Shown here one piece after another: positions 1 to 64,000 of a stretch of 64,000 bases of DNA. Both the position numbers and the translations under genes were made by a program. The notes under the pieces were generated by a model. It was not told the DNA's origin, searched no databases, and saw only the letters and a program-made list of their open reading frames with translations. Positions within the stretch are counted from its first letter, which is position 1, and each line of letters opens with the position of its first letter. This DNA comes from an aff. Roholtiella sp. LEGE 12411 (GTDB lineage: Bacteria; Cyanobacteriota; Cyanobacteriia; Cyanobacteriales; Nostocaceae), in assembly GCF_015206995.1 (NCBI RefSeq), contig NZ_JADEXR010000013.1, positions 1-64,000 of the forward strand, in the 5' to 3' direction.

Positions 1-4
1 TACA

Positions 5-155
5 TAATTCGTAATTCGTAATTCGTAATTCGTAATTATGAATTACTGGTTATGAAAACATTTGGTTTCGCGTTACTGTGCAGTCTTCAGGGTTGCTGTT
101 AAGTTCGTCATTTCTAATTCTTCAATTGCGAATTACGAATTACGAATTAGCAATT
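5..155. repeat. AATTCGT heptanucleotide repeats in inverted orientation
   Basis: Positions 5-40 hold about four to five tandem copies of AATTCGT, and 120-155 hold the complementary unit (AATTACG), so the two tracts could pair as a long hairpin. Such short tandem repeats are common between genes in Nostoc-type genomes. No gene is visible between them. Confidence 0.8.
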
Positions 156-600
156 ACACTCTTTCCTGGTGTCTATTGCGCGGTGGAACCACGCTGAACC
201 CTTCCCGAACTCAGTGGTGAAACGCTGCTGCGGCAACGATAGTTTAGGGGTAGCCCTACGCAAAAATAGCTCGATGCCAGGTTTTTAATACACGACACAA
301 AGCCTCCCAAGTCATGACGGGGGGCTTTTGTTTTGGCGTTGCTCAATCCAAATATGAATCCTGCGTAGGCGTGTAGGCGTAGCCCTTTTAGGTTTGTTAA
401 ATTAATCACAACTTGCAAGCTAGTCAAGCTAGTCAATGGTCTGCCTCGCCAGTTTTGGTTCAGAAGGCAGAAGGGAACCCAGGTTTTTTTTTCCAACCTC
501 ACCAAATCGCGTTGCTCCTCACCCACACAAGACTATACCAAGCTATCCACGAACTACGTCACGGGTCAGTTAGTCCTAGCACTCATGTACAACGAATGCA
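156..600. other. Gap with no recognisable gene
   Basis: Short open frames occur on both strands, but none resembles a known protein or has a plausible ribosome binding site. There is a short direct repeat (AAGCTAGTC, twice, about 417-433) and a GC-rich patch containing GCGTAGGCGTGTAGGCG, a type of dispersed intergenic sequence seen in Nostoc. I see nothing functional here. Confidence 0.5.
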
Positions 601-624
601 AGGATAACTGCTGGGCGATATTCT

Positions 625-750
625 GATCCTGGTATGGACTACTATGAGCAAAAATACCAGGAACTAGTTCTCAAAAACCTTCGGAAAAAAGCTCAGGCTC
701 TTGGTTTGCAACTTATCCCTATTTCTCACTCCACGGAATGTGTTTCTTGA
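625..750 (+). pseudogene. Possible transposase C-terminal remnant
   Basis: An open frame reads D-P-G-M-D-Y-Y-E-Q-K-Y-Q-E-L-V-L-K-N-L, continues with a basic Ala/Leu-rich stretch and ends at TGA (748-750). The pattern YYEQKYQE..LKNL..KA..LG..L.P resembles the C-terminal tail of cyanobacterial insertion-sequence transposases. There is no open frame upstream that could supply the catalytic domain, so it would be a dead fragment. The family cannot be named from so little sequence. Confidence 0.35.
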
Positions 751-764
751 AAGAGGGATATCTT

Positions 765-1427
765 TCACAACAATCCACGATAACGAATAAAAACCAAAAT
801 CACTGCCCATGACCCCAACGCAACTTTCACTGCAACCAGGATATTCAGCAAGGGGACAACACCCCCACTGAAAAGTGCGCCCATCTCTCCGTGCGGTAAC
901 TCAATTCCAGCCAGAGTTATAGCCGCGAGTACAATGAAAACCAGAACCGAAACTTTTTCCCATATAGCGGCGTGGTAGCGCTGGTAAATTTCTTGCATCC
1001 ACTCTGGTGAAGAGGTAATAGCAATCAACCCGATCGCTGTTCCACCCGCCACCCCGGACGCAAAACCACCGCCAGGACTAAGATGTCCCCGAATAGCTAG
1101 TTCGATACTTACCATCGCAGCAATAGTTGCTCCCAGACGCGCCAGGACAATGGATGGTTCATCGGTGAAACGATAGATGGCGCAGGACGGCTTTTCATTC
1201 GCCAGCATAAAATTCGCTCCCATGATCGCGATCGTAAATACCACCACCTCGAAGATAGTGTCGTATAACCGATTCCTGAGAATGATCACTGTAACTGCAT
1301 TGGGTATGCCTCCATCTTTGACAATCGATTCAACGATGGAGAAATCCGGTACGACTGGCGCTGAATTCGGCAAGATGAGCATTTTTACATACAGCGCTAT
1401 CCCTGCTGCAATGTAGATCCATTTCAT
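765..1427 (-). CDS. mrpB: Mrp Na+/H+ antiporter subunit B (MnhB-type)
   Basis: This is an integral membrane subunit of the multi-subunit Mrp cation/proton antiporter in the cytoplasmic membrane. The 220-residue protein has about six hydrophobic segments. The MnhB signature GHLSPGGGFASGVAGG lies near residues 113-128, just after a membrane helix, as in the family. The N-terminal 80 residues form an extension not found in short MnhB proteins. It is the last gene of the mrp operon and follows the mrpA-like gene directly (stop at 1428, start at 1427). Known role of the family: sodium and alkaline-pH tolerance; in cyanobacteria also linked to inorganic carbon physiology. Confidence 0.88.
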   Translation of the reverse strand: MKWIYIAAGIALYVKMLILPNSAPVVPDFSIVESIVKDGGIPNAVTVIILRNRLYDTIFEVVVFTIAIMGANFMLANEKPSCAIYRFTDEPSIVLARLGATIAAMVSIELAIRGHLSPGGGFASGVAGGTAIGLIAITSSPEWMQEIYQRYHAAIWEKVSVLVFIVLAAITLAGIELPHGEMGALFSGGVVPLLNILVAVKVALGSWAVILVFIRYRGLL

Positions 1428-2000
1428 TTATTTATGCTCCTCCCTTGAATCTGGTGTACTTACATAACTCAGGATTGTCGCTGGTGATGCAAGTTCGGTT
1501 TGCATAATTTCATAGATACGTTTTACCCTGATGGCGGTGTGATAAAACTGTTTTTCGTCCTCACTTGTTACCTGTTCTCGTCTGACACAGGTTGCATGGA
1601 CTTCTTTATCCATCAGCGCTCGTTGCAAAGCTTGGGTATTTGGGTAGGGAACAAGTTCCAAACGCATCTGGCGTTTGCCAAAAATTTTGCGTAAGTCATC
1701 CATCAATTGCCCAAAATGGTGTTCGTCATCTGTCTCGATCGCCTCGTTTTCAACCAAGCCAAGACGCATCACCAGGGATGAACGCACGGCGATCGCGTAA
1801 AGGGTAATTGCCAGCATAGTACCCACCAATGCTTCAGTTAAAGCAACATCTGGCGCTCCCAAAACTGCATATACCATTGCCGCCACCGCTCCCAAGATGC
1901 CCCGAATTACCAGTGCATGGTATGGATTAACCTGAGATACCACCATAGACGCAGCCAACGGTAACAGGGCGATGATCACATAGAGATAGCTATCATTCAT
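1428..2000 (-). CDS. mrpA: Mrp antiporter subunit A, C-terminal-type (DUF4040)
   Basis: The product is about 190 residues with three to four membrane helices in the first 90 (LYVIIALLPLAASMVVSQ onward) and a soluble C-terminal half. It matches the DUF4040/MnhB-like C-terminal part of MrpA; the large NuoL-like N-terminal part of bacterial MrpA is absent. I chose the ATG at 2000 because it overlaps the mrpG stop by 8 bases (ATGAATGA), which suggests translational coupling. An upstream in-frame start at 2078 would run deep into mrpG and adds non-homologous residues. The soluble tail is cyanobacterium-like and of unknown function. Confidence 0.82.
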   Translation of the reverse strand: MNDSYLYVIIALLPLAASMVVSQVNPYHALVIRGILGAVAAMVYAVLGAPDVALTEALVGTMLAITLYAIAVRSSLVMRLGLVENEAIETDDEHHFGQLMDDLRKIFGKRQMRLELVPYPNTQALQRALMDKEVHATCVRREQVTSEDEKQFYHTAIRVKRIYEIMQTELASPATILSYVSTPDSREEHK

Positions 2001-2271
2001 GGCTACCCTCGTTAGTAGAACAGTAAGCCAACACATACCCCAGTACTGTATTCCAGATGGCCAAGGAGATGAGAGCAAGGATGAGTAGCGGCCATCTGCT
2101 GGGTATTTTTAAGAGTAGCCCGATGATGATACTCATTGATCCAAGGGTATCTGCAACCGAAAGACTATGGAGTTTGAACAATAGCGATCGCTTGCCCAAC
2201 AGGGGAAAGGTTCCCCAAAACCAGAAGAAAAGTCCTAAACCTATGCAGGTATAACTGAAAAAGTCAATCAT
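1993..2271 (-). CDS. mrpG: Mrp antiporter subunit G
   Basis: A 92-residue protein with three membrane helices. The MnhG/PhaG hallmark, LHSLSVADTLGSMSIIIGLLL, sits near residues 33-53 and corresponds to the family pattern LHAxxKAxTLG. It is a small membrane subunit of the Mrp antiporter. Its start overlaps the mrpF stop by 4 bases and its stop overlaps the mrpA-like start by 8 bases, so the three genes are translationally coupled. Confidence 0.87.
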   Translation of the reverse strand: MIDFFSYTCIGLGLFFWFWGTFPLLGKRSLLFKLHSLSVADTLGSMSIIIGLLLKIPSRWPLLILALISLAIWNTVLGYVLAYCSTNEGSHE

Positions 2272-2525
2272 ACTTCATTCATTCGTTTGAGTACATGAGC
2301 CAGCAACATTAATCCAGCATTTCCCACACTGAGGATGATCACCCCGACAACCCCAATCATCCAATCATCGCGCAAGAGGGATACGACCAGAATCATGATT
2401 GAAGTTTTGGTGGCAGCACTGGCAAATGCGAGCATTTTTTGCCAAATATCATCATCTTGCCATGCCTCATACATGGGGATGAGCAGTGCCAAAATCATGG
2501 CAATCAATACCACATTCAGATTCAT
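2268..2525 (-). CDS. mrpF: Mrp antiporter subunit F
   Basis: An 85-residue, three-helix membrane protein of the MnhF/PhaF type, recognised mainly by size, hydrophobicity pattern and position between mrpE and mrpG. The ATG at 2525 is preferred over an in-frame start at 2549: it overlaps the mrpE stop as ATGA, the standard coupling arrangement, and gives MNLNVVLIAMILALLIPMYE as a typical first helix. Small Mrp subunits are all needed for assembly of the antiporter in characterised systems. Confidence 0.83.
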   Translation of the reverse strand: MNLNVVLIAMILALLIPMYEAWQDDDIWQKMLAFASAATKTSIMILVVSLLRDDWMIGVVGVIILSVGNAGLMLLAHVLKRMNEV

Positions 2526-2911
2526 TGTTTTCTCCTGCGTCGCACCCAATGTACCTCGTACCAGCCTTCTTCGTGGTATTTCAAAACAACAGTCTTTGGT
2601 GTAAAGGTAATTAAGAATATATCCAGAAATATCAGCCCTGGTGTGCGTCCTGGTTTAACTCGTTCCATTGTTATATCTTCGTGGTGATGCGGGCGGAGGA
2701 TGATTTGAAATGCCTCAATATACGCCTGCGGAATTGCCACCATGATTTCACCCAGCACACGCACCCAATCTTTTAATGATTCCCTAGCTGTTTTACCACC
2801 GGGCAATAGAAGTGCGATGCTGATGCCAATGATGATATTTGCCACACTCAAATCGGCAGTGAGCAAAAACCAGATAGTTAGTCGCAATATTAGATTTAAA
2901 TACCCAACCAT
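2522..2911 (-). CDS. mrpE: Mrp antiporter subunit E
   Basis: A 129-residue MnhE-type protein: two N-terminal membrane helices (residues 3-20 and 22-38), then a cytosolic domain. The features IPQAYIEAFQIILRP, RVKPGRTPG and the TPKTVV patch are typical of MnhE/PhaE. Its start overlaps the 3' end of mrpD by 16 bases. It ends in a basic tail (VRRRRKQ). Confidence 0.88.
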   Translation of the reverse strand: MVGYLNLILRLTIWFLLTADLSVANIIIGISIALLLPGGKTARESLKDWVRVLGEIMVAIPQAYIEAFQIILRPHHHEDITMERVKPGRTPGLIFLDIFLITFTPKTVVLKYHEEGWYEVHWVRRRRKQ

Positions 2912-4335
2912 GCAAATCCCTTCCAGAACAACAGGATTAAAATCAGACTCATGACACCGATCAAATGGTCAAATTGTTCAAGGACACGCGGTAACTTGAT
3001 TATTGAATGTTTAAAAATTAGTAAGTACGCCAACCATCCAACGCCGATAGTTGCGAGGGGTTTGATGATATTCGCAACGGTGTACGCCTCGTAATACACA
3101 ACATTAGCTAGAATTAGCCCACCGAGCAATAAAATCATAGCTGCCCAGAAACCAGGCTTTAAATCCGCTTTTCCCCCACGCGGCAGAAATATGAATTTGG
3201 CAAAGGATATTGCTGTTCCGAGGGCTGCAATATTCATGGCGATCGCTTGCCAAGGTAGCAAATTCTTCGTTGTCAATACCTTCGCCCCAAAGCCGGACAA
3301 CAAAGGAAAGCCAGATATTGAGAAGCTAGCGATCACCAAGGCAATCCAAACCGGGGTAGCGATCGCTTGATGTTGCAGTTCCTTGAAATTTCGACTCGGT
3401 AAAGCCCCCGCAATCAGAAAAAGCGCTGATTTGACCAGTCCGTGCGTCAGCGCATAAAAACCACCCACGGACGGTGCAGCAAGGATAAAGCCTAACTGCG
3501 AAACCGTGTGAAACGCCAGCATCCGCTTGGTATCTTTTTCAAAGACTGCATAGAATACTCCCAGAAGCGCAGTGGCAACTCCGAAGATTCTCACGATCGG
3601 GTCAATCTCTTCCACCATCAGCGCACACCGCACTAATGGATAGACACCAGCTTTTACCACAACTCCCGACAGCATCGCCGACACTGGCGTTTCCGATTCG
3701 GAGTGGGTCAAGGGCAACCATAATCCTGATACAAAAATTCCTCCTTTTGTCAAGAGTCCCAAAAAAATCAGAGCAAGGGCCTCTGGAGGTGCTACGCGCA
3801 AACCTGCAAAACTAAATGAATGATGTGCCTGATAGACCAGCACCGCGCCAACCAGATAAAAAAGCATTGCCACGTTGCTGATAAATAGATAGCGTAAGGC
3901 AACCCAAATCGATCGGTCAGTCCGGGGATAAGCAATCAATAGAAATGCGGCAATACCACTTACCTCTAACGCCACGTATAAACTGATCAAATCCGCACAG
4001 GCAAACGCGGCATTTACACTGCCGTGCAAGATGATGAGTTGTGCGTAAAAAAAAGCTGTCTTATCGCTCTGCCAACAGTAGAGGATGACTGCTGCCGTCA
4101 CCAGCGCATTAGTTAATATGAAGTAGCCGCTTAATTGATCAACTGTTAAGATAACGCCAAAATTATCTAGTAACTGTAGTGTCAGTGGCGACTGAGTGGC
4201 AAATAGCTGCAATGCATATCCTGCGGAAGCCAAAGCCACACACAGTGCGAGATATTTGTCAAGTTTTGGGAGAAGATAAATGACAAACCCAAAAAACAAC
4301 GGTAGTGCAATCCAGGCGATCGTAATGTTACTCAT
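2896..4335 (-). CDS. mrpD: Mrp antiporter subunit D (NuoN/NuoM-like)
   Basis: A 479-residue polytopic protein of the proton-conducting antiporter family shared with complex I subunits NuoL/M/N. About 13-14 helices are visible. Conserved ion-path features are a helix Glu in YVALEVSGIAAFLL (near residue 120) and the segment GLLTKGGIFVSGLWLPL followed by THSESETPVSAMLSG and VVVKAGVYPLVR (residues about 190-238), with the two helix lysines. It is the only large NuoL/M/N-like subunit in this operon. The start overlaps the mrpC stop by 4 bases. Confidence 0.88.
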   Translation of the reverse strand: MSNITIAWIALPLFFGFVIYLLPKLDKYLALCVALASAGYALQLFATQSPLTLQLLDNFGVILTVDQLSGYFILTNALVTAAVILYCWQSDKTAFFYAQLIILHGSVNAAFACADLISLYVALEVSGIAAFLLIAYPRTDRSIWVALRYLFISNVAMLFYLVGAVLVYQAHHSFSFAGLRVAPPEALALIFLGLLTKGGIFVSGLWLPLTHSESETPVSAMLSGVVVKAGVYPLVRCALMVEEIDPIVRIFGVATALLGVFYAVFEKDTKRMLAFHTVSQLGFILAAPSVGGFYALTHGLVKSALFLIAGALPSRNFKELQHQAIATPVWIALVIASFSISGFPLLSGFGAKVLTTKNLLPWQAIAMNIAALGTAISFAKFIFLPRGGKADLKPGFWAAMILLLGGLILANVVYYEAYTVANIIKPLATIGVGWLAYLLIFKHSIIKLPRVLEQFDHLIGVMSLILILLFWKGFAWLGI

Positions 4336-4667
4336 GGCGTATTGTTCTTCTCGATTTCGTTGCTTTCCAAGGTCGGATTATCCCGTGATAGCTTCATAAC
4401 ACCGACCAGCATTAACGCCTGAATCGAAAATCCGATCACAATCGCCGTCAATATTACCGCCTGGGGAACCGGATCGGCGTATCTGACATTTTTGGCGTTG
4501 GAAATAATTGGTGTGAACAAGCCATCTCGTGATGCAATCAGCACGTAATAGGCGATAACCCCGGTACTCATGACATCCATAGAGATGATCTTCATCACGA
4601 GGTTCTTTTTAAGGATGATGCCGAAAAATCCGCAAAATATTGTTGCGAATATGCATGCTTCTAACAC
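4332..4667 (-). CDS. mrpC: Mrp antiporter subunit C (NuoK-like)
   Basis: MrpC is a three-helix subunit homologous to NuoK. The segments CIFATIFCGFFGIILKK and ADPVPQAVILTAIVIGFSIQAL are diagnostic. I place the start at the GTG at 4667 (V-L-E-A-C-I-F), giving 111 residues, close to the family length. The open frame extends to an ATG at 4733, but that extension contains a good -10 hexamer (TATACT on the minus strand, 4704-4709), is not hydrophobic and matches nothing in the family. First gene of the mrpCDEFGAB operon. Confidence 0.82.
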   Translation of the reverse strand: MLEACIFATIFCGFFGIILKKNLVMKIISMDVMSTGVIAYYVLIASRDGLFTPIISNAKNVRYADPVPQAVILTAIVIGFSIQALMLVGVMKLSRDNPTLESNEIEKNNTP

Positions 4668-4703
4668 GGAAATTGCCTGTTGGGTAGTTGGATAAAAGTA
4701 GTT

Positions 4704-4709
4704 AGTATA
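4704..4709 (-). promoter_or_regulatory. Candidate -10 box of the mrp operon
   Basis: TATACT on the minus strand, 36 bases upstream of the preferred mrpC GTG start. No convincing -35 hexamer lies 16-18 bases further upstream. If real, it places the transcript start inside the longer alternative mrpC frame and argues for the shorter protein. Confidence 0.35.
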
Positions 4710-4760
4710 GCACGGCGGAAATAAACCACCCATTTGAAATGTCTAAAACCCTTGCAAAAA

Positions 4761-4819
4761 CGTAATTCGTAATTACGTTTGCGTAGCGAGGGGTAGCCCA
4801 TTACGAATTACGAATTACG
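4761..4819. repeat. Small element with inverted AATTCGT-type ends
   Basis: CGTAATTCGTAAT at the left is the exact reverse complement of ATTACGAATTACG at the right (about 4800-4812), followed by further AATTACG units. The core between them, about 26 bases, contains GCGTAGCGAGGGGTAGCCC, a kind of dispersed sequence also seen at the start of the window. It could fold as a cruciform or hairpin just upstream of the mrp promoter. It could not encode anything itself. Confidence 0.65.
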
Positions 4820-5324
4820 CGCACAAGTTTTATTTGTCGCTAACTTTGATACAGCCAACAATAGCTTACAACCTTATACGTCAATGTTGTTCATTCATAG
4901 ACCTTAACTTTTAATAAAAATTAAATCGCTTTCATAGATAAAAGGCTATGGTTGTTAAATAACTTTGCTCAATAAATTCTCGAAAACTTCTTATAGCGGT
5001 TCCCGACCTGATGAGGTACGTTTTAGTTTGTTTCCAACTGGTGGCAAAGTCTAGGAGAAAGCCGACATTTCCCAAAATTCTATATTGGCATTTAATTACG
5101 TGTACCTACTTAGTGTTAAATTCACTTAAACATTTATGCACAAATGTAATAATAAGTACAGAAATTTACGTAAATTATCGGAATAATTACCAAAAAATCA
5201 CAGTTTCCGAAAAATATTATGTCTGGACTGGAATTAAAATTTAAGGGGTTAGAGTAGATCAAGTTTTAATAGCTTGCTGCTTTAACATTTTCAGGTGGAT
5301 GGTTGAGGAGTAACTAAAATCAAT
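4820..5324. other. AT-rich gap between mrp operon and SRPBCC gene
   Basis: Apart from the inverted-repeat element at 4761-4819 this stretch is AT-rich. A plus-strand open frame at 5011-5244 (77 codons) has low-complexity, unlike-coding composition and no family resemblance, so I leave it out. The 3' part presumably carries the promoter of the gene starting at 5325. No motif is certain. Confidence 0.5.
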
Positions 5325-5882
5325 ATGTCTGCGTCTTATATCTCAGAATCAGTCATTATAGGTTCGGATATGGCTTGGAGTCATGACAAGCAAAAGTTGC
5401 TGGTGCAGGGTGAAATTTTGGTACAGACGCGATCGCACAAGACATGGGGTGGTGCGGTGACAGCCTGGATGTATTTGCCGATGGTGCGATCGCAAGTATG
5501 GCAACAATTAACTGATTACCCCCGTTGGGTACAATATTTTCCCGATATTACCAAAAGTGAAGTAATGTCCAGAGGGGAAGTCAAGTATCTGTACCAAGCA
5601 GCACAAAAAGCTTTTTTCTTTTTCACAGCTCAAGTCGAAATTTACCTTAACGTGGTAGAAGTGCTTGGTCAGCGAATTCAATTTCGCATGGAAAAAGGAA
5701 CTTTTGAGGATTTTACCGCTAATTTAGAGCTAAAAGATTGCGGTAACGGCACACTACTTGCTTATACTGTGCAAGCTACGCCTTTAATTCCAATACCCTC
5801 AGTTTTCATTCAACAAGCAATGAACTTCGAGTTACCTACGAATATGCGTAAAATGCGACAAGTGCTTTGTAAAAGTCAATAA
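5325..5882 (+). CDS. SRPBCC (START/polyketide cyclase-like) family protein
   Basis: A 185-residue soluble protein with the SRPBCC pattern: an N-terminal strand region, then YLPMVRSQVWQQLTDYPRWVQYFPDI (split here as YLPMVRSQVWQQLTDYPRW and VQYFPDI, residues about 50-76), typical of cyclase/dehydrase folds in which a tyrosine-proline-tryptophan loop caps the ligand cavity, and a C-terminal helix (PSVFIQQAMNFELPTNMRKM). The family binds hydrophobic ligands; the ligand here is unknown. It lies 5 bases upstream of the DUF924 gene and is likely co-transcribed with it. Confidence 0.75.
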   Translation: MSASYISESVIIGSDMAWSHDKQKLLVQGEILVQTRSHKTWGGAVTAWMYLPMVRSQVWQQLTDYPRWVQYFPDITKSEVMSRGEVKYLYQAAQKAFFFFTAQVEIYLNVVEVLGQRIQFRMEKGTFEDFTANLELKDCGNGTLLAYTVQATPLIPIPSVFIQQAMNFELPTNMRKMRQVLCKSQ

Positions 5883-5887
5883 CAGCA

Positions 5888-6463
5888 ATGTCACAGGCAA
5901 AAGCTATTTTGGAATTTTGGTTTGGTCAGCCTGATGAACTGGGTTACGGTAAACCTCAACAATTTTGGTTTAGCAAAAAACCCGATTGTGATCAGGAACT
6001 GCGAACCCGGTTTCTCAAAGATTACCAAAAAGCAGCAGCAGGATATTTAGATGAGTGGATAGATTTACCAGAAACTTGTTTAGCACTGATTCTGCTGTTA
6101 GATCAATTCCCCCGAAATATGTTTCGTGATACTCCTGAAGCCTTTGCAACCGACTGGGAAGCACTCTCAGCCGCGCAACAAGCTGTTAAACAAGGCTACG
6201 ATCGCGAATTATTGCCTGTGCAACGTTGGTTTATCTATTTGCCCTTTGAACACAGCGAAAACCCTGATCATCAGCGTCAGTGTGTGAAACTCTTTCAAAA
6301 ACTCAGTGATGATACTAACAGTGCTAGTGCAATTGAGTACGCATTTCGTCACAGGGAAATAATTGAACGTTTTGGGCGCTTTCCTCATCGCAATAGTATT
6401 TTGGGACGCCTCTCAACTCCAGAGGAAGAAGAGTTTTTGCAGCAGCCAGGTTCGATATTTTAG
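5888..6463 (+). CDS. DUF924 family protein
   Basis: A 191-residue protein that matches DUF924 throughout: ILEFWFGQP and QQFWFSKKPDCDQELRTRF at the N-terminus, LALILLLDQFPRNMFRDTPE near residues 64-83, WFIYLPFEHSEN near residue 115, and FGRFPHRNSILGR near residue 163. The fold is all-helical and TPR-like; the biochemical role is not established. It follows the SRPBCC gene by 5 bases and ends before a strong hairpin at 6478-6512. Confidence 0.88.
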   Translation: MSQAKAILEFWFGQPDELGYGKPQQFWFSKKPDCDQELRTRFLKDYQKAAAGYLDEWIDLPETCLALILLLDQFPRNMFRDTPEAFATDWEALSAAQQAVKQGYDRELLPVQRWFIYLPFEHSENPDHQRQCVKLFQKLSDDTNSASAIEYAFRHREIIERFGRFPHRNSILGRLSTPEEEEFLQQPGSIF

Positions 6464-6477
6464 GGAAATTTATTGCG

Positions 6478-6512
6478 AAAAGACGCTTTTGCTATTGAGA
6501 AAAGCGTCTTTT
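6478..6512. terminator. Bidirectional intrinsic terminator after the DUF924 gene
   Basis: AAAAGACGCTTTT pairs perfectly with AAAAGCGTCTTTT around a 9-base loop. The A tract on one side and T tract on the other let it work in both directions, so it can stop the DUF924 operon from the left and anything leaking from the clpB side on the right. Confidence 0.8.
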
Positions 6513-6565
6513 CAACCTATATTTATTAGCGCTCTTTTTTGCACCTCTGCGCCAGACAAACTTGT

Positions 6566-6612
6566 TTAGCTATTAAACAACTCAACAGGTAAACGACTAA
6601 AATAAAGGCGCT
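6566..6612 (-). pseudogene. Duplicated 3' end of clpB
   Basis: On the minus strand this reads [14 protein letters not shown]-stop, almost identical to the true ClpB C-terminus at 7664-7710 ([14 protein letters not shown]-stop). The DNA match is about 45 bases with only a few differences, in direct orientation, and it ends abruptly at about 6613. It may be the remnant of an old clpB 3' end displaced by insertion of the two-gene cassette at 6694-7436, or of a lost paralogue. Confidence 0.75.
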
Positions 6613-6693
6613 TCTCTGAACTCGATAAACCATATTAATGCGTTATGGTACAGCGACTTCTTGTTAGGGCGTAACGATTGATAGGATTGAGGA

Positions 6694-7029
6694 TTACTCG
6701 TAGCGTACCTTCTTAGATTTAATCACCTCAATTACATCATCGTGCTTTTGCCCCTCAATAATATCCTTGAGATGAATCTGCCCATTAATGTATTGAACGT
6801 GGATGCGCCAGCCTGAGACTTTATCAATATCAGCACGGTAAATTGCCTGCTTCACACCCTTTACTTTATGCAGTCTCGTTTTTGGAAATTTTCTTGTTCT
6901 ATGACATTCGTTATCTTCTAACTCTGCTAAGGCTTCAAGAAAAGCAATCTTTAGCTCATCATCTGGCAAAATTTTCATGGCTTGGTAAATAATGCCATAT
7001 TCATCGCAGAGACTAAGGGTTTGTGCCAT
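6694..7029 (-). CDS. RelE/ParE-like small protein (putative toxin-module member)
   Basis: An uncharacterised protein of 111 residues. The central block, H-K-V-K-G-V-K-Q-A-I-Y-R-A-D-I-D-K-V-S-G-W-R-I-H-V-Q-Y, followed by GQIHLKDIIEGQKHDDVIE, has the strand order and basic patches of RelE/ParE-fold proteins. I place the start at the ATG at 7029; an in-frame TTG at 7035 is possible. It lies 8 bases after the neighbouring gene's stop and is transcribed with it. The pair recurs in cyanobacteria as far as I recall, but function is unproven and could also be non-toxic. Confidence 0.55.
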   Translation of the reverse strand: MAQTLSLCDEYGIIYQAMKILPDDELKIAFLEALAELEDNECHRTRKFPKTRLHKVKGVKQAIYRADIDKVSGWRIHVQYINGQIHLKDIIEGQKHDDVIEVIKSKKVRYE

Positions 7030-7037
7030 AAACAAAC

Positions 7038-7436
7038 TTAGAGGATCTGAGCAGTTTCTCGATTGCCATGAAGCAGCTCTTGATACAAAGAATCTGCTAC
7101 ATCTTTATATACTTTATCGATGTCATCGTGTTTGACTGCTCGAAAAAGAGTCAAAATAACTTGCCCAAAAATTGGATCTTCGTCAACTGCAAAAATCACG
7201 CTTAATTTTTGAGAAACCTGTAGTATGTAAAGTGAAGATTCGTAACCATTAAGATCTGAAGCTAAGGGGAGACGGCGCAGCTTAAGATAAACATCAGCTT
7301 TTTGAGTTGGGAAAAGGCTGGCGCAATCGTTAATTTTTTGAATAACTGTTACTTTCTCATCTTCACTCAGCCTAACAATATCCTTCTCAAAGCCTCTTGT
7401 TGACTCAATTAAAACATCCACGTTACGAACCGCCAA
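7038..7436 (-). CDS. RelE-like small protein, partner of the downstream gene
   Basis: A 132-residue protein. The core LKLRRLPLASDLNGYESSLY, then ILQVSQKLSVIFAVDEDPIF and LTLFRAVKHDDIDKVYK, resembles a RelE/HigB-type beta sheet (growth-arrest RNase fold), ending in a helix. No DNA-binding antitoxin domain (HTH, AbrB or RHH) is visible in it or its partner, which is unusual for a type II module. It starts 227 bases downstream of the clpB stop. Which of the two is active, if either, cannot be told from sequence. Confidence 0.55.
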   Translation of the reverse strand: MAVRNVDVLIESTRGFEKDIVRLSEDEKVTVIQKINDCASLFPTQKADVYLKLRRLPLASDLNGYESSLYILQVSQKLSVIFAVDEDPIFGQVILTLFRAVKHDDIDKVYKDVADSLYQELLHGNRETAQIL

Positions 7437-7605
7437 TCTGAATTTAACTACTTGTCCTCAACTTTTAGCATAACAACATTTTGTCTGCCGGATAAACTCG
7501 TAAGAACTTAACATCGAACTTGGACAGATAGTTTAGAATACCCTCCCTACAAAGGGATAAAGCAGCTTATCCGATAGATAGAATGTTGGCTTTGCGGTAA
7601 GTTAC

Positions 7606-7647
7606 ACAAAAAACGCAAAGACGTTCTCAACGCCTCTGCGTTTTTTT
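7606..7647 (-). terminator. Intrinsic terminator of clpB
   Basis: On the minus strand ACGCAGAGGCG pairs over 11 positions (two G-U) with CGTCTTTGCGT across a 7-base loop, followed by TTTTTT. It sits 17 bases after the clpB stop codon. The A-rich left flank would let it act on the other strand too. Confidence 0.82.
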
Positions 7648-7663
7648 GTGAGATTATCTGGAA

Positions 7664-10303
7664 TTAGCTAGTAAACAACTCAACAGGTAAGCGACTAAAA
7701 GAAAGGCGTTCATTCTCCACATCCACAAATATGGTGTCGCCGTCGTTAAATTCGCCGCGCAAAATTGCCTTGGCAATTTGAGTTTCTAACTCTCGCTGAA
7801 TTGCTCGCTTCAGGGGACGCGCTCCAAATACAGGATCATATCCTACTTCTGCTAAAAAGTCAAGAGCAGTATCAGTAAGTCTTAGAGATATCTTGCGTTG
7901 GCGAAGCCCACCGGAGGTATCGCCAAGTCTTTGTCGCAGTCTCTCTACTTGTAACAGCACAATTTGCCGCAATTCCTTCTTATCCAAGCCGTGGAAAATG
8001 ATAATTTCGTCAATCCGGTTGAGGAACTCTGGACGGAAGCTATTTCGCATCGCTTCCATCACCCGGCGGCGCATTTCGTCATAATGTGCATCATCCCCGG
8101 CGACATCGAGAATGTACTGTGAACCGATGTTGCTAGTCATGATGATAATAGCGTTTTTGAAGTCCACCTTATGACCTTGGGCATCAGTGACGCGACCATC
8201 ATCGAGAATTTGCAAGAAGATATTGAATACATCGGGATGTGCTTTCTCGATTTCGTCAAAAAGAATCACCGAATAGGGACGACGCCGAATCGCTTCTGTT
8301 AGTTGTCCGCCTTCTTCGTAACCGACGTATCCTGGAGGCGCACCAATTAATCGAGAAACAGCATGTTTCTCCATATACTCTGACATATCAATCCGCACTA
8401 GCGAGTCTTCGGTGTCGAACATATACGCCGCCAGCGCTTTCGCCAACTCGGTTTTACCCACACCTGTCGGCCCAAGGAAAATAAAACTAGCAATGGGACG
8501 ATTGGGATCAGCTAGTCCAGCACGCGATCGCTGAATTGCATCCGCTACAGCTGTAACTGCTTCATCTTGTCCAATGACTCGGTGATGTAATTCATCTTCT
8601 AAGTGCAGCAGTTTCTCCTTCTCAGATTCTACCAACTTACTAATAGGAATTCCTGTCCACTTAGAAATAATTTCGGCAATATCTGCCTCTGTTACTTCCT
8701 CTCGCAACAGCGATTTTCCAGTTTTTTGGGTGTTGGCTAGTTCATTTTCTACTGCTTCTAATTGGCGATACAAACTAGTTAACTTGCCAAACTTTAACTC
8801 CGCAGCACGGTTGAGGTCGTAGTCACGTTCTGATTGCTGAATCTCTAGGTTAACTCGCTCAATCTCTTTTTTTACCGACTGAATTTTGTCGATAATATCT
8901 TTTTCTGATTGCCATTGAGTATTGAGTGTTCTTTGTTCTTCTTTGAGATCAGCAATTTCTTTTTCTAGCCTTTCGAGACGTTCACGAGAAGCTGCATCGC
9001 TTTCTTTTTGCAGTGATAGCTTCTCCATTTCCAATTGCAGAATCTTGCGATCAATTTCGTCGAGTTCTTCTGGCTTGGAAGTAATCTCCATTTTCAGCCT
9101 AGCAGCGGCTTCGTCTACCAAATCAATGGCTTTATCTGGTAAAAAGCGATCGCTAATATATCGACTCGACAATATGGCCGCTGCAACTAAAGCACTATCA
9201 GAAATCTTCACCCCGTGGTGATTTTCATAGCGTTCTCTCAACCCGCGCAAAATCGAAATAGTATCTTCTACACTGGGTTGATCCACATAAACTTGCTGGA
9301 AACGTCTTTCCAATGCAGCATCTTTTTCGATATATTTGCGGTATTCATCCAGGGTTGTCGCCCCGATACAGCGTAATTCGCCCCGCGCTAACATTGGTTT
9401 TAATAAGTTACCAGCATCCATCGCGCCTTGAGTCGCACCAGCACCGACAACGGTATGAATTTCATCGATAAATAAAACAACATTACCACCGGATTCAGTC
9501 ACTTCTTTCAATACTGCTTTCAGGCGTTCTTCAAATTCACCCCGGAATTTTGCCCCCGCAATTAAAGCACCCATATCTAAAGCGATGAGCTTACGGTCTT
9601 TGAGTGACTGGGGTACATCACCAGCGACGATGCGCTGTGCTAGTCCTTCGGCGATCGCAGTTTTACCAACACCTGGTTCACCAATTAGTACAGGATTATT
9701 CTTGGTGCGGCGTGACAAAATTTGCACAGTGCGGCGAATCTCATCATCGCGCCCAATCACTGGATCAAGTTGACCTTTACGAGCAGCTTCTGTGAGGTCA
9801 CGCCCATATTTTTCCAGTGCTTCGTATTTGCCTTCTGGATTTTGGTCGGTCACTTTCTGGCTCCCACGAACTTGTTTAATAATATTTTTAAGCTTGCCTT
9901 CGTCTAAACCGAATTCTTGGAATAAAGCTTTGCCAAGGCGGTCATCTTTGGGGTAAGCCAGCAATAAATGTTCAACTGAGATATATTCGTCCTTAAATTC
10001 CTGACGATAGGTATCCGCTCGGTCGAGAAGTTGATCTAAACTCCGTCCCAAGTATACAGAACTACTGCTACCAGATACTTTCGGCTGACGTTGAATAAAT
10101 TGTTCAGTGCGATCGCGCAGTTTCTGAAGATTAACACCCGCTTTGGTCAAAATAACGCCGGCAAGTCCATCTTGCTCCAGCAGCGCTTTCATTAAGTGTT
10201 CGCTTTCTATCTGCTGTTGTTGATATTGTTTGACAATATCCTGGGTGTGGGCGATCGCTTCCCAGGCTTTTTCTGTAAATTGGTTGGGATTAGTTGGTTG
10301 CAT
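7664..10303 (-). CDS. clpB: ATP-dependent disaggregase ClpB
   Basis: A full-length 879-residue ClpB/Hsp104. In order: N-terminal Clp repeat domain (about 1-150), AAA1 with Walker A GEPGVGKT (about 208), Walker [16 protein letters not shown], the long middle coiled coil (about 410-530, Glu/Lys/Leu-rich), AAA2 with Walker A GPTGVGKT (about 608) and Walker [18 protein letters not shown], and the C-terminal small domain. It lacks the ClpP-binding loop expected of ClpA/C, and works with DnaK to rescue aggregated proteins. Cyanobacteria often have a heat-induced clpB1 and a constitutive clpB2; I cannot say which this is. No CIRCE element is visible upstream. Confidence 0.95.
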
Positions 10304-10827
10304 AGGCTTTTGGAATAAGGAACCACCAAGAGATCAAGGAAATCAAATTTTTGTTCTCAATGGATATTGTAAGAAGAGGGAGGCGATCGCCTAGATCGGT
10401 GTTTACGTCTTGTAAAAGTGGTATTTTCCCGTAGCTTCCATTTTCCATTGTCCCCAGAGTAAATTCCGAGTTCCTGATCTGCAATTACCTGATAAACAAA
10501 AAAGGAACTACAACCGTTATTTTATTTACCTGATTACGTCAGTAATTCCGGGGTTTTGTGCTGGTCAAACTGCCAAGGACAGCAAGATGCCTTCTACCTT
10601 TGTTGAAGATACGCTAACGCATTTTGCCAAATTTAATTATTAACGAGCCAGCTAATAGGCTTTTGTAAACTGGCGAGTAATATGAAAATTCAGTTGAAAT
10701 ACGAGGATTTCAAAAATAGAATTTTCGTAAAATACTCTATTGATATTGAAAGTATAATCAATCACGTTGTCACGAGGAGCGTAATTCTCGTCTCACATTG
10801 TATTTGCCCTGAGCACCGGAGAAGGTC
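10304..10827. other. Divergent gap between clpB and the DUF2157 gene
   Basis: The gap must carry the promoters of clpB (leftward) and the DUF2157 gene (rightward). A short open frame at 10290-10484 overlaps the clpB start and is not convincing. One HIP1 octamer lies at about 10383. An imperfect inverted repeat around 10531-10555 (CTGATTACGTCAG) is the only other structure seen. Confidence 0.45.
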
Positions 10828-12276
10828 ATGATATTTGATAATTTTCGCCGCCAGCTGCGTCAAGAAGCGCAACTATGGCGGGATGAAGGACTTATTGATG
10901 CAGATTTTTACCAGATAATCGCACAAAGGTATCAATTTAATAATTTAGAAACTGCTGCTCGCGATCGCTTCGTTTTTATCTTGATCGCTGTAGGCTCAAC
11001 ATTGTTAGGCTTGGGTGTAATTACTTTTGTCGCAGCAAACTGGCAAGCTTTGAGCAGAGAAGCCAGGTTAATACTACTGTTAGGTTTATTCCTGACAACT
11101 AATATTGCTGGTTTTAGCTTGTGGAGACAACCCGCAAGCAATAATATTTCACCAAGAGACCGAAAACGCCGCCAACAGATCTTCGGAGAAGGCTTGCTAC
11201 TTTTAGGTGCGTTGACAATAGGCGCAAACATAGCACTGTTGGCGCAGATGTTCCACATTAACGGTTCAAGTTATGAACTGTTCTTAATTTGGGGATTGGC
11301 TGTTTTGCTCATGGCTTACAGCCTGCATTTGACTTCCTTGGGGATGCTTGCCCTGATTTTAGTGCTAATTGGGTATTCAACAGGATTATTCGATTGGTAC
11401 TTTGCACGAAATGAGTTGACATTGGGACGGCTGGTAATAGAACATATACCCCTAGTTTTCGGTGTAGCGTTTGTACCTCTAGCTTGGTGGTGTCGTTCTC
11501 GTTGGATTTTCCGAATTACTGCGATCGCATTTGTTATATCCTGGCAATTCCATCTTAAATCACTAGAAGTTTTAACATACAGAGATGCTCCGCCTTGGAT
11601 TGCTGTCACCGCCTTTGCTCTGCCGCCAGCATTATTGTGGAGTTATGATGATTTGCTGTTTGGGCGAGTCTCCTCCAGACTATTTCAGCCCTTTGCGCGG
11701 ACTCTAACCCTAGGCTTTTTCAGTATCATGTTTTACGTATTGTCTTTCCGTTCGCTATGGGAAACTCGAACTGTTGGTTATCAAACTCAATTTAAGAACA
11801 CTTCCCTAGCAACCTGGCTACCCTTTATTGATGTGGCAATTTTCACCGTTTTAGCACTGTGGCAGTGGTGGCATTTGCTACGCCCAACACGTAACCAGGA
11901 ACGCCACAGAATGGATCTCAAGACAATATTTATTGGCTCCATGATTGTCATAACTGCTTTATTAATCTTCGTTAATCAAGCTATCACCCCAATTCCAGTA
12001 ATTCCCATATTTGCTTTTAATGCTCTTTTAGCAGTGCTAGGGTTTGGACTAATTCGTGAAGCACTAGAGTTAGGACAACGAGAAGCTTTTTGGGGTGGCA
12101 TAGTGTTAATAACACTACAAATTATCAGCCGAATGCTAGAGTACGACACCGCTTTACTATTCAAATCCTTTGTTTTTGTTTTGTGCGGTGTTGCTGTAAT
12201 TTTTGCTGGATTGTGGTTTGAACGCTATTTGTCATCTTTACCAGCTTCATCCAATTCTTCAGTCCATCGCTCATAA
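10828..12276 (+). CDS. DUF2157 domain membrane protein
   Basis: A 482-residue protein. Residues 1-45 form a cytosolic helical segment, then the DUF2157 signature DRFVFILIAVGSTLLGLGVI and TFVAANWQALSREARL (about 45-80), followed by about ten more membrane helices. The family is uncharacterised. It is paired with a GDYXXLXY-domain gene 55 bases downstream, a known conserved neighbourhood, suggesting that the two proteins act together in the membrane. Unrelated neighbours give no further clue. Confidence 0.82.
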   Translation: MIFDNFRRQLRQEAQLWRDEGLIDADFYQIIAQRYQFNNLETAARDRFVFILIAVGSTLLGLGVITFVAANWQALSREARLILLLGLFLTTNIAGFSLWRQPASNNISPRDRKRRQQIFGEGLLLLGALTIGANIALLAQMFHINGSSYELFLIWGLAVLLMAYSLHLTSLGMLALILVLIGYSTGLFDWYFARNELTLGRLVIEHIPLVFGVAFVPLAWWCRSRWIFRITAIAFVISWQFHLKSLEVLTYRDAPPWIAVTAFALPPALLWSYDDLLFGRVSSRLFQPFARTLTLGFFSIMFYVLSFRSLWETRTVGYQTQFKNTSLATWLPFIDVAIFTVLALWQWWHLLRPTRNQERHRMDLKTIFIGSMIVITALLIFVNQAITPIPVIPIFAFNALLAVLGFGLIREALELGQREAFWGGIVLITLQIISRMLEYDTALLFKSFVFVLCGVAVIFAGLWFERYLSSLPASSNSSVHRS

Positions 12277-12331
12277 GATTATGAGTTGAAAAAAATTAGT
12301 AATTAAACACTCATTTTTAGGATTATCCCTT

Positions 12332-12988
12332 ATGGAAACTAACGAAGTATTAATGCAGCAAAATGAACCTTCAGAAAAACCCATAAATCTTTGGCGATTT
12401 GTGGTTCCCCTGTTAATTCAAACAGGGATAATCTTGGCAGTACCAGCCCAATCAGTTTACACGTTGGTTACAGGCAAAACTGCTGTATTGCAAACTTTAC
12501 CTGTAGACCCTTACGATTTGCTGCGGGGTTATTCTGTAACACTAAATTATGAAATTTCTCGCACAGACAATTTAAAAAAACTTCCTGGTTGGGCAGATCT
12601 GGTAAAGCAATATCCTGGTAAAAATCAACAATATGATCCTTTGGCCCAAGGAACCAGTTTATACATCATTTTGGAAGAACAAAAAGCCTCTGGTGGGATT
12701 CCTCAAGCTTGGAAACCCGTGCAGGTAAGTGGACAGCTTCCAACTTCTCTAGCTGCAAATCAGATAACCTTAAAAGGTCGCTACAGTGGCTATAATTCGA
12801 TTACTTATGGCTTGGAAACTTACTACATCCCAGAGGATCAACGGAACGATATTAACAAAGATATTTCAACAGCCCGACCAATCAAACCAGGACAGCCGCA
12901 ACCGATAGTAGTAGAAGTAAAAGTGAATGCACAAGGTCAAGCTGTACCTATAAATATGTGGGTACGCGATCGCAAATACTATTTTTAA
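12332..12988 (+). CDS. GDYXXLXY domain-containing membrane-anchored protein
   Basis: A 218-residue protein with one membrane helix near residues 24-46 (VVPLLIQTGIILAVPAQSVYT) and a periplasmic domain. The defining motif reads VDPYDLLRGYSVTLNYE (about 59-75). A second conserved strand region is LKGRYSGYNSITYGLETYYIPE (split: LKGRYSGYNS and ITYGLETYYIPE, about 150-172). Function is unknown. Co-occurrence with DUF2157 directly upstream supports the call. Confidence 0.82.
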   Translation: METNEVLMQQNEPSEKPINLWRFVVPLLIQTGIILAVPAQSVYTLVTGKTAVLQTLPVDPYDLLRGYSVTLNYEISRTDNLKKLPGWADLVKQYPGKNQQYDPLAQGTSLYIILEEQKASGGIPQAWKPVQVSGQLPTSLAANQITLKGRYSGYNSITYGLETYYIPEDQRNDINKDISTARPIKPGQPQPIVVEVKVNAQGQAVPINMWVRDRKYYF

Positions 12989-13182
12989 TAGTCCAGGACT
13001 TACACAGAAGAGATCCCCCCATATCCTGTAAAATTACGCCTTTTTTAGGGGGAGTGGAGGAGTAGGGGAGTGGGAGCAGGGGGGAAGTTGCAGTAAGTCT
13101 TTACCCTCCGCCCCTCCGCACCGATTGTTAAGCGTAGTCGAAACACTACCCCTCTGCCTATTAACTCTGGACTCTTAACTCT

Positions 13183-13233
13183 TGACTAATGACTAATGAC
13201 TAATGACTAATGACTAATGACTAATGACTAATG
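13183..13233. repeat. TGACTAA heptanucleotide array ending at a start codon
   Basis: About seven tandem TGACTAA units run without interruption into the ATG at 13231. Each unit contains TAATG, a stop codon overlapping a start codon, so the leader is a chain of four-codon mini-frames (ATG ACT AAT GAC TAA). No Shine-Dalgarno sequence is left upstream of 13231. Confidence 0.9.
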
Positions 13234-13485
13234 ACAAAAAAGCAAAAATTCCCTTACCTCGTTGGTTCTAAATGGACAGCACAGCAAAAAGTTGATGGCT
13301 GGCGACACTTCCAAGTCGTCAACCGTAAAAATCAGAGTAAGTGGGTGTATGCCGAAATGGTCGCTGCTTGTGATCCTAAAGTCCGCTTCTGGATTAACGC
13401 CAAATTATTGCAAGATAACTCCCAGTGGCAAGCTGGCTGGCAAACATTACAAGAAATAGAGCAACTCAAAGGCGATGTCTCTTGA
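13231..13485 (+). CDS. TIGR02450 family Trp-rich protein
   Basis: An 84-residue protein with six tryptophans in conserved positions (SKWTA, GWRHF, SKWVY, FWINA, QWQAGWQ), plus RKNQ and VAACDP, matching the TIGR02450 Trp-rich family of cyanobacteria and proteobacteria. Function unknown. The start codon is the last ATG of a TGACTAA array, so there is no conventional ribosome binding site. It is followed by the long chlL upstream gap. Confidence 0.82.
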   Translation: MTKKQKFPYLVGSKWTAQQKVDGWRHFQVVNRKNQSKWVYAEMVAACDPKVRFWINAKLLQDNSQWQAGWQTLQEIEQLKGDVS

Positions 13486-14034
13486 TTGTTTGAAGTGCCG
13501 CAGCCCAAAGATTGTAAAAGTTAATCATTTTTTACAAATTTGCGATCGCTGGCTCACAATCGACAATTAAATGATCTTGGCAGTTATCTGAAATCTGCCA
13601 ATTTACCACTATTTAAAGTGCCAATGGTATTTCCAGCACCAGGCTACCCATAACTCTCTTCGCCTCTACCCCACTACCTATATTCACCGAAAATACGATA
13701 TTCCACAATCAGCTAATTCTATGGAAACCATTCAATAAAGACGATTACAGCTTTTTGTCTTTTGTAACTTTTTTTAGCTAAGTAAACAACAAAAACTTTC
13801 AATTGTCTGTTTTTAAAGCTATGTATCTTTTTAATGGTGATGTAAATCCAATAGCATCTAATTGGGCTACAATTCAGCAGATAAGACAGCTTTACATCTT
13901 AAGAGCTACTTTATTTTCCATCTGATTTGGACAATAATGACACTCACGAGACCTAACGCATCGCCATCTTAGGCTAGGCGAAGGCAAATGTTTAAGTCAC
14001 AAGTTTGACAAGAAACTATAAGAGGCAAACGACA
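13486..14034. other. Long leader/promoter gap upstream of chlL
   Basis: No gene is visible in this AT-rich stretch of about 550 bases. It should hold the chlL promoter. I could not find a convincing -35/-10 pair or a GTA-N8-TAC NtcA site. One HIP1 octamer lies at about 13543. A weak purine stretch (AAGAGGC) precedes the chosen chlL start. Confidence 0.45.
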
Positions 14035-14901
14035 GTGAAACTAGCAGTTTATGGAAAAGGTGGTATTGGTAAATCCACAACTAGCTGTAACATATCCGTT
14101 GCCCTAGCCAAACGCGGCAAGAAAGTGTTGCAAATTGGCTGCGACCCCAAACATGACAGTACCTTCACCCTCACTGGGTTTTTGATTCCCACAATCATTG
14201 ATACTCTCCAGGAAAAGGACTATCACTACGAAGATGTCTGGCCTGAGGATGTGATTTACAAGGGCTACGGTGGTGTTGATTGCGTTGAAGCAGGTGGCCC
14301 GCCTGCGGGTGCTGGATGCGGTGGCTACGTCGTCGGCGAAACCGTAAAATTACTTAAAGAACTTAACGCCTTTGATGTATACGACATAATTTTGTTTGAC
14401 GTTCTGGGTGATGTTGTTTGCGGGGGGTTTGCAGCACCACTCAACTATGCAGATTACTGCTTGATTGTTACCGACAACGGCTTTGATGCTTTGTTTGCTG
14501 CTAATCGGATTGCAGCTTCAGTACGCGAGAAAGCCCGGACTCATCCATTGCGTCTAGCTGGGTTAATTGGCAACCGCACCTCCAAGCGCGACTTGATTGA
14601 AAAATATATAGAAGCCGTGCCAATGCCCGTTCTAGAAGTTTTACCTTTGATTGAAGATATCCGCGTTTCTCGTGTCAAAGGTAAAACTTTATTTGAGATG
14701 GCAGAGTCTGATCCTTCTCTGAACTACGTTTGCGACTATTATCTCAATATTGCCGACCAAATTTTGGCGCGTCCCGAAGGTGTTGTGCCTAACGATTCCC
14801 CAGACCGCGAATTGTTCTCTTTGTTGTCCGATTTTTATCTAAATCCGGGTAAACCCCAGGTTCCTAATTCAGAAGAGGAACTAGACTTGATGATTGTATA
14901 A
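14035..14901 (+). CDS. chlL: Light-independent protochlorophyllide reductase, iron protein ChlL
   Basis: The ATP-dependent reductase component of dark-operative protochlorophyllide reductase, a NifH homologue that passes electrons to ChlN-ChlB. The P-loop GKGGIGKST is at residues 7-15. The two cysteines that bind the shared 4Fe-4S cluster lie in [14 protein letters not shown] and [16 protein letters not shown] chose the GTG at 14035 because [15 protein letters not shown] is the family N-terminus and gives the usual 288 residues; a TTG ten codons upstream is less likely. First gene of chlL-DUF5331-chlN; chlB is not in this window. Confidence 0.95.
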
Positions 14902-14933
14902 ATCACCAAGCTCTCAGGATGGGGGACAATAAC

Positions 14934-15722
14934 ATGGCTTTCTTTCACAGCTTTACAGATTCATTAAAGCAAAAATGGTTGCAATTTTTCCAGACAAATC
15001 GTGACTGGATTACCCTACACATGGAAGTGGAATCAGTGTACACCCCTGATGGAGGGAAGCGACCACCTTCTTACCTCATCCTGGGAGTGGTTAATGCGCT
15101 AGAACCTAAGCTAGCGCAATTAATGCTACCCTTTGCCAAACTAAATCCTGATGCCGATACTCTGATTCAGGTGCTGGATTTGCATTTTGACCCAGATATC
15201 GCTCTGGGTCATCGCATCCTTCCCAAAGCAGAACCAGAGAAATACCAAGATTACTCAGCGGTTATTATGGATGACAACCCTGAAGACGAAACATTGGCGC
15301 ATCCTCATATAAATGGCTTTAGGTCAGTGGCGATAGCTCAAGAGTTCACAGCCGTGGATTCCAATCAGCAAAGCTTGGGGTTCAGCGAGTCAAAGGAAAC
15401 CCAAAATGGGCTTGGCGATATTTCGTTATTCAACGGACACAACTCAGAAGATGAGTCTCGCCAGACAGCCAGTTTAGAAGCAGATGAGCTTGGGGGTATT
15501 ACCTTCGATACAGCAACTGCAATGGAAGTAAAGCTGGATGACGACCAGGCACTTGAGGATAGTCCACTAGATGAGAATGCGTTTAAAGACGTGTTGTCAG
15601 ATGTCTGGGGTGATGAAACAGCTTTGCAAAAGGCTGAAGAAAATAACGATTTTTTAGGGGAAGAACTGCCATCTGGCGTTTTTGACGAATCAGAAATTGC
15701 CCGTCTCTTCCCCAACGCTTAA
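14934..15722 (+). CDS. DUF5331 protein between chlL and chlN
   Basis: A 262-residue protein with a folded N-terminal half (about 1-105; MAFFHSFTDSLKQKWLQFFQ, DWITLHMEV, PSYLILGVVNALEPKLAQL) and a very acidic, Ser/Asp/Glu-rich C-terminal half that is probably disordered. I chose the ATG at 14934 because GGGGGA lies just upstream; an in-frame ATG at 14919 adds five residues. The gene is fixed between chlL and chlN in heterocystous cyanobacteria as I recall, so an accessory role in chlorophyll synthesis is an inference from position only. Confidence 0.78.
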   Translation: MAFFHSFTDSLKQKWLQFFQTNRDWITLHMEVESVYTPDGGKRPPSYLILGVVNALEPKLAQLMLPFAKLNPDADTLIQVLDLHFDPDIALGHRILPKAEPEKYQDYSAVIMDDNPEDETLAHPHINGFRSVAIAQEFTAVDSNQQSLGFSESKETQNGLGDISLFNGHNSEDESRQTASLEADELGGITFDTATAMEVKLDDDQALEDSPLDENAFKDVLSDVWGDETALQKAEENNDFLGEELPSGVFDESEIARLFPNA

Positions 15723-15787
15723 TTACTGCCGTTCCTGTTGAATTTAGGGGAAAAACTTAGTTAGGAGTTAGTAATCACAACTCATAA

Positions 15788-17248
<1,461 letters not shown>

Positions 17249-17287
17249 GATTTGGGTTTAATCGAGCAACAGCATAACACCATGTTA

Positions 17288-17318
17288 GGGGCGAACTTTT
17301 GGGTTCGTCCTTTTTTTT
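17288..17318 (+). terminator. Intrinsic terminator after chlN
   Basis: GGGCGAAC pairs with GTTCGTCC (one G-U) around a TTTTGG loop and is followed by eight T residues. It lies about 40 bases after the chlN stop and closes the chlL-chlN operon. Confidence 0.88.
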
Positions 17319-17415
17319 ACGAATCGCAGAGGCGCAGAGAACGCAGAGTAGAATTTGAAATAATTCAAAATGCTAAAATTTGTATATTAGTCTTAGTTTT
17401 TTACTTCTTAACTTA

Positions 17416-17679
17416 ATGGACATTACAAAATTGTCTCCTCAAGGACAAGTAATTATTCCCCAATCTTTGCGAGAAGCTCATCAATGGGGAGTAGGTCAAG
17501 AATTTATTGTTATCGATATGGGTGATGGAATTTTATTAAAGCCTAAGAAACCTTTTCCAGAAACTACATTAGAAGATGTAGCCGGTTGCTTAAAATATCA
17601 AGGAAAAGCCAAAACTCTTGAGGATATGGATAACGCAATTCGTCAAGGTGTAGAGGAATTGTGGCATGATTGCGGTTGA
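17416..17679 (+). CDS. AbrB-family antitoxin (VapB-type)
   Basis: An 87-residue protein with an N-terminal swapped-hairpin AbrB domain (TKLSPQGQVIIPQSLREAHQ, W-G-V-G-Q-E-F-I-V-I-D, GILLKPKKPFPE; about residues 3-47) and a C-terminal tail that should bind and neutralise the toxin. The ATG at 17416 gives the normal AbrB N-terminus; a start at 17380 adds hydrophobic residues foreign to the family. The 3' end overlaps the PIN toxin gene by 14 bases. Such antitoxins usually repress their own operon. Confidence 0.82.
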   Translation: MDITKLSPQGQVIIPQSLREAHQWGVGQEFIVIDMGDGILLKPKKPFPETTLEDVAGCLKYQGKAKTLEDMDNAIRQGVEELWHDCG

Positions 17680-18061
17680 TACAAATATAGTTGTTAGATT
17701 TTTGACTCAAGATGATGAATTACAGTTCCAAAAAAGTAGAAAAATTTTTCAGACTCAAGATATTTTTATTTCAGATACAGTAATCCTTGAAACTGAATGG
17801 GTCTTAAGGTTTGCATACAAATTTAAATCAAATGAGATATGCACGGCTTTGAAAAACCTGTTTGGTTTGCCTAATGTTCACACTAGTAATCTCACCTTAA
17901 TTGATCAAGTAATTCAATGGTATGAAAATGGCTTAGATTTTGCTGATGCTTTTCATCTAGCTCAAAGTCAACACTGTTCTAAGTTTTATACATTTGATGA
18001 AAAGTTTATCAAAAGAGCCAAGGGGCTGACGCAATGCGAAGTTCAAAAGCCCTTTGCTTAG
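17666..18061 (+). CDS. PIN-domain ribonuclease toxin (VapC-type)
   Basis: A 131-residue PIN domain. Acidic metal-binding residues are visible in the expected places: IAVDTNIVVR (Asp5), VILETEWVLR (Glu about 43), GLDFADAFHLA (Asp about 92-95) and YTFDEKF (Asp about 112). VapC enzymes cut specific RNAs, often tRNA or rRNA, when freed from their antitoxin. It overlaps the AbrB-type antitoxin gene by 14 bases, the standard antitoxin-toxin order. Confidence 0.85.
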   Translation: MIAVDTNIVVRFLTQDDELQFQKSRKIFQTQDIFISDTVILETEWVLRFAYKFKSNEICTALKNLFGLPNVHTSNLTLIDQVIQWYENGLDFADAFHLAQSQHCSKFYTFDEKFIKRAKGLTQCEVQKPFA

Positions 18062-18209
18062 GTAGGAATAACCTACAATAATCGACCAATTTTCAAATTA
18101 GAAATGTTGAAGAGGTGGTAATTTTTCTACTACGTCGTACCTTGAGTATCGTATATGGAGAATATTCAAATTATTTATGTTAAGAAAACACTAAGATAAT
18201 CTTATGAAA

Positions 18210-18470
18210 TTAAGTTGAAAAATAATGTTGGTTGCGATAAACTACACTTGTCCTTTGAAGATTTTGCAAAGAAGAAGGCACGATCGCAATCCCCATTCCT
18301 GCTGAAACTAACCCAATGATTGTCTGCATTTGGATCGCTTCTTGAGTCACTTTTGGGCTGAAATTTCCTTGCTGACAAAGACTGATAATTTGATCGTAAA
18401 GTCCGGATCCCAAATGGCGGGGGAACATGATGAAATTTTCGTCTGAGAGCGATCGCTTAAAGCCATGAGC
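18210..18470 (-). pseudogene. LysR-type regulator, C-terminal remnant
   Basis: On the minus strand the frame reads LSDENFIMFPRHLGSGLYDQ, then IISLCQQGNFSPKVTQEA, and QTIIGLVSAGMGIAIVPSSL, the distal part of a LysR substrate-binding domain (FPR...LYD.I...GF.P...QE......LVAAG.GIA..P). An in-frame stop occurs just upstream (about 18477), and neither the helix-turn-helix nor the proximal effector domain is present nearby. It is a truncated relic, possibly of a former neighbour of the transporter operon. Confidence 0.75.
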
Positions 18471-18556
18471 CGTACTTTACGAGAATAGAGTCAGCACCCA
18501 GATGGATTTCTTGCTACTACTTGGTGTGAGGTTGTGGGGCAAAAATCAAATATTTT

Positions 18557-19297
18557 TTAGAGAATTTGCGATAAAAACTTGCGTGTTCTTTCTTCTTTAG
18601 GATTGTTGAAAAAGGCGTTAGGGGTGGCTGACTCGACAAGATAACCACTATCCATTAAAATAACTCGGTCGGCGACTTCACGGGCAAATCCAACTTCGTG
18701 GGTGACGACTACCATTGTCATCCCATCACGGGCTAAACTTCTCATTACATCCAAAACTTCTCGTACCATTTCTGGATCTAAGGCTGAGGTGGGTTCGTCA
18801 AATAGCATGATTTTAGGTTGCATAGCTAAAGCACGAGCGATCGCCACCCGTTGTTGCTGTCCACCAGACAACTGTCCTGGATATTTATGCGCCTGTTCTA
18901 AAATTCCTACTCTTTCTAATAGTTGCATTGCTAATTCTTCGGCTTTTGCTTTTGGCGATCGCCTAACCCAAATTGGTGCTAATGAAATATTTTGCAGCAC
19001 TGTGAGATGAGGAAATAAATTGAACTGTTGAAATACCATTCCCACTTCCCGCCGAATTGCTTCAATATTTCGCAAGTCATGTCCGAGGGTAATACCGTCA
19101 ATTTCAATTTTTCCTTTTTGGTATTCTTCTAAAGCGTTAAATGTGCGGATAAAGGTAGATTTACCTGAACCAGATGGGCCCATCAATACTACTACTTCTC
19201 CACGATTGACTGTCAAAGTCACTCCTTGAAGAACGTGGAATTTGCCATACCATTTATGAACATCTTCAGCAATAATTATCGGTTGTAGTTCTGACAT
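18557..19297 (-). CDS. bgtA: Amino acid ABC transporter ATP-binding protein (BgtA-like)
   Basis: A 246-residue polar amino acid importer ATPase. Walker [10 protein letters not shown] (about 39-47), Q-loop [16 protein letters not shown], signature [15 protein letters not shown] and Walker [16 protein letters not shown] are intact; the D- and H-loops follow ([10 protein letters not shown]). It powers the NatG-NatH permease. In Anabaena PCC 7120, as I recall, bgtA lies next to natFGH and its ATPase also serves a second basic amino acid system (BgtB); by synteny I use that symbol. It follows natH after about 95 bases. Confidence 0.88.
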
Positions 19298-19391
19298 AGT
19301 ATTTAAAGTCTGAATAATTAATACTATTTGTATATTGTAGAGACGTGTAGACGCTCCGAGAGCGACTTCTCGTAAGAGTATAATCGCATCT

Positions 19392-20537
19392 TTACTCCTG
19401 TCTTTCTAACCGCCGAGAAGCCAATGACATCGAGTAACAAAATACCCAGTAAATTAATCCAATAAACAGATAAACTTCTGCATAACGACCAATAAATTGT
19501 GGTTGTGCCAAGATAGAACGGGCAATACCCGTGAGTTCCACCAATCCTACTAGAGATAATAGTGAAGTATCTTTAAATAAGCCGATAAACTGACCCACGA
19601 TCGCGGGAATAACTGCACGTAACGCTTGAGGTAGCACAACAAATATAACAACTAAAGGACTGTTGAGTCCCAGCGCTTTGGCGGCTTCAATCTGTCCGCG
19701 CGGGATTGCTTGGAGTCCGCCACGCACATTTTCTGCCATGTAAGCGGCGCTAAACAAAACTAGTCCAGCAATTGCTCGCACTACTCGATCTAAACGCACA
19801 TCTGCTGATAAAACTAACGGTAACATTACTTGAGCAAGAAACAGAATTCCAATCAGTGGTACTCCCCGGACGATTTCTATATACAGGATACTAAACCAAC
19901 GTACTACGGGCAGATTGCTCGTGCGTCCTAAAGCTAGTAAAACACCAATAGGAAAGGAAAGTACTATACTAACTGCTGCCATTAACAGAGTAAGTAGCAA
20001 ACCATTCCACAAATTGGTAGATACAGATTGCAAGCCAAATCCACCACCAATTAGCCACAAAATTACTGGAAAAGATAACAACCAGACTAGGGAAAGACAA
20101 GGGTTTATTACCTTAGCGAACTTTCCCCCAAACCAAAAAGCTGCTAATAGCAAAAGTGCAATTAATAGCAAACAGAGGCGAGATGTCAAATCCAACGGTA
20201 AAACAACCAACAGCACACCGATCATCAAAGCAAATAAACTAACTCTACGCCTTGTTAATTGTTGCTTTCCAAAAAACACACCCCAAGTTAATGCACTTAA
20301 AGTTGAAGCGATCGCTAGTACAATCCAAACTCGCCAATACAGTGCTTGAGGAAATCTCCCAACTAAAAATAAGCGTAAATTAACTTGAATTACTGCCCAT
20401 TGTGCTTGAGTTGTTGCCCAAATTAAAATTCCCTGTACTACCCAAAATAGCAACACCAAGCAAACAACAGTTAAAACGCTGTTATACCAAGTACTGAACA
20501 GATTTTTACGCAGCCACGAAAATTGATAATTAATCAT
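19392..20537 (-). CDS. natH: Amino acid ABC transporter permease (NatH/AapM-like)
   Basis: A 381-residue inner-membrane permease. The N-terminal 180 residues add three or four extra helices and long loops, as in AapM-type permeases; the conserved HisM/GlnP transport domain occupies about 180-375 with the ATPase-contact EAA loop [20 protein letters not shown] (about 282-301). It should pair with NatG. The operon order natF-natG-natH-bgtA matches the N-II neutral/acidic amino acid transporter of Anabaena. Confidence 0.87.
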
Positions 20538-20568
20538 TAGTTATTATTCGTAATGCCTCATTCCCTAT

Positions 20569-21495
20569 TTATCTCTCCTGAATTTGTACAGTACGATTGA
20601 ACAAATTCATAATTAAAGAAATAGTCAAACTGAGAGTAAGATAGGTGAGAATAATCATTAACATGACTTCTACAGCTCTACCAGTTTGATTAAAGGTGGT
20701 AGAGGCGACAAAATAAACATCGGGGTAGCCGATCGCGATCGCTAAACTGGAATTTTTGGTCAAATTAAGATACTGACTTGTTAGTGGTGGAATGATCACC
20801 CGCAAGGCTTGGGGGAAAATCACCAACCGCATCACTAATCCTGGTTTTAACCCTAGCGATCGCCCTGCTTCCCATTGTCCTTTAGGTACTGACTGAATCC
20901 CGCCTCGAACAATTTCGGCAATAAATGCACCTGTGTAAAAAGTTAACCCCAGCAGCAAGGCTGAAAACTCTGGAGACAAAGTAAACCAAGGGAGTTCTAA
21001 ACCATTTTGACTAAGATCAATTAACCTCCAGAGGGAAATTTTATTTTCTGTTTTGGGAAAACCAAGGAAAACGGCAAAATACCAAAATAGCAATTGCAGC
21101 AGTAACGGTGTATTGCGGAAAATTTCCACGTAAACTATAGCAATATTCCGCACTAGCCAGTTGTCAGAAAGCCGAGCGATACCAGCACTTATACCCACAA
21201 TTGTCGTTAGGAAAATTCCTGCCACCGCTATCCGCAAAGAATTAATTAGTCCCACCCACAAAGCGCGACTGTAACTGTCAGTTGGTTTGTAGCTAATCAG
21301 CGTTTCGCCAATATCAAAAGACGCTTGCTGTTTAAGAAAATCAAATCCAAACTGAATTCCTAATTGCTGCAAATTACGGTTGAGATTGCCCCACAATATT
21401 GTGACTACAACCGCTACTATAAATACAGCAATGAGTTGCCCAGCAATATTCCAAAAACGTTTATCACGCCATATAGGCGGTTTTGAATTAGTCAT
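20569..21495 (-). CDS. natG: Amino acid ABC transporter permease (NatG/AapQ-like)
   Basis: A 308-residue permease with an N-terminal helix (about 17-36), a periplasmic segment, then the five-helix HisM-type domain. The EAA loop is QWEAGRSLGLKPGLVMRLVI (about 227-246). It forms the heteromeric channel with NatH. The start codon lies inside degenerate TGACTAA/TGACAAA repeats (21488-21515), so there is no Shine-Dalgarno sequence. Upstream, about 70 bases separate it from natF. Confidence 0.88.
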   Translation of the reverse strand: MTNSKPPIWRDKRFWNIAGQLIAVFIVAVVVTILWGNLNRNLQQLGIQFGFDFLKQQASFDIGETLISYKPTDSYSRALWVGLINSLRIAVAGIFLTTIVGISAGIARLSDNWLVRNIAIVYVEIFRNTPLLLQLLFWYFAVFLGFPKTENKISLWRLIDLSQNGLELPWFTLSPEFSALLLGLTFYTGAFIAEIVRGGIQSVPKGQWEAGRSLGLKPGLVMRLVIFPQALRVIIPPLTSQYLNLTKNSSLAIAIGYPDVYFVASTTFNQTGRAVEVMLMIILTYLTLSLTISLIMNLFNRTVQIQER

Positions 21496-21563
21496 TTGTC
21501 ATTGGTCATTTGCTATTAATTATTCTCTTCCACTCCCCCATTTTTCCACTCCCCCACTCCTCT

Positions 21564-22631
21564 TTACCGGAACGGCGGAGAATAGAGCAGTCCGCCTTTA
21601 GTCCAGAGTTGATTTTGACCGCGAGCTAGATTGAGTTTTGTTTTTGGGCCGAGGTTGCGATCGTAAATCTCGGCGTAGTTACCGACATGCTTAACTATTC
21701 TTGCTGCAAAGTCGTTTGTTAAGCCAAGTCCCTCACCAAGGTTGCCTTCTGTTCCTAAAAAACGCTTAATATCTGGGTCATTATTAGTGGTAAACTGTCC
21801 TAGATTCTGGGAATTAATCCCTAACTCTTCGGCTTTGACTAGGGAATAAACCACCCACTTAACAATATCACCCCACCTAGTGTCCCCTTTAGCAACTGCT
21901 GGTGCAAGGGGTTCTGAAGAAATGACTTCATTGAGAATTACGTTCTCTTCTGGTTTGGGTAAAATCGAACTCCGTGAAACTAAAGCGGAACGGTCGGCTG
22001 TAATGCCGTCACAACGACCTTCAGCATAAGTGGCAAAAGTGATATTAACGTCTTCAAAAACAACGGGTTTGTAGGTGATGCCCCGTTTTCGCATTTGGTC
22101 TGCTAAGTTCTGTTCAGTAGTAGTACCCGTTTGAACGCAGATAGCTTTATCTTTTAAGTCTGTTAGTGACTTAATGCTGCTACTTTTGCGAACCATTATG
22201 GCTTGTCCATCGTAAAAAACTACAGGCGCAAATTCTATACCTACTGAGGTATCACGACTCAGTGTCCAGGTAGTATTACGGCTAAGAATATCTACTTCTC
22301 CAGTTTGCAAAGCTGTAAACCGCTCTTTGGCATTAAGATTGCGAAATTCTACAGCATCTGGATTATCAAACAAAGCTGCTGCGATCGCACGGCAAACATC
22401 TACATCAATACCGCTATATTTACCGTCATTTCCCACAAAGCTAAACCCTGGTACTTCGCCACTGACACCACAAATGACCTGACCACGACTTTTAATAGTA
22501 TCCCAGCGATTTCGAGTTGCTTGTGTTCCAGGAGTGCTGGCTGTATTTGCTGTTTGTCCTGACTCGCCACTACAGGCAGTAATGACAAAGATTAGGGGTG
22601 CGATCGCTAAAATTAAAGCTGATTTACGCAT
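21564..22631 (-). CDS. natF: Amino acid ABC transporter substrate-binding lipoprotein (NatF/AapJ-like)
   Basis: A 355-residue periplasmic receptor. A lipoprotein signal peptide ends in the lipobox ITAC (cysteine at residue 20), followed by a Ser/Thr/Ala-rich linker and a type-3 solute-binding fold starting at residue 43: GVSGEVPGFSFVGNDGKYSG, IDVDVCRAIAAALF and AICVQTGTTTEQNLAD are characteristic. AapJ-like receptors bind neutral and acidic amino acids. First gene of the natFGH-bgtA operon. Confidence 0.9.
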   Translation of the reverse strand: MRKSALILAIAPLIFVITACSGESGQTANTASTPGTQATRNRWDTIKSRGQVICGVSGEVPGFSFVGNDGKYSGIDVDVCRAIAAALFDNPDAVEFRNLNAKERFTALQTGEVDILSRNTTWTLSRDTSVGIEFAPVVFYDGQAIMVRKSSSIKSLTDLKDKAICVQTGTTTEQNLADQMRKRGITYKPVVFEDVNITFATYAEGRCDGITADRSALVSRSSILPKPEENVILNEVISSEPLAPAVAKGDTRWGDIVKWVVYSLVKAEELGINSQNLGQFTTNNDPDIKRFLGTEGNLGEGLGLTNDFAARIVKHVGNYAEIYDRNLGPKTKLNLARGQNQLWTKGGLLYSPPFR

Positions 22632-23188
22632 AAACTGTCATGGATACTCAACAATAGAAAATTTGTTAGTCACTACAATCATTTAGTGAAAACAGTTTGA
22701 TGCTTGTAATATAAAACTTTTTCAGCCTCTGTGCTCTATTAATCTTTGCTTAAGAGGCGATTGAGGTTTTCAGTTATTTTCTTCAAAAGTCTTATATGGT
22801 ATATGGAACTTACCTTAAACTTGCTTTAGTTTATAAGGAGAATTTTAAATATTCTCTCTAAGCTTGATATAGTAATATGTGAATTTAGCTGATTAATTAA
22901 TATTAAAAATTAGGTTAGTTATAGAATTGTATTTGACTAATAATCAAGTCTTGATAACTCTAAATATAATTACAGTATTTTTTTGCTGGTTACATCACAT
23001 AACTTTCCAAGAGTTGAGACAGACAATGCAAAATCTGGTTTGCTCCTCCAAACGAATCATTAAATAAGCATCAGATCCATTGCATATTTCCAAAACAAGA
23101 GAAGTAGCGACACCAACCTAAGCAACTGCCACTAGCAGGTTAAACTAGGTCTGGTAACAGTTGCTCCACCGTTCCTTATGAGGCTTTT
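22632..23188. other. Divergent gap between natF and the YbjN gene
   Basis: An AT-rich region of about 550 bases without a convincing gene. It should carry the natF promoter (leftward) and the YbjN promoter (rightward). GTA-N9-TAC at 22799-22813 nearly fits an NtcA site but the spacer is one base too long. Nothing else is recognised. Confidence 0.45.
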
Positions 23189-23746
23189 ATGGGAGCTAAT
23201 CTGAAACAGATTGCCAAGTACTTAGATAACCTTGGTTGGGACTACCGTTTTGATGATGAAGAAGACCGTATTGTAACAGGGGTGGAAGCTGATAACCTAG
23301 AAGACTTCCTAATAGTTGTCCAGTTAGACGAAGAGGGGAAATTTTTCCGGGTATTTGCCCCTCAAGTTCTGTCAGGAATTCAAGACCATCCTTACAAGGG
23401 AGCTATCCTACAGACAATGCTGGCCATTTCTTGGGAAACTAAAATGCTGCAATGGGAATATGACCCATCTGATGGCGAAATCCGGGCCATTATTGAGTTT
23501 CCTTTAGAAGACTCGATTCTCACAGAAAGACAATTTCACCGTTGTCTGAGTGGGTTAATTCAGATTGTTGACAGCATAGCGATACCTCGGCTGAAAGAGG
23601 TGATGGAAACAGGTGAAGATCCGGGAAATCTAGAACTTGGGGAAAGATTATTACTCAGTATTCAGGAAGAAGCTCCAGGATTACTAGATCTTCTGGAAAA
23701 AGCAATGGAAGCGCGGAAAAAGCGAGGAAGTTTTCCTAGCGAGTGA
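23189..23746 (+). CDS. YbjN domain-containing protein
   Basis: A 185-residue acidic protein with the YbjN fold, related to type III secretion chaperones: IAKYLDNLGWDYRFDDEEDR at the N-terminus, then hydrophobic strands (FLIVVQLDEEGKFFRVFAPQ) and helices with AILQTMLAISWETKMLQWEY (about 72-91). Cyanobacterial members are highly conserved but uncharacterised; a chaperone or adaptor role is a family-level guess. It has its own start after a 550-base gap and precedes the DUF3318 gene by 77 bases. Confidence 0.78.
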   Translation: MGANLKQIAKYLDNLGWDYRFDDEEDRIVTGVEADNLEDFLIVVQLDEEGKFFRVFAPQVLSGIQDHPYKGAILQTMLAISWETKMLQWEYDPSDGEIRAIIEFPLEDSILTERQFHRCLSGLIQIVDSIAIPRLKEVMETGEDPGNLELGERLLLSIQEEAPGLLDLLEKAMEARKKRGSFPSE

Positions 23747-23823
23747 GGCAGATCATCACTGAAATAGCTATACTCCAAAGTGATACCCTCACTATATACT
23801 GAATTTTTCTAGGGCTGGATTTT

Positions 23824-24468
23824 ATGACATCCTATGCAACCTCCTCTGCCAAAGCGGAAATGAGTGAACTCCGGCGGTTGAAAGGCTTACTACCGCCAGA
23901 ATTGCAGAGCTGGGTCACGGTTGAAGGCACAACTGAGGTCAATCCACCCCTGATCCGTAGCGAAGAAATTGGTAAAGACCAGGTAGAAATTCAAATTGAC
24001 CTGGTGAAATGGGATGCCCTCGCAATGGATCAGCGTAATCTGCTGTTCTGGCATGAAGTCGCCCGCGTGCAAAATGACACGATTCCTAAAGATGGTTGGG
24101 AAATGGCAGCACTAGCGATCGGTTTAGGTGGTGCTGTCGGTGAGTTGTGGGTACAAGATGGATTGCTACTGGTGTTAGCTTTGGCGCTGTGTGGTGTGTC
24201 AGGCTGGCGACTCTATCAAAAGAATAATGGGGGCAAGCAGCTCACAGAATTGGTCGATGCTGATGAAAAAGCGATCGCCTTAGCAACTCGTTTTGGTTAT
24301 AGCCTTCCCAATGCCTACAAAAGTCTGGGTAGCGCCTTGAAAACCCTGATCGATGACACTCCTAGCAAGCGCCAGCGGTCTAAATACGAAGCCAGACTAT
24401 CTGCCCTCAAACGTAGTGCCAATAAGGTAAAAGCTAAATCCAGGACTACATCTGAGGGCGGTCTGTAG
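23824..24468 (+). CDS. DUF3318 domain-containing protein
   Basis: A 214-residue cyanobacterial protein. The cytosolic N-terminal part contains LRRLKGLLPPELQSWVTVEG (about 16-35) and the HEVARVQND block (about 77-85); a hydrophobic hairpin follows at about 94-130 (MAALAIGLGGAVGELWVQDG, LLLVLALALCGVSGW); the C-terminus is basic (KRQRSKYEARLSALKRSANK). The HExA-like sequence is suggestive of a peptidase but lacks a complete HExxH. Function unknown. Confidence 0.75.
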   Translation: MTSYATSSAKAEMSELRRLKGLLPPELQSWVTVEGTTEVNPPLIRSEEIGKDQVEIQIDLVKWDALAMDQRNLLFWHEVARVQNDTIPKDGWEMAALAIGLGGAVGELWVQDGLLLVLALALCGVSGWRLYQKNNGGKQLTELVDADEKAIALATRFGYSLPNAYKSLGSALKTLIDDTPSKRQRSKYEARLSALKRSANKVKAKSRTTSEGGL

Positions 24469-24481
24469 AAATCAGAAACTA

Positions 24482-24500
24482 GGGTGGGCAATGCTCACCC
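24482..24500 (+). terminator. Hairpin after the DUF3318 gene
   Basis: GGGTGGGC pairs with GCTCACCC (one G-U) around an AAT loop, 13 bases after the stop codon. There is no T run behind it, so it may be a weak terminator or an RNA-stabilising hairpin. Confidence 0.45.
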
Positions 24501-24514
24501 GACAAAATATTTGA

Positions 24515-24640
24515 TTACTCCTCAATAGCCTTAACTGCCGCTTCAGACATCTTTGCTGGCGGTACGAATCCCTTTAACTCCTCACTGGTGGCTTTAAAAG
24601 AGAAAGGTATGTAGAGATCAAAGCTTGTCCTAAAGGACAA
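24515..24640 (-). pseudogene. Short unrecognised coding-like remnant
   Basis: The minus strand has a 41-codon open frame ending in FVPPAKMSEAAVKAIEE-stop and containing DLYIPFSFKATSEELKG. Composition looks like the C-terminal tail of a real protein, but there is no good start codon and a stop lies just upstream. I do not recognise the parent family. Confidence 0.25.
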
Positions 24641-24716
24641 CCGTGATCAATAAAACTTGGTTTTTTTGGTTTTTCCTTGATTCCATCTTTGTCAAACTGA
24701 AACTTAAGCGAGACTT

Positions 24717-25514
24717 TTATAGCTGGTTGAGCATTTTATGTGTCTGAGGGATCACACGTACTTGCTTGACAAATCGCTTCATTAAAGCCTGCCACATCAA
24801 AACTTGCTCAGGAGAAGGGGCAAGTACAGGTATTGGAGTAAATTGTTCAGAGGCTGCCAAAGGCGTAACAGGTTGTAGAAATACTGGAACGTCTTGACTT
24901 ACGGCTGCTACCAACAAAGCTGAGCGTTCCAATTCAACTGGATCTGTCTGGTGAGACACAATTATCTTTACAAAAAAGTTTAAATGTGATTCATGACATA
25001 ATTGAAGAAATTTTGTATGTTCTTGCCAATGACTTTCACCGCTGACACTAGGCAGTTTCAAATCCATACCTACAGAGTCTAAGTAGGGAAGAATCATAGC
25101 CAGTTGTTCTGGGCGATGTCCGCCGGTTTCTAGGTATATAGGTAGACCAGTTGTGGCTCGGATTTGGGGTAGAAATTGCCTCAAGAATGGAGCATGAAGA
25201 AGTGGTTCGCCCCCAGTTAAGCTAATGCTATCGTGTAGACAAGGTAAATTTTGCCTTTCAACGAATTCTATTAATATGGGTAGTGGGACAGGATTAGAGT
25301 AAATTTCAAAGTCGCGCGATCCAGGCGATCGCTCTATCCTACAGGTAGCGGGTGCATTCCAAGTGTTGGCACTGTCACAAAAGTGACAGCGCAAGTCACA
25401 AAGAGCAAAACGAATAAAAATCTGACGCGTCCCTACATTCAGTCCTTCCCCTTGAATGGCAGAAAATACCTCTACCAGGCGTGCAGTGGGTGTAATCGTA
25501 GTTTTAGAAATCAT
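24717..25514 (-). CDS. queE: 7-carboxy-7-deazaguanine synthase QueE (radical SAM)
   Basis: A 265-residue radical SAM enzyme of queuosine biosynthesis that converts 6-carboxytetrahydropterin to 7-carboxy-7-deazaguanine. N-terminal VEVFSAIQGEGLNVGTRQIF is the QueE signature, followed by the cluster motif C-D-L-R-C-H-F-C (C-x3-C-x2-C, about 38-45) and the SAM-binding SLTGGEPLLH (about 98-107). The segment CRIERSPGSRDFEIYSNPVP (about 57-76) is longer than in short QueE proteins and its DNA contains a HIP1 site. An 18-base palindrome lies 10 bases upstream of the start. Confidence 0.88.
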   Translation of the reverse strand: MISKTTITPTARLVEVFSAIQGEGLNVGTRQIFIRFALCDLRCHFCDSANTWNAPATCRIERSPGSRDFEIYSNPVPLPILIEFVERQNLPCLHDSISLTGGEPLLHAPFLRQFLPQIRATTGLPIYLETGGHRPEQLAMILPYLDSVGMDLKLPSVSGESHWQEHTKFLQLCHESHLNFFVKIIVSHQTDPVELERSALLVAAVSQDVPVFLQPVTPLAASEQFTPIPVLAPSPEQVLMWQALMKRFVKQVRVIPQTHKMLNQL

Positions 25515-25523
25515 TTGAGGAGA

Positions 25524-25541
25524 GCAACGCGATCGCGTTGC
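25524..25541. promoter_or_regulatory. 18-base perfect palindrome upstream of queE
   Basis: GCAACGCGATCGCGTTGC is self-complementary over its full length and contains a HIP1 core. It begins 10 bases before the queE start codon. It may only be an extended HIP1 site, but the position would suit an operator or an RNA hairpin covering the ribosome binding site. Confidence 0.4.
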
Positions 25542-25562
25542 GTCGGCACAACAGCAAGTATA

Positions 25563-25617
25563 TTTTTTGGCTTCTGTTCTTTTTTTGGCTTCTGTTCTTT
25601 TTTTGGCTTCTTGTTCT
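25563..25617. repeat. Three tandem copies of an 18-19 base unit
   Basis: The unit TTTTTTTGGCTTCTGTTC occurs three times in a row, the last with one inserted T (CTTCTTGTTC). The minus strand reads GAACAGAAGCCAAAAAAA. It lies between queE and the STAS-sugar transferase gene, about 50 bases upstream of queE. Confidence 0.85.
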
Positions 25618-25747
25618 ATTGTGAATCGTCGCTAGCGATATCCAATCCCACCCCAAGCAACTAGCGTTTAGTCCTTATTCCTACTGATTTAACATCAGGT
25701 TAGGCAATGTTTTAGGACAAAATAATGTTTGGCAGCTTACATTATAC

Positions 25748-26797
25748 ATGGCAACGAAAGTGCAGAGCTTCATGACTAGCCAACCCATTGAGGTAGATTT
25801 TCCAGTTAGTTCCCTAAACGACACGGCTATTGTGCAGGTGCCCGCACGGTTGAGCGTGCTGGAGGCTGTAGGCTTTAAGCAAACCTGCCAAGGCTTAACC
25901 CAATCCAATTCACATCCTAAGTACATCATTATTGACTTTCACCAAACTACTTTTATGGATAGTAGTGGTTTAGGTGCTCTGGTAAGTAATTTTAAATACG
26001 CTCAGGAAAAAGGAATTGTATTAATACTGCGGAATGTTACCCCTCAGGTAATGTCAGTCTTAAAACTCACAGGATTGGATCAGGTTTTTTCTATTGAGTC
26101 TATTGGCGATGTGTCTCTAGTAAAACAAGAAAATATCGTAGATGTACGGAAAACATCTTCGCGTCAAGTAGAGCAGTTACCCACTACTCATCCTTCTGTG
26201 GGTTCATGGATGAAACGGTTTATAGACATTATTGGGTCACTAGTAGGCTTAGTTATTACTGGAGTCTTGTTGATTCCAATTGCGATCGCTATTCAAATAG
26301 ATGATCCTGGCCCACTTTTCTTTTGTCAAACCCGCTGTGGTTGGATGGGGAAACGTTTTGAGATTTGGAAATTCCGCTCCATGTGTGTAGATGCAGAAGC
26401 GAAGAAATCTCAAGTCAAAAACCAAGTGCAAGGCGCCTTTTTCAAAAACGAGAACGATCCCAGAATTACGCAGGTAGGGCGTTTTTTACGGCGAACTAGC
26501 CTGGATGAATTGCCTCAATTTTGGAACGTCCTGAAAGGAGAAATGAGTTTAGTAGGCACTAGACCACCCACACCTGATGAAGTGGAACGCTATGAAGTAC
26601 CGGAGTGGCAACGTTTAGATGTTAAACCCGGTATGACTGGCGAATGGCAAGTGAATGGTCGATCTACAGTACGTAGTTTTGAGGATGTAATTCGGCTGGA
26701 TTTACAGTATCAACAAAATTGGAGTTTAATGTACGATTTAAAGCTGATCTTCAAAACAGTAGCTATCTTATTTCACAGAAATAGCGGCGCTGTTTAG
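25748..26797 (+). CDS. STAS domain fused to a membrane sugar transferase
   Basis: A 349-residue fusion. Residues about 15-125 are a STAS (anti-sigma factor antagonist) domain with the phosphorylatable-serine motif FMDSSGLGALVSNFK (about 74-88). Residues about 150-349 are a WcaJ-type polyisoprenyl-phosphate sugar transferase: one membrane helix (FIDIIGSLVGLVITGVLLIP), the DPGP-F region, WKFRSMCVDAEAK, the RRTSLDELPQFWNVLKGEMS block, LVGTRPPTPDEV and PGMTGEWQVNGRS. It would start a lipid-linked exopolysaccharide repeat unit. In Anabaena, glycosyltransferases of this type outside the HEP island help build heterocyst envelope polysaccharide, so such a role is possible but unproven. Confidence 0.85.
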   Translation: MATKVQSFMTSQPIEVDFPVSSLNDTAIVQVPARLSVLEAVGFKQTCQGLTQSNSHPKYIIIDFHQTTFMDSSGLGALVSNFKYAQEKGIVLILRNVTPQVMSVLKLTGLDQVFSIESIGDVSLVKQENIVDVRKTSSRQVEQLPTTHPSVGSWMKRFIDIIGSLVGLVITGVLLIPIAIAIQIDDPGPLFFCQTRCGWMGKRFEIWKFRSMCVDAEAKKSQVKNQVQGAFFKNENDPRITQVGRFLRRTSLDELPQFWNVLKGEMSLVGTRPPTPDEVERYEVPEWQRLDVKPGMTGEWQVNGRSTVRSFEDVIRLDLQYQQNWSLMYDLKLIFKTVAILFHRNSGAV

Positions 26798-26859
26798 CTT
26801 ATTAAGCTTGTTTGCAATTGATTGCTAACTCCTAACACCCATAATAATTATTGGGTACG

Positions 26860-26882
26860 CCCAAGCCCACAAGGGGCTTGGG
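26860..26882 (+). terminator. Hairpin after the STAS-sugar transferase gene
   Basis: CCCAAGCCC and GGGCTTGGG form a perfect 9-base stem with a 5-base loop, about 60 bases after the stop codon. No T run follows directly, so it is a plausible but not textbook terminator. Confidence 0.5.
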
Positions 26883-27622
26883 TAAACATCAAACTTTATT
26901 ACAACAATTTTATAAAGATATTTTTTCAATTTCTGCTTATTTAAAAATTTACCAAGATAAAACTTTACCACTTCCTGTATTTGTTGATTAGGCTTTAACT
27001 ATTTATTTGTGTAATTATTTAATTTTTGATTTTCTTCAATTAGCCTCTCATTATGTAATAGGGTTCAATTAAAAGCTAAAAACCTAACTAAAGTAGGTTT
27101 AATTGAGGCAGCAAACCCAACCTTACTCAAACATCTATTGAGTTTTGTTTATACTTTACTAAACATAAAACTTTTATTAATTGAACTGTGTTGCCTTATC
27201 ATCAAGCTCTGCAAGAGTAAGCACGAAATACAATATATTTTTCTCTGAAGTTCCTAAATAAATTTAGAAAATTCTTGATTTTGAATTTATCCCAATTAAA
27301 AAAAGAATGTGACAGATAGAGATATTACATTGCAACGTTTCTACTAAATTCATTACTGCTGAAAATTTATTTAACTAATAAACATAGTGTTTATACTTAA
27401 AAATAAATTATAAATAAACACTTAAGCCATTACTTAGATAGTAAAAAAATATTACCGCTACTGAAATACTTAATATCAAATTTTACTCAATCTTCAACTA
27501 AAATCCCTGACATTAAAAGAGTCTGAAGACACAATTAAATATAGGAGCTTCCAAGCGCCAAACGATATTTAAAAAAATATTGTCATTGAATAAAAAATCG
27601 AGGTACTTCCGACTTATTATTT
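26883..27622. other. Long AT-rich gap upstream of the WcaI-like gene
   Basis: About 740 bases, very AT-rich. A plus-strand frame ending at about 26992 reads YKDIFSISAYLKIYQDKTLP and then LPVFVD-stop, which looks coding-like but is short, lacks a good start and matches no family I know. The remainder holds no visible gene, and is likely a long promoter/leader region for the glycosyltransferase at 27623. Confidence 0.45.
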
Positions 27623-28894
27623 ATGAGGATTTTGATTTACTCCTACAACTACTATCCAGAACCAATTGGTATTGCCCCGCTAATGACTGAATTAGCAGAA
27701 GGATTAGTTAGGCGCGGACACCAAGTGCGCGTAGTAACTGCTATGCCTAATTACCCTGAGCGTCAAATTTACCAAAGCTATCGGGGCAAGTGGTATCTCA
27801 CAGAATACAAAAATGGTGTTCAAATACAACGCAGTTATGTTTGGATTCGCCCGCAGCCCAACTTGCTAGACAGGGTATTGCTAGATGCTAGTTTCGTTGT
27901 TAGCAGTTTTGTGCCCGCCCTCATCGGCTGGCGTCCAGATGTTATCCTCTCGACATCGCCATCCCTACCCGTGTGCGTACCAGCTGCTTTTTTAGGATGG
28001 TTGCGTGCCTGCCCTGTAATCTTAAATTTACAAGATATATTACCGGAAGCAGCCGTACACGTCGGTCTGCTGAAACATCAATTGCTCATCCAATTGTTTA
28101 CAGTATTAGAAAAATTTGCTTACCATACCGCTAGCAAAATTAGCGTCATCGCTGATGGGTTTGTGGATAATTTGCTGTCCAAGGGCGTTGAAGCTAACAA
28201 AATTGTACAAATTCCCAACTGGGTTGATGTAAATTTCATCCGCCCCTTGTCCAAAGAAAATAACCCTTTCCGTGCAGCACATAATCTGAATGGCAAATTT
28301 GTAGTGCTATATTCTGGGAACATTGCTCTGACTCAAGGCTTAGAAAGTGTTATTAAAGCGGCTTCTGTGTTGCGCCATATCCCAGATGTTGTATTTGTAA
28401 TCGTTGGAGAGGCAAAAGGTTTGCAGCGACTACAACAAGAATGTCTAGACTGCGGCGCTGATAACGTTTTGCTATTGCCGTTTCAACCACGCAAATATTT
28501 ACCACAGATGTTAGCAGCTGCGGATGTCGGTTTGGTGGTGCAAAAGAAAAATGTTGTATCCTTTAATATGCCATCGAAAATTCAAGTGCTACTAGCCAGT
28601 GGTCGAGTATTGATTGCATCCGTGCCCGACAATGGTACGGCAGCCAGGGCTATCAGGCAAAGTGGTGGTGGAGTTATCGTTCCTCCAGAAGACCCCCAAG
28701 CTTTAGCAATGGCAGTTTTAGACTTGTACAAAAACCCAGAAAAAGTCAAGACTCTAGGTTATAAAAGTCGTCAATATGCCGTTGAACATTATGCTTTTGA
28801 GCAAGCATTAAATCAGTATGAGACATTATGTTACTCACTGTTGGCAGATGGTGGAGCAATTCAGTCCACAATAGTAACCAAACAGGAAGTTTAA
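27623..28894 (+). CDS. WcaI-like family 4 glycosyltransferase
   Basis: A 423-residue GT-B glycosyltransferase. N-terminal acceptor domain: MRILIYSYNYYPEPIGIAPL and MTELAEGLVRRGHQVRVVTA, then MPNYPERQIYQSYRGKWY, closely matching colanic-acid WcaI proteins. The C-terminal GT4 donor domain has VLYSGNIALTQGLESVIKAA (about 232-251) and the SGGGVIVPPEDPQALAMAV block in place of the classic E-x7-E region. Likely adds a sugar to a lipid-linked exopolysaccharide unit, fitting the sugar transferase 0.8 kb upstream on the same strand. Confidence 0.85.
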   Translation: MRILIYSYNYYPEPIGIAPLMTELAEGLVRRGHQVRVVTAMPNYPERQIYQSYRGKWYLTEYKNGVQIQRSYVWIRPQPNLLDRVLLDASFVVSSFVPALIGWRPDVILSTSPSLPVCVPAAFLGWLRACPVILNLQDILPEAAVHVGLLKHQLLIQLFTVLEKFAYHTASKISVIADGFVDNLLSKGVEANKIVQIPNWVDVNFIRPLSKENNPFRAAHNLNGKFVVLYSGNIALTQGLESVIKAASVLRHIPDVVFVIVGEAKGLQRLQQECLDCGADNVLLLPFQPRKYLPQMLAAADVGLVVQKKNVVSFNMPSKIQVLLASGRVLIASVPDNGTAARAIRQSGGGVIVPPEDPQALAMAVLDLYKNPEKVKTLGYKSRQYAVEHYAFEQALNQYETLCYSLLADGGAIQSTIVTKQEV

Positions 28895-28974
28895 TCTACC
28901 CTGGTTAAGTTAGACTGCTTACCTGCCCTCTGATAGGATTCACAGTCTTAAAAGTCGCAAACTAGACCAACAAT

Positions 28975-29006
28975 CCCACGGCTCGACTTCATTGAGGCTG
29001 TGGGAA
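28975..29006 (+). terminator. Hairpin after the WcaI-like gene
   Basis: TCCCAC and GTGGGA close an imperfect stem whose inner part pairs GGCTC with GAGGCT. An A/T-rich stretch (ACATTATTTTA) follows. It lies about 80 bases after the stop codon. Confidence 0.55.
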
Positions 29007-29589
29007 CATTATTTTACTCATACACCAAGGGTGCTTTAGTGTCCTAGCCTACTCCAAGCAGACGATGGCTAAACTCTTCAAATGGACTTAAGCAAGGTGT
29101 CTTGTAACAGTATTGATTAGGTGATATCTAATACAAAGATGTTTGTTTGGCTTATAAGTTGAAGTTAAGAAGTATAACAATCTAGCCGCCAACTCAGAAC
29201 TCCGGTACTAATCACACTTTCGACAGGCTACGTATGAGTTTGCTGTGTTGTATCGTTATTTTTAACAGATGATCTAAAGTCTGAATTCTGAATACAGTTA
29301 TACCTACGAATCAAAAGCTTTAGATATCAGACTGTTTGAGTGTGTAGCATCCCAAAAATTATTACTGGAAAACTCTTACGTGATTGATTTCTGGATAATG
29401 TCCACTCACAATTGATGCTTGGTGATGTCAAAATCCCAACAATCAATTCAATTAGATAACCAGCCACATAGACACCTGTTTTTTTGTTAGTATTCAAAAA
29501 AACCTATTTACACAGTTGCAGTTCAATTGTTTGTTGTTTGTAAGTAGTTGTCAAGAATTGTTACAAAAGAAAAAAGCACCTGAGGTTTA
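29007..29589. other. Gap between glycosyltransferase and rsfS
   Basis: About 580 bases with no convincing gene on either strand. It should include the rsfS promoter near its 3' end. No repeat array or regulatory motif is recognised. Confidence 0.45.
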
Positions 29590-30048
29590 ATGTCTGATTA
29601 TTTCCAAGGAGATTTCCAATTACAATCTGTCTCAGTGATGAAGAGTGCGGTGCGAAGTCCATCTGAAATCGAAGATTCGAGTGGAAAATTAGCTGTAACC
29701 ATTGCTGAAGCCGCGTCAGATCGCAAAGCGGGTGATATTTTATTGCTCAGAATGGCAGATGTATCCTACCTGGCAGATTACTTTGTGATGATGACTGGCT
29801 ATTCTCGGGTACAAGTAAGAGCGATCGCCGAAGCAATTGAAGAAAAAGTCGAAAATGAGTGGCAAAGGCGTCCCTTGAGGACAGAAGGAAAAGCCGATGG
29901 AAGTTGGGTTTTACAAGATTATGGCGATGTGATAGTTCACATTATGATGCCCAAGGAGCGGGAGTTTTACAATTTAGAAGCGTTCTGGATTCATGCAGAA
30001 CGCATTTCGCTGCCAAAATCCGATGACGGTGGGGGTAAGCCAACGTGA
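29590..30048 (+). CDS. rsfS: Ribosomal silencing factor RsfS
   Basis: A 152-residue RsfS/Iojap protein. After a variable N-terminus of about 33 residues the conserved domain runs from [20 protein letters not shown] to about residue 137: [20 protein letters not shown] (about 54-73), [20 protein letters not shown] (about 98-117), and the diagnostic [11 protein letters not shown]. It binds ribosomal protein uL14 on the large subunit and blocks subunit joining when translation must be lowered. Its stop overlaps the GTG start of the CGLD27 gene (GTGA). Confidence 0.92.
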
Positions 30049-30545
30049 TTAAGTCCTCGGTTTCCAATTGTCCTGTTCCCATAGAACAACAACCACTAAA
30101 TGAGTACGAAGAGTTAAAAACTTCTTGGCTATTTCGTGATAGCACCTTAAATTGGCGTGAATACATTACGAAAATAGTCTGGATTTGGAGTTTATCGTGG
30201 CTGGTAGCAGGGCCAGTGGCGGCGGCAAGTTTTCCCCCACATAAGTATATTTCTCATTTTATCCTTTGTGGGGCAGCAGGAGCGAGTGTAGGGGTAGTGC
30301 TAGCACTGGTACGATTGTATTTAGGCTGGTTCTATGTGCGCGATCGCCTCTTCAGTCCCACAGTATTTTATGAAGAGTCAGGCTGGTACGATGGTCAAAC
30401 TTGGACAAAGCCCCAGGAAATCCTCAACCGCGATCGCTTGATTGTCACATACGGAATCAAACCCATTCTCCGACGGTTACAATTTACCTCTGCTGGCTTG
30501 GCTGGATTGTTGCTTATTGGTACTATAGTTTGGCATTTGTTGTAA
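30045..30545 (+). CDS. CGLD27 family membrane protein
   Basis: A 166-residue protein conserved in cyanobacteria, algae and plants (CGLD27/DUF1230). Features: [20 protein letters not shown] (about 9-28), a membrane hairpin at about 48-95, the central [16 protein letters not shown] block (about 113-128), then [18 protein letters not shown] and a third helix at the C-terminus. The GTG start overlaps the rsfS stop by 4 bases, suggesting coupled translation. Plant members are plastid proteins linked to iron or photosynthetic acclimation; the bacterial role is not established. Confidence 0.85.
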
Positions 30546-30667
30546 ATAGTCATTAATCATTTGTCCCTGGTCATTAGTAAAAAACAAATGACGTAGACGC
30601 CTTAGCGGCTTGCCGCAGGGTAGGACAAATGGCTAATAACAAATAATAAAATAGTGATTTTTAACCC

Positions 30668-31621
30668 ATGACAATGGGAAAACGAACTCAAGCCACAGCA
30701 CTGGAAGTCCGGTTACTGCGGGAAGGTATTATTGAATCGAGGCATATAGTCCAGGCTGTTGTATGCGACGAACGGGGACGGGTTCTGACTGTTGCCGGCA
30801 ACTCGGAAACTGCTGCGTTTGTCCGTTCAGCACTCAAACCATTTCAGGCACTTGCCGTCACTGCCACAGGTACACTGGAACGCTACGACCTTAGCGATCG
30901 CGACTTGGCAATTATTACGAGTTCCCATAAAGGAACAATAGAGCAAGTCCGACAGGTATTTAACATCCTTTGGCGAGCCGATCTTGACCCTTCGGCACTC
31001 CAATGTCCGGTTCCTGAAGGTAAGCGAAGTTCTCTAGAATACAATTGCTCTGGTAAACATGCGGGAATGTTAGCCGTTTGTCAGCAACGCCATTGGCCTT
31101 TGAATAACTACTTGGAACGCAAGCACCCAATACAACAGCTGATTTTGGGCAAAGTATCAGAGTTACTGCGAATGCCAGCAGAAGAATTTATCAGCGCTCA
31201 TGACGATTGTGGCGCACCAACTTATCTGATGCAACTCGGTCAAATGGCCTCTTTGTATGCTCTTTTAGCTTCTAGCACCAATTTAGATATGGAGCGTATT
31301 GTCCGTGCCATGACTCATCACCCAGCGATGGTGGCAGGAGATGGGGAATTTGATACGGAATTGATGCGCTTAACTCCAGGAGAACTAGTAAGTAAAGCTG
31401 GTGCCGAAGGAGTGCAGTGCATTGGTAGACTTGGCGAGGGCATGGGATTGGCAATTAAAGTCATGGATGGATCAAAAAGGGCAAAATATGCCGTTGCTAT
31501 CCACTTGCTCCAGCAGATGGGCTGGATTAGTCCTAGTGCGGCAGAAAGCTTGTCAGAAAAGTTTATGACTTTGGGAAAATACAAGCGTTTGGAAGTTATT
31601 GGTGAATTATCATTTTTGTAG
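30668..31621 (+). CDS. Asparaginase (L-asparaginase II-like family)
   Basis: A 317-residue protein of the bacterial asparaginase family exemplified by Rhizobium etli AnsA-type thermolabile enzymes. Conserved blocks: R-S-A-L-K-P-F-Q-A-L (about 56-65), ITSSHKGTIEQV (about 83-94), EYNCSGKHAGMLAVCQQRHW (about 121-140), HDDCGAPTY (about 177-185) and GVQCIGRLGEGMGLAIKVMDG (split GVQCIGRLGEG and MGLAIKVMDG, about 255-275). It should hydrolyse asparagine to aspartate and ammonia. A single gene 120 bases after CGLD27; the initiator tRNA follows. Confidence 0.85.
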   Translation: MTMGKRTQATALEVRLLREGIIESRHIVQAVVCDERGRVLTVAGNSETAAFVRSALKPFQALAVTATGTLERYDLSDRDLAIITSSHKGTIEQVRQVFNILWRADLDPSALQCPVPEGKRSSLEYNCSGKHAGMLAVCQQRHWPLNNYLERKHPIQQLILGKVSELLRMPAEEFISAHDDCGAPTYLMQLGQMASLYALLASSTNLDMERIVRAMTHHPAMVAGDGEFDTELMRLTPGELVSKAGAEGVQCIGRLGEGMGLAIKVMDGSKRAKYAVAIHLLQQMGWISPSAAESLSEKFMTLGKYKRLEVIGELSFL

Positions 31622-31668
31622 TTGCCAAACTTTTGACTTTGGGTTATACTAGAAAAGTCAAGAGACGA

Positions 31669-31745
<77 letters not shown>

Positions 31746-31753
31746 ACTAAAAG

Positions 31754-31805
31754 ATAAAACAAATCCCTGCAATCTGTAAAGGTTGTGGGGATTTGTTTTA
31801 TTTTG
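31754..31805 (+). terminator. Intrinsic terminator after the initiator tRNA
   Basis: ATAAAACAAATCCC and GGGATTTGTTTTAT form a perfect 14-base stem; inner bases TGCAA/TTGTG add partial pairing. The T-rich 3' arm continues as TTTTGAT. The symmetric A/T arms would allow termination in both directions. Confidence 0.9.
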
Positions 31806-31848
31806 ATCTATTCTGAAAATAGGAACCTTCCAAAAAGCGCGGAGAAAC

Positions 31849-33291
31849 ATGGTTGTGAAGTTGCAGCGACCAATTTTAGTAGGAGGACTGGGACTGTCCT
31901 TTTTCCTGTGGATGTTAGAGAGTTGGCATCATTCAATAGTGCAGCTGGGTGAGTTTAGTTTATTGAGCACCTTAGCTGTTGGCGGTGGTTTGTGGTTATT
32001 ACAGCAAAATCGCCCGAAAGGCAGTTTAGAACAGCCAGATAGTATGCTTGTAGATCGGTCAACCGTGGAAAATGCGATCGCTAAAGCTGAAGCTGTAATT
32101 AACCAACTGGCACAGGAAGCAGAAAACCACACAGCTTTAGAGACACTCCGAGAACAAGTTGCCCATTTAGTTTTGGAGTTAGACAGGCAAGAAATTAAAC
32201 TAGCTGTTACTGGCGGAAAATCCGTAGGTAAAAGCACTTTGATTCAGGTGCTAGAGTCTAACTGGCAAGAAAATCAGCCAAGAATCAAATTCCAAGAGAC
32301 AGTATCTTTGTTTACAGAAGTGGGTGACAAGTCAGATGCAGATGTTTTGACAGAAGTGGCAAAATCTGATTTTGTTCTGTTTTTGACAACCGGTGATTTG
32401 ACAGACTCAGAATTTCAAAGTCTACAGCAGATAAAGGCAGCAAATCAGCCCACAATCTTAGTTTTTAATAAACAAGATCAGTATTTAGTAGATGAACGCC
32501 CTAGCATCTTGCTGTCATTAAAACAGCGAGTACAGGAAAATGTAGTTGCAATTGCGGCCTCTCCCATTCCCATTAAAGTACGGAAGCATGAAGCTGATGG
32601 TTCTGTGCAAGAGTGGATAGAACAACCAACGCCAGATATCCAACAGTTGACGCAGCAATTAGGCGAAGTTTTAGCACAGCAAGGACAACGCCTGGTGTGG
32701 TTAACAACCATGAGAAAAGCCAGATTGCTAAAAGCTGAGGCGAAAAGCTGGCTGAATGGAACAAGACGCGATCGCGCTACCCCAGTTATAGAACAATATC
32801 AATGGATAGCTGCTGCTGCTGCTTTTGCTAATCCAGTCCCAGCACTTGACATCTTGGCAACTGCGGCAATTAATGCCCAGATGGTAATGGATTTAGGTAA
32901 TATATATCAGCAGAAATTTTCCTTAGAACAGGCGCAAACTGTAGCTGGAACAATGGGAAGTTTGATGTTGAAACTCGGTTTAGTAGAACTTTCTACAAAG
33001 GCTATTAGTACTGTCTTAAAAAGCAACGCTGTCACCTTTGTTGCTGGTGGCGCGGTGCAGGGAGTAAGTGCTGCTTATCTAACCAGAGTCGCAGGGTTAA
33101 GTTTAATCGAGTATTTCCAACAACAGGAAATAGCTATGGATTCGGAAAATGCTTTGAATTTGGACAAATTGCGACTAACTTTGCAAAAAGTGTTTCAGCA
33201 AAATCAGCAGATGGCTTTTATGCAAGGATTTGTTAAGCAAGGCGTGAAGCGTTTATTACCAGAAGCGCAGCAGACAGAAGTAGTTGCATAA
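31849..33291 (+). CDS. Membrane-anchored GTPase with DUF697 domain
   Basis: A 480-residue protein. Two N-terminal hydrophobic segments (about 10-26 and 36-52), a coiled linker, then a G domain: G1/Walker A GGKSVGKST (about 121-129) and G4 NKQD (about 205-208) are clear. The C-terminal part is a DUF697 helical domain rich in Ala/Gly (YQWIAAAAAFANPVPALDIL, about 316-335; AGTMGSLMLKLGLVELSTKA further on). Family members are membrane-associated GTPases of unknown function, common in cyanobacteria. Single gene between two terminators. Confidence 0.82.
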   Translation: MVVKLQRPILVGGLGLSFFLWMLESWHHSIVQLGEFSLLSTLAVGGGLWLLQQNRPKGSLEQPDSMLVDRSTVENAIAKAEAVINQLAQEAENHTALETLREQVAHLVLELDRQEIKLAVTGGKSVGKSTLIQVLESNWQENQPRIKFQETVSLFTEVGDKSDADVLTEVAKSDFVLFLTTGDLTDSEFQSLQQIKAANQPTILVFNKQDQYLVDERPSILLSLKQRVQENVVAIAASPIPIKVRKHEADGSVQEWIEQPTPDIQQLTQQLGEVLAQQGQRLVWLTTMRKARLLKAEAKSWLNGTRRDRATPVIEQYQWIAAAAAFANPVPALDILATAAINAQMVMDLGNIYQQKFSLEQAQTVAGTMGSLMLKLGLVELSTKAISTVLKSNAVTFVAGGAVQGVSAAYLTRVAGLSLIEYFQQQEIAMDSENALNLDKLRLTLQKVFQQNQQMAFMQGFVKQGVKRLLPEAQQTEVVA

Positions 33292-33335
33292 TCCTAGGTT
33301 GCTGTAAGTCGCGGCTAAACTAACAAAGTCCGCTT

Positions 33336-33356
33336 AAACCCGCCTGCGCGGGTTTT
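33336..33356 (+). terminator. Intrinsic terminator after the DUF697 GTPase gene
   Basis: AAACCCGC pairs perfectly with GCGGGTTT around a CTGC loop, followed by T residues (GGGTTTTGTCTG). It lies 45 bases after the stop codon. Confidence 0.82.
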
Positions 33357-33427
33357 GTCTGTATAGGGGCGATTTCTAATCACCAGTTTTATTTTGTATT
33401 GGTTTTTGTCAAGAATAGAGTCATTGA

Positions 33428-34606
33428 ATGAACAATCACCCCTGTATCTTCTCCTTTTTCGCTGGCTCAGGTTTCCTAGATTTAGGTTTTGAAACCAGCG
33501 GCTTTAACATTGTTTATGTCAATGAAATTTTCTCCCCATTCATGGCAGCATACCGTTACTCACGGCAGGTTCTCAATTTACCATTGCCAGAATACGGATA
33601 TTATGACGGAGAAGCAGCAGACGTAACCAAACTTAGCGAAGGATTACAAGCACAACGTCTCTGGGAATTAGTACAAGACTGCCGTAAGTCTAATAATATT
33701 GTGGGCTTTATTGGTGGCCCTCCCTGTCCTGATTTTTCTATTGGTGGAAAAAATAGAGGAAGTTTAGGAGATAATGGGAAGCTTTCATCTGCGTACATTG
33801 AATTAATTTGTCGTAATCTTCCAGATTTCTTTTTATTTGAAAATGTCAAGGGTTTATGGAGGACGAGAAAACATCGTCTGTTTTTTGAATCTCTTAAGCA
33901 ACAGTTACAGCAAGCAGGCTATATATTAACAGAGCGATTAATTAATGCTATTGAATATGGTGTACCCCAGGATAGAGAAAGAATTATTATTATTGGGTTC
34001 CGAAATAATTTCATCCAAGATATAAAACTAGAAATTGGTAATTACCAGTTACTATCTGAAGGCGTTTTTCCATGGAAAAATCAGATTTTATATCCCCAAG
34101 AAAAAGTTTTTTCCTACCCTTGGCATAAGTGCGACCCTTTTAAGGAAGATTCGATAGTACCTTGTCCTAATGGCATTCCCCAAGAACTAACTGTTGAATA
34201 CTGGTTTAGAAAAAATGATGTACTGAAACATAATAATGCTAAACACTATTTTCAACCAAGGTCAGGTATCACCAAATTTGCTGTGATTGATGAAGGAGAT
34301 AATTCTAAGAAATCTTTTAAACGTCTGCACAGATGGCGCTATTCTCCAACAGCTTGTTATGGAAATAATGAAGTACATTTACATCCCTACAAAATCCGCC
34401 GAATTTCTGTAGCAGAAGCTTTAGCCATACAATCTTTACCTGCAAATTTTGTACTTCCAGAGAATATGTCACTTACAAATATGTTTAAAACTATTGGTAA
34501 TGGCGTGCCATATCTGGCATCAGTAGCATTGGCTAAAACTATTCTTAATTTCTTAGGGCTTGGTGAAATAAAAATTGTTGGGCTTCCTCAGGTTGCGATC
34601 GCCTGA
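33428..34606 (+). CDS. DNA (cytosine-5) methyltransferase
   Basis: A 392-residue C5 methyltransferase. Motif I FSFFAGSGFLDLGFE (about 8-22), motif IV GGPPCPDFSIGG with the catalytic cysteine (about 96-107), motif VI FLFENVKG (about 137-144), motif VIII YGVPQDRERIIIIGFR (about 178-193), motif IX-X RRISVAEALAIQSLP and TIGNGVPYLAS (about 355-365). The usual PPCQ is PPCP here. No restriction endonuclease or specificity subunit is next to it, so it looks solitary. The target sequence cannot be read from the protein. Confidence 0.9.
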   Translation: MNNHPCIFSFFAGSGFLDLGFETSGFNIVYVNEIFSPFMAAYRYSRQVLNLPLPEYGYYDGEAADVTKLSEGLQAQRLWELVQDCRKSNNIVGFIGGPPCPDFSIGGKNRGSLGDNGKLSSAYIELICRNLPDFFLFENVKGLWRTRKHRLFFESLKQQLQQAGYILTERLINAIEYGVPQDRERIIIIGFRNNFIQDIKLEIGNYQLLSEGVFPWKNQILYPQEKVFSYPWHKCDPFKEDSIVPCPNGIPQELTVEYWFRKNDVLKHNNAKHYFQPRSGITKFAVIDEGDNSKKSFKRLHRWRYSPTACYGNNEVHLHPYKIRRISVAEALAIQSLPANFVLPENMSLTNMFKTIGNGVPYLASVALAKTILNFLGLGEIKIVGLPQVAIA

Positions 34607-34777
34607 TATTAACTCAAATACTCACAGTTATTCGTTAACATCTAGAAAGCCGTCATACAAGACCAAGCCAGCAGAATCTTTTCAGAATAAACTCGTAATA
34701 AACGTGGTTTAATATATATATAAAAAATGTTTTAATTTTTTATATAGTTTAATAATCAATCACTGGCAGAAGACACG

Positions 34778-35458
34778 ATGGCAGCAGACTATCCTGATAT
34801 TGATATTGCGCCATTTATCGATCACGCCCTGTTAACGCCAACAGCTACCCCAGAGCAAGTTGAGCAATGGTGTGAAGAAGCATACAGATTTAATTTTGCG
34901 GCGGTTTGCCTGTACCCCGCCTATGTAAAGCAAGCAGTCGAACTCCTCCACGGCAAAAATCCGAAAGTATGCACAGTTGTTGGCTTTCCTGCTGGTGCAA
35001 CGACTTCAGCCGTCAAGCTGTATGAAGCTCAAGAAGCTGCGGACAGTGGAGCCACTGAGTTGGATGTGGTAATCAACCTAGGCTGGTTGAAAGCTGGCAA
35101 AATTGAAGAAGTCCACCGGGAGATTGCCGAAATATGCGAAGCGACTGGGCAGACTGTAAAGGTAATTTTAGAAACCAATCTGCTGACGGATGCGGAGAAA
35201 AAACTGGCAGCCGAAATATCTATGGAAGCAGGGGCCGTATTCTTAAAAACCAGTACAGGTTGGAATGGTGGAGCTACAGTAGCAGATGTAAAACTTTTGA
35301 AGGAAGTAGCAAAAGAAAGGGTGGGTATCAAAGCATCAGGTGGGATTCGCACTATCAATCAAGCCCTAGACTTAATATTAGCGGGCGCTACTAGATTAGG
35401 CACATCTCGTGGTGTCGATTTGATCCGCCAGCGCGATACTCTGGAAAAGAGTGAATAG
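34778..35458 (+). CDS. deoC: Deoxyribose-phosphate aldolase
   Basis: A 226-residue class I aldolase that splits 2-deoxyribose 5-phosphate into glyceraldehyde 3-phosphate and acetaldehyde. The fold markers are [20 protein letters not shown] (about 14-33), [20 protein letters not shown] (about 66-85), [12 protein letters not shown], the Schiff-base lysine in VFLKTSTGW (Lys about 157) and [10 protein letters not shown] with the second catalytic lysine (about 185-194). It stands alone between the methyltransferase gene and a repeat-rich gap. Confidence 0.93.
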
Positions 35459-35469
35459 TCATTTGTCTT

Positions 35470-35608
35470 TTGTTCTCTGTCATACCCTAGTCTTCTCTTG
35501 TCAGAGACGCTATCGCTAACGGGGAACGGCAAGTCACTCTTCGGGGCTTTTGAGGCTCCCACCTTGCTACCACCGCTACAGTGTGCCTTTGGGAGAAGAC
35601 TCTCACCA
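35470..35608. repeat. Palindromic dispersed repeat cluster upstream of recO
   Basis: This GC-rich stretch carries several short hairpin-prone words (GAGACGCTATCGCTAACGGG, GGGAGAAG, GGCTTTTGAGGCTCCC). Similar words (TCTCCC/GGGAGA, GGCGTCTCC) recur between adk and infA at 53731-53790. It looks like a dispersed intergenic repeat of Nostoc type rather than a regulatory site. Confidence 0.5.
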
Positions 35609-35632
35609 ATGACTAATGACTAATGACTAATG
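35609..35632. repeat. TGACTAA array ending at the recO start codon
   Basis: Three TGACTAA units run straight into the ATG of recO at 35630, again through overlapping TAATG stop-start units. There is no Shine-Dalgarno sequence. Confidence 0.85.
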
Positions 35633-36556
35633 AGTAGAACCTACAAAGCAACTGGAATTAATCTCAAAGCCCAGGCGCTGGGAGAATCAGATAAAATAGT
35701 GACGATTTTGACAAGGGAATTCGGTCTGATTCGAGCAGTTGCTCCTGGGGCACGCAAGCACAACTCTAGCCTTGGTGGCAGGAGTGGGATGTTCGTGGTG
35801 AATGAACTATTGATTGCTAAGGGGCGATCGCTTGATAAAATTACTCAAGCACAGACGTTAAAAGCTTATCCAGGTCTGGCTAAAGATTTAGGAAAACTCG
35901 CTGCTAGCCAGTATTTAGCAGAAATAGTCTTGTGTCAGGCTTTGAGCGAACAACCCCAAGAAGAACTTTATGAGATACTCAACGAACATCTCAGTCGCTT
36001 GGAGGCATTGCCCAAGACAGAGATATCTAGCATCTTGGCTTACCTGGCTCATGGGATATTTCATCTTTTAGCCTTGGCAGGACTGACGCCTCAAGTACAA
36101 GTCTGTTGCCTAACTCAGCGCCCTTTAATACCAGACTTGACAGACCCTACCTGGCAGGTAGGATTTAGCATCCCTGCGGGTGGAACAGTTTGCTTAGAGA
36201 ACTGGGAACGCTCGCGAACAGAGGAGGAGGACACACAGAGAAATAGAAATTCATCTTTTTCTCAATCACTAAATCATTCCATTATCCCATCACTTCCAAA
36301 ACCTAGTTACCAAACAGTTGTTGTCCATCGGCAAGAAATACCTGTGATTTCTTTTCGTTTGAATGCTACACAACTAGCAATGCTCCAGCATCTATCGCAA
36401 CCAGAGATAATGCAAATTGATGCAGCCAAAGATTATGGCTGGTTATCTGTTGAGCAAATCTTGCGCCAATATACTCAGTATCATTTAGGTCGACCTATTC
36501 GCTCTGCTACCTTAATTGACTCTTATTTTGCTGCCAACCATGATGCAACCGTCTGA
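35630..36556 (+). CDS. recO: DNA repair protein RecO
   Basis: A 308-residue RecO, which anneals SSB-coated DNA and loads RecA with RecR. The N-terminal OB fold is seen in [20 protein letters not shown] and [16 protein letters not shown] (about 8-43); the helical domain follows, with CLTQRP near residue 162. Residues about 196-228 form a Ser/Glu/Arg-rich stretch without homology to typical RecO, apparently an in-frame insertion. The start codon comes from a TGACTAA array. The 3' end overlaps the MFS gene by 17 bases. Confidence 0.9.
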
Positions 36557-38180
36557 TTTGGATAAAGAAATCCTGCCTTTGTCGCCAAGCTACGCCAAAA
36601 AACAGAATAGAGCATCAGATCCTACCGTAACCAATCACCTGAGTGCTGTTCCCAAGTCAACACCCAGTCAAATCGATAGCCAAGGAATGTCTCCAAAAGA
36701 CGTTTCTAAAAACGATCAAAACTTGACGGCGGAAATACCAAAAACTGATGTTCATAGTCAATCAGAAAAACAATCTGACGACCAATTCACTACTGCTGAA
36801 GCAGATAGCAATGGGCAAATGCCAGTAGCAACTACCCCAGAAAAAAATTCACCGAAATTAGATGGATCTGGTTCCGGCAAAGAAGCCGCATCAGGAAATG
36901 TAAAACATCTGGGGTTTTTACCTGTATTGAAAAATCCCAATTTCCTGGCTCTTTGGGGTGGTCAAGTTTTCTGCCAACTTGCTGATAAAGTGTATTTGGT
37001 GCTGATGATTGGTTTGATTCATAGTCAGTTTCAAACAGGCAATCAGAGTATTAGTGGTTGGGTATCAGCGTTGATGATGGCCTTTACCATTCCAGCTGTG
37101 CTCTTTGGTTCAGTAGCCGGTGTGTTTGTAGATCGTTGGTCGAAAAAAGCTGTGTTAGTGGCAACAAATGCTTGGCGTGGCATTCTGGTTTTAGCAATTC
37201 CTTTCCTACTGTGGGTGACTCATGATTGGCAACCCATAGGAATGTTACCAGTTAGTTTTGCCATCATCTTGGGTGTGACTTTTTTGGTTTCCACACTTAC
37301 ACAGTTTTTTGCACCAGCAGAACAGGCAGCAATTCCCTTAGTGGTAGAAGAACAGCATCTACTCTCTGCTAACTCTCTTTACACAACGACAATGATGGCA
37401 TCGGTGATTGTCGGCTTTGCTGTAGGAGAACCGCTGTTGGCGATCGCCGATCAAATTTGGCTGCAACTCGTTGGTAGTGGTGGACTGGGTAAAGAACTTT
37501 TGGTAGGTGGAAGTTATGCGATCGCGGGACTAATTTTGTCCCTGTTGGCAACCAAAGAAAAACCTCACCCTCCCGAAACAGAATTTCCTCACGTATTCTC
37601 TGACTTGCGGGATGGTTTCGCCTACCTCAAAGCAAATCAGCGCGTTCGGAATGCCTTGCTTCAGCTAATTATCTTATTTTCTGTCTTTGCAGCATTGACT
37701 GTTCTAGCCGTTAGGATGGCAGAAATAATTCCTAACTTAAAAGCTTCCCAGTTTGGATTTTTGTTAGCAGCTGGCGGCGTCGGAATTGCTGCTGGAGCCG
37801 CAATTCTTGGTCAATTTGGACAACGCTTCTCCTATAGCCAATTAAGTTTGTGTGGTTGTTTAGGTATGGCAGCATCCCTGATTGGTCTATCAATATTTAC
37901 AACGCATCTTTGGGTAGTCCTGCTATTGGTCGCTCTATTAGGTATCTTTGGAGCATTAATAGGTATTCCGATGCAGACTGCTATCCAAACAGAAACCCCG
38001 GCAGAAATGCGTGGCAAAGTCTTTGGCCTGCAAAATAATGTGATTAATATTGCCTTATCCTTACCCTTGGCATTAGCAGGTATAGCAGAAACTTTTGTGG
38101 GTTTACAGATAGTTTTTTTGGGATTAGCTGCGATCGTCTTTTCAGGAGGTATATTAACCTGGTATAACTCACAAGAGTAG
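36540..38180 (+). CDS. MFS transporter with long disordered N-terminus
   Basis: A 546-residue major facilitator of the MFS_3/enterobactin-exporter-like class. The first 120 residues are hydrophilic, rich in Ser, Pro, Lys, Asp and Gln. Twelve helices follow, starting at [20 protein letters not shown]. The loop motif between helices 2 and 3, [17 protein letters not shown], and a second cytosolic motif ([20 protein letters not shown]) are typical. The ATG at 36540 (or 36543) is preferred; the longer frame would overlap recO further. Substrate unknown. It overlaps recO by 17 bases, so the two are probably co-transcribed. Confidence 0.82.
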
Positions 38181-38504
38181 TTATCAGCTAACAAGAGTTG
38201 TTATTCATTACCTTTTTACTTAAAGATTTGGTGTTCATGGTAAACTAAGGGCAGTAATAATTTATCGCATACTTGCTGGAAATAAATCTGACATTAGCCA
38301 GAATAAGTTGTTTAAATATATAGAATGAACAACTTATAAGTAAAGTAGATAAAAGCGTAAATCCATTAGTTTAAACATCTGAGAAATCAGCTTTTTAACT
38401 ATTGTGTGGCATTAATTTATCATAACTACCAAACTAGCAAGTACAAATGATAAAAGATACAAAACTGAATAGATAAAACCCGCTTTTCTTATAGCTAATA
38501 AAGA
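38181..38504. other. Gap between MFS transporter and glycosyltransferase
   Basis: About 320 AT-rich bases with no gene. It presumably holds the promoter of the glycosyltransferase gene. I see no repeat array, terminator with a T run or known operator. Confidence 0.45.
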
Positions 38505-39653
38505 ATGCGTATAGCCTGGATTGGAAAAAAATCACCCTTTTGCGGTAATGTCACCTACAGTCGAGAAATTACAAATGCCTTACTAGACCGGGGACACCAA
38601 GTCAGCTTTCTTCACTTCGCTCAAGAAGAATCCGAACCAGACAACTGGCCAAACTTCCAGGAAGTTTCCCTACCCTTCATTTATAAGTCTCAGGTTTACA
38701 CAATCCCTACTTTTAAAGCGACCAAACTTTTAACTCAGTCGCTACGACAAATCAAGCCGGATGTAGTTCATGCTTCCTTGACCCTATCTCCTCTTGATTT
38801 TGTTCTACCAGAAATATGCGAACAACTGAATTTGCCCCTAATTGCAACTTTTCATACACCATTTGCTGGCAAGGGAGCAAAACTGATTTCGGGAACACAA
38901 CTTTTAGCTTATCAACTCTACGCGCCTTTTTTGGTTAACTACGATCGCGTGATTGTATTTTCCCAAATTCAGCGAGAATTATTGGCACGTATGGGGGTGC
39001 GGGAAGAGAATATCGCCGTAATTCCCAACGGTGTTGATACCAGTAAGTATTCTCCTGGGCCTTCTAAAGTCAAAGCAGAATTTAAAGCCGAACGCTTATT
39101 TGTTTATCAAGGTCGAATAGCGCCAGAGAAAAATATCGAAGCCCTCCTTCGGGCTTGGAAGCAGTCAGAAATGGAGACTGGTAGTAAGTTGCTAATTGTT
39201 GGTGATGGCCCTTTAAAACCTTCTTTAGAACCATTTTATGGTTGGGAATACGGTATTATCTGGTTAGGATTTATTGCTAACGAAGACCGACGCATCGAAC
39301 TTTTGCGTGGAGCAGATGTATTTATTTTACCTTCATTGGTAGAGGGTTTGTCCCTGTCTTTGTTAGAGGCAATGGCATCTGGTTTGGCTTGTTTAGCAAC
39401 AGATGTGGGTGCAGATGGAGAAGTATTGGAAAAAGGAGCAGGCATAGTTCTTAATACTAAGACAGTGCGATCGCAATTAAGAACCCTCTTACCAGTCTGC
39501 CAAGACCATCCTGAATTAACAACTCTACTGGGGCAAAAAGCAAGACAGCGTGTATTAGACCGCTATACCCTCAGTAAGAATGTTACTCACTTGGAAGAAC
39601 TTTATAGAGAAGTTTTAACACAGCGACCTCTACCAATAAGTCGTAGAGCATAG
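38505..39653 (+). CDS. Family 4 glycosyltransferase
   Basis: A 382-residue GT-B enzyme. The N-terminal domain starts MRIAWIGKKSPFCGNVTYSR and has the inter-domain NLPLIATFHTPFAGKG region (about 110-125); the GT4 donor domain has IPNGVDTSKYSPGPSKVK (about 178-195), YQGRIAPEKNIEALLRAW (about 204-221) and the E-x7-E motif in FILPSLVEGLSLSLLEAMAS (about 275-294). It transfers a sugar, probably from a nucleotide donor, to an unknown acceptor. It is not SqdX or a known heterocyst glycolipid enzyme as far as I can tell. Confidence 0.82.
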   Translation: MRIAWIGKKSPFCGNVTYSREITNALLDRGHQVSFLHFAQEESEPDNWPNFQEVSLPFIYKSQVYTIPTFKATKLLTQSLRQIKPDVVHASLTLSPLDFVLPEICEQLNLPLIATFHTPFAGKGAKLISGTQLLAYQLYAPFLVNYDRVIVFSQIQRELLARMGVREENIAVIPNGVDTSKYSPGPSKVKAEFKAERLFVYQGRIAPEKNIEALLRAWKQSEMETGSKLLIVGDGPLKPSLEPFYGWEYGIIWLGFIANEDRRIELLRGADVFILPSLVEGLSLSLLEAMASGLACLATDVGADGEVLEKGAGIVLNTKTVRSQLRTLLPVCQDHPELTTLLGQKARQRVLDRYTLSKNVTHLEELYREVLTQRPLPISRRA

Positions 39654-39701
39654 AAAAAAGTAAGAACTACTTGCTAGCTATTTCTACTCACAGATTAGAA
39701 G

Positions 39702-40526
39702 TCAAGACTCAGGACTTTGTAAAGACCATCCCAAACTTGTTGGCTGTTCATAAACTCGCTTCAGAGTATTTATATCTCTGGGAGAAATAGGTGGCGGGTT
39801 ACGAACTTGGGAAAAATATAAAGCATCAGTTTGTAGCGGACTATGGCCCCAAATTCCCAGTGCATGGCCAAATTCGTGGCGGATAGCAGCAGTGAGATAA
39901 TTACCAGTCTGGCTAGGACTCAACAATATAGTGAAGCGATGCGATAAAACTTTGTTGCTAGTGTATAACTCGTAAGTAGTTTGTGCAGAACGCGCACGGG
40001 GAAAATTGTTGCCACGGGAAATCTGAAGAGGTGGTGCTTTTCGTAAAATCTTAATATCAGCAAGTTGTGGTTGTTCAACTACTGTCAAAGGCAAATAAGA
40101 ACTCCACTCTTGCACAGCCTGCAAGACATTGTTAACCCATGCTTGAGCCTGTTTTTCACTAACTATTTTTGGTGATTCTACGTAAACTCTAATAGGAAAT
40201 TGCGACCAAACTAAATAACCTACTTGGGTTTTTATGACTTTAGAAAAGTAGTCACCGCTGTTAGTCTTATCTTGCCACTGCGCTAGTGTGGGCGGTAGGC
40301 GATGAGGTTTTGGTGGTGAGAGAGGGGGAGATGGGGAGATGGAGAGAGAAATTATAAGATCGCCATCATCTAAAAAAGATGATTTTGTTAAGGCGTTAGT
40401 CAGTTGGAGGTTAATTAAAACGAGTAGCAGCCCTGTGCCAATAGCTAAGGCAAGAGCTGCTAGTAAGCGCTGCTTAATTAAGTTTTTGAGGGTGTTAGGT
40501 ATTGGGGATTGAGTTTTGTTTCCCAT
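39702..40526 (-). CDS. Matrixin-like zinc metallopeptidase, membrane-anchored
   Basis: A 274-residue protein with an N-terminal membrane helix (about 18-38; LAALALAIGTGLLLVLINLQ), a Pro/Ser-rich linker (about 55-80) and an extracytoplasmic metzincin domain. The zinc motif HEFGHALGIWGH (HExxHxxGxxH, residues 217-228) is complete, with the catalytic Glu at 218. The substrate is unknown. It lies 18 bases after secG on the same strand and is probably transcribed with it. Confidence 0.82.
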   Translation of the reverse strand: MGNKTQSPIPNTLKNLIKQRLLAALALAIGTGLLLVLINLQLTNALTKSSFLDDGDLIISLSISPSPPLSPPKPHRLPPTLAQWQDKTNSGDYFSKVIKTQVGYLVWSQFPIRVYVESPKIVSEKQAQAWVNNVLQAVQEWSSYLPLTVVEQPQLADIKILRKAPPLQISRGNNFPRARSAQTTYELYTSNKVLSHRFTILLSPSQTGNYLTAAIRHEFGHALGIWGHSPLQTDALYFSQVRNPPPISPRDINTLKRVYEQPTSLGWSLQSPES

Positions 40527-40544
40527 TTTCCTATTTCCCTTTTC

Positions 40545-40778
40545 TTATTTAGGTAGCCAACCGGCACTCAAAACGACTGTTAAACCAAGGAAAATAACTG
40601 TTAGTGCCCAAGTAACTCGGTTCAATGTATTTTCTGCGCTCTTAGTGCTGCTAAATAGTTGGGCTTGTCCGCCAATAGCTCCAATACCATCACCTTTGGG
40701 GCTATGTAGCAACACCAAGATAATTAAACCTGTGGCGGAAAATGCCCAAATGCCTTGCACGATATTAGTAACTGTCAT
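40545..40778 (-). CDS. secG: Preprotein translocase subunit SecG
   Basis: A 77-residue two-helix protein: residues 5-24 (NIVQGIWAFSATGLIILVLL), the conserved cytosolic loop HSPKGDGIGAIGGQAQLFSS (about 25-44) and helix 2 (WALTVIFLGLTVVLSAGW). It is the accessory subunit of the SecYEG channel. It lies about 290 bases after gpmI on the same strand, a gpmI-secG neighbourhood common in bacteria. The SecY partner is at 54402-55715 in this window. Confidence 0.92.
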   Translation of the reverse strand: MTVTNIVQGIWAFSATGLIILVLLHSPKGDGIGAIGGQAQLFSSTKSAENTLNRVTWALTVIFLGLTVVLSAGWLPK

Positions 40779-41070
40779 GGTAGCAATCTCATTTATAAAA
40801 AGTTTAAAAACGCAGAAGTTAGCAGTAAGCTAAAACACATTTGAATTGCACAATCATTCATGAGGGCTGTCGTACGTCATTAGTCATTAGTCGAAAGTAT
40901 TTACAAAGGACGTATGACAAATGATTAATAACGGTTTTAGCCAGTGAATGTGCAACTTAGACGCACATTAGCTTAGAGACGCGATGAATCGCGTTTGTAA
41001 AACAGTCAGCAGTCAGGAGTTAGAAAAGTCTTGATTTATGACTTTTAACTCCTAACTGTTTAACACTATT

Positions 41071-42669
41071 TTACAGCCCGGCTTGCACGGGAGTGCGAGT
41101 ACGTTGCAAGTCATATTCTGCTGCTGAAAGCAGCGATCGCCCTGTCATTTCTGGTGGCTGAGGTAGTTGTAAAATCTCCAGAATCGTGGGAGCAATGTCG
41201 GATAGCTTACCATCGCTTCGTAGTTCTACATTTGTAGCATGTCCAGGGATTTTGACTTTCTCGCCCTCCACCAGGATTAAGGGAACTGGGTTGGTGGTGT
41301 GAGCTGTCCAAGGATTACCCTTATCATCTAGCATATACTCTGCGTTGCCGTGGTCAGCAGTAATAATTGCTGTACCGCCGACTTTGCCAATGCTCTCGAT
41401 AAGGCGACCCAAACAGCGATCTACTGTTTCAATTGCGGTAATTGTAGCTTCGATCTGACCAGTATGCCCTACCATGTCTGGGTTGGCATAGTTAATCACA
41501 ACTAAGGAGTAGATACCTTTTTGAATTGCGGCGATCGCTACATCTGTAACTGCTGCTGCTGACATTGCTGGGGCTTTGTCGTAAGTCGCTACCATCGGAC
41601 TGCTTACCAGTTCCCGGTCTTCTCCAACAAAAGGTTCCTCTAGGCCACCATTGAAGAAATAGGTGACATGGGCGTATTTTTCGGTTTCGGCGGTGCGTAA
41701 CTGCTTGAGATCGTGATTGGCTATGACTTCCCCCAGAATATTACTCAGATTTTGAGGTTCAAAGGCCACAGCCACAGGTAAGTCGGAATCGTACTGAGTA
41801 AAAGTCACAAACGACAGCGGCGTGATTTGCTGTCTTTCAAAGCCGTTAAAGTTGGGGCTGACCAAAGCTTGAGTCAGTTGTCTGGCGCGATCGGGACGGA
41901 AGTTGAAAAATATCACCCCGTCTCCTGGTTCTATTGCACCGGGAGCAATTCTGACTGGGAGGACAAACTCATCATTTACTCCTTCGGCGTAAGATGCTTG
42001 CAAGACTTCCAAAGCCTTTCGGCCATCACCTACACCATCTTGTATCATCACGTCATAGGCACGTTTTACCCGATCCCAGCGGTGATCGCGATCCATCGCG
42101 TAGTAGCGACCGCTGAGGGTAACTATGCGCCCAATTTTCGTGCAGTCTATATAGTTTTGCAGGAGCGTTATCGCTTTTACAGCATCTTTTGGGGCGGTGT
42201 CACGACCATCAGTAATGGCGTGGATACATACTTCTGAAATTCGCTGATTTTTGGCTAAATCTAGTAGTCCGAATAGATGGGTGATGTGCGAATGTACTCC
42301 ACCTTCAGAACAAAGTCCTACTAAATGTAGCTTGCTATTTCGAGAGCGAACTTCCTGACAAATTTTGAGAATAGCTGGGTTTGAGGCAATAGAACCGTCT
42401 TCGACCGCATCTGAGATGCGTACCAATTCTTGCGGTACTACTCGCCCAGCGCCAATGTTCAAATGACCAACTTCCGAGTTGCCCATTTGTCCTTCTGGCA
42501 ACCCTACGGCTTTTCCTGATGTGCAGATGAGGGTATGTGGGTAAGCTGCCCATAAGCTTTCCACGATCGGAGTTTTAGCCGCGATAATAGCGTTTCCTCG
42601 CGTCTTTTCGCAGTAGCCCCATCCGTCTAAAATGACTAGCACCACAGGAGCAACAGGTGCTTTGGTCAT
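41071..42669 (-). CDS. gpmI: 2,3-bisphosphoglycerate-independent phosphoglycerate mutase
   Basis: A 532-residue manganese-dependent mutase interconverting 3- and 2-phosphoglycerate in glycolysis. Metal and nucleophile motifs are intact: VILDGWGYCEKTRGNAI at the N-terminus (about 11-27), MGNSEVGHLNIGAGR with the phosphorylated Ser (about 62-76), HAITDGRDTAPKDA (about 151-164), and near the C-terminus ADHGNAEYM and AHTTNPVPLI. Length fits the family. A gap of about 220 bases, AT-rich with a HIP1 site, separates it from the ABC-F gene upstream. Confidence 0.95.
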   Translation of the reverse strand: MTKAPVAPVVLVILDGWGYCEKTRGNAIIAAKTPIVESLWAAYPHTLICTSGKAVGLPEGQMGNSEVGHLNIGAGRVVPQELVRISDAVEDGSIASNPAILKICQEVRSRNSKLHLVGLCSEGGVHSHITHLFGLLDLAKNQRISEVCIHAITDGRDTAPKDAVKAITLLQNYIDCTKIGRIVTLSGRYYAMDRDHRWDRVKRAYDVMIQDGVGDGRKALEVLQASYAEGVNDEFVLPVRIAPGAIEPGDGVIFFNFRPDRARQLTQALVSPNFNGFERQQITPLSFVTFTQYDSDLPVAVAFEPQNLSNILGEVIANHDLKQLRTAETEKYAHVTYFFNGGLEEPFVGEDRELVSSPMVATYDKAPAMSAAAVTDVAIAAIQKGIYSLVVINYANPDMVGHTGQIEATITAIETVDRCLGRLIESIGKVGGTAIITADHGNAEYMLDDKGNPWTAHTTNPVPLILVEGEKVKIPGHATNVELRSDGKLSDIAPTILEILQLPQPPEMTGRSLLSAAEYDLQRTRTPVQAGL

Positions 42670-42891
42670 AGTAAAATTGCCCTTTACTTTTTGTAATACC
42701 CGAATGATACCATTGCTAATCCCTGCCGCAAGTGAATTTCTGCTTATTAACTTGTTTTATGAAAGGCTTGCAGTTCTTTTAGATATTTTTTAAAATTTAG
42801 TAATTTTTTTATATTATTTGCGATCGCAAATAATTCAGTAATTACTAAGTAGTAGCTCTTCAGCGCCACTACTTACTCATTTCCTAGTTAC

Positions 42892-44586
42892 TTATTTCCG
42901 TTTTGTGCCCGATTTCGCCGCTTTAGCAGCTTTCTTAGCTGCTTTTTCAGCATCCATCGCCGCTAACTTTGCTTGTTCTTTTTCTTCGGCAATTTTCTGG
43001 AGATAGTAATGATAATCTCCCAAGTAGACACGGAATTCGCCATCACGAACTTCTACGATTTTGTTAGCTACCTGAGAGATAAAATAGCGGTCATGGGAAA
43101 CTACAATTGCCGTACCATCATAGTTCTGTAGAGCTTCTTCCAGCATTTCTTTAGCTGGAATATCCAAGTGATTTGTCGGCTCATCTAAAATTAGTAAGTT
43201 CGCAGGACGTAAGAGCATTTTTGCCAATGCTAGACGAGCTTTTTCTCCTCCACTCAATGCCCCAACTGCCTTAAATACAGTATCACCAGTGAATAAGAAG
43301 CGTCCCAAAAGTGTGCGGACTTCTTGATTATCCCAATCGGGAACTTCATCATGGATAGTTTCCATAACAGTTCTCTTTAAATCCAACGCTTCAGCTTGAT
43401 TTTGCTCAAAATAACCGGGAATAACGTTGTGATCGCCTAATTTAACGATACCTTCTGTGGGTTTTTCCATACCCATGATTACGCGCAAAAGTGTAGATTT
43501 TCCTGCACCATTGGGGCCAAGAAAAGCAATGCGATCGCCTCTTTCAATTAGGAGATTAGCACCCAAAAACAAAATCTTATCACCATAGACATGAGTTAAG
43601 TCTTTAATTTCTACTACTTCGCGTCCACTGCGGGGTGCAGGGGGAAAGCGGAAGTGTAAAGTTCTTACCCCAGCTATGGGTGCTTCGATGCGCTCAATTT
43701 TTTCCAGTTGCTTTTCCCGGCTTTTGGCTTGGGTACTGCGGGTAGCACTGGCGCGGAATCTGTCAACAAAAGTTTGTTGTTTTTCTAATTCTTTTTGCTG
43801 GCGTTCGTAGGCGCTAAGTTGTGCTGATTGATTTTCAGCTTTTTGTTGTAAATACGCCGAGTAATTGCCAAGGTAGGTGGCAGAAACACCACGTTCAGTT
43901 TCCACAATTTGCGTGCAGAGGCGGTCTAGAAACTCCCGGTCATGGGAGACTATTACCATTGGAGTAATCAGCCCTTTGAGGTAATTTTCTAACCACTCAA
44001 TGGTTTCTAAATCTAGGTGGTTAGTAGGCTCATCCAGCAGCAATAAATCAGGTTTTTGCAGGAGGATTTTACCCAAACTCATCCGCATTTGCCAACCACC
44101 ACTGAAGGCACTGACGAGGCGATCGCCATCTTCTAGCCCAAACCCCATCTCTGGTAAGATTTTTCCGATGCGTGCATCTAAGTTGTAGCCATCTAAGGCT
44201 TCAAATTTACGCTGCAAACGATCCAACTTATCGATCAGTCGATCCAGTTCGTCTGGGTTAGCGGTTTCCATCTCTTGTGGTACGTGCGCTAGAGATAACT
44301 GTACTTCGTTGGCTTCTTTGAAGACAGTCCAAAATTCTTCTCTAACGGTGCGGGTGGGGTCTACTTCAAACTCTTGGTTGAGGTAGGCTATGTGTAAGCT
44401 ATTAGGACGAATTATTTCGCCTGAGGTGGGTTCCATTTCCCCAGAGATAATTTTTAGCTGAGTAGATTTTCCAGCACCGTTGACACCGACTAAGCCGATG
44501 CGATCGCCTGGCTTAACTTCCCAGTTGATATCTTTGAGAACTTCGCCTGTGGGATAAATTTTACTTATATGTTCTAATCGCAGCAT
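42892..44586 (-). CDS. ABC-F family ATPase
   Basis: A 564-residue soluble protein with two ABC domains and no membrane segment. Domain 1: Walker A GVNGAGKST (about 34-42), signature FSGGWQMRMSLGKILL, Walker B LLLLDEPTNHLD. Domain 2: Walker A GPNGAGKST (about 350-358), signature LSGGEKARLALAKMLL, Walker B LLILDEPTNHLD. The linker contains the charged P-site tRNA interaction motif typical of ABC-F, and the C-terminus is a Lys/Ala-rich tail (AAKKAAKAAKSGTKRK). ABC-F proteins act on the ribosome; which subfamily is unclear. Confidence 0.88.
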   Translation of the reverse strand: MLRLEHISKIYPTGEVLKDINWEVKPGDRIGLVGVNGAGKSTQLKIISGEMEPTSGEIIRPNSLHIAYLNQEFEVDPTRTVREEFWTVFKEANEVQLSLAHVPQEMETANPDELDRLIDKLDRLQRKFEALDGYNLDARIGKILPEMGFGLEDGDRLVSAFSGGWQMRMSLGKILLQKPDLLLLDEPTNHLDLETIEWLENYLKGLITPMVIVSHDREFLDRLCTQIVETERGVSATYLGNYSAYLQQKAENQSAQLSAYERQQKELEKQQTFVDRFRASATRSTQAKSREKQLEKIERIEAPIAGVRTLHFRFPPAPRSGREVVEIKDLTHVYGDKILFLGANLLIERGDRIAFLGPNGAGKSTLLRVIMGMEKPTEGIVKLGDHNVIPGYFEQNQAEALDLKRTVMETIHDEVPDWDNQEVRTLLGRFLFTGDTVFKAVGALSGGEKARLALAKMLLRPANLLILDEPTNHLDIPAKEMLEEALQNYDGTAIVVSHDRYFISQVANKIVEVRDGEFRVYLGDYHYYLQKIAEEKEQAKLAAMDAEKAAKKAAKAAKSGTKRK

Positions 44587-44835
44587 TAAGTTTCTCTCAG
44601 GTAGGGAGTGGGTGGTTGAGGACGAACTACTAACACCGCCTCTAATATTAACAAAAATTAACTTAGCAAACTAGCATCAATATTATTCAGTTTAGTGGGG
44701 GATCTTTTGAAGGTATCAGAGAATTTAGTGAACTATTGGTTACTCAAGTCAAGCTCTTTTTGTCTATCTTGAAGTAAAACTGCGATCGCTCTGGTTCCAT
44801 GCTTGGGACGCTCAAAGCTGCGGTGGTGGTTGGTT

Positions 44836-45546
44836 TTAAAGAGATTCTCCTAAAAACCACTCGTACCCTTCTTTAAACTGCTTCTTCGCATTATGCTCTA
44901 CAATGCTGCCATGAGCCACAATAACTCTTCTAAAGTCCCATCGCAGTACCTTTTGAACTGATTGTTTAACCTTCTCTTTTTCTTGAGTAGCCAACTGTTC
45001 TAACAATGATGGTCTAAGTTTCTTGTACCCTCCCATTATTTTGGATACTAATTTTGTTGTCATTGGGAAACTTTCATCGAAGTAAAAAGCTGTGTCTGTC
45101 AAAATCAAAGTTTGACTTTCAGCATGAAAAAAAATATACTCATTTAAAGGTAATGCTCCACTTGGAAGAAAAGTTTTAAACCCTTCAAATAATAAACATT
45201 CAAGTTCCCCTAAAAAATTTTCGCCATTATCCTCTAATTCTTGATCAATAGATATCTCAGGTCTTTTTGCCTTCAATCCCGATACAGCATAGACCTTTGC
45301 TTGAGGATAGAGAGCCTTAAAGTTAGATAAGAACAGATAGTGAAAAAGATTTGGGGCAACAATATACTTAACATTTCCAAGCTCATTGAGTTGCTCAGTA
45401 GTTTCGTCATCAACTTGGATCGGAGAAATAACAGCTAATTCACCATTATTTAAACTAATTACCGTCATTTTTGTACCGACACTCAATCCAAAATACTTTA
45501 ACGGTTGCTCGGCGATCCAAATATTCTGATCAATTTTTATGAGCAT
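44836..45546 (-). CDS. DUF4336 domain-containing protein
   Basis: A 236-residue protein of the DUF4336 family, a metallo-beta-lactamase-like fold. The N-terminal IDQNIWIAEQPLKYFGLSVG block, IQVDDETTEQLNELGNVKYI and the VAPNLFHYLFLSNFKALYPQ region (about 66-107) match the family pattern. A FHAESQTLILTDTAFYFDES stretch follows at about 139. The classic HxHxDH zinc motif is not present, so activity is doubtful. Function unknown; single gene. Confidence 0.78.
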   Translation of the reverse strand: MLIKIDQNIWIAEQPLKYFGLSVGTKMTVISLNNGELAVISPIQVDDETTEQLNELGNVKYIVAPNLFHYLFLSNFKALYPQAKVYAVSGLKAKRPEISIDQELEDNGENFLGELECLLFEGFKTFLPSGALPLNEYIFFHAESQTLILTDTAFYFDESFPMTTKLVSKIMGGYKKLRPSLLEQLATQEKEKVKQSVQKVLRWDFRRVIVAHGSIVEHNAKKQFKEGYEWFLGESL

Positions 45547-45649
45547 AACTAATTCCAGCAGCAGCTTTGAGCGGTTATGTATGGCGAACTGACAAGGCTC
45601 AATAGTCGATTATGTATTAAACTAAAAACTTATAATCCAGAAAAATTGT

Positions 45650-45830
45650 AGTAATTATCCTTCCCAGTCTTGACGAGTATCGCACAGAAAATTGTCTGCT
45701 ATCGCCTCATCAAATAAATAGGGGCAATGTTCTGGAAAAATTCGTAATGGTAAGTTAGTTTCTCGTAACGCCAAATCAACTCCCGCTTCCAAGCCATCTA
45801 ACAAGGCTTCTTCGATTCGAGACTTTAAAG
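45650..45830 (-). pseudogene. DUF29-like protein, C-terminal remnant
   Basis: On the minus strand an open stretch reads RIEEALLDGLEAGVDLALRE, then TNLPLRIFPEHCPYLFDEAI, ending ..DTRQDWEG-stop. The pattern A..ET.LPL..FPE.CPY is typical of the end of DUF29 proteins. A stop codon (TAG) interrupts the frame upstream, and a shifted frame continues with KGDLAQNRIKLARRLFK, so the gene is broken. DUF29 genes are numerous in cyanobacteria and often decay. Confidence 0.55.
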
Positions 45831-45916
45831 AGACGACGAGCTAGTTTGATCCGATTTTGCGCTAAATCGCCCTTAAAAACCTTAATTACAAATTACGAAT
45901 TGAATTATTTTAATAT

Positions 45917-46279
45917 TCAACTAGCCTTCGCTTCCTCCCCAGACGCTTCAGCAACAGCGGCTAACCTATCTGCTGCTGCTTGAACGATTTGAGCCACTTG
46001 GCTTAGAGGCATGTGCTGAATTTGTCTTAGAATCAAACTCAAGTCTGAGGTTTCTGGAATTGGTTTGCCATCTAAGCAACTAAGTAACTCTTCCATCGTG
46101 TAGCCTGCTCTCGATGCGATTTGAGCCAAATTTTCTGTATCTGGAACCTTTACACCTTTTTCCCACATCTGAACAGCAGTAGCAGAAACTCCTAAAAGCT
46201 TACCAAACGATCGCTGACTCATTGAACCACGAGCCAGTTTAATGATTTCAATCAGTTTTTGTCTGCTTTCGATATTCAC
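45917..46279 (-). CDS. XRE-family transcriptional regulator
   Basis: A 120-residue regulator with a helix-turn-helix at about 18-72: SMSQRSFGKLLGVSATAVQM then WEKGVKVPDTENLAQIASRA, the recognition helix being VSATAVQMWEKG. The C-terminal half is helical and Ala-rich, probably a dimerisation region. It is divergent from an uncharacterised gene starting at 46514. Two 16-base direct repeats 20 bases apart lie 25-61 bases upstream of its start, a likely autoregulatory operator. Confidence 0.85.
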   Translation of the reverse strand: MNIESRQKLIEIIKLARGSMSQRSFGKLLGVSATAVQMWEKGVKVPDTENLAQIASRAGYTMEELLSCLDGKPIPETSDLSLILRQIQHMPLSQVAQIVQAAADRLAAVAEASGEEAKAS

Positions 46280-46304
46280 TGCTTGTTTAGCTAGCCAACG
46301 TATT

Positions 46305-46340
46305 TACAAGTTCACTTTCAATACTACAAGTTTACTTTTA
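46305..46340 (-). promoter_or_regulatory. Paired direct repeats, candidate XRE operator
   Basis: TACAAGTTCACTTTCA (46305-46320) and TACAAGTTTACTTTTA (46325-46340) differ at only two positions and start exactly 20 bases apart, about two helical turns. They sit 25 bases upstream of the XRE start codon and between the two divergent genes. A weaker related word (AAACTTATAAGTA) occurs near 46407. Confidence 0.6.
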
Positions 46341-46513
46341 TATTGACAGCATGATGTTTTAGTACTACACTAAATATCCTAAGTTTTAATATGACAACTA
46401 TAGTAATAAACTTATAAGTAGGCGATCGCAGCCATCTTTAGCCTATTAGTTTGCTACGGAGCTGAGCTAGTAGCTAGATATTACTGCGAACAAATAATCA
46501 TCGATGGTGCATC

Positions 46514-46960
46514 ATGTTTCGCAAGCTACATAAAATTAATCAGTACCGCCGCAAAGGTCGAAATCTCATAGCCGCTAATAAAATTAAACCGGAGCAGTGG
46601 AACATTTCTAAAGCAGAAGCCAAACAAGCCCTGAAAGCTAAAGGTTATGATGTCAAGCAAATTAAAAAAATTTACCACCTGAAGCATCAGGTATGTATTT
46701 CCTACTGGGATGGTAAATACAACGTGTGCAGCAGTTTTTTCAGCTACCGGATTTTTGCGCGTTGGCAAATAGAAGTAGAAAAGTTAATTTATTGTTGCCA
46801 AAACCTCAAACAATGGACGAAGTTAAATTACCTCATGCAGTACGAATTCGCTTACTACAATTATCCCAGTGAAATAGAATATATAATTAACGCTGAATTA
46901 AAAAACCACTTGTGTGTGTTAAATACAACAGAACGACTAGCGGTTTTCCACGTTGTTTAA
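46514..46960 (+). CDS. Uncharacterised protein, divergent from XRE regulator
   Basis: A 148-residue basic protein that I do not recognise. It begins FRKLHKINQYRRKGRNLIAA and has a Lys-rich helical stretch (KAEAKQALKAKGYDVKQIKK, about 34-53), then an aromatic/Cys-containing core (VCISYWDGKYNVCSSFFSYR, about 61-80; YCCQNLKQWTK). No signal peptide or membrane helix. It ends 9 bases before the end of prfA, which converges on it. Length and amino acid composition look like a genuine protein, probably a lineage-specific one. Confidence 0.55.
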   Translation: MFRKLHKINQYRRKGRNLIAANKIKPEQWNISKAEAKQALKAKGYDVKQIKKIYHLKHQVCISYWDGKYNVCSSFFSYRIFARWQIEVEKLIYCCQNLKQWTKLNYLMQYEFAYYNYPSEIEYIINAELKNHLCVLNTTERLAVFHVV

Positions 46961-46969
46961 TAGCGATAA

Positions 46970-48070
46970 TTAGTTGGCACCACCGGAAGTAGCTAACTCT
47001 GCTAAACGCTCCTGCTGATCTTGAGATATACAAGATTGGATAACCGTTTCTAAGTCGCCTTCCAAGACAGGGTTAAGAGAATAATTTTGACCTAAACGGT
47101 GGTCAGTAACGCGGTTATCTTTATAATTGTATGTGCGGATTTTTTCGGATCGCGAGCCTGTACCAACTTGCGATCGCCGCATGGAAGTTACAGCTTCTTG
47201 TTGTTCGCTTAACTTGATTTCGTACAATTTCGCCCGTAGAATTTGCATCGCCCGTTCTTTGTTCTGCAACTGGCTGCGTTCTTCAGTACAGAAAATGCGT
47301 ATTCCTGTCGGTTTGTGCATCAAGTCAACGGCTGTTTCTACCTTATTGACGTTTTGTCCACCAGCGCCGCCAGAACGAGCTGTGGTCATTTCAATGTCCT
47401 TGGCATCAATGTGGATTTCCACATCATCTACCTCTGGCATAATCGCCACTGTGGCAGTAGAAGTGTGAACCCGTCCTCCAGCTTCAGTTGTTGGCACGCG
47501 CTGCACGCGATGTACTCCAGCTTCAAACTTTAGTTGGCTGTATACGTTGTCACCTTTAATTTCAAGTATGACCTCTTTCCAACCGCCCATTTCACCTAGA
47601 GACTCGCTCACCAAGGAAACTTTCCAACCTTGAGTCTGAGCATAACGAGTGTACATCCGCATCAAATCGCCAGCCCAAATACTGGCTTCATCTCCACCAG
47701 TGCCAGCGCGAATTTCCAACATGATATTCTTCTCATCGTTGGGGTCACGGGGTAACAGCAATACCTTCAAGTGAGTCTCTAGATATTCCAGTTTTTGCTC
47801 AAGTTCATCTACTTCCAACGCTGCCAGTTCTTGTAACTCTGGGTCGCTAGCAGCTTCTTTATAAACCTGACGCGCTCCTATCAAGTCTTCCTGGGCAGTT
47901 TTCCAAATTTCGTAGGTATTTACTACTTCTTCCAAAGAAGAACGAGACTTAGCTATCTGTTGATACTCATCAGGATTTTTAGCAGTATCAGGGTCGCCAA
48001 GGCGACGGGTTAATTCGTTAAAGGTTTGTTCAACGGATTTGAGTTTCTCCAGCAGGTATGTTTCAGCCAT
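46970..48070 (-). CDS. prfA: Peptide chain release factor 1
   Basis: A 366-residue RF1 that ends translation at UAA and UAG. The N-terminal helical domain (about 1-110) is followed by [20 protein letters not shown] (about 117-136), the stop-codon-reading tripeptide P-T-T in [20 protein letters not shown] (the PxT type specific to RF1, not the SPF of RF2), and the peptidyl-transferase GGQ in [20 protein letters not shown] (about 231-250). The gene is the last of the ribosomal cluster, 100 bases after rpmE. Confidence 0.95.
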
Positions 48071-48170
48071 GACAAGTGCGATCGCTCCTTAAAATAACAA
48101 GTTGGCTCGAGCATTAAATGACAATCGACCCAGCCGATGCAGGGTCGTCGTTAACAGCAGAGCCAACCCG

Positions 48171-48413
48171 CTACTTTTTGTTTTGATCGTCGCCAGATGT
48201 TTGAGTGCTGCTCATACCATATTTGCGGAGGAAGCGCTCTACTCGACCCTCAGTATCAATAATCTTCTGAGTGCCAGTGTAAAAGGGGTGATTTCCAGAC
48301 CAAACATCTACGTGCAATTCTGGCTTGGTAGAGCCAATGGTCATAACAACTTGACCGTTGCAGTAAACTTTAGCTTCTGGATACCACTTAGGATGAATAT
48401 CGGATTTAGCCAT
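48171..48413 (-). CDS. rpmE: Ribosomal protein bL31
   Basis: An 80-residue bL31 starting MAKSDIHPKWYPEAKVYCNG; an upstream in-frame start at 48461 is not family-like. Markers: TIGSTKPELHVDVWSGNHPF and YTGTQKIIDTEGRVERFLRK. Only one cysteine remains and no CxxC pair is present, so this is a zinc-independent (C-minus) form. It lies on the large subunit at the inter-subunit bridge B1b. It follows rpsI by about 150 bases. Confidence 0.93.
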   Translation of the reverse strand: MAKSDIHPKWYPEAKVYCNGQVVMTIGSTKPELHVDVWSGNHPFYTGTQKIIDTEGRVERFLRKYGMSSTQTSGDDQNKK

Positions 48414-48565
48414 TGTCTGTTTTGTGGTGAATCTATATAAATTATAACTTTTAGCCTTCAATCAGGACTAGGGACTAGGTATTAGTGACTGGGTGCTAGG
48501 AACAAAGATTGAAACTCTGCAAACTTTTTTCCAATCCCCAATACCCAATTCTGATCCCCAATCGC

Positions 48566-48982
48566 TTATCGCTTGGAGTACTGAGGTGCTTTGCGGGCTT
48601 TGTGCAAACCATATTTTTTCCGCTCTTTTGCCCGGGGATCACGAGTTAAGTAGCCTTCAGTTTTCAAAGGTGAGCGGTTTTCTGGGTCTAGTTGACATAA
48701 AGCACGGGCAACTCCCAAGCGAATGGAGTCAGCCTGTCCGGTCAAACCGCCGCCTTCAGCTTTAACTAAAATGTCATATTCGTTTTCCAGTCCCAGAGTT
48801 TCTAGAGGTGCTTTGATGACTCCAAGGTAATTGGCATTGAATTGGAAATATAAGGTTCCATCTTTACCATTCACAGTCAGTTGACCGTTACCGGGAATCA
48901 AGCGTACCCGTGCAACTGAGCACTTGCGACGACCTGTACCCCAATACACGGCACGACCGCTATTAGCGTCTGCTACTACCAT
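48566..48982 (-). CDS. rpsI: Ribosomal protein uS9
   Basis: A 138-residue uS9: [20 protein letters not shown] near the N-terminus, [30 protein letters not shown] (about 82-100), [20 protein letters not shown] and the C-terminal KAPQYSKR, whose tail reaches the P-site tRNA. Its ATG shares one base with the rplM stop codon (TAATG), the usual rplM-rpsI coupling. Confidence 0.95.
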
Positions 48983-49437
48983 TAATTTTCTGCTCCAGGA
49001 ATTGTATTAACTTTTAGTTCTTTAGGTTTTTGGGCTTCATGGGGATGAGTGGGCCCAGCATAAACTTTCAACTTGGTGAATAGCTGCCTACCCAGGCTAT
49101 TTTTGGGTAGCATACCTTTAACAGCATGTTCTAATATCCTTTCTGGTAGGCGCTGTTGCAATTTGGCAAAGGTTTCCGTCTTCATACCACCGGGACGACC
49201 AGAATGGCGACGATAAATCTTTTGGGTACGCTTTTTGCCGGTAACTGCTACTTTTTCAGCATTGACGACAATCACGAAGTCACCTGTGTCTAGGTGAGGA
49301 GTATATTCAGGTTTCTTTTTTCCTCTGAGAATCTGGGCGATTTCAGTGGCGAGGCGACCGAGGCGTTGGTCAGTAGCGTCTACTACGTACCATTCATGCT
49401 CAAGGGATTCTTGAGGAGGAAGGTAGGTTTTACTCAT
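48982..49437 (-). CDS. rplM: Ribosomal protein uL13
   Basis: A 151-residue uL13: [20 protein letters not shown] (about 17-36), [20 protein letters not shown] (about 38-57), [20 protein letters not shown] (about 76-95) and [20 protein letters not shown]. Early assembly protein of the large subunit. It follows truA after a gap of about 100 bases made of degenerate TTTGTCATT-type repeats. Confidence 0.95.
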
Positions 49438-49514
49438 TGTTGTTTGTCCTTTGTCATTTGTCTTTGAAGTTTTGATGGTCGAGTTACGGCGATCAGACTT
49501 CTCTGTTTGTTATT

Positions 49515-49552
49515 TGTCATTAGTCATTTGTCTTCACTTAATGACTAATGAC
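49515..49552. repeat. TGACTAA-type repeats covering the truA stop codon
   Basis: Degenerate heptanucleotide units (GTCATTA/GTCATTT) extend from the rplM-truA gap into the end of truA. The last four residues of TruA (V-I-S-H) and its stop codon are written by the repeat (ATGACTAATGAC on the plus strand). Confidence 0.75.
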
Positions 49553-50365
49553 CAACTTTGGCATGGTTTCGTACCAAATCTCTTTTGGAAAGGGAAAATC
49601 TGGATAGCCGACGCGTAATAAGCATAAGCCTTGGGGAGGTGCAGCATGTTTCACTTCTTCCCGGCGTTGTTCTTTCCAGAGTTCGGTGAAGCTCATAAGC
49701 GATCGCTTGCCAGAACCTACTTGTGCCAGCATCCCTACCAATAGCCGCACCATGCCATACAAAAATCCATCTGCCTGTATTTCAATATGGATAAACGGCC
49801 CACTGCGACAACATTCTGCTGCTTGCACTTCTACCCAGGAATGCGATCGCTTTGATCCTGCGCGGTGAAAAGCAGCCAAATGATGTTTTCCCATTAATGG
49901 TTTCAGAGCGTCTTGGATTAAGGATTCATCCAGAGGAGCATAATAATAATGCCAACTGAAGGGGTCTACGAACAAGTTCGGTCGATCTTCAGTGTATATG
50001 GTGTAGCGATACCGTCGATAGGCTGCATTAAAACGAGCGTGCCAACGGTTACTTACACTTGCTGAAGCCCTTATTAATATATCTTGAGGCAGATAGCTAT
50101 TAAGGATTGTTGCCCACTTGTGAGATGGGATTAAACCTGTTGCGTCAAAATGGGCTACTTGAGCAGCGGCGTGAACTCCGGCATCGGTTCGCCCAGCACC
50201 GTGTAGTGCCACATGGTATCCAAGAATTTTAGCGATCGCTGCTTCAATCTCTTCCTGGACAGTGCGCTGCTGCTTTTGCCGTTGCCAGCCATGAAAGTGA
50301 GTGCCCAGGTATTGGATTACCAGGGCTACTCGGTGAGTTGGTGGAGGCTGGAGACTTTCTAACAT
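49538..50365 (-). CDS. truA: tRNA pseudouridine(38-40) synthase TruA
   Basis: A 275-residue enzyme that converts uridines 38-40 of the tRNA anticodon stem-loop to pseudouridine. VALVIQYLGTHFHGWQRQ near the N-terminus, the catalytic Asp in GAGRTDAGVHAAAQVAHFDA (about 51-70), SWHYYYAPLD and the C-terminal DGFLYGMVRLLVGMLAQVG (about 200-218) are all present. The ATG at 50365 is preferred over 50386. The extreme C-terminus (VISH) is encoded by a repeat tract. In cyanobacteria truA normally sits between rplQ and rplM, as here. Confidence 0.93.
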   Translation of the reverse strand: MLESLQPPPTHRVALVIQYLGTHFHGWQRQKQQRTVQEEIEAAIAKILGYHVALHGAGRTDAGVHAAAQVAHFDATGLIPSHKWATILNSYLPQDILIRASASVSNRWHARFNAAYRRYRYTIYTEDRPNLFVDPFSWHYYYAPLDESLIQDALKPLMGKHHLAAFHRAGSKRSHSWVEVQAAECCRSGPFIHIEIQADGFLYGMVRLLVGMLAQVGSGKRSLMSFTELWKEQRREEVKHAAPPQGLCLLRVGYPDFPFPKEIWYETMPKLVISH

Positions 50366-50457
50366 ACAGATTTCGTCTTTTGTCATTAGTCATTTGTCAT
50401 TAGTCGTAGATTCTTGACCATTGACCAATGAATAATGACTAAAATCCAAAACTATGA

Positions 50458-50808
50458 TTAGACCAGTTCAATAATTGCCATCTGGGCATTATCGCCTCGA
50501 CGCGGTACGGTATGCAGGATGCGGGTATAACCTCCTTGGCGAGTACCATACCGAGTCGGAGCTTGCTCAAACAAAGCGTGAACTAGTTGTTTATCAAAGA
50601 TATAGCCCAGCGCTTCCCGGCGTGCTGACAAAGAGCCGTTTTTAGCTAGGGTAATCATTTTGTCTACTTCACTTCGCAGAACTTTAGCTCGAACTAAAGT
50701 AGTAGTGATCCGACCATGACGGATCAGCTCGGTAGCAAGCGATCGCAATAAAGCACGACGTTGATCGGTTGGTTTACTTAGTTTCTTGACGCGACAACGG
50801 TGACGCAT
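50458..50808 (-). CDS. rplQ: Ribosomal protein bL17
   Basis: A 116-residue bL17: [20 protein letters not shown] then [20 protein letters not shown], and [20 protein letters not shown] (about 86-105), ending in [11 protein letters not shown]. It follows rpoA by 33 bases, as in the alpha operon. It lies near the polypeptide exit tunnel. Confidence 0.95.
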
Positions 50809-50841
50809 AATTATCCACTATGAATTACGAACGGTTTTTAA

Positions 50842-51789
50842 TTAGGGGTGTTTAGAGCCTCTTTCCTGCGGCAAGGTAATGCCCAAGCGTCGCTGTAAAG
50901 CTTCAACTACTTCTTCCGCTGACTTCTGACCAAAGTTCTTAATTTCTAGAAGATCTTCTTGGGTGTAATCCAACAAGTCTGCTACAGAATTAACTTGTGC
51001 CCGTTTGAGACAGTTATAAGCCCGCACAGAAAGCTGCAACTCTTCGATGGGAATCTGAGCGGTTGGATCGTCTGGAATGTCTGAACCTGTGTCTGTTGGT
51101 TCTAGGGAGATATCTTTCAACGGATTGAATAAATCTACCAAAATGCCAGCTGCAGAGGATAGTGCTTCTTGGGGAGAGAGACTACCATTTGTCCAAACTT
51201 CTAACAGCAGTCGATCTTTTGTGATCGAGCCATCTAAACGGGCTTCTTCGACACTATAGTTGACTTTTCGCACAGGCATAAACACTGAGTCGATTTGGAG
51301 GAAGTCCAGTGATGTGGCTTCTTCACGTCCTCGCTCTACAGTGCGATACCCTTTGCCTTTCTCAATCCGAAACTCCATTTCCAGCTTGCCTCCTTCAGCT
51401 AAGGTGGCTATGTACTGGGTCGGATCAATGACTTCTACTTCACTGGGCAAATCAAAATGTGCCGCAGTAACTGTTGCTGGGCCGTTAACGAGCAACCGAC
51501 CAATCTGAGGCTGAGAAGAATAGCTCTTAAGGATTACTTCCTTCATTTTCATGAGGATTTCCAGCACATCTTCCCGTACGCCCGGAACTGTGGCAAACTC
51601 ATGGGAAACGCCTGCAATCCGCACTGCTGTGACTGCTGTACCCTCTAAATTAGATAGTAAAACCCGCCGCAGCGCGTTGCCAACAGTTGTTCCTTGACCA
51701 CGCTCCAGAGGTTCCAGAATAAACTTACTGTAATGGCTCCGACTTTCTTCTGTACTAGACTCTACACATTCAATTTGAAACTGCGCCAC
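50842..51789 (-). CDS. rpoA: RNA polymerase subunit alpha
   Basis: A 315-residue alpha subunit. N-terminal assembly domain: FILEPLERGQGTTVGNALRR and VLLSNLEGTAVTAVRIAGVS (about 25-64). Linker at about 225-245 (Asp/Ser/Thr-rich). C-terminal domain contacting UP elements and activators: LSVRAYNCLKRAQVNSVADL and DLLEIKNFGQKSAEEVVEAL (about 253-295). It is preceded by a gap of 340 bases after rpsK, so it may have its own promoter, and a hairpin lies in this leader. Confidence 0.96.
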   Translation of the reverse strand: MAQFQIECVESSTEESRSHYSKFILEPLERGQGTTVGNALRRVLLSNLEGTAVTAVRIAGVSHEFATVPGVREDVLEILMKMKEVILKSYSSQPQIGRLLVNGPATVTAAHFDLPSEVEVIDPTQYIATLAEGGKLEMEFRIEKGKGYRTVERGREEATSLDFLQIDSVFMPVRKVNYSVEEARLDGSITKDRLLLEVWTNGSLSPQEALSSAAGILVDLFNPLKDISLEPTDTGSDIPDDPTAQIPIEELQLSVRAYNCLKRAQVNSVADLLDYTQEDLLEIKNFGQKSAEEVVEALQRRLGITLPQERGSKHP

Positions 51790-52130
51790 GGATTAGCCTC
51801 CCTTCTTTTAAGGTGCTGCTAGCAGGCAAATCAATTGCCTCCCGAATTCACTTTATGCCCTGTAGGTTTAGATTTATCAAACTCACAACATCCAATGACA
51901 ATAGAGTTTGACGCTTCTATTTAATCCCCAGGTGTTGATAATATTTTGGGTTGTCCAAAGTTTAGTAGCCCTTCTTACTGAAAGAACTAATATCTCTTTA
52001 GTCGCCCTAGCCGTCCGACAGTTACAAGCTCTCACTCAATGGCAGTTTGCACTTCTATTAGCACAACCATTGACTATAGGTGACTTACCTTTGCTGAAAC
52101 TTTTCGCCTTTAATGTCTAATTTTTAACGA
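51790..52130. other. Gap between rpsK and rpoA with a leader hairpin
   Basis: This is an unusually long gap for the alpha operon. On the minus strand AGGCAA pairs with TTGCCT around a 5-base loop (51824-51840), about 35 bases before the rpoA start, next to a 10-base palindrome CTGCTAGCAG (about 51816-51825). A plus-strand open frame (51908-52120) is a chance frame. A separate rpoA promoter or a regulatory leader could be here. Confidence 0.45.
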
Positions 52131-52526
52131 TTAAACTCGACGACGCTTAGGCGGACGGCAACCATTGTGAGGAATCGGGGTAATATCCCGAATTAGTGTA
52201 ATTTCCAGTCCTGCTCCTTGGAGTGCCCGGATAGCAGTCTCTCTACCTGCTCCTGGCCCACTGACCATCACCTCAATTTGGCGCATCCCTTGATCGATAG
52301 CTCGACGTGCTGCGCTTTCAGCGGCGGTTTGTGCTGCAAAGGGAGTTCCCTTTTTTGCTCCCTTGAAACCGCTAGAACCAGCACTAGCCCAAGAGATGAC
52401 ATCTCCATTTTGATCGGTAATGGTGACAATGCTATTGTTGAAAGTAGACTGGATATAGGCCATCCCGTTGGGGACGTTCCGTTTTTGCTTTTTGCTCCCG
52501 GATTTTTTAGTTGGTTGTCTCGCCAT
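52131..52526 (-). CDS. rpsK: Ribosomal protein uS11
   Basis: A 131-residue uS11: [20 protein letters not shown] (about 22-41), [20 protein letters not shown] (about 55-74), [20 protein letters not shown] (about 86-105) and the C-terminal [15 protein letters not shown]. It forms part of the 30S platform. It follows rpsM by about 55 bases. Confidence 0.95.
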
Positions 52527-52580
52527 ATTTGTTTAGTTAATTTCAGGTAAAACTTGCTCTCATTAGCAAGCGTTGCAAAA

Positions 52581-52961
52581 TTATTTCCCTGGTGCCTTCT
52601 TCTTCCCAGCCACTGTCTGCCTTCTTCCACGACGGGTTCTAGCATTAGTGCGAGTTCTTTGTCCTCTTACTGGCAAGCCCATGCGATGACGACGCCCTCT
52701 GTAGGTGCCAATATCAACTAAGCGCTTGATGTTCATAGACTCCAAGCGCCGTAAGTCCCCTTCAACTTGATAGTTGCTTTCTACTTCTCCTCGCAGGGCT
52801 GCGACATCGGCATCACTTAACTCTTTAACACGGATGTCTGGGTTTACACCTGTAGCCGCTAAGATTTCTTGCGACCGTGATAAACCAATTCCGTAGATGT
52901 AAGTCAGACCAATCTCGATGCGCTTATCGCGTGGAAGGTCTACTCCGGCAATACGTGCCAC
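52581..52961 (-). CDS. rpsM: Ribosomal protein uS13
   Basis: A 126-residue uS13: [20 protein letters not shown] and [20 protein letters not shown], then [20 protein letters not shown] (about 79-98), [15 protein letters not shown] and the basic tail KKKAPGK. It sits in the 30S head and touches the P-site tRNA. Gap to rpmJ is about 115 bases. Confidence 0.95.
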
Positions 52962-53076
52962 AATTAATCTCTCCCTATTGTTCTCGCAATTACTGTTGGA
53001 AAAACGTGATTAATCGCGTCTTTTCGTTTTAATGATGATATGTGTGTCGTACCTAAATTTGATGGTGGTAAGAGCA

Positions 53077-53190
53077 CTATCCTTGACGTTGCTTGTGCTT
53101 AGGATTGACACAAATCACCATGACGCGACCACGACGTTTGATCACGTTACACTTTTCACAAATTTTCTTGACTGAGGCTCTGACTTTCAT
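53077..53190 (-). CDS. rpmJ: Ribosomal protein bL36
   Basis: A 37-residue protein, too short for most gene tracks. The minus strand reads [20 protein letters not shown], then [17 protein letters not shown] and a TAG stop. Cys11, Cys14, Cys27 and His32 form the zinc ribbon of the C-plus form. Its place between infA and rpsM is the standard one. Confidence 0.95.
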
Positions 53191-53260
53191 GCCTTTTTTA
53201 ATTGACTCCAAATAGTGAATTATAGCATTTTTAGGGAATTAATTTCAGTTAAGCAACTAG

Positions 53261-53282
53261 AAAACACCAAAAAGGTGGTTTT
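53261..53282 (-). terminator. Hairpin with T tract between infA and rpmJ
   Basis: On the minus strand AAAACCACC and GGTGTTTT pair around TTTTT (one bulged C), followed by TTTTC. It lies about 25 bases after the infA stop and could attenuate transcription into rpmJ-rpsM-rpsK. Confidence 0.4.
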
Positions 53283-53305
53283 ATGGTAAGATTCTCTACA
53301 TAGAT

Positions 53306-53530
53306 TTACTTCTTTCGTAATCGATAGGTGATTCTACCCTTTGTTAGGTCATAGGGAGTTAACTCAACTTTGACGCGATCGCCAGGTAAAATTTTAATGT
53401 AATTGCGGCGAATCTTGCCGGAAATGTGTGCTAACACGTTAAAGCCATTATCCAAGTCAACGCGAAACATCGCATTGGGCAAGGACTCAGTAACCGTGCC
53501 TTCCATTTCAATTAAATCTTGCTTAGACAA
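53306..53530 (-). CDS. infA: Translation initiation factor IF-1
   Basis: A 74-residue single OB-fold protein: [20 protein letters not shown] (about 8-27), [20 protein letters not shown] (about 28-47), [20 protein letters not shown] (about 48-67), TYRLRKK. It binds the 30S A site during initiation. It follows adk after about 320 bases of repeat-containing DNA. Confidence 0.95.
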
Positions 53531-53847
53531 TTTGTTTTTTCCTCAACTCAACAATCTCCTATTCTGTTGCACCAGCTTCATCTGCAAGAGAACATACTTT
53601 GAGAAATATATCAACAGTTTATTAATATATCTTAGCTAAAATCGACCTACTCCCTGCTGAGACTGGAAGAAAGCAGGAGGTAACTACATACTTTATTATT
53701 GTCTTCCTCTGTCCCCACGCCACTTGTTACAACGGAGGGAACCCTCCGTTCGCCCTTGGCGTCTCCCCTTGGGAGAAGTTTGGAGCGGAGGAAGCCTCAA
53801 CTCCAACTTCTCTGTGCAACGCACTGGCTCCTCTCCCCCCTACTATT
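53531..53847. repeat. Palindromic repeats between adk and infA
   Basis: Two perfect hairpins lie close together: AACGGAGGG/CCCTCCGTT with a 2-base centre (53731-53750), and TCTCCC/GGGAGA with a CTT loop (53762-53776). Both resemble dispersed intergenic repeats of Nostoc and recall words upstream of recO (35590-35600). They could end or pause the upstream transcript, so infA may need its own promoter in the remaining AT-rich DNA. Confidence 0.6.
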
Positions 53848-54402
53848 TCATGAGGCTATTAGCTTTTGAAGTTCGGTAGTGACCTCTTCTTGGGACTGAT
53901 TACCATTGACCGTAAGGAGTTTTTGGCGATCGCGGTAATAGTCAATCAAGGGTGCAGTTTCAGCGCGATAAACTTCTAAGCGGCGACGAATTACCTCTTC
54001 AGTATCATCTTTTCGTCCTCTGCCTAGTAAACGTGTTACCACTACTTCATCTGATGCATCCAAGTTAACTACCCTTTCACCATCCTGATGCGTTTTTTTC
54101 AGTAACTCCTGCAAAAAAACTGCTTGAGTCACTTTGCGGGGAAAGCCATCAAGAATCCAACCGGATTTAATATCTGGCTCTTCTAGCCGCTCCTGCACCA
54201 TTTCCTGTACTAGCTGGTCAGGGACTAATTCGCCGCTATCAACATAACTTTGAGCCTTAATCCCTAAAGAAGTTTGCTCTTTCATGGCTTTCCTTAAAAT
54301 ATCGCCCGTAGAAATATGGGGAATATTCAACTTTCCAGCCAAAGTTTGAGCTTGAGTTCCTTTACCAGCCCCAGGTGGCCCCAAGAAGATTAATCGCGTC
54401 AC
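53848..54402 (-). CDS. adk: Adenylate kinase
   Basis: A 184-residue short-type adenylate kinase: P-loop GPPGAGKGTQ (about 7-16), IPHISTGDILRKAMKEQ (about 27-43), SGWILDGFPRKVTQAVFLQE (about 79-98), and TRLLGRGRKDDTEEVIRRRL with a minimal LID. It starts with GTG, whose G is the last base of the secY stop (TAGTG). It balances ATP, ADP and AMP; the secY-adk link is common in bacteria. Confidence 0.95.
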   Translation of the reverse strand: MTRLIFLGPPGAGKGTQAQTLAGKLNIPHISTGDILRKAMKEQTSLGIKAQSYVDSGELVPDQLVQEMVQERLEEPDIKSGWILDGFPRKVTQAVFLQELLKKTHQDGERVVNLDASDEVVVTRLLGRGRKDDTEEVIRRRLEVYRAETAPLIDYYRDRQKLLTVNGNQSQEEVTTELQKLIAS

Positions 54403-55715
54403 TATTGTTTCACCATTCCTTCATAGCGCTGAGAGATGACGTAAGTTTGGACTTGTTTAGCTGTCTCAATTGCCACACCAACCAAAATTAATAAAGAGGT
54501 TGCACCCAGTCCCTTAAAGGTTGGCACTCCTAAAGCACTTTCCACACCAGTTGGGATAATAGCAACCAAGCCCAAAAAGATCGCGCCTAAAAAAGTGAGT
54601 CGGTTTGTCACACGCTCGATATACTCACTAGTTGCCTTACCCGGACGAATGCCAGGAATACTAGAACCCATCTTCTTCAGGTTTTGTGCTACATCTACTG
54701 GATTGAGTATCAACGAAGAATAGAAGTAGCTAAAGAAAATGATAGAAATCATGTAGACCAAGGCATATATCCAAGAGCCAGAACCGCTTGGACTTAGATA
54801 AGTGTTAACAATATTCGCCAATTCTGGGTTTTTGGTAAAATTAGCGATCAGAAGTGGCAAACTCAGGATGGCAGCTGCAAAGATAATTGGCATAACGCCA
54901 CCAGCAATTAACCGTAGGGGTAAATAACTGCGTTGCTCTGCCAATACGCGCCGACCAACTTGGCGACGGGCTGAAATGATTGGAATGCGGCGGATGCCTT
55001 CCTGAACAAACACAATACCAACAATAGTTGCCAGGAATACCAACACTAGCACAATCACGCGACCAACTATTTCCCTGCCGCCAACTTGTACTAAGTCAAT
55101 GGTGTCACCTAAGGACTTTGGTAATGAAGCGACAATGTTGACAAAAATCAACAATGATGCGCCATTGCCAATACCACGTTCTGTGATCAGTTCTGATGCC
55201 CACATGACAAACATGGAACCAGCAGTCAGAGCGATCGCAGTTTCAGCTACGAAGATTGGCCCTGGGTTTAAAGCAAATTGCTGGAGGAATAATGTCGAAA
55301 AAGCCACACTTTGAATAATTGCCCAACCTAAAGATACATAGCGTGTAATTTGTGCAATTTTCCGCCGACCAGCTTCTCCTTCATTTTTCTGTAAATTTTC
55401 TAAAGAAGGAATTGCCGCAGTGAGCAATTGAATAATAATGGATGCATTAATGAAGGGCAAAATCCCCAAGGCGAAAACTCCCAAAGTCGAAAGTCCCCGC
55501 CCGGAAAATATATCCAATAGACCAAATATGGAGTTATTGCCCGAAATTGCTTCGGCAAACCTCTGTCGATTAATCCCTGGGACTGGCAAAAAGATACCCA
55601 GACGAACCAAAATTAAAATACCAACAGTGACAAGCAGCCTACCTCTAAGCCCAGCTGCTTGCGCCATCTGCATAAAAGTTTCTTGAGCCGTTGGGGCTTT
55701 GTCTCGACTGATCAT
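54402..55715 (-). CDS. secY: Preprotein translocase subunit SecY
   Basis: A 437-residue, ten-helix protein, the channel of the Sec translocon in the cytoplasmic and thylakoid membranes. Plug/helix 2 region: SGRGLSTLGVFALGILPFIN (about 69-88), ASIIIQLLTAAIPSLENLQK. Other markers are EGEAGRRKIAQITRY, ITERGIGNGASLLIF and the C-terminal GIRPGKATSEYIERVTNRLT. It follows rplO by about 75 bases. Confidence 0.96.
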   Translation of the reverse strand: MISRDKAPTAQETFMQMAQAAGLRGRLLVTVGILILVRLGIFLPVPGINRQRFAEAISGNNSIFGLLDIFSGRGLSTLGVFALGILPFINASIIIQLLTAAIPSLENLQKNEGEAGRRKIAQITRYVSLGWAIIQSVAFSTLFLQQFALNPGPIFVAETAIALTAGSMFVMWASELITERGIGNGASLLIFVNIVASLPKSLGDTIDLVQVGGREIVGRVIVLVLVFLATIVGIVFVQEGIRRIPIISARRQVGRRVLAEQRSYLPLRLIAGGVMPIIFAAAILSLPLLIANFTKNPELANIVNTYLSPSGSGSWIYALVYMISIIFFSYFYSSLILNPVDVAQNLKKMGSSIPGIRPGKATSEYIERVTNRLTFLGAIFLGLVAIIPTGVESALGVPTFKGLGATSLLILVGVAIETAKQVQTYVISQRYEGMVKQ

Positions 55716-55789
55716 AGAGTGCTACCTTTATAGTGAACCAGGCACTGGTAGCGAGTTGGCTTACATTTAAGTGCGCTGTTCTGGCTCAC

Positions 55790-56233
55790 TCATAAGACTT
55801 CACAACTCCCACCAGCTGCCTCAATTTTGCTACGAGCTGTACCTGTGAAAGCTGCCGCTTGCACCTTGAGCGGAATGCTCAATTCTCCATTACCTAAAAT
55901 TTTCAATGGCCCCTTGACAGCAGTAAGAATACCTGATGCTTTTAAGGAAGTCAAAGTTACTTCTGTATTGGCAGGAAGGGAAGCTAGCTTCTCTACATTA
56001 ATCGTAGTGTAATTTTTCCGATTAACAATTGGAAAGCCTTTCAACTTAGGCAGACGACGATATAGTGGCTGTTGACCACCTTCAAAACCTGGTCGAGTAC
56101 CGCTACCAGAGCGAGACTTTTGACCTCGCATACCTAAACCAGCACTGGCACCTTGACCAGCGGAAATCCCCCTACCTACACGCTTACGGCGTTTTTTTGA
56201 GCCTTTTTGAGGCTTAACATCGTTGAGTCTCAT
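55790..56233 (-). CDS. rplO: Ribosomal protein uL15
   Basis: A 147-residue uL15: [20 protein letters not shown] then [20 protein letters not shown] (about 25-44), [20 protein letters not shown] (about 50-69) and a C-terminal domain with the [17 protein letters not shown] motif. It lies directly after rpsE: the rpmD (uL30) gene found here in many bacteria is absent, which is usual in cyanobacteria. Confidence 0.95.
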
Positions 56234-56281
56234 GATGTTTAGTACTTTTTTTTATACAAAACCTATGCAAGGGCAGCTCTA

Positions 56282-56806
56282 CTAGATATAGAGATGTTCA
56301 ATAGCAATGCCCCGATCTTCCGCAACTTCGGCAAAGGTACGTAGTGTAGATAGGGCGTTGACAGCGGCTCTAGCATTGTTGAGTGGATTATTAGAACCGA
56401 GTTGTTTGGCTAAGACGTTACGAACCCCTGCCAATTCCAACACGGTACGCACAGCACCACCAGCAATTACCCCAGTACCAGGTGCGGCTGGTCGCATCAT
56501 TACCTTCGCACCACCACCGACACCATCAATGGGATGGGGAATGGAGTTAGATTTGGTTATTGGGATGTCAATCAGATGTTTTTTGCCATCGGCTACGCCT
56601 TTTTTCACAGCACCAATTACATCTGAGGCTTTACCTACTCCAACACCAACTTGACCGCGTTCGTTACCGACGACGACGATTGCTCGGAAGCTAAGTTTTT
56701 TACCACCTTTGACGACCTTACTCACCCGCCGGATCTGGATAACCCGCTCTTGCCAATTAGTTTCTTCTTTCTTTGTGCGGTTAGTTTTACGACGACCTGT
56801 TGCCAT
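56282..56806 (-). CDS. rpsE: Ribosomal protein uS5
   Basis: A 174-residue uS5: [20 protein letters not shown] (about 18-37), [20 protein letters not shown] (about 48-67), [40 protein letters not shown] (about 104-123). The ATG at 56806 is used; a TTG two codons earlier is less likely. It shapes the 30S mRNA entry and decoding fidelity. Repeats of AGTCAAG type lie just upstream. Confidence 0.95.
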
Positions 56807-56824
56807 AATCAATGCCTCTATGAG

Positions 56825-56860
56825 TCAATGGTCAAGAGTCAAGAGTCAAGAGTCAATATT
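56825..56860. repeat. AGTCAAG heptanucleotide repeats between rplR and rpsE
   Basis: About four AGTCAAG units in tandem (AGTCAATGGTCAAGAGTCAA onward), filling most of the rplR-rpsE gap inside the spc operon. Related units occur at 60640-60785 and 61975-62036. Confidence 0.8.
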
Positions 56861-56899
56861 TCAACTCTGGACTTTAGACCTTTTTGGACTTTTGCAAAT

Positions 56900-57262
56900 T
56901 TAGAAATCTAAACCAGCCTCGCGTGCTGCATCGGCTAATGCTTTGACACGACCATGATATAAGTTGCCACCGCGATCAAAGACTACTTTGGTGATACCTT
57001 TTTCTAGCAATCTCGCTGCGATCAATTTGCCAACTTGTGCTGATGCATCACGGTTAGCACATGAACCTAAACTAGATTTCAACTCTGGTTCTACAGTCGA
57101 GGCTGCGACTAACGTATGATGTTGTGTATCATCAATGACTTGTGCGTAAATATGTTCGTGAGAGCGGAACACGGCTAACCGTGGTCGTTCTGGGGAGCCG
57201 ATGACTCTACCACGGACGCGTCTATGGCGACGCTGCTTTGATTCTCTACGAGTAAGTTTCAT
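56900..57262 (-). CDS. rplR: Ribosomal protein uL18
   Basis: A 120-residue uL18: [20 protein letters not shown] and [20 protein letters not shown] (about 12-51), [20 protein letters not shown] (about 83-102), [19 protein letters not shown]. It binds 5S rRNA with uL5. It follows rplF by 2 bases. Confidence 0.95.
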
Positions 57263-57264
57263 TT

Positions 57265-57813
57265 TTACTTCTTACCACTCTTACCAGTCTTACCAGCTTT
57301 ACGTCTTACCTCTTCACCGGCATAGCGAATGCCTTTACCTTTATAAGGTTCTGGTGGGCGAACGGCACGAATTTTAGCTGCTGTGTTGCCTACTATTTCT
57401 TTGTCATAGCCGCTGACGATGACGTTAGTGGTACCTTCTACTGCAAACTGAATTCCTTCAGGTGGAACAATTTGTACCTGATGGCTGTAGCCCATATTTA
57501 AAATCAGGTTACGACCTTGAACTTGTGCTCGGTAGCCAACTCCTTGAATTTCCAAACGGCGCTGAAAACCATTGGAAACTCCCTCGACCATGTTGGCAAC
57601 CAAGGTGCGGCACAAACCATGCATTTGGCGAGATGTCTTTGTATCATCTCGTCGAGTTACCTGCAATATTTCCCCTTCTTGGGAAACTGTAACAGCGGTA
57701 GGCAAATCGCGTGAAAGTTCGCCTTTAGGCCCTTTTACAACAACCTTTGTGCCATCAATCGCCACTTGGACTTTAGTGGGAACAGTAATTGGACGTTTAC
57801 CAATACGAGACAT
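57265..57813 (-). CDS. rplF: Ribosomal protein uL6
   Basis: A 182-residue uL6 with two repeated domains: [34 protein letters not shown] (about 29-42), [20 protein letters not shown] (about 77-96), then [20 protein letters not shown] (about 150-169) and a Lys-rich tail. Located near the sarcin-ricin loop. A gap of about 90 bases of TTTGTC/ACAAATGA-type repeats separates it from rpsH. Confidence 0.95.
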
Positions 57814-57825
57814 GACTTTTTGTCC

Positions 57826-57906
57826 TTTGTTATTTGTCCGTTGTCCTTTGTTATTTGTCGTTTGTCTTTTATTAATGACAAATGACCAATGACAAATGAC
57901 TAATGA
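57826..57906. repeat. Degenerate TTTGTCATT/TGACTAA repeats between rpsH and rplF
   Basis: The gap is made of degenerate 7-base units in both orientations (TTATTTGTCGTTTGTC, then AATGACAAATGACCAATGAC). The units run up to the rpsH stop codon at 57907. Confidence 0.8.
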
Positions 57907-58308
57907 CTACCAGACGTAGCAAAGCACTTCACCACCCAAGTTCTGACGCCGCGCTTCGCGGTCAGTCATGATCCCACTGGATGTAGAAATAATGGCAATG
58001 CCAATGCCGCCGAGTACTCTTGGTAATTCTTTTCTGTTGGAGTAAACGCGCAAACCTGGTTTACTCACCCGCTTTAATGCGGTAATTAAAGGCTGACGAT
58101 TCTTACCCTTATATTTCAGAGAAATTACCAGATTACGCTTTACCCCTTCTTCTGCTTCTTCAAATTCAGAAATAAAGCCTTCCTCCCGCAGTACTTTGGC
58201 AATACTACGAGTCATTCTTGTAGCTGGTACTTGTGTCGTTTGATGCCTCGCCAAATTGGCATTGCGGATGCGCGTCAGCATATCTGCAATTGTGTCGTTA
58301 GCCGCCAT
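57907..58308 (-). CDS. rpsH: Ribosomal protein uS8
   Basis: A 133-residue uS8: [20 protein letters not shown] (about 3-22), [20 protein letters not shown] (about 34-53), [20 protein letters not shown] (about 88-107), [20 protein letters not shown] and GEVLCYVW. It binds helix 21 of 16S rRNA; in E. coli it represses the spc operon. It follows rplE directly; rpsN is missing from this position. Confidence 0.95.
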
Positions 58309-58328
58309 CGTTCCCTCTTTAGATGAAC

Positions 58329-58877
58329 TTATTGATCGCGAAAGGGCATTCCCATTTCTTTAAGTAAAGCGCGGCCCTCTTCGTCGTTTTTCGCTGTAGT
58401 AATGATGGAAATATCCATACCGCGGATTTGATCGATGCTGTCGTACTCTACTTCTGGAAAGATGAGTTGTTCTCTTACACCCAAAGTATAGTTGCCGCGA
58501 CCGTCAAAGCTTTTAGGACTAACGCCGCGAAAGTCTCGAATTCTAGGTAGTGCCAAGCTAATGAGTCGGTCGACAAACGCGTACATTCGTTCGCCTCTAA
58601 GAGTAACCATGATGCCGACAGGCATACCTTGACGAATTTTGAAGCCTGCGATCGCCTTTTTCGCTCGTGTCACTACTGGCTTTTGACCAGCAATCAACGC
58701 AATTTCGTTTATGGACGCTTCCAATGACTTAGCATTTTGAGCCGCTTCCCCCAAACCTCGGTTAACAGTAACCTTGACCAACTTCGGTACTTGATGAACA
58801 TTGGTGTATTGAAACTGATTGATCAGTTTAGGGACGATTGTCTCTTGGTATAAGGTTTTGAGTCTTGTTGGTGCCAT
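58329..58877 (-). CDS. rplE: Ribosomal protein uL5
   Basis: A 182-residue uL5: [20 protein letters not shown] (about 24-43), [20 protein letters not shown] (about 64-83), [20 protein letters not shown] (about 92-111), [20 protein letters not shown] (about 114-133). It binds 5S rRNA and forms inter-subunit bridge B1b with bL31 and uS13. It follows rplX by about 75 bases. Confidence 0.95.
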
Positions 58878-58953
58878 AGTTTTTTGTTCTGATTACCCCT
58901 GGGCTTGGTCAGGGAACCTTATTTGACCTTTGTCTTTAGTTAATTACTAATGA

Positions 58954-59307
58954 CTATTTATCCAGAATCTCGCCAGTTTTCTTGAGCTTCCTTACCTTTT
59001 TGCCTTCGGGCGTGAAGGTGTAGCAAACACGACTAGCGACGTTTTGCTTAGTAGAATAAAGCATCACGTTGGAGCTATGAATCGGGGCTTCTTGGGTGAC
59101 TATCCGCCCTGACTCTCCTTCTTGCTGGGGTTTAACGTGCTTGGTCTTGATGTTGACGCCTTTGACGACAACTTTGCTTAGTTGAGGAAGTGCTTGTATA
59201 ACTTCACCGACTTTACCCTTATCTTTGCCAGCAATTATCTGCACTGTATCGCCAGTTTTGACGTGCATTTTGTGAAATACTTTTGGCTGATCTTTTCGGT
59301 ATGCCAT
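58954..59307 (-). CDS. rplX: Ribosomal protein uL24
   Basis: A 117-residue uL24: [20 protein letters not shown] (the KOW motif, about 14-33), [20 protein letters not shown] (about 47-66), [14 protein letters not shown]. It initiates 50S assembly. Its ATG shares one base with the rplN stop (TAATG). The N- and C-terminal extensions are usual in cyanobacteria. Confidence 0.95.
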
Positions 59308-59675
59308 TACAGCACCTCCGGAGCCAGAGAAACGATTTTGGTAAAGTTTTTCTCGCGCAGTTCCCGTGCAACAGGGCCAAAGACCCGCGTTCCTCTAGGA
59401 TTACCATCTTTGTTGATGATCACTGCGGCGTTATCGTCAAAGCGAATACTCATGCCGCTATCACGATTTACGCCTTTGCGAGTACGAACAATTACCGCTT
59501 CCACAACATCAGATTTTTTTACTGCCATGTTGGGTGTGGCATCTTTGACAACGGCGATAATTTTATCGCCAATGCCGCCATAACGGCGATTACCTCCGCC
59601 TAAGATGCGGATGCACATGAGTTTACGAGCGCCGCTATTATCTGCGACATTCAGATAGGTCTGGGGTTGAATCAC
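59307..59675 (-). CDS. rplN: Ribosomal protein uL14
   Basis: A 122-residue uL14: [20 protein letters not shown] and [20 protein letters not shown] (about 1-41), [20 protein letters not shown] (about 62-81), [20 protein letters not shown] (about 92-111), [10 protein letters not shown]. It is the ribosomal binding partner of RsfS, whose gene is also in this window (29590-30048). Confidence 0.96.
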
Positions 59676-59722
59676 GATTAGTCTCCCGTGTGGTGTTGTT
59701 AGAAAACTAACAACTATGAGGT

Positions 59723-59971
59723 TTAGTTAGATTTGACGTTGAGGACTTCTGTGACTTGCCAGCGCTTGGTTTTACTCAGGGGTCTGGTTTCCTGGATGCG
59801 GACGCGATCGCCCACTTTACACTTATTTTCCTCATCGTGAGCTTTATAGCGCCGGGTTTGAACTACAATCTTGCCGTACTTGGGATGAGGAGCGCGGTTT
59901 TCCACAGCAACTACTACCGTTTTTTGCATTTTGTCGCTCACTACCAAGCCAACTCGTTCTTTGACTGCCAT
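59723..59971 (-). CDS. rpsQ: Ribosomal protein uS17
   Basis: An 82-residue uS17, OB fold: [20 protein letters not shown] (about 8-27), [20 protein letters not shown] (about 29-48), [20 protein letters not shown] (about 51-70). Primary 16S rRNA binder. It follows rpmC by 6 bases. Confidence 0.95.
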
Positions 59972-59977
59972 AATCTC

Positions 59978-60205
59978 CTACTTTTCTTCTTTAGCCGATT
60001 GACTTGCTGCCCGTTGGCGCTCAGTTTCTATTGTGAGCAATTGGGCTAGGCGGTGTCGGGCGTGTCTGAACTGGTGAGGTTTTTCTAGTTGTCTGGTTGC
60101 TTTTTGTAAGCGCAGTTGAAACAGTTGCCTTTTAATAGCAACTATTTCCTCAGCCAGTTTTTCATCACTTAATTCTCTAGCTTCTGAAATCTTGGGAAGA
60201 GGCAT
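59978..60205 (-). CDS. rpmC: Ribosomal protein uL29
   Basis: A 75-residue helical protein: [20 protein letters not shown] (about 12-31), [20 protein letters not shown] (about 32-51), [14 protein letters not shown]. It sits at the tunnel exit and helps dock trigger factor and SRP. It follows rplP by 3 bases. Confidence 0.95.
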
Positions 60206-60208
60206 AAC

Positions 60209-60634
60209 CTACTCCTGCTCCTCTGGTTTAGAGCGCACAATAAACTTGGTTTTTATGGGCAACTTAAATGAAGCTAAACGCATAGCTTCTCTGGCGATTT
60301 CTTCAGAAACGCCAGCGATTTCAAATAAAATTCGCCCTGGTTTAACGACAGCTACCCAAAACTCCGGCGAACCTTTACCGGAACCCATCCGAGTTTCAGC
60401 CGGACGCATGGTTACAGGTTTGTCAGGGAAAATCCGAATCCAGATTTGTCCACCCCGGCGAATATAACGGGTCATTGCCCGACGAGAAGCCTCAATTTGA
60501 CGGGAGGTAATCCAAGCAGGTTCTTGAGCTTGGAGTGCGAAATCACCAAAGTTTAGGGTGCTGCCACGGCTGGCTAGTCCCTCCATCCGTCCGCGTTGTT
60601 GTTTGCGGAATTTAGTTCTTCTAGGACTTAACAT
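60209..60634 (-). CDS. rplP: Ribosomal protein uL16
   Basis: A 141-residue uL16: [20 protein letters not shown] (about 1-20), [20 protein letters not shown] (about 30-49), [20 protein letters not shown] (about 73-92), [20 protein letters not shown]. It lies at the base of the central protuberance near the A-site tRNA. The gap to rpsC is about 150 bases and full of AGTCAAG-type repeats. Confidence 0.95.
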
Positions 60635-60639
60635 GGTTT

Positions 60640-60785
60640 GTCAAGGGTCAAGAGTCAAGGGTCAAGGGGAGCCAGCGCCGTGGGGGGGAGTTCCCGACTT
60701 GAGGCGATTGGCGTTCAAGGGTCAAGGTTGAGGTCAATGGTCAAAAAATCTTGGACTTTTGACTATGGATTTTTGACTCTTGACT
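60640..60785. repeat. AGTCAAG-type repeats between rpsC and rplP
   Basis: Tandem and scattered heptanucleotides (GTCAAGGGTCAAGAGTCAAG and, inverted, TTTTGACTCTTGACTA) surround a GC-rich insert around 60665-60705. The inverted units at the two ends could pair. The last unit touches the rpsC stop codon (60784). Confidence 0.75.
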
Positions 60786-61551
60786 ATCCTTCATTTGAGC
60801 GGTCTTCAAATTGTTGACGACGGCGTTGTTGTTGACGGCGACGAGGTTCGCGGTCACGATCGCGATCGCGTGTTGTGGGTGGGGGCGGAGTTTCTTCCTG
60901 TCCTGGGATAATTTCTCCCTTAAACACCCAGACTTTGATGCCTAAAATGCCATAAACCGTTTTTGCCGTGCAATAAGAGTAGTCAATGTCTGCCCGTAAG
61001 GTATGTAGAGGTACTCTACCTTCACGAGTCCACTCTGTCCGGGCAATTTCTGCACCGTTGAGGCGACCGCTGACTTGGATCTTAATACCTTGGATTCCAG
61101 CGCGTTGAGCACGCTGAATCGCTTGCCGTACTACCCGCCGAAACGAAACACGACGTTCTAATTGTTGAGCAATGTATTCGGCAATTAAGTAGGCATCAGC
61201 ATCAACTCGTTGTACTTCAACTACGTTAATGCGAATTTGGCGATTGCTACCCAACAGTTCTTGGAGTCCGGTACGCAGTGATTCAATGCCTTGTCCACCA
61301 CGACCTACTACCACGCCAGGTCTAGCTGTACGTACCTCTAAGTCGATTTGGTCGGCTTTGCGTTCAATCCGCACCTCGGAAATCCCGGCGTTGTTTTGAG
61401 CAAGTCTACCGAGCTTTTTTTCTATGTATTGACGGAGTTTGTGGTCTTCTTGTAGAAGTTCTGGATAGCGTTCAGGAACGGCAAACCAACGGGATTGATG
61501 CTCGTGTGTAATACCCAGGCGAAAACCAACTGGATGAATCTTCTGTCCCAC
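60784..61551 (-). CDS. rpsC: Ribosomal protein uS3
   Basis: A 255-residue uS3: [22 protein letters not shown] domain with [20 protein letters not shown] (about 72-91), the C-terminal domain with [20 protein letters not shown] (about 133-152) and [20 protein letters not shown] (about 190-209). The Arg/Gln/Asp-rich tail ([20 protein letters not shown]) is longer than in E. coli and probably disordered. It lines the mRNA entry channel. Confidence 0.96.
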
Positions 61552-61603
61552 AAATGCTTCCTCTAAAATTTCTTACTTTACGCAATTTTTCGTGTAAACG
61601 TGC

Positions 61604-61960
61604 TTATTTCTCTGGGGCGGCTGCAACAGCCACAGTGATATGACACGTCGGCTTGCGAATTTGGTAAGCTCGACCTTGCGCTCTAGGTTGGAACCGTTTC
61701 AGCACTGGGCCTTGATCGGCATACGCCTGAGTAATCACTAGCTGAGTCCGATCTAACCCCGCGTTGTGTTCTGCATTGGCGGCAGCGCTTCTAAGAACCT
61801 TTAATATGGGTTCTGTAGCTCTGTAAGGCATGAATTCCAGGATAATTAGCGCTTCTCTATATGATCGCCCGCGAATTTGATCTAGTACACGACGCACTTT
61901 GTAGGCAGAAATGCGTATAAATCGGGCGATCGCTTTTACTTCAGTAGTATCATTGGCCAT
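61604..61960 (-). CDS. rplV: Ribosomal protein uL22
   Basis: A 118-residue uL22: [20 protein letters not shown] (about 9-28), [20 protein letters not shown] (about 29-48), [20 protein letters not shown] (about 53-72), [20 protein letters not shown] (about 88-107), whose hairpin lines the exit tunnel. The ATG at 61960 is preferred to 61972. Confidence 0.95.
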
Positions 61961-61974
61961 AATTTTCTCCATTT

Positions 61975-62038
61975 GTCAAGAGTCAATTTTCAAGGGTCAT
62001 TACTATCAACTTTGTCGTTGACTCTTGACTATTGACTA
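61975..62038. repeat. AGTCAA-type repeats between rpsS and rplV
   Basis: The gap consists of GTCAAGAGTCAATTTTCAAG on one side and, inverted, GTTGACTCTTGACTATTGAC on the other; the last unit overlaps the rpsS stop codon (62036). The two halves could pair as a hairpin within the S10 transcript. Confidence 0.8.
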
Positions 62039-62314
62039 TCTCCCTGCTTTTTTGTCACTTTTACCATGACCCCTGTAGGTGCGTGTCGGGGCAAATTCCC
62101 CCAACTTGTGTCCAACCATTTGCTCACTGACAAACACTGGAACGTGTTGGCGTCCGTTGTGAACAGCTATGGTATGACCTACCATTAGGGGCAAAATGGT
62201 CGAGGCTCTCGACCAAGTTTTAATAACTTGTTTTTCGTTTCTAGCATTCAGCTTTTCAATTTTGCTGAGCAAATGATCGGCCACAAAAGGGCCCTTTTTT
62301 AGAGAACGACCCAT
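62036..62314 (-). CDS. rpsS: Ribosomal protein uS19
   Basis: A 92-residue uS19: [20 protein letters not shown] (about 1-20), [20 protein letters not shown] (about 32-51), [20 protein letters not shown] (about 52-71), [20 protein letters not shown]. The ATG at 62314 gives the family N-terminus; the longer open frame to 62401 simply translates an upstream repeat. It binds uS13 in the 30S head. Confidence 0.96.
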
Positions 62315-62321
62315 AATCAGT

Positions 62322-62390
62322 AAGTTTTGAGTTTTGAATTTTGAGTTTTGAGTTTCGAGTTTTAAGTGTTGAGTTTGATAATTACGCTCA
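62322..62390. repeat. TTTTGAG heptanucleotide array between rplB and rpsS
   Basis: About eight degenerate TTTTGAG units on the plus strand (CTCAAAA on the coding strand) fill the rplB-rpsS gap and continue nearly to the rpsS start. The array is open in the rpsS frame and mimics an N-terminal extension. Confidence 0.85.
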
Positions 62391-62411
62391 GCACTCTCCA
62401 CTCACGACTTA

Positions 62412-63275
62412 TTAAGACTCACGACCACCGCGACCGCGTTTAGAAGATTTGCGGCGGCGGCGCACAATCAATTTGCTGCTAAGTTTCTTGCGATTGCGTG
62501 TCTTTGCACCCAAAGTCGGTTTACCCCAAGGTGTCACAGGCCCCGATCTACCGATTGGTGCTCTACCTTCACCACCGCCGTGGGGGTGATCAACTGGGTT
62601 CATGACGCTACCTCTGACCTTAGGACGGCGACCTTTCCAGCGATTTCGTCCTGCTTTCCCTGCGCTCAGGTTTCTGGCGTCAGTGTTGCCTACTTGTCCA
62701 ATAGTGGCGTAGCATTCACGCCGAATCAAGCGCACTTCTCCCGATGGCAATTTGAGAGTTACGTAATTACCTTCTTTTGCCACAACTTGAGCGCTAGCGC
62801 CAGCGGAACGCACCATTTGACCGCCTTTGCCAGGAGTCAATTCCACGTTGTGAACACTAGTACCCAAGGGAATGTTCGACAGAGGTAAGGCGTTACCATC
62901 TTCAAAGGGAGCTTCAGGCCCAGCAATGACTGTTGTTCCGACTTTTAACCCGTTTGGTTGGAGGATGTACCGCTTCTCGCCATCCTGGTAATACAAAAGG
63001 GCAATGCGAGCATTCCGATTTGGATCGTATTCAATAGCTGCGACTTTGGCAGGAATATTACGCTTATCTCTTTTAAAGTCAACAATTCTGTAAAGTTGCT
63101 TGTGTCCGCCACCCCGGCGACGGCTAGTGATCCGCCCTTGGTTATTCCGACCTTTAGCGCGATGTACCGATGTTGTGAGGGATTTCTCAGGCTCGGTTTT
63201 GGTAATTTCCGCAAAGTCGGAGATCGTAACTTGGCGAGTGCTGGGGGTATAAGGGCGATAAGAACGAGTACCCAT
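62412..63275 (-). CDS. rplB: Ribosomal protein uL2
   Basis: A 287-residue uL2: [20 protein letters not shown] (about 43-62), [40 protein letters not shown] (about 83-102), the peptidyl-transferase-centre loop [20 protein letters not shown] with the conserved His (about 221-240), and [20 protein letters not shown]. Essential for 50S assembly and subunit joining. Confidence 0.96.
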
Positions 63276-63282
63276 CTTAGTT

Positions 63283-63597
63283 TTAAACCTCTGGGAATAG
63301 AACTTGTCTAATCTTGTCTTCGTCCCCAGGCGCGACAGTAACTATTGCTCGCTTATATTGGGGCTTGTAACCAATAAATCTGCCCACGCGCCGCTTTTTG
63401 CGTGGTGGTAGCGCAGTATTGACTTGTACAACCTTGACCTGAAATAGGTCTTCTATTGCCGCTTTGATTTGGGGCTTGGTTGCTTTTGGAATTACTTCAA
63501 AAGTGTATTTGTTCTGCTCCATGAGCATGGTCGCCTTTTCTGTGACAATTGGGCGACGTACTAAGTCGGCAAGATCACGGGGGTCAAAGCTAGGCAC
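63283..63597 (-). CDS. rplW: Ribosomal protein uL23
   Basis: A 104-residue uL23: [20 protein letters not shown] (about 9-28), [20 protein letters not shown] (about 29-48), [20 protein letters not shown] (about 49-68). It is the main docking site for trigger factor and SRP. Its start overlaps the rplD stop by 8 bases. Confidence 0.95.
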
Positions 63598-64000
63598 TGT
63601 AGACCTCCTGGATTTTTTCTAGGGCTGATGCCGTAATTACAATTTTGTCAGCGTGCAGCAAATCGTAAACATTTAGCTGGTCAGCGGCAATTAGCTTTAA
63701 ATTTTCTATATTGCGGGCTGACAAATATACGTTTTCAGGAAACTCAGACAAGATTAACAGTGTCTTAGTTTCTGGTGCTGCTCCCCAACGAGCCAGTGCT
63801 CCCACTAATTCTTTGGTTTTTGGGCGAGAGAACTCGTTGCCAAATTCTTCTACTACAATCAAATCATCAATACGACCGACCAAGGCTGTCCGCAGTGCTA
63901 AACGCCGTTCTTTGCGGTTTAACTTTAGATTGAAGTCTCTGGGCTTTGGTCCAAAGATCACACCACCACCACGCCACAGTGGTGAACGAATAGAACCTGC
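63590..64000 (-). CDS. rplD: Ribosomal protein uL4, partial (5' end outside window)
   Basis: The C-terminal 136 residues of uL4. The frame is open to the window edge, where it reads [20 protein letters not shown], part of the tunnel-lining loop region; the N-terminus lies beyond 64000. Downstream markers: [60 protein letters not shown]. Starting at the internal GTG at 63961 would be wrong. rplC should precede it. Confidence 0.95.

What the first reader, a model, noticed from the sequence alone, without database searches (positions are those of the whole stretch)
6566..7710. Two-gene RelE-like cassette bracketed by a duplicate of the clpB 3' end
About 45 bases of the clpB terminus, including its stop codon, occur again in direct orientation at 6566-6612, and the match stops abruptly. 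Between the copies lie just two small genes and a terminator. This looks like the footprint of a cassette that inserted at the clpB 3' end while rebuilding it, as integrative elements do at tRNA or gene ends. No integrase is visible, so it could also be a recombination scar or the relic of a second clpB.
Basis: partly seen in the sequence, partly recalled or inferred. Interest (0 to 1): 0.55.

Follow-up and report, generated by a model that had tools for sequence, protein, structure and literature searches.

The report
Toxin-like gene pair behind clpB tail
A small toxin-like gene pair sits between the chaperone gene clpB and a displaced copy of that gene's last 45-60 bases, most likely the scar of foreign DNA joining at the end of clpB; a distant relative carries a matching scar with different cargo.

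Summary
The last 45 nt of clpB (7664-7708) recur in direct orientation at 6566-6610 (42/45); two co-directional small genes and clpB's own terminator lie between. Of the five genomes of the genus (probably Komarekiella), three have the tail copy whole, one truncated with other cargo (HNH gene), one lacks it but keeps the gene pair. Three other genera have clpB facing DUF924 with only 73-128 nt between. Among 96 of 217 family genomes, a strong second clpB tail occurs only in this genus and, separately, in G022, where a 31-nt exact tail copy brackets an unrelated pair (DUF433 + DUF5615). No full second clpB was seen in the stretches read; neither ORF between the repeats is an integrase. The terminator behind intact clpB is conserved in another genus without the cassette there, which argues against an element that rebuilt the gene end. 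Best explanation (about 0.5): incoming DNA with a clpB end plus the pair recombined in clpB at one side and joined illegitimately inside the resident clpB tail at the other. ORF1 is clearly RelE-fold, ORF2 weakly so; no antitoxin family was recognised. A modest but instructive finding.

The parts
5888..6463 (+). DUF924 gene, convergent neighbour; also downstream of clpB in relatives
   Evidence: Pfam PF06041 E 2.8e-70; downstream of clpB in 25 of 96 genomes
6466..6524 (.). terminator-like inverted repeat behind DUF924
   Evidence: inverted repeat I1; conserved in the genus
6566..6629 (-). displaced clpB 3' end (relic): 45 nt at 42/45, about 64 nt with gaps, starts at the stop codon
6694..7035 (-). 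ORF2, 113 aa, highly conserved partner, perhaps RelE/HigB-like (weak evidence), proposed toxin (inferred)
7038..7436 (-). ORF1, 132 aa as listed (start may be GTG at 7421), RelE-fold, acidic
7608..7646 (.). clpB's own terminator hairpin
7664..7708 (-). right copy of the repeat = true 3' end of clpB
7664..10303 (-). clpB, 879 aa
   Evidence: NCBIfam TIGR03346, 1409.8 bits, cut-off 1232.1

Best explanation
A recombination scar. DNA carrying a clpB 3' end, its terminator and, behind it, the two-gene cassette entered an ancestor in which clpB faced DUF924 about 100 nt away. One end recombined homologously inside clpB; the other, non-homologous end was joined illegitimately inside the resident clpB about 55 nt before its stop. 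The intact clpB is thus followed by the incoming terminator and gene pair, and the last 45-60 nt of the resident clpB stay stranded next to DUF924 (shown: structure, empty sites, terminator conservation, a second case; inferred: donor, homologous anchor, single step). The cassette itself is a mobile toxin-antitoxin-like pair that may favour its own retention (inferred).
For: Structure and identity. Relic to DUF924 spacing is 102 nt, like three empty sites at 73, 98, 128 nt. The 62 nt after the intact clpB align with the same place in G437, G436, G435 and G030 at score 57-63; of 49,702 windows elsewhere in the downstream stretches of 91 genomes none reached 57 (best 50). No ORF1 or ORF2 lies in those genomes' stretches. 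Relic whole in G000, G002, G003 and truncated in G004. Second case in G022: the last 31 nt of its clpB, exact, lie 1.1 kb downstream with a DUF433 + DUF5615 pair between. G463, same genus as G022: a 146-nt internal clpB piece 1.1 kb downstream, behind a Uma2 gene. No other strong case in 96 genomes, 1.29 Mb of downstream sequence. Precedent: displaced 3' ends explained by homology-facilitated illegitimate recombination in Vibrio cholerae (PMC5361080, passages read). Homologues of comEC and dprA are present in the genome, but both families also ring in most of the 14 control genomes, so this only permits DNA uptake.
Against: G001 has the cassette without the relic; my deletion reading rests on an alignment judged by eye and one poor pairwise alignment. 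No donor with clpB-terminator-cassette and an unrelated left flank was found. The G000 relic is closest to its own genus's clpB (42/45), so a foreign resident allele is not shown; the other-genus bases in the G002/G003/G004 relics are few. The fifth g27 genome, G434, lacks the terminator similarity (score 28), and G022, far off and with its own scar, has it (64). In G463 the piece matches its own clpB better (95.9%) than G022's (93.8%) and is internal, so it does not fit a simple displaced 3' end. The clpB and the cyclase-DUF924 trees of the genus differ, the latter weakly supported.
Confidence: 0.5

Rival explanations
1. Relic of a complete second clpB: clpB and cassette were duplicated or acquired in tandem, then the distal clpB was deleted down to its last 45-60 nt.
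For: A relic in the same orientation that runs to the stop codon; G463 keeps an internal clpB piece downstream of its clpB.
Against: No full or half-size second clpB in the downstream stretches of 96 genomes; needs two steps; the relic is not followed by the clpB terminator that a duplicate would carry.
Confidence: 0.18
2. Site-specific integration at the clpB 3' end: an element carried a copy of the tail as attachment site and rebuilt the gene on insertion, with the recombinase lost or supplied from elsewhere.
For: Direct repeats that reach the stop codon in two unrelated lineages with different cargo; empty sites. In Pseudomonas syringae an ICE-derived island of about 70 kb lies between clpB and hopR (PMC12388829, passages), so integration near clpB is known elsewhere.
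Against: Neither ORF of the interval is a recombinase; the terminator beside intact clpB is not element-specific; among 143 cassette loci the clpB tail occurs only in this genus; the copy length differs (31 against 45-64 nt).
Confidence: 0.12
3. The cassette is a mobile unit that duplicates 27-70 nt of whatever target it enters (long target duplication), clpB's end being one target.
For: 5 of 77 named cassette loci have a direct repeat across the cassette at E<1e-5, against 6 of 1200 and 22 of 3000 random placements; without the clpB case 4 of 76, Fisher p about 0.003.
Against: One of the four (L265) is a GCGATCGC-rich 72% match; at E<1e-10 the excess is 2 of 76 against 13 of 3000, p about 0.05; the repeats share no sequence or placement; no transposase between them; terminator evidence. 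It cannot explain G022, whose cargo differs.
Confidence: 0.1
4. Filler: the tail was copied from clpB into the junction during repair of a break downstream, separately from the arrival of the cassette.
For: G001 has the cassette without the relic; the G463 piece is internal to clpB.
Against: The relics of both lineages reach the stop codon and lie on the far side of the cargo.
Confidence: 0.1

Closest known systems
Homology-facilitated illegitimate recombination with displaced gene 3' ends (V. cholerae T6SS effector-immunity arrays, PMC5361080; Rhs displacement cited there)
   Same: An incoming module sits behind a conserved stretch; the resident gene's 3' end is stranded further downstream; no integrase known.
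   Different: Here the gene is an intact housekeeping chaperone and the cargo a toxin-antitoxin-like pair; the homologous anchor was not demonstrated.
Toxin-antitoxin module fenced by direct repeats behind MaOC1 in Microcystis (PMC7935541, passages read)
   Same: Cyanobacterial RelE/ParE-type module behind a host gene, flanked by direct repeats.
   Different: There the repeats are 152 bp, identical, begin 14 bp after the stop codon and hold an inverted repeat; here they are the gene's own coding tail.
Type II RelBE/HigBA toxin-antitoxin systems
   Same: Two small co-directional genes; ORF1 model best matches RelE1, RelE, YoeB/ParE (Z 10.4, 10.3, 10.1; rmsd 2.0, 1.8, 2.2; aligned 82, 78, 79).
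   Different: No recognised antitoxin family; both partners look RelE-like (ORF2 weakly); no Pfam match under 0.01 and no NCBIfam match under 0.001.

Membership tests
Integrative element at a gene 3' end | recombinase gene in the element | tested here: not met
   The two larger ORFs between the repeats (132 and 113 aa) have no recombinase match; smaller ORFs and the wider window were not scanned
Integrative element at a gene 3' end | direct repeat of the gene end at the far side | tested here: met
   42/45
Integrative element at a gene 3' end | sequence right after the rebuilt gene comes from the element | tested here: not met
   Terminator conserved behind clpB in 4 of 5 g27 genomes without the cassette there; 0 of 49,702 control windows as good; rests on a 62-nt alignment
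Integrative element at a gene 3' end | excision or circular form | not testable with these tools
   needs PCR or reads
Scar of homology-facilitated illegitimate recombination | displaced 3' part of the resident gene beyond the cargo | tested here: met
   second case
Scar of homology-facilitated illegitimate recombination | homologous anchor with a donor allele in the intact gene | tested here: inconclusive
   Relic carries other-genus bases in G002, G003, G004 but not in G000; trees weak
Scar of homology-facilitated illegitimate recombination | non-homologous junction at the other end | tested here: inconclusive
   Similarity ends at about 6629; the junction itself has decayed
Type II toxin-antitoxin system (RelBE-like) | co-directional, tightly spaced gene pair that moves as a unit | tested here: met
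   All 50 genomes with ORF2, of 291 searched, also have ORF1; spacing -20 to +15 nt in 75 of 80 named loci
Type II toxin-antitoxin system (RelBE-like) | RelE-fold toxin | tested here: met
   Fold only: ORF1 pLDDT 86.8, Z up to 10.4 to RelE/YoeB; ORF2 pLDDT 62.7, Z up to 6.1, weak
Type II toxin-antitoxin system (RelBE-like) | recognisable DNA-binding antitoxin | tested here: inconclusive
   No family match for either protein; both models look RelE-like
Type II toxin-antitoxin system (RelBE-like) | toxicity and neutralisation | not testable with these tools
   bench test needed

The most novel reading that the evidence does not exclude
The clpB 3' end in Nostocales is a recurrent capture site: an unrecognised process without an encoded recombinase lodges small toxin-like modules behind gene ends and copies the last 30-60 nt of the gene to the far side, so the host gene stays intact. 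Coupled to it, the pair here would be a new toxin-antitoxin type in which an acidic RelE-fold protein neutralises a basic RelE-fold partner.
Probability: 0.12. Interest if true: 0.65.

Novelty: new member of a known kind. Interest (0 to 1): 0.35.

Why it matters
It shows, with partial, deleted and swapped states in one genus, empty sites in others and a second case in a distant genus, how toxin-antitoxin-sized modules can enter a chromosome beside a conserved gene without an encoded transposase, leaving a stranded gene tail as a readable scar. Such tails could be used to count one-sided acquisition events across bacterial genomes.

Tried and rejected
Element with rebuilt gene end: rejected as first choice because of the conserved clpB terminator. 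Relic extended to include half of the clpB terminator: considered from the G002/G003 flank, dropped because the DUF924 flank of G007 looks similar (by eye) and hairpins of this kind are frequent behind clpB in other genera. Displaced foreign allele in G463: I first read the 146-nt piece so because it matched G022 at 94%; the full gene showed 95.9% to its own clpB, so that reading was dropped. Asymmetric decay of ORF2 as a toxin sign: dropped on recount, since in-frame stops occur in 13 listed ORF1 places and 5 listed ORF2 places, although ORF2 is cut short or split in five genomes. Plasmid or phage vehicle: ORF2 found in 2 of 72,556 plasmid records and in 0 of 50,697 phage records, 1 weak viral contig. 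Empty site for L205: the order-wide DNA search gave no clean one. Direct repeats around the cassette elsewhere: 10 of 76 named loci in a first, loose test, 5 of 77 in the tight one. Six cassette loci read for repeats: none in three, only one-sided, internal or low-complexity ones in the others. Weak tail-like hits left out as chance-like: G384 (q 3-39, E 8e-4, stronger than any control hit, best control 0.006), G398 (E 0.006), and 17-nt hits in G330 and G333 (E 0.04); the two control segments gave 10 and 3 hits at E up to 0.05. Rfam: no match in 6400-7800 at gathering scores. Literature: clpB + integrase + attB + genomic island gave one paper, read for passages; it places an ICE-derived island between clpB and hopR in Pseudomonas syringae. 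A five-term search on displaced gene fragments and toxin-antitoxin gave none. On RelE-like antitoxins one search failed and one search gave 14 papers, 12 listed, of which I read passages of PMC7935541 and PMC2701414; those passages do not describe this pair.
Full report
WHAT IS THERE. The clpB gene runs on the minus strand (7664-10303). Its last 45 nt, stop codon included, recur in the same orientation at 6566-6610 with 42 of 45 identical. With gaps the similarity continues to about 6629. Between the copies lie ORF1 (7038-7436, possibly starting at a GTG at 7421), ORF2 (6694-7035), both on the minus strand like clpB, and a hairpin at 7608-7646. Left of the relic is DUF924 (5888-6463, plus strand), preceded by a polyketide-cyclase-like gene (5325-5882). 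In 10 shuffles the best match of the tail was 25/45, so the repeat is not chance.

THE GENUS. Five genomes of the genus are held. G000 and G002 have relic, cassette and clpB. G003 has relic and clpB but an internal deletion fused the first 33 codons of ORF1 to the last 27 of ORF2. G004 has the DUF924 side and a truncated relic, then an HNH gene and a 79-aa ORF instead of the cassette. G001 has the cassette but no relic; the flank reads as a deletion between short CTCTGC-like repeats, and a 94-bp insert with 12-nt inverted ends and a 9-bp duplication sits there (my reading by eye). On the clpB tree G001 and G004 are sisters (100/99), and G004 keeps part of the relic, so loss in G001 is the simpler reading; the cyclase-DUF924 tree differs with weak support.

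THE FAMILY. I examined 96 of the 217 family genomes found: 35 with a few kb downstream of clpB, 60 with up to 20 kb, and the window. DUF924 lies downstream of clpB in 25 of 96; in 15 of these 25 a Nif11-like gene is there too; in G028, G031 and G382 the DUF924 C-terminus is only 73, 98 and 128 nt from the clpB stop. In the genus the relic lies 102 nt from DUF924, as an empty site would. A repeat of the own clpB tail at E<1e-7 was found only in G000, G002, G003 and G022, each direct and reaching the stop codon; two control segments further up clpB gave no hit better than E 0.006. With the G000 clpB as query, 1.29 Mb of downstream sequence gave clpB fragments only in G000, G002, G003 and G463 (the short G022 tail is below that search's reach).

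THE SECOND CASE. In G022 (genus g19) the last 31 nt of its clpB recur exactly 1.1 kb downstream, and between the copies lie a DUF433 protein and a DUF5615 protein in the orientation of clpB. That DUF433 and DUF5615 form a toxin-antitoxin pair is recalled, not tested. G463 of the same genus has a Uma2 gene behind clpB and then a 146-nt internal clpB piece, 95.9% identical to its own clpB and 93.8% to G022's. So clpB debris behind clpB with small cargo between arose at least twice, probably three times (inference).

WHICH END IS OLD. Right after the intact clpB comes a spacer of 16 nt and a hairpin. The 62 nt there align with the same place in G437, G436, G435 and G030 (g27) at scores 57-63, and in G022 at 64. 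A shuffled control reached 21; a stricter one, 49,702 windows elsewhere in the downstream stretches of 91 genomes, reached 50 at most. The fifth g27 genome, G434, scores only 28. No ORF1 or ORF2 lies in the downstream stretches of any genome examined outside the genus, though G030 has an ORF2-like match far from clpB. The intact clpB therefore keeps a terminator that belongs to clpB, while the relic lacks it. An element that inserts at a gene end and rebuilds it would show the reverse. A one-sided acquisition explains it in one step: clpB end, terminator and cassette came together, and the resident tail was stranded beside DUF924. The relics of G002 and G003 (36 and 37 of 45 to their own clpB) and G004 (16 of 16 to G475, G474, G320, G144 and G029, 12-13 of 16 to the genus's own) carry bases seen in other genera, but the G000 relic is closest to its own genus (42/45), so the origin of the resident allele stays open.

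THE CASSETTE. ORF1 and ORF2 homologues were sought in 291 genomes of the order: ORF1 in 56, ORF2 in 50; all 50 with ORF2 have ORF1, 6 have ORF1 only. Both genes show damaged copies. In 80 named loci (111 relatives were found, the best 80 kept) the pair occurs mostly in cyanobacteria and also in planctomycete, Methylococcaceae and Deltaproteobacteria records; spacing is -20 to +15 nt in 75 of 80, wider in L224, L250, L252 and L263, and L265 shows no ORF1-like frame. Of 143 cassette loci searched for the clpB tail, it was found only in the four from this genus (L032, L062, L188, L197). Identity to the window protein is 71-97% for ORF2 and 24-79% for ORF1 in the alignments used. ORF1 is modelled well (pLDDT 86.8) and matches RelE and YoeB toxins (Z about 10). 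ORF2 is modelled poorly (62.7) with weak RelE/HigB matches (Z up to 6.1). ORF1 is mostly acidic (median pI 5.1, range 4.4-9.4, 31 of 34 rows, the three long fusions left out), ORF2 mostly basic (median 8.6, range 6.5-9.5, 32 rows). I infer a toxin-antitoxin-like pair, with ORF2 as the likelier toxin because ORF1 occurs alone in 6 genomes and ORF2 in none; no recognised antitoxin family matched.

IS THE CASSETTE ITSELF THE CAUSE? Around 77 named cassette loci, 5 have a direct repeat across the cassette at E<1e-5, against 6 of 1200 and 22 of 3000 random placements. Leaving out the clpB case gives 4 of 76, p about 0.003; with a stricter limit 2 of 76, p about 0.05. L221 (49 nt, inside what looks by eye like a RelE-like toxin gene) and L255 (72 nt) are the strong ones. 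This keeps open, but does not show, that the cassette makes long target duplications.

LITERATURE. In V. cholerae, displaced effector 3' ends and immunity genes are explained, as a putative mechanism, by homology-facilitated illegitimate recombination (PMC5361080, passages). In Microcystis a toxin-antitoxin module behind MaOC1 is fenced by 152-bp direct repeats (PMC7935541, passages). I found no paper on clpB tails as such scars in the searches made, which cover open-licence papers only and of which I saw mainly listings.

VERDICT. It is most likely a recombination scar of a known kind, at a place where such scars recur, with an unclassified RelE-fold gene pair as cargo.

Noticed in passing
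G001 contig C192 about 31370-31463 (in L123): A 94-bp insert with 12-nt perfect inverted ends and a 9-bp duplication ATATTGGTG near the relic site, MITE-like; its exact start pattern occurs once in 60 genomes.
   Followed up: partly
L109 (G022), about 1.0-1.1 kb downstream of clpB: The clpB tail copy is joined in frame to a preceding open stretch ending NALDKVLDNQEQYLL, so a short frame now ends in the ClpB tail RVPVELFTS; no Pfam match (reading frame by eye).
   Followed up: partly
L205 2022-2048 and 3014-3040; L221 3271-3319 and 4352-4400; L255 3270-3341 and 4400-4471: Direct repeats bracket the same gene pair at three unrelated places, two of them beside what look by eye like other toxin-antitoxin genes.
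   Followed up: partly
L250, L252, L263 (Rubripirellula, Roseiconus, Planctomycetaceae records): ORF1 is the C-terminal part of a protein of about 330 aa, still followed by ORF2.
   Followed up: no
L094 (G007), L112 (G025), L105 (G018) and others, between clpB and DUF924: A Nif11-domain ORF lies downstream of clpB in 15 of the 25 genomes with DUF924 there and in none of the five of this genus.
   Followed up: partly
L126 (G004), between clpB and DUF924: The slot holds an HNH gene and a 79-aa ORF instead of the RelE-like pair, next to a truncated clpB tail.
   Followed up: partly
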